Shown here: positions 1 through 39,626 of the stretch, piece by piece | Layout: the number at the start of each line of letters is the position of its first letter | Position numbering within the stretch: position 1 is the first letter of the stretch | Assembly: GCA_016188975.1 (NCBI GenBank) | Contig: JACPGQ010000031.1 | Location: 1-39,626, forward strand | Length of the DNA: 39,626 nucleotides | From: Candidatus Levyibacteriota bacterium | GTDB lineage: Bacteria > Patescibacteriota > Microgenomatia > Levybacterales > UBA12049 | Direction of reading: 5' to 3' | The notes under the pieces: model-generated | What the model was told of the DNA's origin: nothing | What the model saw: the letters and a program-made list of their open reading frames with translations, nothing else | Database searches by the model: none | Translations under genes and position numbers: made by a program

Positions 1-308
1 TTACCGAGAATCCAAAAATCTAACTTAAGAGTACTCGGAAGGTGCAGTATATTGAACATACTCTCTTCGTCGATTGCTCGTCGAATCTGCTCTGGCTGAA
101 GGAGGAATTCTGAAGAAAGTTTCTCAAACAATGCTACCACCCGGTCTGCATCGTCTTTGCCCACTTCGACAATAAAATCTATGTCATGAGAGGCTCGAGG
201 TCTACCATAATAAATCACACTCCACGCACCGGTAATCATGTAGGGGATTTTCTCCCTACCTAAAAATAAAGTAACGTCCTTAAGCAGTCTTCCTTGATCT
301 GTCTCCAT
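1..308 (-). CDS. nucleotidyltransferase-like protein, truncated by window edge
   Basis: Manual reverse-strand translation METDQGRLLKDVTLFLGREKIPYMITGAWSVIYYGRPRASHDIDFIVEVGKDDADRVVALFEKL...; G-(A/G)-W/S plus DIDF pattern of minimal nucleotidyltransferases; runs off position 1. Confidence 0.7.
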   Translation of the reverse strand, partial: METDQGRLLKDVTLFLGREKIPYMITGAWSVIYYGRPRASHDIDFIVEVGKDDADRVVALFEKLSSEFLLQPEQIRRAIDEESMFNILHLPSTLKLDFWILG

Positions 309-543
309 GGAGTAACTGCGAAGCAGTGATCCCGTCTTTCCATACCCTTCTTACTGTTTGCGAAAGAGTTAGTCCAAGCCTGATTTTTTTATCACCTGAC
401 ATTTTTCTATATGCCGCTAAAAGAAAATTACTCTTTTTTTTTCACGCCCAAATAGTACCATAGCAAGAGTGCAATTTCCAGAAGCAATCGATCGATAAGC
501 AAAACAAATTTCCAAAAGAATCATCTGCTACACTATCTGCGAC

Positions 544-894
544 ATGCAAAAAAAGAAACGGTCGGTATCATTACTATTACTAAGCATACTCTCGTTAGGA
601 GTTCTTCTCTTCATGATTCTCTTCATTCCACCAAGCAAGAATGTCATTCTTTTGGGAATCCCAATCAACGTACTTTTTTTCTTTTTTCCCATACTTTTCA
701 TTTTTATCTTTTCTCTTTTATCGTTTATTTTCCAAAAAAAGAAACACGGAATCCTCGCAGGAATATTCCTCGTCGTCTACCTCCTCCTTCGGCTTTTGGG
801 TTTTACCCATATCCTTTTTCTCCTCATCCTCCTTGCCCTGCTGTTGATTCTTGAACTTTTGTTTGCAAATAAGTCTCCAAAACCTAACAGGTAG
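544..894 (+). CDS. small multi-TM membrane protein, unknown function
   Basis: 116 aa ORF with long hydrophobic segments. Confidence 0.5.
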   Translation: MQKKKRSVSLLLLSILSLGVLLFMILFIPPSKNVILLGIPINVLFFFFPILFIFIFSLLSFIFQKKKHGILAGIFLVVYLLLRLLGFTHILFLLILLALLLILELLFANKSPKPNR

Positions 895-896
895 TT

Positions 897-1041
897 GCCA
901 TCCTGAATTCATTTCAGGATCTCGCTAGGGTTAGGTATAGGTTTGGCTGCCAGTATGGTAAGAAGGTGTTCTGAGAAGGAAAACCTTTTAACTATACCTC
1001 AGAAAAGTCCTGAACTCTATGCCTTGTCCGCTCAGAATGAC
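897..1041. repeat. palindromic repeat element upstream of metG
   Basis: Starts GCCATCCTGAATTCATTTCAGGATCT and ends CAGAATGAC, the same termini as the element inside tatD (5071-5122). Confidence 0.5.
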
Positions 1042-1086
1042 AAAGCTATCCTTGCCCAATCTGAGGCTAACTGTTACAATGCAGGC

Positions 1087-2676
1087 ATGGCTAAATTCTA
1101 TGTTACAAATTCAATCCCTTACGTGAATGCGGAACCGCATATCGGGCATGCGCTTGAGTTTATCCAGTCAGATGTCGTAAATCGGTATCACCGGGTACTG
1201 GGAGATGACGTACTGTATCTTTGCGGCTCAGATGAGAATGCCATCAAAAACGTCCAGGCAGCTGAGAAGGCAGGAGAAGGAGTTCAGGAATTTATTAATA
1301 GACACGCTGAAGAGTTTCAGAAACTGGCCGAGTCCCTGGATATTCATTTTGACATCTTTCAGAAGGGGAGTGCAGAAAATCACCACAAAGCATCACAAAA
1401 ACTCTGGGATTTGTGTAACAAAAACGGCGATATCTACAAGAAAAAATATAAAGGCCTCTACTGTGTCGGGTGTGAGGAATTCAAAACGCCTAGTGAACTC
1501 AATGAAAACGGCGAATGCCCTGAGCATCCCGGCAAGAAACTCGAAGAAGTAGAAGAAGAAAATTACTTTTTCAGTCTTTCCAAATACAAAGACAGACTCC
1601 TTGCATTAATTGAGTCAAATACCTACCATATTGTCCCTGAATTTCGAAAAAACGAAATTCTTAGCTTCGCAAGGCGTGGCCTTGAGGATTTTAGTATCTC
1701 TCGGAGCAACAAACGAGCCAAGGATTGGGGAGTACCGGTACCGGGTGACCCCACACAGCGAATTTACGTCTGGTTTGATGCGCTCAATATCTACCAGAGC
1801 GGCATAGGATTTGGAGCGGACTCCGAGGGAGGAGCTCACTTACAAGGCGAAGCCGCAGACAAGCGCGGGTCATTGGGCAAAAACAAACGCACGTTAACAG
1901 AAAAAGATTACGAGCACTGGTGGCCTGCTGATTTGCATGTGATAGGAAAAGGGATAATCCGCTTTCATGCTGTCTACTGGCCGGCAATCCTCATGTCAGC
2001 TGGACTCAAGCTCCCCAAAGGACTTTTTGTCCATGAGTACTTCACGGTGAATGGACAGAAGATGTCCAAAACACTTGGCAATGTCATAAATCCTCTGGAT
2101 ATGGTTGAAAAATATGGCGCTGATGCGCTGCGCTACTACTGTCTCGCCAAAATTTCACCATTCCAGGATGGTGATTTTTCAGAAAAGAAACTAGTTGAAG
2201 CCTACAATGCTGATCTTGCAAACGGTCTTGGTAACCTCGTGGCACGGGTGGCAAAACTTGCTGAAAAGCATGATATTGTCATTTCGAATGAGTCGAAGAC
2301 GACTGATAAATCCACTGAAAGAAAGCAAGAAGATTTCTCAGCTCCGCCTCGAAATGACAATCAAAACGATCGTCATCCTGAACTCGTTTCAGAATCTCTT
2401 GATGAAAATGTTTTAAAACATTTAAACAGTTTTGAATTCAACGATGCCCTTAGTGTTATCTGGAAATGGATAAGAGATGCTGATCAAAAAATAAACCAGG
2501 AAAAACCATGGGAGCTTGAAGGAGAAAAAGCGAATAAAGTTTTGACTGAGCTTGTCGAAGTCATAGTGAAAGTTGCAACAAATCTAAAACCGTTCCTTCC
2601 CGAAGCCTCTTCAAAAATCCTCAAGCAGTTTTCTGGAAAAATCAAAAGCCAAACCCCTCTTTTTCCACGAATATAA
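1087..2676 (+). CDS. metG: methionyl-tRNA synthetase (ORF opens at 943; MAKFYVTNSIPYVNAEPHIGHA is the likely N-terminus)
   Basis: HIGH-type PHIGHALEF, zinc-knuckle CVGCEEF, KMSKTLGN. Confidence 0.93.
   Translation: MAKFYVTNSIPYVNAEPHIGHALEFIQSDVVNRYHRVLGDDVLYLCGSDENAIKNVQAAEKAGEGVQEFINRHAEEFQKLAESLDIHFDIFQKGSAENHHKASQKLWDLCNKNGDIYKKKYKGLYCVGCEEFKTPSELNENGECPEHPGKKLEEVEEENYFFSLSKYKDRLLALIESNTYHIVPEFRKNEILSFARRGLEDFSISRSNKRAKDWGVPVPGDPTQRIYVWFDALNIYQSGIGFGADSEGGAHLQGEAADKRGSLGKNKRTLTEKDYEHWWPADLHVIGKGIIRFHAVYWPAILMSAGLKLPKGLFVHEYFTVNGQKMSKTLGNVINPLDMVEKYGADALRYYCLAKISPFQDGDFSEKKLVEAYNADLANGLGNLVARVAKLAEKHDIVISNESKTTDKSTERKQEDFSAPPRNDNQNDRHPELVSESLDENVLKHLNSFEFNDALSVIWKWIRDADQKINQEKPWELEGEKANKVLTELVEVIVKVATNLKPFLPEASSKILKQFSGKIKSQTPLFPRI
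2278..2358. repeat. palindromic repeat inserted in frame in metG
   Basis: GTCATTTCGAATGAGTCGAAG...CTCCGCCTCGAAATGAC: terminal inverted repeat, encodes VISNESKTTDKSTERKQEDFSAPPRND. Confidence 0.75.
2372..2397. repeat. second (half) repeat in metG
   Basis: GTCATCCTGAACTCGTTTCAGAATCT, near-identical to the start of the tatD element GTCATCCTGAACTTATTTCAGGATCT. Confidence 0.7.
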
Positions 2677-2680
2677 GTGC

Positions 2681-3097
2681 TTACTTCTTGAGGACTTCTT
2701 GAATAATTGTTGGAAGCGTTTGGATTTTTATTTCAAACTTTAAAAGATACTTTACTACACCAAGCCTAGTAGCCTCTTTTTTTATTTCGAGATCATTGTA
2801 TCCTGTATAAAAAATGACCGGCGTATCTTTCACCTCGTCATTTTCCCGTATACTTTCTAATACTTGTATTCCCAGGATATCAGGCAAAATATGATCTAAA
2901 ATCACACAATCTGGTTTTTCTTGCAGAAGCATTTCAAATCCTGCTTTTCCCGATCCAGCAATTGAGGTGCTATGCCCACTTGCGTTCAAGACAGAGGAAA
3001 TCATCTGGGAAATCAGGGGATCATCATCGATAAGCAGAATCTTCGCCATGTCTGCCTCGGTAGAAATACTTTTTTCTACAGGCTCCATCTCAAGCAT
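2681..3097 (-). CDS. single-domain response regulator (CheY-like receiver)
   Basis: KILLIDDDPLISQMISSVL...PDCVILDHILPDILGIQVLESIR...TPVIFYTGY; receiver-domain D and DD pattern. Confidence 0.85.
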   Translation of the reverse strand: MLEMEPVEKSISTEADMAKILLIDDDPLISQMISSVLNASGHSTSIAGSGKAGFEMLLQEKPDCVILDHILPDILGIQVLESIRENDEVKDTPVIFYTGYNDLEIKKEATRLGVVKYLLKFEIKIQTLPTIIQEVLKK

Positions 3098-3137
3098 ATG
3101 CCCTCAACTAAGCACTGTCAAGCAATAAGACAGGGAG

Positions 3138-4025
3138 CTATTTATAGATCAACATCAAAATCCCAACGATAGTAACTGCAGCGCCGATGCATTTTTTAAG
3201 AATATCTTCACGCTCTTTGAAGAAAATGATGCCGAAGAAAACTGATGTGACGAGCATTCCTTGATAAATTGCATTAACCTTACTCACTTCGCCTACGTCT
3301 AGCGCAGCAAGGAAGAAATAAATCGAGCCAACATGCATCAAGATTGCTGCAATCTTAAGCCAAAGCTTTGTTCGCGCAAAACTCACGATACTCCTTCGTG
3401 CATTCTTTATGACTGCAGGAAGAAAGACAACTGATGGAAACGCACTAGCCAGAAGAATGGTAGAGTAGGAAGCTTGGGGAATTGCCGCTTTGAGAACAAT
3501 CGTATTAAACGCGAGGATAAACGCAGCAACATTTGCGTACATCGCACCTTTATCAACAAAAAATCTGCGTGGAGCAACGGTGATGCTTACTCCTAGAAAG
3601 AGTACAAAGATTCCGACATAGTCGCTTGACAGCAAATGTTCGCGTAAAAAGAAGAAGGCGACAATCGGGATCCAAATCATTCGTGTACGAGAAAGAATTG
3701 TTGAGATCGAGAGATGTGTGTACGCATGCATTTTCATAGTGAAATAGGACCCTCCGAGTTCTGTAAGTCCTACCAGAAGAAGTAAGAAAAATGTAGCAGG
3801 CTCCTGTCTTATTGAGAAGTCAAAAAGCACAACCACGCTAAAAATAACTAACCTCCCAGCCTCAAAAAACCACGCCCAGACCGCAGCATCGTCTTTATCT
3901 TTGAGAAAATACCGACAAAGCGTATTGAAGGCATTTGACAAAAGCCCGGCCAAGATTGCCAAAACGACCCACGAGCTAAGCATAAGCTGAGTATACAGCA
4001 ATATGGAGTCTGGCTTGGTAGTCAT
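3138..4025 (-). CDS. EamA/DMT-family transporter-like membrane protein
   Basis: about 10 hydrophobic segments in two repeats; FLGVSITVAPRRFF and AAVTIVGILMLI end-of-repeat motifs. Confidence 0.65.
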   Translation of the reverse strand: MTTKPDSILLYTQLMLSSWVVLAILAGLLSNAFNTLCRYFLKDKDDAAVWAWFFEAGRLVIFSVVVLFDFSIRQEPATFFLLLLVGLTELGGSYFTMKMHAYTHLSISTILSRTRMIWIPIVAFFFLREHLLSSDYVGIFVLFLGVSITVAPRRFFVDKGAMYANVAAFILAFNTIVLKAAIPQASYSTILLASAFPSVVFLPAVIKNARRSIVSFARTKLWLKIAAILMHVGSIYFFLAALDVGEVSKVNAIYQGMLVTSVFFGIIFFKEREDILKKCIGAAVTIVGILMLIYK

Positions 4026-4050
4026 TTCGATATGATATAATTCTGCTGCT

Positions 4051-4275
4051 ATGAAAAGTAAGGCAATGATAGGTTTACAAGAATACGAATTGCCCGTTGT
4101 GATCCAAGAAGATGAATCTGGAGGGTACGTGGCAACGTGTCCCTTATGGAAAGATGCATATGCTCAAGGAGAAACTATTGAAAAAGCAACAACTGAACTC
4201 TCTCAAGTCATCTTAGCTTTAGTCAAAGTTTACCAAGAAGAGCACTTACTAATCCCCTTGTTTTTTTCTCACTAA
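4051..4275 (+). CDS. HicB-like antitoxin-fold protein (orphan)
   Basis: ELPVVIQEDESGGYVATCPLWKDAYAQGETIEKATTELSQVI matches the HicB pattern. Confidence 0.7.
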   Translation: MKSKAMIGLQEYELPVVIQEDESGGYVATCPLWKDAYAQGETIEKATTELSQVILALVKVYQEEHLLIPLFFSH

Positions 4276-4322
4276 ACCAATAAGATTATCGTAAGATAGA
4301 GACAGTTATAGAATAGTTTTTT

Positions 4323-4342
4323 AAAATGATTTAAATCATTTT
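4323..4342. promoter_or_regulatory. 20-bp perfect palindrome upstream of TrpR-like gene
   Basis: AAAATGATTTAAATCATTTT. Confidence 0.6.
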
Positions 4343-4350
4343 CTCTGAGA

Positions 4351-4812
4351 ATGTCGCAGGTTTCTAAATATCCGATTTCAAAAGATATCTCGGATCGAAT
4401 CTTTGAGATCTTCCTCAAATCACTCGTGCAAATCAAAAACCAGGGTGAGGCAGAAGGCTTTATAACTGATCTTTTAACACCTACCGAAAAAATTATGCTC
4501 TCGAAACGTTTAGCAATTGCGTTTTTACTCGAGAAAAATTATAACTATAGAACTATTCAGCGGATAATTCGGGTAAGCGCTCCAACAATCAGGGCTGTAA
4601 ACGTTGCCAAACAATACGGAAGTAAAGGCTATAAAACACTCATCAACAAAATTATGCAGGAAGAAACACTAATCGTTCTTTTCGAAGAGGCAATTGCAAA
4701 ATTCCTGTCAATTACCGCTTCAGCCAGCAAAGGCAAAGGCATGTGGAAGTATCTAAGGCAACAAGTCGAAAATGAAACGAGAAAAAAGAAACGAATACGT
4801 AACTTGCTTTAA
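4351..4812 (+). CDS. Trp-repressor superfamily (YerC/YecD-like) DNA-binding protein
   Basis: FITDLLTPTEKIMLSKRLAIAFLLEKNYNYRTIQRIIRVSAPTIRAVNVAKQYGSKGY, TrpR-type HTH. Confidence 0.8.
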   Translation: MSQVSKYPISKDISDRIFEIFLKSLVQIKNQGEAEGFITDLLTPTEKIMLSKRLAIAFLLEKNYNYRTIQRIIRVSAPTIRAVNVAKQYGSKGYKTLINKIMQEETLIVLFEEAIAKFLSITASASKGKGMWKYLRQQVENETRKKKRIRNLL

Positions 4813-4832
4813 TGATTTAAATCATTAAAGCA
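4805..4832. promoter_or_regulatory. 28-bp perfect palindrome spanning the TrpR-like stop codon, upstream of tatD
   Basis: TGCTTTAATGATTTAAATCATTAAAGCA; shares AATGATTTAAATCATT with 4323-4342. Confidence 0.6.
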
Positions 4833-4853
4833 GTGCAAACTCTTGCGAACAAC

Positions 4854-5747
4854 ATGATCGATGTCCACTGCCACCTCAATTTCAAGGCCTTTACAAAAGA
4901 CTACGACGAGGTGATCAGACGTGCAGTAGATGCTGGAGTCAAACGGATTATCAATGTTGGGACATCACTTGAGTCAAGCGAATGGGCTGTGGAATTGGCT
5001 GACAAGTATCCCGAGCTCTATGCAATTGTGGGTATTCACCCTCACCATGCTGACAAGGTAACCCGAATGGGTCATCCTGAACTTATTTCAGGATCTATTG
5101 ATTCTGGACAAACCAGAATGACAAAGAAGATTCCCGATCGAGTCGGGAATGACGACCCTTATTGGATAAATAGACTTGAACAAATCGCAACGCATCAAAA
5201 AGTCATAGCAATTGGAGAAATCGGCATGGATTTTTATAGCTACAAATCAAACGGTATTGTCGATCCCGCAGCTCAGGAAGAAGTGTTTGTAAAACAAATC
5301 CAGCTCGCCCACAAACTTAAACTCCCCCTCCAAATCCACAACCGACACGCTGGCGAAAAAGTCATAGAAATTCTCAAAACCCACAACTCACTACTAACAA
5401 CTCCGCCCGGTATGTTCCACTGCTTTGCTGCTTCAAAAGAGGTCCTCAAAGATGCTCTTGAGATGGGGTTTGCAATTGGCTTTGATGGTAATGTTACGTA
5501 CCCCGGCCTGGCACCAGGAGAGACAGTAGAACTTTCTGAGCTTGCCAAGCTTACACCACTTGAGCGAATCGTCACTGAAACAGACAGTCCTTACCTCACT
5601 CCGATACCACACCGGGGCACACGAAATGAGCCTTCCTATGGTATAATTGTGGGAGAATTTTTGGCTGGTCTCAAAGGCGTTCCTTTTGATGAATTCGCTT
5701 CACAAACGGAGAAAAATGTTTATACTCTATTTACAAAACTTAAATAG
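4854..5747 (+). CDS. tatD: TatD family hydrolase (DNase)
   Basis: MIDVHCHLNF, GIHPHHAD, AIGEIGMDFY, FHCFAAS, TETDSPYLTPIPHRG. Confidence 0.92.
   Translation: MIDVHCHLNFKAFTKDYDEVIRRAVDAGVKRIINVGTSLESSEWAVELADKYPELYAIVGIHPHHADKVTRMGHPELISGSIDSGQTRMTKKIPDRVGNDDPYWINRLEQIATHQKVIAIGEIGMDFYSYKSNGIVDPAAQEEVFVKQIQLAHKLKLPLQIHNRHAGEKVIEILKTHNSLLTTPPGMFHCFAASKEVLKDALEMGFAIGFDGNVTYPGLAPGETVELSELAKLTPLERIVTETDSPYLTPIPHRGTRNEPSYGIIVGEFLAGLKGVPFDEFASQTEKNVYTLFTKLK
5071..5122. repeat. palindromic repeat inserted in frame in tatD
   Basis: GTCATCCTGAACTTATTTCAGGATCTATTGATTCTGGACAAACCAGAATGAC. Confidence 0.75.
5130..5153. repeat. second short palindrome inside tatD
   Basis: ATTCCCGATCGAGTCGGGAATGAC, inverted repeat ATTCCCGA/TCGGGAAT. 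Confidence 0.7.
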
Positions 5748-5776
5748 TTAATACAAATTAAGCAGTGATAGTGTTT

Positions 5777-5875
5777 ATCATTGCGAGGACTCGCTCTTGG
5801 CGAGAACGAAGCAATCTCATAAAATTGAAAAGTTTCTAAGAGATCGCCACGGTCGCTTTGCTCCCTCGCGATGAC
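5777..5875. repeat. intergenic GTCATTGCGAG-type palindromic repeat
   Basis: ATCATTGCGAGGA...CGAAGCAATCTCATAAAATTGAA...AGATCGCCACGGTCGC...CTCGCGATGAC; close to the 12721-12811 copy. Confidence 0.8.
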
Positions 5876-5909
5876 AGAGTAATGCAAATTACTTCTTAAT
5901 GAAAACTCT

Positions 5910-7403
5910 ATGACAACCTTTTTTGATCGACTTTTTCGCACCTATCCGATAAAAACCAGACGGTTTCTTGAGCTTGCCATAGGCACTATCACATGGATCG
6001 TTATCCTCGCTCCTCTGTGGGGATCATTTCTAGTTCCCCTCTACATAGCCTACTTTATCGTTTTTTTTGATATCTACTGGCTCTTCAAATCCTTCCATCT
6101 GGTACAGGCATCCTACATCGCGAGCAAGAAAATTAAGCAGGCAGAAAATACTGATTGGTTAAAGCGGACAAAATCCCACGATGGGTTTGAAAAAGTCCAC
6201 CACGTGTTGATTATACCAAACTACAGAGAGCGGATCGAAAAGCTTCGAGCGACCATTGAAAATCTCACGCTCCAAACCCTCTCCCTCAAAAAATTACATA
6301 TTGTCCTGGCGATGGAAGAGCGAGAAGGAGAAAGCCACGAAAAAGCGCGACTCCTTATCAAGGAGTACGGAGACACATTCGGGAGCATTTTTGCGACGTA
6401 TCATCCTGATCTTCCTGGAGAAGTCAAAGGCAAATCCTCGAACGAGGCTTACGCAGGACGAGTTGCGTATGAACAACTCTTCGTTAAGGAGCATTTTGAT
6501 ATCGAGTATGCGACAGTCACGTCTGTTGATGCAGATGCGATTTTTGATAAACAGTACTTTGCCTATCTCACCTACAAATTCCTCGCTGATGCAAGGCGCT
6601 ACAACAAATTCTGGCAATCTGCGGTTGTCTTCTACAATAACATCTGGAAAGTTCCATCCCCTACCCGCATCATTTCCTTTTTTGGCAGCCTCTGGAGAAC
6701 ATCGCTTCTGATTCAGGGAGACAGACTCATCACGCAGTCGACGTATTCACTCTCTTTCAAACTATTGAAATATATCGATTTCTGGGATACAGATGTCATT
6801 CCTGAGGATTATCGGATTTTCTTCAAGGCCTTTTACCGGATGAAGGGAAGTATTTGGGTTGAACCAATTTTTCTCAAAACGTCAATGGATGCAGCTTTCT
6901 CTCAAGGCTATTTACGAAGCCTGAAAAATAAATACCATCAAGAACGACGTTGGTCATGGGGTGTTTCAGACGATCCGCTCTTCATACAGTGGTGGCTGAC
7001 AGTCCCCAATATTCCGTTTATGCGAAAAACGTCGATGCTTTTTAATGTTCTTATTGATCATATCCTCTGGCCGACAAACTGGTTTATCATCACAGTTGCA
7101 GCAAACGTTATGCCTTTTATTAATCCAGTGTTTACGAGAACAACGCTTGGCTACAGACTTCCCGGACTTGCGGGTTTTATCCTGACGATTTGTCTTCTCG
7201 CAATCGTTGCGCTTATCTATATTGATTATAAAAATAGACCGGAAAATGCCCAGCTTCCGCTGCGAAGAAAGCTCCTTTTCCCGTTTGAGTTTATCCTTAT
7301 GCCGATTGTCGGCTTTTTCCTCTCAGCGCTCCCAGCACTGATTTCCCACACGGCCCTGATGCTTGGCAAGCGCCTTGAGTACAAAGTAACTGAAAAAGCA
7401 TAA
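5910..7403 (+). CDS. membrane-bound family 2-like glycosyltransferase
   Basis: N-terminal TM pair, HHVLIIPNYRERIEKLRATIENL, VTSVDADAIFD, C-terminal TM segments. Confidence 0.75.
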   Translation: MTTFFDRLFRTYPIKTRRFLELAIGTITWIVILAPLWGSFLVPLYIAYFIVFFDIYWLFKSFHLVQASYIASKKIKQAENTDWLKRTKSHDGFEKVHHVLIIPNYRERIEKLRATIENLTLQTLSLKKLHIVLAMEEREGESHEKARLLIKEYGDTFGSIFATYHPDLPGEVKGKSSNEAYAGRVAYEQLFVKEHFDIEYATVTSVDADAIFDKQYFAYLTYKFLADARRYNKFWQSAVVFYNNIWKVPSPTRIISFFGSLWRTSLLIQGDRLITQSTYSLSFKLLKYIDFWDTDVIPEDYRIFFKAFYRMKGSIWVEPIFLKTSMDAAFSQGYLRSLKNKYHQERRWSWGVSDDPLFIQWWLTVPNIPFMRKTSMLFNVLIDHILWPTNWFIITVAANVMPFINPVFTRTTLGYRLPGLAGFILTICLLAIVALIYIDYKNRPENAQLPLRRKLLFPFEFILMPIVGFFLSALPALISHTALMLGKRLEYKVTEKA

Positions 7404-7407
7404 AACC

Positions 7408-8886
7408 ATGCTCAAAAAAGTATTTTCTCACCCTGAATGCCGCTTCCTCTTCATACTCTTATTTGGATTTTCTCTCTTGCGCCTTCCGTCTCTTTTCGAA
7501 CCAAATTGGTATGGCGATGAAGGAATTTATCAGGTACTTGGCAGGGCGATGAATGCCGGACGTATGCTTTATTCTGAGATCTGGGATAACAAGCCTCCAC
7601 TTCTTTACGTCACCTACGCGCTCGTTGATGCAAATCATTTTCTTGTTCGGTTGCTCTCATATATCGCCGGATTATTTGCTGTGTATGGTTTTTATCTCCT
7701 CACAAAACGCTTGTTTAGCGTCCAATCAGCACGCTTTATCGCAACAACTGTCTTTGCATTTCTATTTGCAATCCCAGCAACAGAAGCAAATATCGCCAAT
7801 GCGGAGAATTTCATGCTTGTTTTTCTCATTTTTGCAGGGTTTCTGGTGTTTTCTGTCAAAGACAATCTGATGCACACTACATCCCTACAAAAACTATTTG
7901 TCGCCGGGATACTTGTAGCGGTCGCGTTTCTTTACAAGATTGTTGCCGTATTTGACTTTGCTGCATTTTTTCTCTTTCTTCTTTTTCTCTCCCTTCCAGA
8001 ACGACTCTCTTTGGTACGGACAAAAAATCTGAAAACGTACCTGCGACCTGTTCTCGTTTTTTCCGCTGGGTATATAGCCCCCATTATACTTACAGGTCTC
8101 TACTTTTTACTTGTTGGAGCGTTTGCTCCCTTCCTTACTGCAACATTCACCACTAACGTTTCCTACGTCGGCTGGAGAAACTATTTTCTGATTCCTCAGG
8201 GACTGCTTCTTGCTAAATTGCTCCTTCTTGGTCTCTTTGTTCTTTTTCTCTTTTCTAAAAGAGTTTCTTTAGGGAAAACGGCACTTTTTGTCCTTCTCTG
8301 GTTTGCATTCTCGCTTTTCGGTGTCTTTTTCTCTCAACGCCCTTATACCCACTACATTCTCATGGGTATTACGAGTTTTTCGCTACTCATAGGCCTTCTT
8401 ATTTCTGAGAAACGCTTTCGAATCCTTTCACTTATCCTGATCATAATCGGAACAGTTCTGGTTATCTCAATCTTTAAACCAATCAGACCCAAATGGCTTT
8501 TAGGCTATTACACGAATTTTATCGCATACATTGCAGGACAAAAATCTCTTACTGCCTACCAAGCATTTTTTGATAGCGATATGCCGGGTAACTATGAGAT
8601 AGCACAGTTTATCTCAAGGCATACCCAAAAAAACGACATCATTTTTATCTGGGGAAATACTGCTCAAATCTACACGCTTTCAGATACACTGCCTCCGGGA
8701 CGGTATACTGTTGCCTACCATATCACAAGTTCTCAAGCACAGGCTGAAACCCAAACCGCTATCGATCAAAAGAGAGCACGATACATTGTCTTACAATCTG
8801 GAAGTGACATCCCGCAATTCCTCTTGACAGCGTATACACAAACAGCAACAATAAGCGACGCGACAATCTATGAACGGACACGTTAA
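7408..8886 (+). CDS. PMT/ArnT-like (GT39/GT83-type) integral membrane glycosyltransferase
   Basis: GDEGIYQVLGRAMNAGRMLYSEIWDNKPPLLYVTYAL; many TM helices. Confidence 0.75.
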   Translation: MLKKVFSHPECRFLFILLFGFSLLRLPSLFEPNWYGDEGIYQVLGRAMNAGRMLYSEIWDNKPPLLYVTYALVDANHFLVRLLSYIAGLFAVYGFYLLTKRLFSVQSARFIATTVFAFLFAIPATEANIANAENFMLVFLIFAGFLVFSVKDNLMHTTSLQKLFVAGILVAVAFLYKIVAVFDFAAFFLFLLFLSLPERLSLVRTKNLKTYLRPVLVFSAGYIAPIILTGLYFLLVGAFAPFLTATFTTNVSYVGWRNYFLIPQGLLLAKLLLLGLFVLFLFSKRVSLGKTALFVLLWFAFSLFGVFFSQRPYTHYILMGITSFSLLIGLLISEKRFRILSLILIIIGTVLVISIFKPIRPKWLLGYYTNFIAYIAGQKSLTAYQAFFDSDMPGNYEIAQFISRHTQKNDIIFIWGNTAQIYTLSDTLPPGRYTVAYHITSSQAQAETQTAIDQKRARYIVLQSGSDIPQFLLTAYTQTATISDATIYERTR

Positions 8887-9223
8887 GACACTAACAGCTG
8901 ATAAAATCACTCGTGTCGCTCTCCTTTTGACTATAGTGTTGTTTCTTTTCCAAACGGGCTACATCCTCGCTTTTTATCAACAGCTCCCACCCGTTATTCC
9001 ACTTTTTAATCAACTTCCGTGGGGAATTGACCGTCTTGGAACGCGTCTGAGCATCTTCTTACCCCTCAGTATTGCTATCATTTGTGCAGTAATTAATTTC
9101 GTCGTTGCAAGTATCATCTACACCGTCATGCCGCTTGTTGCGAGGGTTATGGGAGTGACGAGTTTTCTTCTTGCGCTCCTCTGTTTTATTTTTGTCGTCC
9201 GCACTATACTATTACTTACGTAA
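8870..9223 (+). CDS. small membrane protein, unknown
   Basis: 117 aa, 3-4 hydrophobic segments; overlaps the preceding CDS end. Confidence 0.55.
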   Translation: MNGHVKTLTADKITRVALLLTIVLFLFQTGYILAFYQQLPPVIPLFNQLPWGIDRLGTRLSIFLPLSIAIICAVINFVVASIIYTVMPLVARVMGVTSFLLALLCFIFVVRTILLLT

Positions 9224-9224
9224 C

Positions 9225-10237
9225 ATGCCATATCTGCAGAATTTTCTCGTTGGTTTTCTCATCACTGCGCTCATCACTCCTTTTGTCATCTCGATTATGC
9301 GCCGTCTCAATATTCTGGACGATCCGCAATCGCACAAGCACCCAGGTATCATCCATCACTTCTCTTACTTCCACCCACACCAAGTCTTATGAGTATCTTT
9401 TCAGGATCGTTTCTCGCTGTGCTGGTCGGGTTTTACGATGACAGTTTAAACGCCAAGGGAAAAGATCTTTCGCCTTACATCCGGTTTTTTACGAATATCA
9501 TCTGCGCGATACTTGTCGTTGCGTCGGGAATAAAAATATATTTTGTCACTAACCCCTTTGGTGGCATTCTTCCACTGACCATGCCGCTCCTCAGTCTAGG
9601 TTTTGCAACAATCACGTTTGCGGATATCGTAACGGTTGTTTGGATTGTGTGGGTTATGAACATGCTGAATTGGAGCAAGGGTGTTGATGGACAAATGCCA
9701 GGGATTGTCGGAGTTTCGGCCATCATCATCGGACTTCTCAGTATTCGAACAGCAGGAAATCAGTTTGGCTTACTGGACGCCCATCTCTCATTTATTATCG
9801 CGGGTGTGTCGTTTGGGTTTCTTCTCTACAACTTCTACCCTGCCAAAATTTTTCCAGGGTATGGGGCTACTGCGCTCTATTTCCTCCTAGCAGTCGTCTC
9901 AATCCTATCAAGCGCCAAGCTCGCAACTGCTCTCCTTGTCATGGGCATCCCGACGATAGACGCGATCTTCACTATTGTCCGGAGAATTCTTTCAGGCAGA
10001 TCGCCTTTCTGGCATGACAACAGACACCTGCATCACATACTCCTTCGACTTGGCCTAAGCCAAAGAACAATCGCATTGTCTTACTGGCTCTTTTCTGCTA
10101 TATTGGGGACAATTTCCCTTTCGCTTGAAAGTCGGAGTAAATTCTTTGCTCTCAGTATGTTAGCAGCTATTGTTGGAGGAACATTGCTATTTCTGCATTT
10201 CATTCTCCGAAAAGATGATGAAACGGTCAATACGTAA
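9225..10237 (+). pseudogene. WecA/TagO/MraY-family glycosyl-1-phosphate transferase split into two frames (9225-9392 and 9389-10237)
   Basis: N-part LVGFLITALITPFVISIMRRLNILDDPQSHKHPGIIH; C-part GFYDDSLNAKGKDLSPYIRF...SPFWHDNRHLHHILLRLG; frames differ and the intervening PxPRGGG segment is missing. Confidence 0.65.
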
Positions 10238-11162
10238 TATTTTGCGGCTTTTAAGACCACGGCAATGGATTAAAAACCTTGCAATTTTTGGGGCAGCAAC
10301 ATTTGGAGGAGAATTATTTAACCCTCCTGTTCTCCTAACTGTTTTTATCGGGTTCCTCATTTTCTGCGCAATCTCCTCAGGAATTTACATCATTAACGAT
10401 ATTTTTGACCGCGAGAAGGATAAACTGCATCCCTTTAAGCGTTTCCGGCCGCTGGCACATGGAGATATTTCCCTCAGGGTCGCTATTTTCCTTGCTGTCC
10501 TTCTGATCGGCACTGCAACCATTGCAAGCTACTTCATTAACCCTGCGTTTTTCTCAATTACGATGATTTATCTTATCCTCCAGTTTTCTTACTCGGCGTT
10601 TCTCAAGCACATCACCGTTATTGACATTCTCGCACTCGCCGGTGGATACATCCTTCGTGTCTATGCGGGAGAGTTCGCGAGCTCATACCACATTTCAGTC
10701 TGGCTGTTATTAACAACCATTTCTCTCTCGCTTTTCCTTGCAATTGGAAAGAGACGAAGCGAGTTAACACTCATTTCAACCTACTCAAGTGCACAAATTG
10801 CTGCGATCCGCAAAACGCTTTCCCACTACTCAGACAGACTTCTTGACGTCTATGCATCAATTTTTGCCACATCAACATTTATTACCTACTCCCTCTTCAC
10901 ATTTTTCCAAGATGAGACTTCACTTGCTATCACCAATCAGCTGCTTCTTCCCGACTACTTACCAAACTATTTAAACAGAAAATGGCTCATGCTCACTATT
11001 TTTCCCGTCGTGTATGGACTCATGCGGTATCTTCAGGATATTTATGAAAAACATGAAGGAGAAAGTCCGGAGCGCGTTATTGTCTCTGACAAACCGCTTC
11101 TGGCAAATGTTATTCTCTGGGTTTTCCTCATCATCTTCATCATTTATGTTCTCGGCGCGTAA
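10218..11162 (+). CDS. UbiA-family prenyltransferase, decaprenyl-phosphate phosphoribosyltransferase-like
   Basis: LLRPRQWIKNLAIF, SSGIYIINDIFDREKDKLHPFKRFRPLAHGDIS (NDxxDxxxD), second Asp motif region. Confidence 0.8.
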   Translation: MKRSIRNILRLLRPRQWIKNLAIFGAATFGGELFNPPVLLTVFIGFLIFCAISSGIYIINDIFDREKDKLHPFKRFRPLAHGDISLRVAIFLAVLLIGTATIASYFINPAFFSITMIYLILQFSYSAFLKHITVIDILALAGGYILRVYAGEFASSYHISVWLLLTTISLSLFLAIGKRRSELTLISTYSSAQIAAIRKTLSHYSDRLLDVYASIFATSTFITYSLFTFFQDETSLAITNQLLLPDYLPNYLNRKWLMLTIFPVVYGLMRYLQDIYEKHEGESPERVIVSDKPLLANVILWVFLIIFIIYVLGA

Positions 11163-12080
11163 CTACTCAACTTTCTCCGCATATTGCGCACTGATCCACC
11201 CATTTTTTCCATCAGTAAGCTCTATCTCAAACCATCCTTCCTCCTCTGAAAGGAGCGTATACTCCTCACCAGGTGTTACTCTTGTGATTTCTTTACCTGC
11301 AAGGGAATTGTCGTCCCGAACGCGGAGAAATCCGGTTCCTGTCTGGAGAATACGGACTTTCGCAACCGAAATGCTTGGTGTCGGCGTAGCTGAGGAGGAC
11401 GCCGTCGTCGCTTCAGCAATAAAGGACGGGTCAATCCCTAAGTACCCTTTTGCGGAAAGCTTGTATCCGTTTGTCACGCGTATTCGTACGGATTTTTCTT
11501 TGTACCCTGCTTTCTGAAGTGTCAATGTGTGATCAGATGGAGTGAGATTGGTAAGCTTAAGAGGCGTCTGCCCTTTCAGGGCTTGATCAAGATACACATC
11601 TGCTTTGTCAGGTAGGGAAACAATGGTCAGTTCATTTTCCCTTTCATTACGGATATTGGTGAGGGAGATGACAACGCCTTCTGATGATGCTCCTTGTGCA
11701 AATTTACGATCAACAACCGTGAGGACTGATTTTTCTATTCTGATTTTTTCTTGAAACTCCGGAAAACTTCCAGACTCCGGGACTAAGCGGACAGTGTACT
11801 CGCCAACTGGCAACATCTCCTGCGCGTTTTGCATATCGACAGAATCCGATCTCGGACATCGACACAAGGGAGTTGTGCCAAGATACTCGCCTCCTAGATA
11901 CACTTTGCTTTGGGGGGATGCGGTTACTTGCAACGCCCCTTTTTCGTGTTTCACCCAGAAAAACTGGTAGAAAAAAAGTGCGAGCGCTGCAAAAACGATC
12001 AGAAGCAATACGAAAAAAACGATCTTTTTCATCTGTCTGTATTGAAGAGTTACTATACCACAGCAAAAAACGCATCTCAA
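11163..12080 (-). CDS. membrane-anchored PEGA-domain protein with C-terminal SH3-like domain
   Basis: Two PEGA-type repeats (VYLGGEYLGTTPL; VYLDQALKGQTPLKLTNLTPSDHTLTLQKAGYKEKSVRI) and GFLRVRDDNSLAGKEITRVTPGEEYTLLSEEEGWFEIEL..GWISAQYAEKV. Confidence 0.75.
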   Translation of the reverse strand: MRCVFCCGIVTLQYRQMKKIVFFVLLLIVFAALALFFYQFFWVKHEKGALQVTASPQSKVYLGGEYLGTTPLCRCPRSDSVDMQNAQEMLPVGEYTVRLVPESGSFPEFQEKIRIEKSVLTVVDRKFAQGASSEGVVISLTNIRNERENELTIVSLPDKADVYLDQALKGQTPLKLTNLTPSDHTLTLQKAGYKEKSVRIRVTNGYKLSAKGYLGIDPSFIAEATTASSSATPTPSISVAKVRILQTGTGFLRVRDDNSLAGKEITRVTPGEEYTLLSEEEGWFEIELTDGKNGWISAQYAEKVE

Positions 12081-12700
12081 TCGGAATCAGACAAATATTG
12101 CTTCAATCGTGGCTTCATCGCTTCAACGGATTTTCTCCGATGATTCACGAGCTGCATTTCTTCTTTTGTTAATGCCTTCTCATGATAGTATTTCTGTAAA
12201 TCTGGTAAATAAAAATATAATCGGTATGGCAAGCCTTTCGAGACGGAAGAAAATGGCTCTTTTGCAATAACTCCATCTATTTGCCCTCGTGTCGTAAAGA
12301 CCTGACCTGACGGAAGTGCGAATGCAATAACGCTCACAAACCTCGCCTGTCTTTTCGTATCAGGCAATTCTGCAGCAATTTTTTTCATATGCGCGACGAG
12401 ATCTTCTTCTGTTGCGTGCTCGCCAATCCATCTCCTGCTCCTCACGCCTGGCGCATTGTTGAGAGCCTCAATTTCCAACCCTCCGTCATCAGCTATTGTT
12501 GGAAGGCCAGATTTTTTTGCGTAAAACAGCGCTTTTTTCTTCGCATTGTCCTCGTATGTCTCCCCGTCTTCTTCAACGTCATCTGATATTCCAACGTCAC
12601 TCAGCGACAGAAGTTTTAGAGGAAGGTCAGAAAGAAATGAGGAAAGCTCTTGCAGTTTCCCGACATTTCTCGATGCTATGAGAAGTTTCTTTTTTCCCAT
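12077..12700 (-). CDS. rdgB: non-canonical purine NTP pyrophosphatase (RdgB/HAM1)
   Basis: LLIASRNVGKLQELSSFL, TYEDNAKKKALFYAKKSGLPTIADDGGLEIEALNNAPGVRSRRW. Confidence 0.88.
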   Translation of the reverse strand: MGKKKLLIASRNVGKLQELSSFLSDLPLKLLSLSDVGISDDVEEDGETYEDNAKKKALFYAKKSGLPTIADDGGLEIEALNNAPGVRSRRWIGEHATEEDLVAHMKKIAAELPDTKRQARFVSVIAFALPSGQVFTTRGQIDGVIAKEPFSSVSKGLPYRLYFYLPDLQKYYHEKALTKEEMQLVNHRRKSVEAMKPRLKQYLSDSD

Positions 12701-12720
12701 TTTGAGGTGACGCTAATACC

Positions 12721-12811
12721 GTCATTGCGAGGAGGAACGACGAAGCAATCTAATAAAATTGAAGCGTTTTTAAGAGATTGCCACGGTCGCTTGAGGCGAC
12801 CTCGCAATGAC
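12721..12811. repeat. intergenic GTCATTGCGAGGA-type palindromic repeat between rdgB and lysS
   Basis: GTCATTGCGAGGAGGAACGACGAAGCAATCT...AGATTGCCACGGTCGC...CTCGCAATGAC. Confidence 0.85.
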
Positions 12812-12814
12812 AAT

Positions 12815-14989
12815 TTAGCTTGCGGTAACTACACCAAATTCTTGTACTTTCCCTCCGCAGTATTTTATTATTTTGTCACATGCTTCCCTCAACACTGCTT
12901 CAACCTTTTGAGGAGAAATGTCAAAGACCCCATCGACATTTATGTAAAGATTTTTTGTATCCTCCCAAACAGCAGTTCGCTGTGCGTCACGGTAGTTAAA
13001 ATCGATATTGTATCCACCTGTCTGGTCAAAATATGCCAGCTCCTTCTCTGTGTATGCAGTTGGCTGTGTATCACCAAGGAGTAAAATCTTCTCGCCCGGT
13101 TTTGCGAAACGAAGTTCAGTCGGGAAACTGATTTTATCCAAATCAAATGCGCCGACAGAGACACGGTTTTTCATAACGATGAGGTTATACGCATCAACAC
13201 AGGTGTTGACGGTATACAAACCTTTCTTCAGGGCTATCCGCCGCAAGAGCGCTTCGGGACTTGGACGGCGTGAATGCCAATCAATTCCCATTGCTTTGTA
13301 CAATTTTCTGTAACTGAGAATTTCTGGAAACGCATTTATCGCATCAGTCGTCAACCCCTCCATAGATCCAAGTACTTTCTCTTTTTCCTTTTCAAGTTCA
13401 GGATGTGATTTTGTAATCGAAACATTCTTTATGATAGCGACACCGACAGAAAGACTGGAGAATGTTTCAGAAACTTTTCTACTGATTGAGAAAATCTCCG
13501 GAGTTTTGAGTGACGCTACTCCACCATCTGCTCTTGCAGCTGGTTTCTCAACTTTCAATGTCGGGAACAACACGACCTCTTTAATCGCCCATCTGTTGGT
13601 GAAAAACATGGTGAGCCTATCAATGCCAATCCCGATTCCACCAAGAGGTGGCATCCCATGCTCCATAGCCATCAAGAAATCTTCATCGACGTGCTGGGCC
13701 TCTTCTTTATCTTTCCTCTCTGCATTCGTATCCGCAGTAAATCTTGCCCGTTGGATGACTGGATCCGTCAGCTCTGACCACCCGTCGGCAACCTCTTTTC
13801 CGCCAATATATCCCTCAAAACGTTCAACCCACCCTGGTTTACTTCTATGAGTTTTTGCTAAGGGACTTATATCTTCAGGATAGTCAATGATCCAGGTAGG
13901 TGCAATAAGCGTTTTCGGAATTGTGTGATCGAATATGTTAAAGATCAACTGTCCTTTTGTTTCTCCGCCCAAAATCTGCATGTCGGGAAGGTGTTTTTTC
14001 GCATACTTCAAAAGACTCTCACGCGTTTCTTTATCAACGTCCAGTCCAAGTTTTTTCTTCAGGATCAGCTGCATCTCGATCCGAGGCCATTTTTTACCAA
14101 TGTCAATTTTTTTCTCGTCAATCTGAATCGTTGTATGCCTATAGATTTTTTTTGCCAGATGTTTAAAAAGACCCTCAGCAACATCCATCACTCGATGGTA
14201 ATCTGCATATGCTTCATACCATTCAATCATGGTGAATTCTGGAAAATGTGTTTGATCGATTCCTTCATTTCTGAAATCTTTGCAGATCTCGTAGACTCTC
14301 TCATAACCGCCGACGATGAGTCGCTTGAGATAGAGTTCGTCAGCAATTCGCAGATACATATCCTGATCAAGTGCGTTTAGATGCGTCGTAAATGGTTTAG
14401 CATTTGCCCCGCCGTAGAGTGGCTGCAATACCGGAGTCTCCGCCTCCCAGAAACCCAGATTATCCAAGTACTCTCGAACCCCACTAATAAGTTTTGTTCT
14501 TGTATTAAACCGCGCACGGACTTCAGGATTTAACAGAAGATCCAAATATCTCTGTCTGAACCGTGCCTCAACGTCTTTGAGTCCATACCATTGATTCGGC
14601 AGTGGTCGTATTGCTTTTGTCAGAAGCGTATAAGAGGAAGGAATGATAGAAATCTCCCCTGCTTCTGTTGTTCCGACTTCTCCCTCAACACCTATGATAT
14701 CGCCGATATCAAGAAGCTTGAGATTTTTGAATGCTTCTTGTCCGACTGTGTTTTTCTTGAAAAAAAGCTGGATTTTCCCCGTTTCATCTCTTAAATCAGC
14801 AAAGGCAATATTGCCATGCTCTCGAAATGAAAAAAGTCTCCCTGCCGTACTTACTCTCTTCCCCTCGGACTTCAGCGCGTCCGCGACGGTATGGGTCTTC
14901 GGATAGGACGCAGCGTACGGGTTCCATCCAAGAGCCCTGATCTTCTCAATTTTCTCTTTTCTTATTTTGATAAGCTCAGAATCATCCAT
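12815..14989 (-). CDS. lysS: class II lysyl-tRNA synthetase with C-terminal B3/4-domain fusion
   Basis: LysRS motifs 2 and 3 (EICKDFRNEGIDQTHFPEFTMIEW; GGIGIGIDRLTMFFT); C-term YRKLYKAMGIDWHSRRPSPEALLRRIALKKGLYTVNTCVDAYNLIVM matches B3/4 of PheT. Confidence 0.9.
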   Translation of the reverse strand: MDDSELIKIRKEKIEKIRALGWNPYAASYPKTHTVADALKSEGKRVSTAGRLFSFREHGNIAFADLRDETGKIQLFFKKNTVGQEAFKNLKLLDIGDIIGVEGEVGTTEAGEISIIPSSYTLLTKAIRPLPNQWYGLKDVEARFRQRYLDLLLNPEVRARFNTRTKLISGVREYLDNLGFWEAETPVLQPLYGGANAKPFTTHLNALDQDMYLRIADELYLKRLIVGGYERVYEICKDFRNEGIDQTHFPEFTMIEWYEAYADYHRVMDVAEGLFKHLAKKIYRHTTIQIDEKKIDIGKKWPRIEMQLILKKKLGLDVDKETRESLLKYAKKHLPDMQILGGETKGQLIFNIFDHTIPKTLIAPTWIIDYPEDISPLAKTHRSKPGWVERFEGYIGGKEVADGWSELTDPVIQRARFTADTNAERKDKEEAQHVDEDFLMAMEHGMPPLGGIGIGIDRLTMFFTNRWAIKEVVLFPTLKVEKPAARADGGVASLKTPEIFSISRKVSETFSSLSVGVAIIKNVSITKSHPELEKEKEKVLGSMEGLTTDAINAFPEILSYRKLYKAMGIDWHSRRPSPEALLRRIALKKGLYTVNTCVDAYNLIVMKNRVSVGAFDLDKISFPTELRFAKPGEKILLLGDTQPTAYTEKELAYFDQTGGYNIDFNYRDAQRTAVWEDTKNLYINVDGVFDISPQKVEAVLREACDKIIKYCGGKVQEFGVVTAS

Positions 14990-15136
14990 ATCAGTATTAT
15001 AGACTATATTACGTTATCTAAAATCTACAGTCACAGAACCACATTGGAGTTATATTTTTTGCTATCTCATCAGCCCAGAACATACTCGCTACAATTATAG
15101 TTTTTAACTATCGTTTTTTCCAGAATGCGATAGTAC

Positions 15137-16276
15137 TTATTCTTCCCTCTGGCTCGCTTGATTATTAAACCCAGAATAGAGGGCGCAGATCTCCTGATAC
15201 GCTCTTATCGTTTCATCAAGAGATTGTAAACTAAGCCACTCCTGCTCAGTATGCTCTCCTCCCCCAATTGGTCCAAGACTTAAAATAGGAATTCCTAATC
15301 TATTTGCGAAAACATTTTCGTCAGCGACGGAACCTGAATATATAACCTCAACACCATGAAGAAGAATGAGCTTTGCTTCGATAAGCTTGAGAAATGGATT
15401 TTCTCTATCAATCTCAAAGGCCTCATTGTACGGTGTTTCTCGCGGGACCAACACGACATCTGCTGACACTCCTGTTTCTTCGCTTACCTCATGCATCTTT
15501 GCGACAAAATCAGAACTTTTTACTCCGGGGGTTGAAAGTAAGCTCACCCGCAGTCGACAGCTGTCTGGAACACTTAGAGATGTTGTATCAGCATGGATGG
15601 CACGAAGAACAATATTTGACGTACCCAACCTCTCGTGATCACCCAACCTGACTCCTTGCATTCCCACAATTAACCTAGAAGCTTCCTCAATTGCATTAAC
15701 CCCTTTGTGAGATTCTGCGGCATGAGCCGCTTTTCCGTGAACGTCTATGTCAAATTGTACATGCCCTTTTCTTCCATAATTAACTGCATAAGGCTGTTCA
15801 TAGTTATCAACTTGACCACTTTCTCCGACGACGAGGAATGCCACATCGTTCATCTCACCAGAATCGACTAAATCATGTGCGCCTTTTGAAATATTCTCTT
15901 CATCAACGCCAAAAAACACTTTTACAGGTAAATCATTTTTCGCTGCAAATTCAGCTACCCGTAGGATTGCTACTAATCCGCCTTTCATGTCCTGGACACC
16001 AAGCCCAGTTGCTTTATCTCCTTTAATTCGCAGTTCAAATGGATTTTGTTGCCAGCCGGGGTGTGCCGGGACAGTATCCATGTGACCATAAAATCCAATA
16101 TACATGTCACTCTGTCCAAATGTACCAACCAGATTATTTCTGTCAGAGTCGGTAGGAACCTCTTTTACGTCTAAACCATACCCAGTAAGGATTCCTTTTA
16201 TAACTCCTGAAATAGCTTGTTCTTCTGGATAAACAGACGCTGTTTCAACCAATGTTTGTAACAATTCTCTATTCAT
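15137..16276 (-). CDS. M20-family metallohydrolase (ArgE/DapE/LysK-like)
   Basis: YGHMDTVPAHPGWQ, LGVQDMKGG, FFGVDEENISKGAHDL. Confidence 0.85.
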   Translation of the reverse strand: MNRELLQTLVETASVYPEEQAISGVIKGILTGYGLDVKEVPTDSDRNNLVGTFGQSDMYIGFYGHMDTVPAHPGWQQNPFELRIKGDKATGLGVQDMKGGLVAILRVAEFAAKNDLPVKVFFGVDEENISKGAHDLVDSGEMNDVAFLVVGESGQVDNYEQPYAVNYGRKGHVQFDIDVHGKAAHAAESHKGVNAIEEASRLIVGMQGVRLGDHERLGTSNIVLRAIHADTTSLSVPDSCRLRVSLLSTPGVKSSDFVAKMHEVSEETGVSADVVLVPRETPYNEAFEIDRENPFLKLIEAKLILLHGVEVIYSGSVADENVFANRLGIPILSLGPIGGGEHTEQEWLSLQSLDETIRAYQEICALYSGFNNQASQREE

Positions 16277-16351
16277 ATAGCTGTGTCTGTAAATGGTGCA
16301 GATTTACTGATGCACACCCACGGATTATAGCATAGTGATAGCCCGACCTTA

Positions 16352-16380
16352 TTGACAAAATGTTTTGCAGCATATACCAT
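16352..16380 (+). promoter_or_regulatory. candidate promoter for leader-decarboxylase unit
   Basis: TTGACA-17 nt-TACCAT. Confidence 0.45.
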
Positions 16381-16404
16381 ACACTACAGTAGAATAGAAT
16401 TCGT

Positions 16405-16473
16405 ATGCTACGTGTACAAGAAAAGAAGTTTACGGCCGTTCTTTCCAAGCGATTGAAAAAGATAGAGTTGTAG
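16405..16473 (+). CDS. candidate 22-aa Lys/Arg-rich leader peptide MLRVQEKKFTAVLSKRLKKIEL
   Basis: ATG..TAG ORF with 5 Lys and 2 Arg, ending 1 nt before a terminator hairpin upstream of the decarboxylase. Confidence 0.5.
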   Translation: MLRVQEKKFTAVLSKRLKKIEL

Positions 16474-16474
16474 T

Positions 16475-16500
16475 AAGTGGGGGAAACCCCACTTTTTTAT
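16475..16500 (+). terminator. intrinsic terminator/attenuator upstream of decarboxylase
   Basis: AAGTGGGGgaaaCCCCACTTttttat: 8-bp stem with GAAA loop and U-tract. Confidence 0.75.
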
Positions 16501-16512
16501 TTATCAACAACT

Positions 16513-17982
16513 ATGGCGGTTAAGGATAAAAAGAAAAGCATCACCCCTCTGGTTGATATCTTAAACCATGACATTGATGGCATCATACGGTGGTGCACCC
16601 CCTCAATTCATCCAAAAGTTCCAAAAATTAATGGCATATACACAAACGATATATCCGTTTCTTATCATAAAATCGGCAACCCGTCGATGGATACAGGCGT
16701 TTTCCATCAGGCCCACAAACTTGCAGCAAAGGCATACAAAGCAGACCACACACTTTTTTCTGTCAATGGCTCAACAGGAAGCAACTTTATCGTTTTACGA
16801 GCTTTAAAACATCAACTAGGTAAAGTGAAGATGCTTGCTCAGCGAAATGTTCACAAATCAATTAGTTGTGCGATTGAGGATTATCAAATTGACGTTGCAT
16901 ACCTTAAGCCACATTATGATAACAAACTGCAAATTTTTGTTCCAAATAAGATCGAGGAGATCGTCTCTAGTTTGAAAAAAGATCCATCAATAAATTTACT
17001 TCTTCTTTCTCTCCCAACATATGAAGGATTGTCCATTGATCTGAAGCAACTCGTAAAACAGGTCCGACGATTCAACAATGATCTTATAATCTTCGTAGAT
17101 GAAGCATGGGGAGCTCACTTTCCCTTCTCACACAAAATGCCAGTATGCGCGATGGAGGCCGGCGCTGACATCTGCGTACAAAGCACTCACAAACAAGGTT
17201 CCGGACTTCAGCAGACATCCATGATCCATTGGCAAGGAAATAGAGTGAAAAGAAGGTTTGTACTCGATTCATATCAGTGTCTGATTACGACAAGTCCTTC
17301 TTTCCACCTACTCGCATCAATAGATGCAGCAAGATACTTGATGGAGACTCAAGGAAAAGAGATCATCGATGATCTTTTAGAGGTAAGCAATAACTTAAGA
17401 GAAGGCCTAAAAAGAATTCCTGGAGTAAGAGTTATTTCCGAAGACTACATAATATCCCACCATAAGCAGGTTACGGCTATCGATAAATCTAAGGTGCTCG
17501 TCAACGTAGCCGAAACCGGTATTTCAGGATTTGAACTTGCACATTACCTGGAAGAAAAGTACAAGGTTATTGTTGAAAAATATGAAGCCAGTAATATTCT
17601 CTTCCTGACCACCTTTCAAAATTCTCAATTTGAGGCTGAACAAACAATTAAATATGTTAAAGATGCAATTGGTACTTTACAAAAAATGAAAAATCGTCCT
17701 AAAACAATTGTATTTCCAGAATTCCCGGAAAATATCCTCAAAGATAGGTCGTCATTCTCTGTCAACGGAAATCATTTTACCAAAGAAGATATTGCAAAGT
17801 CCGTAGGGAAAGTTTGCGCAGAATATGTTGTCCCATACCCTCCCGGAATACCACTTCTTGCAAAAGGAGAAATAATTCAAAAAGAACATATAGAATATTT
17901 AAACGCTCTGAGACATTACAAAGACTTAACCTACGTTCTTATGAGCGATAAGGATATATCAACAATTTTGGTAGCACGGTAG
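16513..17982 (+). CDS. Orn/Lys/Arg decarboxylase (PLP fold I, SpeA/YaaO-like short form)
   Basis: HTLFSVNGSTGSNFIVLRAL, AQRNVHKSISCAI, IFVDEAWGAHFPF, STHKQGSGLQQTS (PLP Lys). Confidence 0.88.
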   Translation: MAVKDKKKSITPLVDILNHDIDGIIRWCTPSIHPKVPKINGIYTNDISVSYHKIGNPSMDTGVFHQAHKLAAKAYKADHTLFSVNGSTGSNFIVLRALKHQLGKVKMLAQRNVHKSISCAIEDYQIDVAYLKPHYDNKLQIFVPNKIEEIVSSLKKDPSINLLLLSLPTYEGLSIDLKQLVKQVRRFNNDLIIFVDEAWGAHFPFSHKMPVCAMEAGADICVQSTHKQGSGLQQTSMIHWQGNRVKRRFVLDSYQCLITTSPSFHLLASIDAARYLMETQGKEIIDDLLEVSNNLREGLKRIPGVRVISEDYIISHHKQVTAIDKSKVLVNVAETGISGFELAHYLEEKYKVIVEKYEASNILFLTTFQNSQFEAEQTIKYVKDAIGTLQKMKNRPKTIVFPEFPENILKDRSSFSVNGNHFTKEDIAKSVGKVCAEYVVPYPPGIPLLAKGEIIQKEHIEYLNALRHYKDLTYVLMSDKDISTILVAR

Positions 17983-18034
17983 AAATATATTTAAAAATAA
18001 ATATTAGTTTACATCTCATGAATTGCCGTAAAGA

Positions 18035-19093
18035 ATGACGCAAGAAATACCTGTCATTTACACAGAAGCGTCTTTCAGCCATAGGCCTCAATATGAGGTT
18101 TTTCGAGGTGAGAAAGAGCCACATGCAGAAACAGTAGAACGTGTAGAGAACATATTGCAAGCGCTTCGAGCGTCAGGTTTTACGCATATTAATACAACAA
18201 CGATAGACGGTATGCCATGGATTGAGCAAGTTCATGATGCTGCGTACCTGGACTTCCTCAAACAGACATCAGATAACGTTGACGCTTCTGTAGCGGACAA
18301 AGGCGTAAAACCTGGAGATGTAAAAGCTATTTATCCTTCAGTCCATCCATATGTTCCCAATCCTCGAGCAACCAATCCTCTTGCTGAACGCGGAAAGTAT
18401 ATGTTTGACATGTATACGCCGATTATGCAAGGAACATATGAGGTAGCAGTAGAATCAGCAGCTTGCGCTGTTGCGGGAGCAAAATTACTAAAAGACGGAG
18501 AAAAGCAGGTATATGCCTTAACCCGTCCTCCAGGACACCATGCAGAAGAAGCTATGATGGGTGGTTATTGCTATATCAATAACGCTGCGGTCGCTGCTCA
18601 ATACTTGAGGTCAGCTGGTGCAGATCGAGTGGCTATTTTTGACTTTGACATCCATCATGGCAATGGTACGCAAAATATTTTTTATGGCAGAGACGATGTG
18701 TTCTTTGCTTCGATTCATGCATCTCCTGATATAAAATTTCCGTTTTATACTGGATATGAAGACGAACATGGTGAAGGTGATGGGGCTGGATTCAACTATA
18801 ATATTCCGTTACCTGAAGGAATTGATGATGCTACCTATGATGTCCACGTTGCCAAAGTTCTTAAACGAATCAGAGACTTTCACCCCAACTACCTTGTTGT
18901 ATCAGCCGGATTTGATACTCACGCGAAAGACCCGATAGGCGCATTCAGATTAACAACAGATTATTTTGGAAAACTTGGAAAAGATATTGCTTCCCTAGAG
19001 TTTCCAACACTAACAGTTCAAGAAGGTGGGTATGCTACTGACGTATTAGGAGAAAACGTTGTGTCCTATCTTAAAGGGTTCAGGGAGAGATAA
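18035..19093 (+). CDS. acetylpolyamine amidohydrolase / histone-deacetylase-family protein
   Basis: LTRPPGHHAEEAMMGGYCYINNAAVAAQYL, VAIFDFDIHHGNGTQNIFY, VVSAGFDTHAKDPIG, QEGGY. Confidence 0.92.
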   Translation: MTQEIPVIYTEASFSHRPQYEVFRGEKEPHAETVERVENILQALRASGFTHINTTTIDGMPWIEQVHDAAYLDFLKQTSDNVDASVADKGVKPGDVKAIYPSVHPYVPNPRATNPLAERGKYMFDMYTPIMQGTYEVAVESAACAVAGAKLLKDGEKQVYALTRPPGHHAEEAMMGGYCYINNAAVAAQYLRSAGADRVAIFDFDIHHGNGTQNIFYGRDDVFFASIHASPDIKFPFYTGYEDEHGEGDGAGFNYNIPLPEGIDDATYDVHVAKVLKRIRDFHPNYLVVSAGFDTHAKDPIGAFRLTTDYFGKLGKDIASLEFPTLTVQEGGYATDVLGENVVSYLKGFRER

Positions 19094-19121
19094 ACATGAA
19101 TACGTCTTACTAAACCATCTC

Positions 19122-20216
19122 TTAAACGGTAACCAACGAAAAGAGCACCTCTGTCAATTTCACTAAATCATTGACGTTCACTGTCTCTCGCACAGTGTGC
19201 GTATACTTCGTTCCATCTGCCATATTTACCATCATGATTCCATGCTCAGCAAAGATGTTAGCCTCATAACAACCCCACGCTTCTTCAAATTGTGGTTCTA
19301 ACCCGTGTTGTCGAAAGATTGCGGCTGCACGTTGAAGGAAAGGATCTTGGGGATCGAAGCGATATCCTCCATTTTCATTTACAATGTCAACTTCTGCGTG
19401 AGAACCCAATCTCTGAGCAGAATCTTCAAATACTGTTCTTATAAGGGTAGACTGCGAACCTAATTCCTCGGGACTCATACTTCGAATCTCTCCTTTTACA
19501 ATAAGTTCACCTGGGATAGTATTTCGAGTTCCCTTTTCTTGTCCGGCCTGTATATATCCGATGTTTACCAAAGTATCAGCACTAATTCGGCCCAAACGAA
19601 TTCCCTCTAAACCATTCTGGAAGATTACAACTGCGTTTTGAGCAAGATCTGGCCTTGAAGCATGCGAAGACACTCCTGTGATTGCTATGTCAAACCGATT
19701 ATAGTATGGTGATGCAGTAACTACAGTACCCAACACGCTATCGGATTTGTCTAGGATGAAACCTCTCTTGGATCGAATCGTTTCATAATCTAGTCCGTGG
19801 GCGCCGTCGTTCCCCGCTTCTTCACAAACCGTAAATACTAAATCCAGAGGATGGTGAGTTGTATTCCTTCTTTCTTTAAGACGAGTCACTGTTTCAAGAA
19901 TAACAGTTAGTGCAGCCTTGTTATCTGCACCAAGAATAGTATCACCAGCGGAGAAGATGTTCCCATCACCATCAACTCTTGGTCGAATTCCCCGACCGGG
20001 CTCGACAGTATCCAAATGGGCATTAAGCATAAACGGTTCTTTGCTATCGTCACCGGGCAAAAATGACCGAACGTTTCCGACAGGATCGATAGCAGCTGTC
20101 AAACCAATCGCTTCGAGACGTCTTACTACATCTGTCGCCATCGGCTGCTCAAAACCAGTAGGACTATCTATTTGAACAAGTTGTGTGAAGGTTTCTGCAA
20201 TTCGCTCTACGCTCAT
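19122..20216 (-). CDS. M20-family peptidase, peptidase T-like
   Basis: NAHLDTVEPGRGI, ILGADNKAALTVIL, VCEEAGNDGAHGLD. Confidence 0.87.
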   Translation of the reverse strand: MSVERIAETFTQLVQIDSPTGFEQPMATDVVRRLEAIGLTAAIDPVGNVRSFLPGDDSKEPFMLNAHLDTVEPGRGIRPRVDGDGNIFSAGDTILGADNKAALTVILETVTRLKERRNTTHHPLDLVFTVCEEAGNDGAHGLDYETIRSKRGFILDKSDSVLGTVVTASPYYNRFDIAITGVSSHASRPDLAQNAVVIFQNGLEGIRLGRISADTLVNIGYIQAGQEKGTRNTIPGELIVKGEIRSMSPEELGSQSTLIRTVFEDSAQRLGSHAEVDIVNENGGYRFDPQDPFLQRAAAIFRQHGLEPQFEEAWGCYEANIFAEHGIMMVNMADGTKYTHTVRETVNVNDLVKLTEVLFSLVTV

Positions 20217-20249
20217 CGTTTATTTTATTCTTATGGAGTTAATGTTGGG

Positions 20250-22607
20250 TTATGATGACCCGTTAGGTGTCGCCTGTCTTTGTAAGACGTAGTTATTCCT
20301 TCTTCCTCCCTCGACACGTTCTGTAAGAAACGCACTTGCAATATAAGATGGGAAGTAGCTCACTCCAACTTTTCGATAAAAAGCTCTCCATTCAACTTGT
20401 TGATCACTTGGTAGTCCTTCCTCATCTTCTGGAGCAGGAAGCAAAACCATATCTGCATCAGGAAAATGGTCTGCGGCAATGACCGGAAGCGTTTCATGAT
20501 CTAATGGATCCCTCTCAATTTTATTAGTCATTCTGTCAACTATTGCCGCTGGATCACTGATGTCCCATGAAGCGAGGAACCGATCGCCACTCAAACCACC
20601 ACCATAGGGATCTTCCTCATAAGACACGACACGTGCTCCCATTTTCCTCAAATAGACGTTCGCGTTTCTCACCTTCAATGGATCATATGTGAAGAGAAGT
20701 TTTTCGACATTTGCCTTTGCTGCTTCCAAAAAGAGAACCTTAATTGCATCATACCCAATACCTTTATCTCGTAGATCTTCACGGACTCCGATCATATCAA
20801 GAAGAAATGTTCCTTTCTCAGCAGTGGGCCAGGTATAGGAAAACCCAACAACTTCGCCAGCGGCATCCATCGTTGCGATAACAAATCCACCCAATTTATT
20901 AAGTGTTGCAAGCATGTGTCCCGGACACGCATCGCTTTCAGAGAGATCAAACGCATCTTGCTGTAATGGCACAGTTTTTTCCAAATCCTTCGGGTTCGTA
21001 ACCCTACTGAATGTATACATCTGCCCATCTATCTCTTTTGTGTATCCTTCGTCTATTGTGGTAAAACCTAATCGTTCGGCAATATCTACCTGATCCTTCT
21101 CCTGCCTTTTATCTCCTGTCTCTGAAGTCTTTGCGTTATTTCCGCTTTTCGGTTTCAATGTTGGAAAATAGATTGTCTGCCTTATATGATCTGTGTCTGT
21201 AAGAAGCATGGTCCACCTATCAATTGAAATGCCAATTCCTGCTTGTGGAGGCATGCCATACTCTTGAGCAAGAAGATAATCTTCATCAAACGGCATAGCG
21301 TCTTCGTCACCTTGACTTCTCTTCGTCCGCTCTAACTCAAAACGTACTCGCTGATCACGTGGATCATTAAGCTCCGTATATGCGTTCATGACCTCTATCC
21401 CACCAACGTACGCTTCAAATCGCTGTGCAATATCAGGGTTATGCGGATCTCGTTTCGCCAGGGCGCTTGTATCAGCCGGATAATCCATGACAAACGTTGG
21501 TTGCATAAGCTCATCCCCCCACAACTCCTCAAACAGATTCACTAAGAGATCACCTCTTGTGAAACCTGTTACGTCATGTGCTGCTGCGATAACCCGGAGC
21601 TGATCGTCTGGAATTTCATCTGGATCAAGTCCTAATTTCTCTCGAATTCCTTCTCGTATAGGAAGCCTTCTCCAGGGAGTTTTCACATCAATCATTCGAC
21701 TACCAAAGTTAATCTGAGTACCTCCTGTGATCTCTCGAGTAATACCTTCCATCATTTGTTCTGCCATCTGCATCAAATCTCTGTAATCCCAGAACGGTTT
21801 GTAGAGCTCAACCATAGTAAATTCAGGATTATGTGTCCTATCCATTCCCTCATTGCGAAAATCCCTGGCAAACTCAAAGACACCATTATAGTATCCTCCA
21901 ACTGTCATTCGTTTAAGGTATAACTCGTTTGCAATTCTCATATACACTTTTGTTTTAAGAGCGTTATGATAGCTCTCAAAGGGTTTTGCGTAGGCACCTC
22001 CATATGTTGTATCAAGAATTGGGGTTTCCATCTCAGTTGCTCCGACAACGTTTGTAAAATAATCCCTCATGCCATCTACAATCCGTGAACGGACACGGAA
22101 CCGTTCTCTTGCATCCGGGTTAACAAGTGTATCTAAATATCGCTGTCTCTGTTGGGTCTCTGGATCAGTGACCTCTTGAGGAATTGGACGTAGCGACTTT
22201 GCCTGCATTACCATTTCACTTGAAAAGATAGAGATCTCCCCGGCTTGTGTCTTCTCAAGTACTCCCGTAGTGCCAACAAAATCTCCTTCACTGAAGTAAT
22301 CTCTGAATAGCCTGTATTCGGGGGTCACTAACGTCCGTTTATTTATAACAGATTGAAGTATTGCCGTCTGATCATCCAAATCAACAAACGAGATATTGCC
22401 GTGAACTCGTTTCCCAATCATTCTCCCGACTGCCTGGACCTCTTGGCCTTGAAGAGTATAGAAGCTATCGTGAAGCTGTGAAAGGGTATGTGTGGGCCTA
22501 TGTGGTTCTGCTGGAAATAGATCAATCCCTGCTTGCTCTAAAGCATCTGCTTGGGCAAGACGTTGTTCATACGCCTCATTTGTTTGAGCCATAAATATTG
22601 TTGGCAA
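20250..22607 (-). CDS. second class II LysRS with C-terminal GNAT acetyltransferase-like domain
   Basis: OB-fold VGRMIGKRVHGNISFVDLDD; motif 2 FARDFRNEGMDRTHNPEFTMVEL; motif 3 GIGISIDRWTMLLT; C-term LLDMIGVREDLRDKGIGYDAIKVLFLEAAKANVEKLLFTYDPLKVRNANVYLRKMGARVVSYEEDPYGG. Confidence 0.9.
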   Translation of the reverse strand: MPTIFMAQTNEAYEQRLAQADALEQAGIDLFPAEPHRPTHTLSQLHDSFYTLQGQEVQAVGRMIGKRVHGNISFVDLDDQTAILQSVINKRTLVTPEYRLFRDYFSEGDFVGTTGVLEKTQAGEISIFSSEMVMQAKSLRPIPQEVTDPETQQRQRYLDTLVNPDARERFRVRSRIVDGMRDYFTNVVGATEMETPILDTTYGGAYAKPFESYHNALKTKVYMRIANELYLKRMTVGGYYNGVFEFARDFRNEGMDRTHNPEFTMVELYKPFWDYRDLMQMAEQMMEGITREITGGTQINFGSRMIDVKTPWRRLPIREGIREKLGLDPDEIPDDQLRVIAAAHDVTGFTRGDLLVNLFEELWGDELMQPTFVMDYPADTSALAKRDPHNPDIAQRFEAYVGGIEVMNAYTELNDPRDQRVRFELERTKRSQGDEDAMPFDEDYLLAQEYGMPPQAGIGISIDRWTMLLTDTDHIRQTIYFPTLKPKSGNNAKTSETGDKRQEKDQVDIAERLGFTTIDEGYTKEIDGQMYTFSRVTNPKDLEKTVPLQQDAFDLSESDACPGHMLATLNKLGGFVIATMDAAGEVVGFSYTWPTAEKGTFLLDMIGVREDLRDKGIGYDAIKVLFLEAAKANVEKLLFTYDPLKVRNANVYLRKMGARVVSYEEDPYGGGLSGDRFLASWDISDPAAIVDRMTNKIERDPLDHETLPVIAADHFPDADMVLLPAPEDEEGLPSDQQVEWRAFYRKVGVSYFPSYIASAFLTERVEGGRRNNYVLQRQATPNGSS

Positions 22608-22865
22608 TGATTATAACATACATTCATAGAATTGCTAGTCTAATAGCTTATTCGTGGTCTACTCCTACACTTTTATTCTTAACGTTTATGTCATTATTAA
22701 TATGATGCTCAGTTTTGCTATGCCTCTAGTACCTCAACGAAGCACTGCTAGCAAACTTAAATTAAGGCATAGAAAGCTTGCAAATCCGAGCTTATTTGAT
22801 ATATAATCTCGAAGTTTGGAGCTTGAACAATAAAAAATTTATTTGTAAAACTCTAGAAAGGTACA

Positions 22866-23780
22866 ATGCAAGTAAAACAAGAAAATCCGCTCCCAGATCC
22901 TACCATTGCCGCGGCTGATCGTGGAGGCATATCTCCCTTGTCTCCTGATAAGCTAAAAATTGTAGATGCTTCTTTCACAGTAAGCTCCATTGACCAAGCC
23001 TTGCAATATGGAATGACTCCTGAAGACGTTTTGCGGGTTTGTCAGGGTGTATCTCAGATGATTGATGATTACAATAGTGATCATCCTTCTGAAATGCTCT
23101 CTAAGTCTCCAGAAACTCTCCTTAAACAGCTCGGGCAGGGCCTCTCGTGTTTGATAGTGTCAAAAATGGATGAAGAATATTTCCCGCTTTATCACGGATC
23201 AATTTATCCTGTTTTTGAAGAAGGTGAAGAACAAATTCTCGGAACACAACTCGTAGAGTTTGGTTCAGCAATAACTCATCCCGAATTCAGGAGAGGTTAT
23301 AGGCTAGGTTCAAGAGGTGCCCAAAATCGACTACGCATGATTCAATCACTGGGCAGTGAAGACGTCGCTGTTGCAGGCATTACAACAGTCAAACGACTTC
23401 TCACTGGCCATCTTTGGGGGAACCTTGATGTAAGACCAGTTAGTTTCTGGGAATACCCATACACAGCTTATTTGACCAATACTTGTGAGAAAGCGTCGGA
23501 GAGGTTCGGTCACGAGAGCTGTGGGTACAGAAGAGGTGTGGATGAAAGTACCCCAGATGATTTAAGCGCGCTCTTCATCGATCCAAAAGACAACCCCACT
23601 ATTCCTTGTACACTCCTCGCTACAGATCCTCAAATACTAAGAGGTTTGGAGACTAGATGTCAAGATCTTCACGCAGAGCTGGGCGGAGTGCCTCTTTTTG
23701 AAGGAGATATATCAGTAAATGATTATCAACGAGCAGCTTGGTTTTTTGACCAAGTCACTATGCTTGCCAAACGCAATTAA
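22866..23780 (+). CDS. unknown protein, possibly divergent GNAT-like
   Basis: LVEFGSAITHPEFRRGYRLGSRGAQNRLRMIQSLG...TCEKASERFGHESCGYRRGV suggests GNAT-like fold; weak. Confidence 0.4.
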   Translation: MQVKQENPLPDPTIAAADRGGISPLSPDKLKIVDASFTVSSIDQALQYGMTPEDVLRVCQGVSQMIDDYNSDHPSEMLSKSPETLLKQLGQGLSCLIVSKMDEEYFPLYHGSIYPVFEEGEEQILGTQLVEFGSAITHPEFRRGYRLGSRGAQNRLRMIQSLGSEDVAVAGITTVKRLLTGHLWGNLDVRPVSFWEYPYTAYLTNTCEKASERFGHESCGYRRGVDESTPDDLSALFIDPKDNPTIPCTLLATDPQILRGLETRCQDLHAELGGVPLFEGDISVNDYQRAAWFFDQVTMLAKRN

Positions 23781-23822
23781 GGAAATTTTGCCTGCCCACA
23801 CAAGTTTATTCAAAAAAACGTT

Positions 23823-25310
23823 ATGCCGAAAATTGAAACCCACCCTGGAGAAAGTAGTGTAATTGAGCAGACAGCCAAATCCCTTGAGCAACAAGTGGCA
23901 GGGAAAGTGTTAGTGCAATTCGATAGATTTGGCCAAGCGATGAGAAATACATATTCTCTCAAGGAATTCGGATTCCTTGTTCCAGACCTTGCAGTTTGTC
24001 ACTATGATACATGGTACCCCGACGGAGAGGGGGCCGGAACCACGCAGGTTTTTTCTCGAGAAAGATTAGAGAAACAAAGAACAAAACAAAGTGGAACCCT
24101 TTATGATCTGCCATTTGCAACACAGATAAGAAACTTCTTATCGGAAAATCCACGACTACCTCTTTTCAAAGTCTGGTTCTCTACCAGCGCAAGACAACAA
24201 CTGGCTCAGGAATTTGGGGCAGTTGTTTTATCTGTTTCCCCTGAAAAAAGAGACTACATTGAGGGAAAAACTAATCTTCCGCATATACTTGAAGCAGCCG
24301 GCGTTGACGAAAGGTGCAGACTATCCAGCTTCTCTTTTCCCGACGCTTCGGCTGTGCCAAGCTACGAAGAGATAAGGGGTGTATTCGGCGACATGCTTGT
24401 TATCCAAGGTAAATCCATAGGTGGAGATGGGACAAAAATAGTCAGGGATAGAGGTGAACTTGATGAAGCAAAACAGACATTAACAGGCGCGATAAAAGTG
24501 ACTGAATACTTTCCTGGTTACTCATCAAATACTACCGTAGTAACAGTTCCAAATGACAGCGGTGATTGTAATGTCTATGTAGATCTCCCTTCTCATAAGC
24601 CAACAGGGATTGCCGAAGTTGGCGTCCATGAAACCTTAGGAGCTGGGAACGACTGGTCTCAAGCTTTCCCAGAAGAATTGCTGCAACAATTTGTTTCCTC
24701 TGTAGAGGCATTGGGGAATTATCTCTATCATGAGCATGGCCTGGTTGGGATTTGGGGCGTCGACTCCATTTGGTCAGATATGTGCGTCAAAATTAACGAG
24801 ATAAATTGCCGTTTGCAAGGTACGACTGAAGCATCTGCTGTAAATCAAATCTTAAGAGGATTCCCGCCTTTCATAGCACTGCATCTTCTGTCTTTTTTAG
24901 GCGGAGATACATCATTCCTTCCTTCACAATCTGCATTTAATAGAGAAACAGTACAATTAGCCTCAAGCGACCATCCTGCTCCTTACTACATCAAGATAAA
25001 AGCAAAATATGATTACCCCATTAAGCTAACCGACGTTGCGACTAAAAGTGGAAAATACGCCTTAGAGAACGGCGTATTGGTATTTGTAGAGGAAGCTGTT
25101 GCTGACACCGCTGCCCAATTAGAGAATAGCGAGGTTATCTTAGCTGATCTCCCTTTACCCGATAGTATTTGCCATCCAGACTCTGAGCTTTGTACTATTA
25201 CTGGAATTACAGAGCAAACAATTTTCGATGATGCTCGACATCTATCAGAAATAGGAGCTGTGCTCGTTGACGGAGTGTATAACAAATTTGAGCGGTATGA
25301 AGGGAGCTAA
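23823..25310 (+). CDS. ATP-grasp-fold ligase-like protein
   Basis: MLVIQGKSIGGDGTKIVRD, IKVTEYFPGYSSNTTVVTVP, GIWGVDSIWSDMCVKINEINCRLQGTTEAS. Confidence 0.7.
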   Translation: MPKIETHPGESSVIEQTAKSLEQQVAGKVLVQFDRFGQAMRNTYSLKEFGFLVPDLAVCHYDTWYPDGEGAGTTQVFSRERLEKQRTKQSGTLYDLPFATQIRNFLSENPRLPLFKVWFSTSARQQLAQEFGAVVLSVSPEKRDYIEGKTNLPHILEAAGVDERCRLSSFSFPDASAVPSYEEIRGVFGDMLVIQGKSIGGDGTKIVRDRGELDEAKQTLTGAIKVTEYFPGYSSNTTVVTVPNDSGDCNVYVDLPSHKPTGIAEVGVHETLGAGNDWSQAFPEELLQQFVSSVEALGNYLYHEHGLVGIWGVDSIWSDMCVKINEINCRLQGTTEASAVNQILRGFPPFIALHLLSFLGGDTSFLPSQSAFNRETVQLASSDHPAPYYIKIKAKYDYPIKLTDVATKSGKYALENGVLVFVEEAVADTAAQLENSEVILADLPLPDSICHPDSELCTITGITEQTIFDDARHLSEIGAVLVDGVYNKFERYEGS

Positions 25311-25318
25311 GACGTTGC

Positions 25319-26182
25319 ATGAACCAGCATGAAAATTTGACCACGGAAATTGGCCCAGACGCAGATGTATATATCAACAGAGCCGCAACCCTATTGCCTC
25401 AGTTTCTCGATGTCGCAACGGACGTATTTAGAAGTGGATTTCAAAATAGACATATAGCAGTCTCTGAGAAATCGCCTCGAGATTTCGTAACAGAAGTTGA
25501 CAAAAAGATTGAGGGCTTATTTCTACAATGGGCTCAAGCGAACTTCCCTGATGCAAATGTGTTTGGTGAGGAAGATGGAATCTCGACGCAAAATACCGAA
25601 TCGGACTGGCTGTATGCAATAGATCCAGTTGACGCCACAACAAACTACATAAATGGAGATCCGGAGTGCTCAACTGTCGTATCTCTTCGCTATAAAGAAG
25701 ATCCTGTTCTAGCCGTATGCAGATTACCCATGAAGAATGAGGAATACGTCGCACGAAAAGGCCGGGGTGTCCAAAGGAACGGTGAGGTTATTACACCACC
25801 CATCCGCGAAGGAAGACTTGACAGGAATATCCTAATTATCCCTCGTTTTAAAACTTTGGGTCGAATGCAAAATGTTGTTGGAAATCTTTGGGATAAAGTG
25901 GGAGGAGTACACATGAAAATGTCTTGTATTGCAGAAGTCTGCGATGTCATTTCTGGAAAAGCAGGCCTCGGTGTTTGGCTTGGCATGGGACCGCAAGAAT
26001 GGCCAGCAGCCTATCTTTTTGCTGAAGAGAGTGGCTGTGAGATAGCAACACTTGAAAATAGGTCTGAAGCCTTCGACTATTCGGGGATGGGCAAAAGAAA
26101 CGTTATAATAGCAGGAAATAAATTGATTTTTGATCAAGCCAAAGATCATTTCGGACTGCCTGAGTCTTTTCCGCTACAATAA
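25319..26182 (+). CDS. inositol monophosphatase-family phosphatase
   Basis: SPRDFVTEVDKKIE, VFGEEDG, YAIDPVDATTNYINGDP, QEWPAAYLFAEESG. Confidence 0.85.
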   Translation: MNQHENLTTEIGPDADVYINRAATLLPQFLDVATDVFRSGFQNRHIAVSEKSPRDFVTEVDKKIEGLFLQWAQANFPDANVFGEEDGISTQNTESDWLYAIDPVDATTNYINGDPECSTVVSLRYKEDPVLAVCRLPMKNEEYVARKGRGVQRNGEVITPPIREGRLDRNILIIPRFKTLGRMQNVVGNLWDKVGGVHMKMSCIAEVCDVISGKAGLGVWLGMGPQEWPAAYLFAEESGCEIATLENRSEAFDYSGMGKRNVIIAGNKLIFDQAKDHFGLPESFPLQ

Positions 26183-27298
26183 AGATTGTCCTTCCACATT
26201 TTGCAATAAATCAATAAACATAGCAGAAAGCGTTCGCAAAGAAGAGAGATTCACATATTCATTTTCAACATGTGCATTGCCTCCATCAGGTCCCCAGGTT
26301 AACACAGGAATACCCAAGGAAGCAATCACATTATCATCACCAACCGCGCTATAGGTATCATTGGTAAAACTTTTACCCGTGTGCTTGCGAATAATCTGCT
26401 TTATCAAGTTTTTGTGAGGAAAATCGTAAAATCTGTATGCTTTGAGATACGGTGTTTTTCGGGAAATCAAATTAATACTGACGTTTGCTATCTTCTTCAC
26501 AGCCGCGATAAATTTTTCTTCGTTGTCATTTTTATCTACATATACCTCAATTTGAATCGTTGCCGTGGATGGTGCTGTGATTCCAACACTTTCACTGAAA
26601 ACTCTTCGAATCATGGTGAGTGAATACTGCGATGTAAAGAATGGATGACTTGTGTCATGAAATTTTTTATGGAAAGCGGTAATAAATACAGCCAACTCCA
26701 ATACCGCATCCTTCCCATGCGCGTACTCGGCAACATGAGCTGCATCTGCATGCAAGTTGACTTCATACACACTTCGTCCTGGCCTTGACGTAGGAATATT
26801 ATTGATGCCCAAGCCAAAATTAGGCTCAGGTGAAATCACAAGCTCCACATCTGAAAAGAAATCCTTCCGTTTTTGAACTGCCAGCCATGCTCCTTCCGAA
26901 ATATTCTCTTCGTCAAATGGAAGCAGAACTTTAATGTACCCTGATGTATGTCGGACTGCTTGAAGAAAAGCTGCTATACCCCCTTTCATGTCATAAGCAC
27001 CCAATCCATATAACTTGTCGCCAACAATTTTTCCGGAAAGCGGCTTATACGTCCAAAGACGTTCATCTATGAGCGGAACCGTATCTTGATGGCCATAAAA
27101 CAAAATCGAGCGTTTCCCGCTACCTCTTGTTGCCAAGATATTGAATCTTTTTTTTGTATCCTTAGGATACTGAAACTCTACTTTAAAACCTAGATCCTTA
27201 AGCACATCTACCAGAAATATTCCGGCAGGAGATTCGTTAGGATAATCAGATCTAATGCCAACGAGTTTTTGAGTGAGTTTAGTAATAGTATCGATCAT
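26174..27298 (-). CDS. M20-family metallohydrolase, paralog of 15137-16276
   Basis: LFYGHQDTVPLIDERLW, LGAYDMKGGIAAFL, LLPFDEENISEGAW. Confidence 0.87.
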   Translation of the reverse strand: MIDTITKLTQKLVGIRSDYPNESPAGIFLVDVLKDLGFKVEFQYPKDTKKRFNILATRGSGKRSILFYGHQDTVPLIDERLWTYKPLSGKIVGDKLYGLGAYDMKGGIAAFLQAVRHTSGYIKVLLPFDEENISEGAWLAVQKRKDFFSDVELVISPEPNFGLGINNIPTSRPGRSVYEVNLHADAAHVAEYAHGKDAVLELAVFITAFHKKFHDTSHPFFTSQYSLTMIRRVFSESVGITAPSTATIQIEVYVDKNDNEEKFIAAVKKIANVSINLISRKTPYLKAYRFYDFPHKNLIKQIIRKHTGKSFTNDTYSAVGDDNVIASLGIPVLTWGPDGGNAHVENEYVNLSSLRTLSAMFIDLLQNVEGQSLL

Positions 27299-27383
27299 AT
27301 TAAATACTTTTTAACACTTACAAGTGCAAACGCATAAACGTAATGAATCTCCGTAAAGAATATATCTTTCGATTAAAATAAAA

Positions 27384-27401
27384 ACCCCTCGCCTGAGGGG
27401 T
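27384..27401 (-). terminator. intrinsic terminator/attenuator hairpin
   Basis: minus strand ACCCCTCaggcGAGGGGT followed by TTTTATTTT. Confidence 0.85.
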
Positions 27402-27419
27402 CCTTACAAACACAAAGGC

Positions 27420-27440
27420 AACCCCTACTTAGGAGAGGTT
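27420..27440 (-). promoter_or_regulatory. anti-antiterminator-like hairpin overlapping the leader peptide stop
   Basis: minus strand AACCTCTCCTAAGTAGGGGTT; 3' arm can alternatively pair with the 5' arm of the terminator. Confidence 0.6.
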
Positions 27441-27476
27441 CTTTTTCTTGTTTAATGACGATTGTGCAATATTCAT
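27429..27476 (-). CDS. candidate 15-aa leader peptide MNIAQSSLNKKKNLS
   Basis: ATG AAT ATT GCA CAA TCG TCA TTA AAC AAG AAA AAG AAC CTC TCC TAA, three consecutive Lys codons next to hairpin 1. Confidence 0.65.
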   Translation of the reverse strand: MNIAQSSLNKKKNLS

Positions 27477-27489
27477 AGCGACAACATGG

Positions 27490-27518
27490 ATTTTCTAACA
27501 ATTCATTTTGTTTGTCAA
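27490..27518 (-). promoter_or_regulatory. candidate sigma70-type promoter for attenuated M20 gene
   Basis: minus strand TTGACA-17 nt-GAAAAT just upstream of the leader ORF. Confidence 0.6.
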
Positions 27519-27537
27519 GAACCCAGCGCCTAGAGAA

Positions 27538-28563
27538 TTAGTGAGTCATCTCAATTGGCGTTAGCATTCTTCCCTTATTATTTTGTGGCACTTTTATTCT
27601 TTCCAAAATTTCACGCAACAGAAATTCCTCTGCCTGAACACGTGTAAGTGTTGTCTGCGAAAATAGTTCTGACATTTTTTCTCTTTTGTTCATACCCAGA
27701 AAAGTAAAAAGTCCGTCAATCATTCCCTCCGAAGTCACCATTTCAACACGTCGTTCATCCAGATATTTCTCTATCTTGCTTCCCCAAAACGATGCATACC
27801 AATCAAGTTCTTGCCCTAATTGCAGTACCTCTTCCACGAGCTTAGGGTCTGATTCATCGAATTTTTCATAGGCAGAACATCCGTTGTTAGGTACATCAAT
27901 CCGGTGTAATCCTACACTCTCAGGTGGAAAGAATAATGGAAGTGGTGAACTTTGAATATGGTCGTATGATTCATATTCTTCATTAGGATAAAGAAATTTG
28001 TTCCAACCAAAACCAGTCGTATATAGTACACCACCTCTTTGCAAATGTGATAATAGGAGTGCCCAATCTTGAGATGTTGGGAACGTTCGATGCAGAAGAA
28101 TAATAGGATATGTCCTCTCAGTTTGCACAAGAAATCCCCGCAGTGTATCTGGATGGAGAGTGTATTCCCGACTCTGATCTTGCCAATCTAATGTAACAGA
28201 TACTCTTTCGTTTCCCTCAGTTTCTATCTGAACATCGCTCCCAAGAAAATCGCCAAGAAATGAAACAGATCGCTGCAAATCAGAGAACGTCAAGGCTGAT
28301 CTTGATTGACTGTCAGTTTCTGCATTGCCATGTGCTTTATCAGCTGTAAAAAGGGTACCATATATCACATCGACTGCGTCGGTATGGTGCGCGGATGCCA
28401 TAGCGAGAGGGTGAACGAATTCTGAAGCCATACCTATATATAAGACTCTTCTGTTCTGAGAAAAAGCATGCTCAGTATATGCTCGAATCTCGCGATTGGC
28501 ATCAAGCTGACTCTGGAATTGTTGCCTTCTCGCTTTAATATCGTATGCTTGTTCTATTGCCAT
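27538..28563 (-). CDS. unknown protein, Rossmann/methyltransferase-like N-terminus possible
   Basis: 341 aa ORF; RRVLYIGMASEFVHPLAMASA and LLSHLQRGGVLYTTGFG recall class I methyltransferase elements. Confidence 0.4.
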   Translation of the reverse strand: MAIEQAYDIKARRQQFQSQLDANREIRAYTEHAFSQNRRVLYIGMASEFVHPLAMASAHHTDAVDVIYGTLFTADKAHGNAETDSQSRSALTFSDLQRSVSFLGDFLGSDVQIETEGNERVSVTLDWQDQSREYTLHPDTLRGFLVQTERTYPIILLHRTFPTSQDWALLLSHLQRGGVLYTTGFGWNKFLYPNEEYESYDHIQSSPLPLFFPPESVGLHRIDVPNNGCSAYEKFDESDPKLVEEVLQLGQELDWYASFWGSKIEKYLDERRVEMVTSEGMIDGLFTFLGMNKREKMSELFSQTTLTRVQAEEFLLREILERIKVPQNNKGRMLTPIEMTH

Positions 28564-28579
28564 GAAAAAATAACATCAA

Positions 28580-29503
28580 CTAGTGCATTACAATCTCTGC
28601 TTCCAGCTCTGGGGAAAAACCAAAAGTATCTTTAAATTTCTTTTCTATCTCGTCAATGATCATTTTCACGTCAGAAGCTTTTGCATGGTCGACGTTGCAG
28701 ATGTAATTAGCATGTTTGTCTGTGATCTTTGCCCCACCGACTTGTGTTCCTGAAAAACCTAAACGTTTGATCACATAGCCCATCGACACTTTTCCATGCC
28801 AGTCATTTTTGACTTTTCCCTCAATATCTGGCCAGACGGATATAATTTTTTCAACGTACTTTTTTTCCCTGATATTCTTAAATACTGACCCGCAAGACGG
28901 ATACTCAATAGGGTGGTAACGTTTCCGATACTTTATCATCTCTTTGTACACTTGCTTTGCCGCCAAGACCTCATCCCGTGTCCCGCTTTCTAAATGGAAA
29001 AACCCCTTCAGCACAATAAGCTTGGGGTTTTGCTTGAAGATACTGTTTCTGTAGGAAAACTGGCACTCTTCATTCGTCATTTCCCGTGTTGTATACGAGT
29101 CTCGGAGTATCTCAACGACGCTTACCTTAACAAGCACATCTTCCATCTCCACACCAAACGCGCCTGCGTTGCCGCGTATCGCTCCGCCTATGGTACTTGG
29201 CAATCCGCCGAGATTTTCAAGACCTATGAGGTCATGCTCAAATGAGAACTGCATCAGATCATCAAGTGTCTGTCCGGCAAATGCCGTAATCAAACCATCA
29301 CTTGTCAGATGAATGTCCGTTTTTCGGGATGCTAGATTTGTCCCGAGTCCGATGATAAAATATCGCTGTATTTTATTCCGCTGAATAAATGAGATTGCTT
29401 CAAACACGTCATCAACAGTTGTTGCATCCAGAAGCCACCTGGCCTTCCCGCCTATTTTGTAGTACAAAATCCGTGAGAGAGGAACGTTGTTGTGAGTAAC
29501 CAT
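28580..29503 (-). CDS. murB: UDP-N-acetylenolpyruvoylglucosamine reductase
   Basis: YYKIGGKARWLLDA, FIIGLGTNLASRK, GLENLGGLPSTIGGAIRGNAGAFGVEMEDVL, YPSCGSVFKNI; upstream ORF start 29536 less likely. Confidence 0.9.
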   Translation of the reverse strand: MVTHNNVPLSRILYYKIGGKARWLLDATTVDDVFEAISFIQRNKIQRYFIIGLGTNLASRKTDIHLTSDGLITAFAGQTLDDLMQFSFEHDLIGLENLGGLPSTIGGAIRGNAGAFGVEMEDVLVKVSVVEILRDSYTTREMTNEECQFSYRNSIFKQNPKLIVLKGFFHLESGTRDEVLAAKQVYKEMIKYRKRYHPIEYPSCGSVFKNIREKKYVEKIISVWPDIEGKVKNDWHGKVSMGYVIKRLGFSGTQVGGAKITDKHANYICNVDHAKASDVKMIIDEIEKKFKDTFGFSPELEAEIVMH

Positions 29504-29507
29504 GGGG

Positions 29508-30728
29508 TTATTGTAGCACGGACAACTCTTGGGCAACTTTGTGGAATACAGAGACTCCCTTATCGAGATCTTCTCTGTTATGCGCGGCCGAAGGCATGAC
29601 TCGAATACGAGCTCTTCCCTTCGGAACCATGGGGAATTTTATGGGAGTCGCGTACACTCCATTTTTTAGAAGTTGCTTACTAAATTCGATAGCGAGATCT
29701 TCTTCTCCAAGCATCACAGGTGTAATAGGCGTTTCGCTCACGCCACAGTCAAGCCCAAATGCAGCAAATTGTTCTTTTAAATAATCTCCATTCTCCCATA
29801 ACCTCTTTACTCGCTCATCTGATTCTTCAAGAATTTTTACTGCTTCTATAAGAGCAGCAGTATCTGGTATTGATAACCCATTTGAAAAAAGGAATTGTCG
29901 GGCATTTCTTCGATAATATTCAATAAGTTCCTTTTTTCCAGTGATAAATCCTCCCATGACACCAAATGCCTTTGATAATGTGCCGACCTCTATATCTACT
30001 CTTCCGTGGAGACCAAAATGGTCAACAATTCCCCGTCCATGATCTCCCAATACTCCTTCCCCATGAGCATCATCTACCATAGTGAGAGCTTGGAATTCCT
30101 CGGCAAGTTCTACTATTTCAGGTAATGGAGCAAGATCACCATCCATAGAAAACACTCCATCAGTGATGATTAAAATGATCGGAGGTTTTCCATCAGATCG
30201 AGGAGTTTTTCGTTCCCCAGCTGCCTCTTTCAGGTTACCTCTAAGCTCATCCATGTCGCGATGAGCGTAAATGTATTTTCTTTGAGGTTGTGCAACTCGT
30301 ACGGCATCGATAATGGATGCATGGTTTAGGGCGTCGGAAATCACTATGTCTTCTTTTCCGACAATAGTCTGGATAGCAGCCATATTTGCCATATAGCCGC
30401 CGGTAACTGCGAGTGCTCCTTCGGCATGCTTGAAAGCTGCTAAACGATCCTCAAGTTCCACATGGAGTACATTTGTTCCAGATAAGGCTCGAACAGAGCC
30501 TGTACCTACACCGTATTGCTCTATTGCTCGACTAGCAGCAAGCTTAAGCCTCTCATCATTTGCCAATCCTAAGTAATTGTTAGAGCAGAGATTAAGTTTC
30601 GGTTGGCCTTCTATAGTAAGATAAGCACCTTGACCTGATTCGACAATCGCCCGTGTCACAGGCGTTACAACTGCTTCTTGGATGCCGCTGTAGAATTGAG
30701 TAACGAAGTCTCCGCTTTCTCTTGCCAT
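29508..30728 (-). CDS. kbl: glycine C-acetyltransferase (2-amino-3-ketobutyrate CoA ligase) / alpha-oxoamine synthase
   Basis: [72 protein letters not shown]. Confidence 0.9.
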
Positions 30729-30731
30729 AAG

Positions 30732-31751
30732 CTAAGGAACGAGCACTATTTTACCACATTCACCTGATTTCATCACATGCATTGCTTTTTCAAAGTCTTT
30801 CAGAGGAAATTTGTGAGTAATCATTTTCCGCAAATCAACTTTCTTATCTACCAATAATTTCGTTGTCTGTTTCCATGTCTTCCAAATCTCACGTCCAAAA
30901 ACTGATTTGATTGTCAATTCTTTATTAATCATATATTTTCCCCAATCAAGCGTAATTGATTCTTTAGGAATACCAAATGCAATAATAGTACCAGCGATTC
31001 TGACAGCTTCAAAGGCAACCTCGATCCCCATCCTGTTACCACTCATCTCCAACACCGCATCAAATTTGCCAAACTCATCCGGATCGAGAACATCAAGCAC
31101 TCGATCAAATCCCATTTTCTTTGCTAACTTCCTTCTGTACTCGCGCCTATTTAAGCCAACGACCTCTTTCGCCCCCATCGCTCTCGCAGCAGCGCCTGCG
31201 GCAAGACCAGTTGGACCAAGTCCCATGACAAGTACACGTTTTCCTTTCACCTGTGCCTTGGTCACAACATTGACGGCATTGCCGAGTGGCTCCTGCACGC
31301 TCATGGCTATCGTTGGGATCGACGGATCATTTCTCCACGTCGTATGGAGTGGAATAGTAGCGTACTCAGCAAATGCACCATTTCTCCCGATACCAAAAAG
31401 CTCCATGTTCTCACACACGTGATAATTTCTCTTTCGACATTGGAAGCAATTTCGACAAAAAATGTGCGTTTCGGAAGAGACAAGATCGCCTGGTTTTATT
31501 TTCGTACGTTTTTTCGTATTCACTTTTACCACCTCTCCTACAACCTCGTGGCCGATCACGATTGGCGGTTTGATGTGTCCCTGAGCCCAAGGAATCCAGT
31601 CATAGATTCCGACATCCGTACCACAGATTGAAGCATAGACGACTTTCACCAGTACTTCATCTTTTTTAGGTGTGGGAAGAGGAACTTTTTTTATGCTGAC
31701 ACCGGATTCTGGGTTTTCTTTGAGGACTGCAAGCATCAGCTGTTTGTTCAT
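30732..31751 (-). CDS. tdh: zinc-dependent L-threonine 3-dehydrogenase-like alcohol dehydrogenase
   Basis: SICGTDVGIYDW, GHEVVGEVV, CRNCFQCRKRNYHVCE, VLVMGLGPTGLAAGAAARAMGA; adjacent to kbl. Confidence 0.87.
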   Translation of the reverse strand: MNKQLMLAVLKENPESGVSIKKVPLPTPKKDEVLVKVVYASICGTDVGIYDWIPWAQGHIKPPIVIGHEVVGEVVKVNTKKRTKIKPGDLVSSETHIFCRNCFQCRKRNYHVCENMELFGIGRNGAFAEYATIPLHTTWRNDPSIPTIAMSVQEPLGNAVNVVTKAQVKGKRVLVMGLGPTGLAAGAAARAMGAKEVVGLNRREYRRKLAKKMGFDRVLDVLDPDEFGKFDAVLEMSGNRMGIEVAFEAVRIAGTIIAFGIPKESITLDWGKYMINKELTIKSVFGREIWKTWKQTTKLLVDKKVDLRKMITHKFPLKDFEKAMHVMKSGECGKIVLVP

Positions 31752-31810
31752 ATAGATCTAATCGCAAAAAAGAGGATGATCATTCGAAGGACAAAATGCG
31801 GCAGATTGGT

Positions 31811-32278
31811 TTATTGGACAGCAAGTACGGTGTAGACAATTTTCCCCGCAGGTGCTTCAACTGCAACTGTTTCTCCAACCTTCTTCCCAATAAGCGCCTT
31901 CCCGAGAGGTGAGGCATGGGAAATTTTTTTCGCTGTTGGATCTGCCTCAAATTCTCCAACCACAGTGTATTCTTCTTTTCTGCCGTCTACTTTAACAGTA
32001 ACTGTCGAGCCAAGACTGACCATTCTGTGAGAATGACTATTGCCTTGGATGAGCACAACTTCTTTCAGGAGCTCTTCAAGCTCATCGATTCTTCCATCGA
32101 TAAACGAGAGCTCTTCTCGAGCAGCAGTATACTCTGCATTCTCTGATAAATCACCCTGATCTCTCGCTGCTGAAACTCTCGAAACAACCTCAGGTCGTTT
32201 TATTTTTGTCAGTTCTTCGTATTCTCTTTTAAGATCAGAAAATCCGTCTTTCGTGAGATAAATTTTTTTCGCGTCCAT
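31811..32278 (-). CDS. greA: transcription elongation factor GreA
   Basis: MDAKKIYLTKDGFSDLKREYEEL, AARDQGDLSENAEYTAAREE, ISHASPLGKALIGKKVGETV; ORF extends upstream through a repeat but MDAKK is the likely start. Confidence 0.92.
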   Translation of the reverse strand: MDAKKIYLTKDGFSDLKREYEELTKIKRPEVVSRVSAARDQGDLSENAEYTAAREELSFIDGRIDELEELLKEVVLIQGNSHSHRMVSLGSTVTVKVDGRKEEYTVVGEFEADPTAKKISHASPLGKALIGKKVGETVAVEAPAGKIVYTVLAVQ

Positions 32279-32297
32279 ATAAACAATTCTTTCCTCT

Positions 32298-32364
32298 TTC
32301 CCCTCTCCCCACAAGGTGTGGGAGAGGGTCTGTCCCGATCCAATCGGGACAGGGGTGAGGGGAA
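32298..32364. repeat. GC-rich palindromic element in the greA 5' region
   Basis: TTCCCCTCTCCCC...GGGAGAGGG...TGTCCCGATCCAATCGGGACA...GGGGTGAGGGGAA, nested inverted repeats. Confidence 0.75.
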
Positions 32365-32450
32365 GGTTCAATAAACAAAATCCCTCCAAGATCGTTGTGA
32401 GGGAGAAAATTTGCTTCAAGCAGTATAGTTAATGATATATGGTTTGTCAA

Positions 32451-33458
32451 TCACCTTATAGTAAATTTACTGAGTAGTGTCCTTGCTTGTTGTTTTATCC
32501 TCTCGCTCACCACAACCTTTACCGTCCCTTTTCTTGGCTGGCCATAGCATACAACCCACCCAAGCGGTGCGTAAAGAAGGATAGGTAAGACGGTTAAATC
32601 TTCTTCACCTATGACGTGGAGCAAGACGTTTTTCCCTTCTTTTATCCTCTGAAATATCTCTCCACATATTTGAAAAATCTCCGAAGAAATATGTCCTGGA
32701 GTATTTTGTGCAGAATATGTCAGGTTTATGGGTTTTAGACCGAGTTCATCAACTGTTGCGTATCGTTTTTTCCGTTCAACAGTGAGGTCGATAACACTCA
32801 GGCGTGGCACTATTCCTCTATTATGAAAAAGCGTTGTTGTAACGTCTCCTACTGCTATGAGGGAAGCAGTTTCCTGAGATGAAAGCGTGCTCGTTTTTGC
32901 ATCGATAATCTCACCAATTGGCTTTTGCAGCGTCTTTCGAAGTGGCTCAGGCAGGATAAACGTCTTTTCTTTCCAATCTGGATTTACCCAGAGTCTTCCC
33001 TGTCTATCAATAATTCCTTCTCGAATCCTCGTTGAGGAAATAGGCAACCCATCCTCAGCAATCGAGAGCGGAAAAGGAATAATGACAAGCTCTGATTTTC
33101 CTTCCTTCTGTCGTTTTAGATTAATGCGTTTTGCACCACCTTCTGAGTCAGGAGTAGCAAGAATCGCATCGATTGGCAAATTCTCCCACGTAGTCGGGAT
33201 GTAGACTGAATCAAGAGGAAGGATCTCAGTCTTTTCAAAGGCATGGTATTTTCTCAGAAACTGCTGGACTGCATTCCTACGAATGACATACGCTTCAGCA
33301 ATTTGACCTTTCTGTTTTTTAACATATGTATCACTAGTAATGCCAATAAGAACTTTCTCAGCATGCAAAATCGCAAAGGTCAAAAACGCTTCATGACCGC
33401 TATGCAACAGGTCAAACGTACCACCACAACCAAGAAGGGCAAATTGCTTCTGTTTCAT
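32451..33458 (-). CDS. fusion: archaeal-type phosphopantetheine adenylyltransferase plus DUF359-like GTP-dependent dephospho-CoA kinase
   Basis: N-term GCGGTFDLLHSGHEAFL...ISSTRIREG (nucleotidyltransferase HxGH); C-term LIAVGDVTTTLFHNRGIVPRLSVIDLTVERKKR... NVLLHVIGEEDLTVLPILLYAPLGWVVCYGQPRKGTVKVVV. Confidence 0.85.
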   Translation of the reverse strand: MKQKQFALLGCGGTFDLLHSGHEAFLTFAILHAEKVLIGITSDTYVKKQKGQIAEAYVIRRNAVQQFLRKYHAFEKTEILPLDSVYIPTTWENLPIDAILATPDSEGGAKRINLKRQKEGKSELVIIPFPLSIAEDGLPISSTRIREGIIDRQGRLWVNPDWKEKTFILPEPLRKTLQKPIGEIIDAKTSTLSSQETASLIAVGDVTTTLFHNRGIVPRLSVIDLTVERKKRYATVDELGLKPINLTYSAQNTPGHISSEIFQICGEIFQRIKEGKNVLLHVIGEEDLTVLPILLYAPLGWVVCYGQPRKGTVKVVVSERIKQQARTLLSKFTIR

Positions 33459-34345
33459 CGTTCAGTGATACCAAATGTCCGGAGTTTCTCATGGTATTTT
33501 TTGAGAAGATCCCCATGGAATGTCCGCGGATAAAATGCGAGAAGGGACGGTGTAATCATACTTTCGTTCCTTTGTCTCCCCATGTAGAAGAGTTGGGCAA
33601 ATTTGCTCAATTGTACCATAGCTTTGTTCGCAAAAAGTGAAGAAAGCCGTGTTTTTGAGTGCTCCTTCTTATCATATGCGTATGTTGCGATCTTCTCTCG
33701 AGCTTGTGGGAGAAACGAAAAAATCCACTGGTTTGCCTGAAGAAACGATAGATAGGTATCGCCACGTGAGAAAAGCGGTTGAAGTGAAACAACCTCCCAC
33801 GCAGTGTACAAACTCCGCATCACTTGGGGTAGGGCAAGTGCATGCCCGTCAAGAAGCATGTTGACACATGCCATATCCGAAACATCTTGCGCATTTTTCA
33901 CTCTCCTTCTTCCAAGAACACTCAGCGTTGCGAGTACGGCAACTCGTGTCGTCCAGAGCGTACCGGGTTGACTGATAACAAAAAAATCAATATCGTCCTC
34001 TTCGTCCGCATTGTCTGATGAGACTCCCCCACTAATTCCCACAAATGTAACAGTTGGAATACGGGCAATATATCTTCCTAGCATTTGGCCAAGCTTCTTT
34101 TTCTGAGCACTGATCGCACTCCTTCGATGACGAAAATCAACGATACCTTCCCGCCCTTTGAGATAATACATCCCGTTTTTTTCACCGATCATTCTCCGTA
34201 ACTTTGAAAGCGACTGTTCAAAAACTCTGTGTGAAGGAATTTTTTTTTCTACAGCAAACCAATACAATTCGTCTTTCGTCAGAGGGAAATCAAACATATC
34301 TGAATAGTGGAGAGCTTTCAACAATGCTTCATCAGTTGAGGCCAT
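33455..34345 (-). CDS. nucleotidyltransferase-like protein
   Basis: VGISGGVSSDNADEEDDIDFFVIS, GG/GS plus DDIDFF pattern. Confidence 0.6.
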   Translation of the reverse strand: MASTDEALLKALHYSDMFDFPLTKDELYWFAVEKKIPSHRVFEQSLSKLRRMIGEKNGMYYLKGREGIVDFRHRRSAISAQKKKLGQMLGRYIARIPTVTFVGISGGVSSDNADEEDDIDFFVISQPGTLWTTRVAVLATLSVLGRRRVKNAQDVSDMACVNMLLDGHALALPQVMRSLYTAWEVVSLQPLFSRGDTYLSFLQANQWIFSFLPQAREKIATYAYDKKEHSKTRLSSLFANKAMVQLSKFAQLFYMGRQRNESMITPSLLAFYPRTFHGDLLKKYHEKLRTFGITER

Positions 34346-35826
34346 ATTTTTCGATCACTTGTTTTATACCATTCAACAGTGTTTGTGCAGCGCTTTCAGC
34401 TGAGGTATTGCCTAGGATACTCCTCACGGTGTTTGCAAGGTAGCCGTTGAGCTCCTCATTAATAGACGCATCATGTGTATCGCTCACAAAATATGAAGAG
34501 ACTGCCGTTTCTGCCTGCACAAGAAAAGGATACACAAGCTCGTTGTCCTTAAGCGTTTCTGCAAGGTCGCGTCTGGCCGGCAACTCCCCAAACAGTCGCG
34601 ATTTTGCCTCAAGAGTGTAGAGTTTTTGCTGTGTTTCTTTTTTTGCAAGAAACTGCATGAAACTCATCGCTTCTTTCTGATGTTTACTTTTGCTTGATAC
34701 TCCGCTTGCCCAGTAACTTGCAACTGTCGTCGGGTTTACCAAATACGGAACCGGGTGAACACTAAAGACAAAATCCGGACTGATTTGTTTTATCTGAAAA
34801 ATATCCCAGGAATAACCGAAATACAGTGCAACATTTCCCCCAGCAAATGCCTCAAGTGCCGGCAAAGCGTCTGCATCCCAGACTTTCGCGATGCTATCGC
34901 GCCCTGTCGCAAAATCCGTATAGAACCGTAACGCTTCTGCGTAATTTTGGACAGCTGAATCTTGTGGCTTTTTGAGATTTACCCGGTTTTGTGCAAATAG
35001 TACCGATACGAGGTCAGGCGCACGGACTATGTTGTCCCATGATCCGATCGCTGCACCGTAGGTGTGCATTTGTCCTGATTCATCCCGTACGGTGACGGCA
35101 CTTGAGACTTTGGTAAATTCTTCCCATGTTTGGGGAACGGAAATACCATAATCTTCAAGAATCCCGTCATTAACGAAAAGAGCCAGTGTATCCATATGCA
35201 GAGGAATCCCATACACGCCGCCATTTATTGTCATGTCCGACTGGACGACAGGATAGTACTGCTTTTTGAACTCATCTGCAGAGATTACCGCTTCGGGGAG
35301 AGGAGAGAGTGCTTCTTTCATTGTCTGTGTCCAGGAATTGTGAAACCGAAAAACATCCGGCCCTGACCCACTATTTATCCTGGTGAGTAGCGTCTCTTTA
35401 TACTTTTTGATATCGCGCATTTCATACGTCACTTTTATGTTTGGGTTCTCCTTTTGGAACTCATCAATAATCGGCTGCATCACCTCTTTTGGCTCCCATA
35501 ATCCCCAATACGTGATTGCCACAACACCTCCTCCGCCAACACCACTATTTCTCAAAAGAGGCAGGACAAAGGTAATTGCTAAAAAAATGAGGAGAATAAC
35601 AACGACAATAGGAATAACAATTTTTAACAGACGGCGAAGAATACTCTGCTGGGGCGGAGGATAATCAGGTGGCTCCTCTGGCTGCTCAAGAGCAGGAGAA
35701 GGCGGAGGGGGTGGGGCAGACGGTGGAGGAGGAGAAGGGGGTACTTGGGGCGTCTGACTAGGTTGAGGAGGTGTTGTTTCCCCAACCTGTTGATTGGTAC
35801 TACCAAAAATCACTGTATCTTCCATA
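34332..35826 (-). CDS. membrane-anchored extracellular solute-binding protein family 1 with proline-rich N-terminus
   Basis: MEDTVIFGSTNQQ..PPSPPPPSAPPPPPSP..TM..VAITYWGLWEPKEVMQPIIDEFQKENPNIKVTYEMRD. Confidence 0.87.
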
Positions 35827-35882
35827 GACGTATCGAATATATAGATAGTATAATACCTCTTGCTTACCCTGGCAACGAGCGT

Positions 35883-37307
35883 ATGAAACAGAAAAAACGG
35901 ACACATAAACAGCAGATCTTTCTTGCCGCAAGGATCTTCCTCTGGTTCACACTTGGAGCGCTAATCGGGCTTTTCTTCTTCGTGAGCTTTCTTGTTATCT
36001 CCTATAGACAGATGTATCAAAACAGAGTGTATCCGGGAGTTTTTCTAGATGGCGTTGATTTCGGAGGGAAATCAGAAACCGATGTACGTTCTTTTTTTGA
36101 CAATAAAAACATGTCGTTTGCCGATACCAAACTCATCTTCACCTATAGCGACCAAACTGCAGTCACGACTGCCAAAGAACTGGAGCTTGGGTTTGATAGT
36201 CAACTCCTTACTGATCAGGCATATAGCATCGGACGATCACAAAGTTTTGTGTCAGATATCTACATGATCACAAAAGCCTACATGCGCGGCATCCATCTCC
36301 CTGCTTCCTATCGATACGATGAGGGAGTGTTTGAAAAACTTATTACGCCGTTTCAAAAAAATCTCGACATTGCTCCTGTTAATGCCGAGTTTAGTTATGA
36401 AAACGGTCGCGTTACCGAATTTCATACCCATAGCGACGGAAGAAAAGTAGACATTGAAAAACTGAAAAGCACTCTATCTTCCTATAGCATCATGCTAGCC
36501 CGGGCAAAATCCCATCCAAAAGCTCTTACTGTAACAATTCCAATCATCACCGTACAACCAGTGCTTACCCTTGAAAAGGTAAATGATTTGGGGATAAAAG
36601 AACTTATTGGTGAAGGAACATCGCTTTTTCATGGTTCAATAGCTAATAGAATCTACAACCTAACACTCGCCTCATCCCGGCTTAATGGGGCATTGGTAAA
36701 ACCTGGTGAAACGTTCTCTTTTGCAGAATCAGTAGGGGACATCACCTCACTTACCGGATATAAACAAGCGTATGTTATCGAAAATGGAAGGACAGTCCTT
36801 GGTGATGGAGGAGGAGTATGCCAAGTTTCAACGACACTTTTTCGAGCAGCGCTCAATGCTGGTCTTCCTATTGTTGAAAGAAATCAACACGCTTATCGAG
36901 TCCATTACTACGAAGAAGACTCACCACCAGGCATCGATGCTGCGGTGTATGTCCCATCTGTCGACCTCAAATTCAAAAATGATACTGGGCACTGGCTTCT
37001 CATCCAGTCATTTGTTGACAAACAAGCTGAGCGTCTCACATTCCAGATATATGGCACAAGTGACGGGAGAGAAGTCAAGGTTTCAACTCCTGTTATTCTC
37101 TCACAAACTCCAGCTCCTGAGCCACTTTACCAGGATGATCCAACGCTTCCCGCAGGAGTCGTCAAGCAAGTTGATTGGGCAGCAGCGGGCGCAAAAGTTT
37201 CCTTCACCAGAGACGTCATAAAGGATGGCAAAGTCACCATCCATGACACCTTTAACTCAAATTACCGGCCATGGCAGGCGATATACCTTCGAGGAACGAA
37301 GGTATAA
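35883..37307 (+). CDS. VanW-family protein with putative peptidoglycan-binding domain
   Basis: N-terminal TM; SRLNGALVKPGETFSFAESVGDITSLTGYKQAYVIENGRTVLGDGGGVCQVSTTLFRAALNAGLPIVERNQHAYRVHYYE. Confidence 0.92.
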   Translation: MKQKKRTHKQQIFLAARIFLWFTLGALIGLFFFVSFLVISYRQMYQNRVYPGVFLDGVDFGGKSETDVRSFFDNKNMSFADTKLIFTYSDQTAVTTAKELELGFDSQLLTDQAYSIGRSQSFVSDIYMITKAYMRGIHLPASYRYDEGVFEKLITPFQKNLDIAPVNAEFSYENGRVTEFHTHSDGRKVDIEKLKSTLSSYSIMLARAKSHPKALTVTIPIITVQPVLTLEKVNDLGIKELIGEGTSLFHGSIANRIYNLTLASSRLNGALVKPGETFSFAESVGDITSLTGYKQAYVIENGRTVLGDGGGVCQVSTTLFRAALNAGLPIVERNQHAYRVHYYEEDSPPGIDAAVYVPSVDLKFKNDTGHWLLIQSFVDKQAERLTFQIYGTSDGREVKVSTPVILSQTPAPEPLYQDDPTLPAGVVKQVDWAAAGAKVSFTRDVIKDGKVTIHDTFNSNYRPWQAIYLRGTKV

Positions 37308-37325
37308 AATTCCTAATTTCCTTGG

Positions 37326-37811
37326 ATGAATAAAATACTTTCTTCCCAAGAAGCTACTGTCTTGAGTCGAAGACTGCGAAGCGAAAACAAAACCATTGTC
37401 TTGGCGGGTGGTTGTTTTGACGTTCTTCACATCGGACATATCGCATTTTTAGAAAAAGCAAAAGAGCAGGGAGATGTGCTCCTCCTTCTCCTAGAAAGTG
37501 ATGAGGCAATAACTCAGATGAAAGGAAAAAACCGCCCTCTCAACACACAACAAGATAGGGCGCTTCTTCTTTCTGCACTTACGCCTGTCGATTACGTTCT
37601 CCCTCTCTCAGGAATTTTATCTGATGAGGACTACGATGAGCTGATTTTGGCAATAAAACCTGCTATAATCGCGACAACCCAAAACGATTCGAATAGGTCA
37701 CACAAAGAGCGGCAAGCTACACGGGTCGGAGCAAAAGTCATAGACGTCACAGGGGCAATACAAAACCAATCAACAACACGGATCGCACAGCTGCTACAAA
37801 GAGATATATAA
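37326..37811 (+). CDS. cytidylyltransferase-like (RfaE C-domain/HldE-type) nucleotidyltransferase
   Basis: IVLAGGCFDVLHIGHIAFLEKAKEQGDVLLLLLESDE...RPLNTQQDRALLLSAL. Confidence 0.85.
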   Translation: MNKILSSQEATVLSRRLRSENKTIVLAGGCFDVLHIGHIAFLEKAKEQGDVLLLLLESDEAITQMKGKNRPLNTQQDRALLLSALTPVDYVLPLSGILSDEDYDELILAIKPAIIATTQNDSNRSHKERQATRVGAKVIDVTGAIQNQSTTRIAQLLQRDI

Positions 37812-37814
37812 CGT

Positions 37815-38282
37815 ATGAAAAACTTACTCATCATTGTTGGTCTGCTTATCCTCCTTGCCATCGCCTTCTTCTTTACACAAAATGCTCTGACAGGAAATAC
37901 ACTCAATATTTTCAGTAAGTCTGCCAAAGCTCTTATCGGCGGACAAACGTTCACCCTTATGGTTGCTGATACAGAAAGAGAAAAAGGGATCGGCCTTTCT
38001 GAAAAAAAGTCTCTCGCAAAAAATAGCGGTATGATCTTCCCGTACGATAAGAAAACGACTCCAACATTTTGGATGCGGAATATGGATTTCCCGATCGACA
38101 TTCTCTTTGTTAGTGACGGGAAAATTGTGACACTGTACAAAAATGTAAAACCTCCAACAGGCAATCAAAACCTTGAACTTTACAGACCAAAAGTGCCCAT
38201 CGATTCTGTTATCGAAATTGGCGGAGGTGTTTCTGATCAATACAAAGTCAAAGAAGGCGATAGCGTTCAAGTAACACTTTAA
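37815..38282 (+). CDS. DUF192 family protein
   Basis: LMVADTEREKGIGLSEKKSLAKNSGMIFPYDKKTTPTFWMRNMDFPIDILFVSDGKIV. Confidence 0.9.
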   Translation: MKNLLIIVGLLILLAIAFFFTQNALTGNTLNIFSKSAKALIGGQTFTLMVADTEREKGIGLSEKKSLAKNSGMIFPYDKKTTPTFWMRNMDFPIDILFVSDGKIVTLYKNVKPPTGNQNLELYRPKVPIDSVIEIGGGVSDQYKVKEGDSVQVTL

Positions 38283-39496
38283 TGACTATCCTCGGTATTG
38301 AAAGCAGCTGTGATGAAACCGGTGCCTCAGTCGTGACACAGAAAGACAACGTACTTACAGTCGTTAGCGATGAACTTGCTTCTTCTCTCAATCTCCATGC
38401 GAAAACAGGGGGTATCATCCCTGAAGCTGCTGCAAGAGAACAGCTCAGATACATTCTTCCCGTTATTAAGAAAGCTGTTGCAAAAGTAGGCTGGAACAGA
38501 ATTGATGCTATTGCAGTAACCTATGGACCGGGCCTTATCGGGTCACTCCTTGTCGGTGTTGAAACAGCAAAAACAATAGCCTACACGCTCAACAAGCCGA
38601 TTATTCCGGTCAATCATTTGTATGGCCACATATACGCCAATTGGCTAGAACAAGACCAATCGTCATTGCGAGCGAATTCTGCTCTGCAGAAGAGCGCGGC
38701 AATCTCATATAAGATTGCCGCGTCGGTCGCCTCTGGCGACACTCCTCGCAATGACAAAATTGAATTTCCAGCACTAGCGTTAGTAGTTTCCGGAGGACAT
38801 ACTGATCTTGTGATAATGCAAAATCACGAAACGCTAGAAGTTATTGGTGGCACGAGAGATGACGCAGCTGGTGAAGCATTTGATAAAATCGGTAGGCTTT
38901 TAGGCCTACCCTACCCAGCGGGACCAACGATTGCTAAACTCGCAGAAAAAGGAGATCCAAAAGCATTTCAACTTCCCCGTCCGATGATCGGGTCTCCTGA
39001 TTTTGATTTTAGTTTTAGTGGACTAAAAACCGCAGCACTTAGGGAAGTAAAAAACAATGCAGCCCTCTCTTCTGTCATTGCGATCCGCCAACTGGCGGAG
39101 AAGCAATCTTATAAGATTGCCGCGTCGGTCGCCTCTGGCGACACTCCTCGCAATGACAATAAAATACTTGCGGACTTTTGCGCCTCAGTCCAGCAGGCAA
39201 TTGTCGATGTACTTGTCAAGAAAACAATTAAGGCTGCGAAGTTTTATAATGTCAAATCAATCCTCCTCGGTGGTGGCGTCGCGGCAAATCAGTTACTTAG
39301 GGAAAAATTAACATTTGAAATTGGAAATTTTCCGACTTTGTCGAGCCTCACCTTTGGCGGGAAATTGGAAATTCCATTATCTGTGCCTCCGCCAAACTTT
39401 TGTACAGATAATGGCGCCATGATCGCCGCCGCCGGCTTCTTCGCCAAACCTATCCCGTGGCAGCAAATCACTGCAAACCCGGAATTATATTATTAA
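38282..39496 (+). CDS. tsaD: tRNA N6-adenosine threonylcarbamoyltransferase TsaD
   Basis: ILGIESSCDETGASVV, VTYGPGLIGSLLVGVETAKTIAYTLNKPIIPVNHLYGHIYA, VVSGGHTDLV, DDAAGEAFDKIGRLLGLPYPAGP, LLGGGVAANQLLRE. Confidence 0.95.
   Translation: MTILGIESSCDETGASVVTQKDNVLTVVSDELASSLNLHAKTGGIIPEAAAREQLRYILPVIKKAVAKVGWNRIDAIAVTYGPGLIGSLLVGVETAKTIAYTLNKPIIPVNHLYGHIYANWLEQDQSSLRANSALQKSAAISYKIAASVASGDTPRNDKIEFPALALVVSGGHTDLVIMQNHETLEVIGGTRDDAAGEAFDKIGRLLGLPYPAGPTIAKLAEKGDPKAFQLPRPMIGSPDFDFSFSGLKTAALREVKNNAALSSVIAIRQLAEKQSYKIAASVASGDTPRNDNKILADFCASVQQAIVDVLVKKTIKAAKFYNVKSILLGGGVAANQLLREKLTFEIGNFPTLSSLTFGGKLEIPLSVPPPNFCTDNGAMIAAAGFFAKPIPWQQITANPELYY
38662..38755. repeat. GTCATTGCGA-type palindromic repeat in frame in tsaD, copy 1
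   Basis: GTCATTGCGAGCG...GCAATCTCATATAAGATTGCCGCGTCGGTCGCCTCTGGCGACACTCCTCGCAATGAC. Confidence 0.88.
39074..39157. repeat. GTCATTGCGA-type palindromic repeat in frame in tsaD, copy 2
   Basis: GTCATTGCGATCC...GCAATCTTATAAGATTGCCGCGTCGGTCGCCTCTGGCGACACTCCTCGCAATGAC; about 49-nt identical block with copy 1. Confidence 0.88.
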
Positions 39497-39598
39497 TAGA
39501 ATATTACTGCTCTTTACTCATTCATGACAGAATTTCGTTTTTTCAAATAATATCAACCTTGACAAAATTAGATTTCACTCACATACTGAAAATGAACT

Positions 39599-39626
39599 TA
39601 TTTTGATCTTTCGAAAGATCAAAATA
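39599..39626. promoter_or_regulatory. 28-bp perfect palindrome at window end
   Basis: TATTTTGATCTTTCGAAAGATCAAAATA. Confidence 0.5.

Follow-up and report, generated by a model that had tools for sequence, protein, structure and literature searches.

A probable lysine-codon leader-peptide attenuator in front of an M20 metallohydrolase gene in a Patescibacteria-like genome

Leader-peptide attenuation in its classical form is known above all from operons for Trp, His, Phe, Thr, Leu and Ile/Val, and lysine genes are usually described as being under riboswitch or T-box control. In the classical attenuators of Proteobacteria (trp, his, thr, leu, ilv and phe) and Actinobacteria (trp, trpS and leuS; PMC1262725), a leader ORF places its control codons by RNA segment 1 and its stop codon near segment 2, the pairings 1:2, 2:3 and 3:4 exclude one another, an intrinsic terminator is formed, and the regulated gene belongs to the same amino-acid pathway or encodes its synthetase. 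The element described here, which precedes a gene for an M20-family metallohydrolase, resembles these systems in each respect. It is located in the 39.6-kb stretch of DNA analysed (hereafter the window) from genome G000 (1.31 Mb, 94% complete). Unlike the classical attenuators, leaders of this type are proposed to sense lysine, head LysRS genes, DAP-pathway units and the M20 gene, and occur in Patescibacteria-like genomes. They also differ in having a start codon only a few nucleotides from the predicted transcription start with no Shine-Dalgarno motif, and in having a Lys-codon region that pairs with a helper strand (2b), which in turn pairs with a second helper (3a).

Several other described systems share part of this build. 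The pheST attenuator and the trpS and leuS attenuators of Streptomyces (PMC1262725) likewise control a synthetase gene via its cognate codons, whereas the genes concerned here are those for LysRS, ThrRS, MetRS, ArgRS and GatC in a different bacterial group. The SEP5 candidate leader peptide of S. meliloti (PMC10117765) resembles the M20 leader in that its short ORF lies in a 5' UTR before an aspartate-pathway gene and contains Thr and Lys codons, but its codons are mainly Thr, it is confined to one genus, and the available part of that report describes no terminator/antiterminator system for it. A 2005 survey of Actinobacteria found no lysine leader-peptide attenuator and cited the L-box for lysine (PMC1262725). 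Our search, which covered open-access papers, found neither a lysine leader-peptide attenuator nor a paper combining Patescibacteria-like bacteria with leader-peptide attenuation. By class, the element is an ordinary ribosome-mediated attenuator, and its lysine specificity and Patescibacteria-like home appear undescribed in open-access papers.

The L-box and the lysine T-box are also RNA devices that control lysine genes by transcription termination, as is predicted here, but the present element is proposed to require translation of a Lys-codon ORF. In other phyla, these are the RNA devices that lysine genes are usually described as having upstream, and for lysine PMC1262725 cites the L-box. 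However, no Rfam family was matched at the gathering score in the window, neither an L-box aptamer nor the features of a T-box were recognized, the element is too short (~110 nt) for either architecture, and its leader reading frame is conserved. We therefore regard a lysine riboswitch or T-box in place of a leader-peptide attenuator as extremely improbable.

Ahead of the M20 gene, minus-strand positions 27518 to 27375 hold in succession a predicted promoter, the leader ORF, segments 1 and 2 and a 3:4 terminator (Table 1). The promoter, ORF, Lys codons, four segments and M20 start codon were all confirmed in the sequence as the preliminary description had placed them. Promoter hexamers by themselves prove nothing, since the consensus scan found 19 promoter-like sites in 10 kb when 18.7 were expected; the TTGACA hexamer is kept at the homologous place in four related genomes (G001, G045, G055 and G024). 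The ATG of the leader ORF lies ~7 nt downstream of the predicted transcription start and lacks a Shine-Dalgarno motif. Among the leaders measured by eye, start codons are located ~7-13 nt from the predicted -10 box, again with no Shine-Dalgarno motif, which suggests that translation may begin on a transcript that is leaderless or nearly so. A leaderless trpL has been reported in S. meliloti (PMC10117765). The terminator (CCCCUC-AGGC-GAGGGG-UUUUUAUUUU) comprises a GC stem and a U tract before the structural gene and is much more stable than shuffled sequences (z = -3.8, 0 of 200), and 76 nt separate the end of the element from the M20 gene.

Table 1. Coordinates of the leader element and its flanking genes in the window.
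Feature	Position	Strand	Details and basis
Upstream gene, 341 aa	27538..28563	-	No family match; last gene of murB-side unit
Predicted promoter	27490..27518	-	TTGACA 27518-27513, 17-nt spacer, GAAAAT 27495-27490; sequence and consensus scan
Leader ORF MNIAQSSLNKKKNLS	ATG 27476 to TAA 27429	-	15 codons, ending in NKKKNLS and stop
Control codons AAG AAA AAG (Lys-Lys-Lys)	27441..27449	-	Sequence; Lys codons also here in related leaders
Segment 1 (AACCTCTCCT; RNA AACCUCUCCU)	27431..27440	-	Overlaps final leader codons; folding and swap test
Segment 2 with helper 2b	27415..27426	-	AGGGGUU 27426-27420 and CCUU 27418-27415; folding and swap tests
Segment 3 with helper 3a	27395..27405	-	AAGG 27405-27402 and ACCCCUC 27401-27395; folding and swap test
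Segment 4 with U tract	27375..27390	-	GAGGGG 27390-27385 and U tract 27384-27375; 3' half of predicted intrinsic terminator
M20-family metallohydrolase, 374 aa	26174..27298 (ATG 27298)	-	Pfam PF01546, 2.5e-21

The leader DNA was compared with 147 related genomes. G001, a member of the same genus, matched strongly (E 5e-12), as did G045 (3e-4); G055 and G024 matched weakly, in each case on the contig that holds the M20 homologue. The corresponding leader peptides are MKIAVLSSRTANNVNGVNKKKGLS (G001), MICQTTSTNTKKDPH (G045), MNINFVFSKKTKKNPL (G055) and MINNFSGLLKKTKKNLS (G024, with a GTG start). On inspection by eye, each of these leaders presents TTGACA, a short ORF with Lys codons directly before segment 1, a stop codon between segments 1 and 2, a G-run, a C-run and a terminator. 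A covariance model built from four leaders was then run over 73 family genomes and returned ~20 further Lys leaders, including MRTQIISSKSKKNFS, MQTRVTLVANKKNLS, MNFVNTFAKKAKKPLS and MNLQLTTKKTKKSLF, for a family total of ~24. Because it was built from Lys-codon sequences, the model favours A-rich hits, and it gives no preference for reading frame, start codon or downstream genes. Class-wide matches with E near 0.003-0.02 are partly due to chance (e.g. L166, L168, L176 and L180). In a second leader type, the ORF runs through segment 2 (ending in KKAKKNLSLRGFVLA) and stops just past helper 2b; a ribosome terminating there would keep 2b blocked. No second copy of the leader was found by a DNA pattern search of G000 itself.

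These comparisons bear on the possibility that the element is a mere intrinsic terminator of the unit formed by murB and the 341-aa ORF, with the Lys ORF and second hairpin present by chance and the M20 promoter located below the terminator. A strong terminator does separate the two genes, and a low-GC genome easily yields A-rich ORFs. Relatives carrying a terminator alone, which the preliminary description had named as the finding that would count against it, were looked for, but in-frame Lys codons, stop-codon placement and competing helices proved to be kept, and this conservation is already a strong argument against a terminator-only arrangement. Moreover, a blind geometric scan for a terminator combined with a competing antiterminator arm and with a short ORF whose end lies at the proper position identified exactly one candidate on both strands of the window, the M20 leader. 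The same scan of 1273 kb (both strands) of other G000 sequence, a sample of stretches of the genome that served as background, yielded six candidates, none of them Lys-rich, so this geometry occurs once in the window and is rare elsewhere in the genome. The stretch from the terminator to the M20 start holds no good promoter, the sole listed site overlapping the ATG. Overall, a chance arrangement around a simple terminator is highly improbable. Among the genomes compared, G000 alone has the 341-aa gene placed between murB and the leader; a single homologue of its protein (33%) is encoded by G106, which belongs to another family.

The competing helices were evaluated by folding. The 1:2 helix comprises 7 bp, one of them G-U. 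Perfect pairing of AGGGGT with ACCCCT had been proposed for 2:3, and this pairing is present but longer than the 6 bp given, since CCUU and AAGG of the two helpers extend it to 10 bp (-11.3 kcal/mol). Segment 3 can pair either with 2/2b, as an antiterminator, or with segment 4, as the terminator, and the helices 1:2, 2:3 and 3:4 are mutually exclusive. When nascent RNA was folded with a ribosome mask on the Lys codons, 2:3 was formed; with the mask at the stop codon, 3:4 alone was formed; and with no ribosome, 1:2 and 3:4 both folded. These nascent structures are as expected for such an attenuator, but in the complete transcript at equilibrium the terminator wins in all cases, even when the ribosome occupies the Lys codons (-21.1 kcal/mol). 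Antitermination must therefore be kinetic, as in trp attenuation, for which a kinetic switch is accepted.

Swap tests were conducted with 24 leaders, in which pairing of segment 2 with the leader's own segment 3 gave -13.45 kcal/mol versus -10.49 kcal/mol with segment 3 of other leaders (permutation p = 0.0002), a result that is unchanged when one leader per genus is used. The test was also positive for 1:2 (p = 0.0002) and for the inner helper helix, which lacks G/C runs. Across 28 leaders, this inner helix is more stable than dinucleotide shuffles (Fisher p = 2e-7, with related leaders treated as independent). Column covariation is seen for 3:4 (12 double-change cells across 28 leaders versus 3.3 when shuffled), but not in a column-wise count of the 2:3 G-run and C-run. 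The negative count probably results from GGGAGG-type leaders shifting in the alignment, and the swap test was used instead.

These characteristics lead us to conclude, from sequence analysis, that the M20 leader is very probably a ribosome-mediated transcription attenuator of the trp/his leader-peptide type that senses charged tRNA-Lys. When lysine is plentiful, the ribosome would read the leader ORF to its stop codon and cover segment 2, such that 3:4 forms and transcription halts upstream of M20. When charged tRNA-Lys is short, the ribosome would stall on the Lys codons and cover segment 1, such that segment 2 and helper 2b pair with 3a and segment 3 upon their transcription, which would forestall the terminator and allow M20 to be expressed. 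In the absence of a ribosome, 1:2 would form and be lengthened where the Lys-codon region pairs with the nucleotides that follow segment 2, leaving segment 3 free and leading to termination. We infer actual termination and its dependence on tRNA-Lys from the computed anatomy, conservation, helices, codons and gene linkage.

The genes behind the leaders are informative about the amino acid that would be sensed. Most of the ~24 family leaders head units that contain LysRS, DapL, LysA, aspartokinase, DapF or M20, although for several others the contig ends before the downstream genes. In G001, the leader has murB on one side and, on the other, the genes that it heads, dapL-lysA-lysC-dapB-dapA-asd and then a LysRS homologue. 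The dapL (566.6 bits, cut-off 364.7), dapA (346, cut-off 206) and dapB (144, cut-off 122) products score above their cut-offs, lysA scores slightly below (287, cut-off 297.9), and the aspartokinase is nearest to the lysine-sensitive AK3 (445.8, cut-off 455). The G045 unit encodes a DapF-like protein and a class I LysRS (353 bits, cut-off 147.6). LysRS is present in the unit behind 15 leaders (G001, G045, G055, G050, G061, G040, G033, G041, G060, G032, G066, G035, G069, G053 and G063), and DapL, LysA or aspartokinase is found behind those of G001, G042, G064, G046 and G053. A Lys leader also precedes class I LysRS in G038 and, from outside the family, in G261. The control codons thus match the pathway of the downstream DAP-pathway and LysRS genes and, by association, that of M20 itself. 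Regulation by lysine, which had been put forward as an inference, gains support from the conservation of Lys codons and from these lysine-biosynthesis and LysRS units. In G000, the leader heads M20 alone and not LysRS. The window also contains two class II LysRS genes above the family cut-off (12815-14989 and 20250-22607, minus strand), the latter with a C-terminal GNAT acetyltransferase-like stretch; the blind scan found no such leader upstream of either.

It might be argued that the attenuator senses something other than, or in addition to, lysine, for example Asn, or that it responds to arrest by a nascent Lys-rich peptide. AAC codons flank the Lys codons in G000 and several relatives, and some related leaders are ambiguous, such as that on contig C24 of G033 (MNKNLQINNKKNTS), which has no lysine gene behind it. 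However, Lys codons persist across leaders while the residues around them vary (TKKTKKN, SKKDKKS, KIIKKHS and NTKKDP), and the downstream genes serve lysine and not asparagine. Furthermore, where a similarly built leader stands ahead of a different synthetase, its codons are for the cognate residue and not for Lys. ThrRS is preceded by TTTT leaders in G378, G021 and G047, MetRS by an MMEM leader in G333, ArgRS by an RR leader and GatC by an NTQNQ leader in G005, and HisG by an HH leader in G022. Sensing of a signal other than lysine is therefore very unlikely.

Loci with such gene-matched leaders in other Patescibacteria-like genomes are L164, L157 and L158 (ThrRS), L162 (MetRS), L161 (ArgRS), L160 (GatC), L149 (HisG) and L117, where a bacillithiol-type deacetylase gene stands behind a Cys-Cys leader. 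An aspartokinase of G090 is located behind a Lys+Thr leader, and a Thr leader in G001 precedes a short aspartokinase-like protein and ThrRS. Thirty ThrRS upstream regions, picked by protein family and not by the covariance model, yielded nine candidate leaders, of which eight have at least three Thr among their ten final codons. For the majority of the 30 regions there was no candidate, indicating that the device is not universal or that the scan is strict. One of the regions with a Thr-rich candidate belongs to the ThrRS gene of G000 itself. This gene, on contig C57 (L151), is preceded by two Thr leaders in series (C57:8042-8114 and 7523-7598, minus strand), encoding MKIAGIMTTTKTP and a peptide ending in ETTTATVT, each with a terminator. 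Farther upstream at this locus are two Val/Leu-rich leader-like ORFs, MNSMNRNLVLNVVVLLLTKGGYVVAR and MSEKCSRIELVNRNLVLTGLIVLLITRGGDVLGMR. Another leader-like arrangement was noted at L089 in G000 (minus strand, ~6345 of the reverse complement), where a Val-rich ORF ending in REVVTVVV is accompanied by terminator geometry.

The M20 protein is DapE/ArgE-like but lies under every equivalog cut-off shown. Its best NCBIfam model is PRK13009 (127.9 bits versus a cut-off of 284), which falls short of a DapE equivalog. Its nearest solved chains are DapE (9e-20), and its nearest named records are from Patescibacteria/Paceibacterota bins (44-46% identity), which suggests that G000 belongs to the Patescibacteria. 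A close homologue is present in four of the 147 genomes, G000 included, and all four carry a Lys leader. In G055, G024 and G050, M20 is the second gene behind the leader, after a GNAT-like or unknown gene; a more distant homologue in G060 is likewise second, and in three of these four genomes LysRS comes next after M20. In G055, G024 and G050 the leader is not immediately upstream of the M20 homologue but one gene farther up, so that inspection of the M20 upstream regions alone is misleading. Around the M20 homologues in L006, L007 and L008, a search revealed no leader.

An alternative is that the attenuator is real but that in G000 it merely survives, as a relict, from a lysine operon since lost, with M20 unrelated to lysine supply. 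LysA was not detected in G000, while the same-genus genome G001 keeps the whole operon behind a homologous leader, and M20 stands alone behind the G000 leader. Against this, the repeated placement of M20 as the second gene behind Lys leaders in other genomes, with LysRS next in three of them, the presence of the leader in every genome with a close M20 homologue among the 147 searched, and the intact promoter, ORF and helices of the G000 leader can be cited. We consider a relict rather unlikely.

We favour instead a part for M20 in lysine supply, as the preliminary description had suggested. The genomic context agrees: each family genome in which M20 was detected has it behind a Lys leader, and LysA was not detected in G000, which together make a lysine salvage role for the gene likely. 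LysA was also not detected in most of the other leader genomes. These data would fit a deacylase that frees lysine, or one of its precursors, in a lysine-auxotrophic cell, and M20 might supply lysine or its precursor from an N-acylated or peptide form. In G061 and G040, a histone-deacetylase-family protein takes the place of M20 (the family was checked for G061). At L131:6103-7065 and L131:7113-8183 (both minus strand) and L006:851-4074, genes of the GNAT-like, histone-deacetylase-family and M20 kinds are found side by side or replace one another, and those in L131 stand behind a Lys leader. It is possible that these three kinds of genes constitute a set for salvage of lysine conjugates.

More broadly, we think it reasonably likely that Patescibacteria commonly use leader attenuation with gene-matched codons to control aminoacyl-tRNA synthetases and the supply of amino acids (Lys, Thr, Met, Arg, Asn/Gln and His, probably with others), that functions can be assigned from it, and that lysine auxotrophs salvage lysine by a route made up of the M20, HDAC-like and GNAT-like genes that lie behind Lys leaders. 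The conserved Lys-codon attenuator suggests that these ultra-small, mostly uncultured bacteria sense amino-acid shortage via the ribosome. Because leader codons name the amino acid, they offer predicted regulation for genes of unknown function, and the Lys leaders point to a lysine salvage pathway where lysine synthesis was not found.
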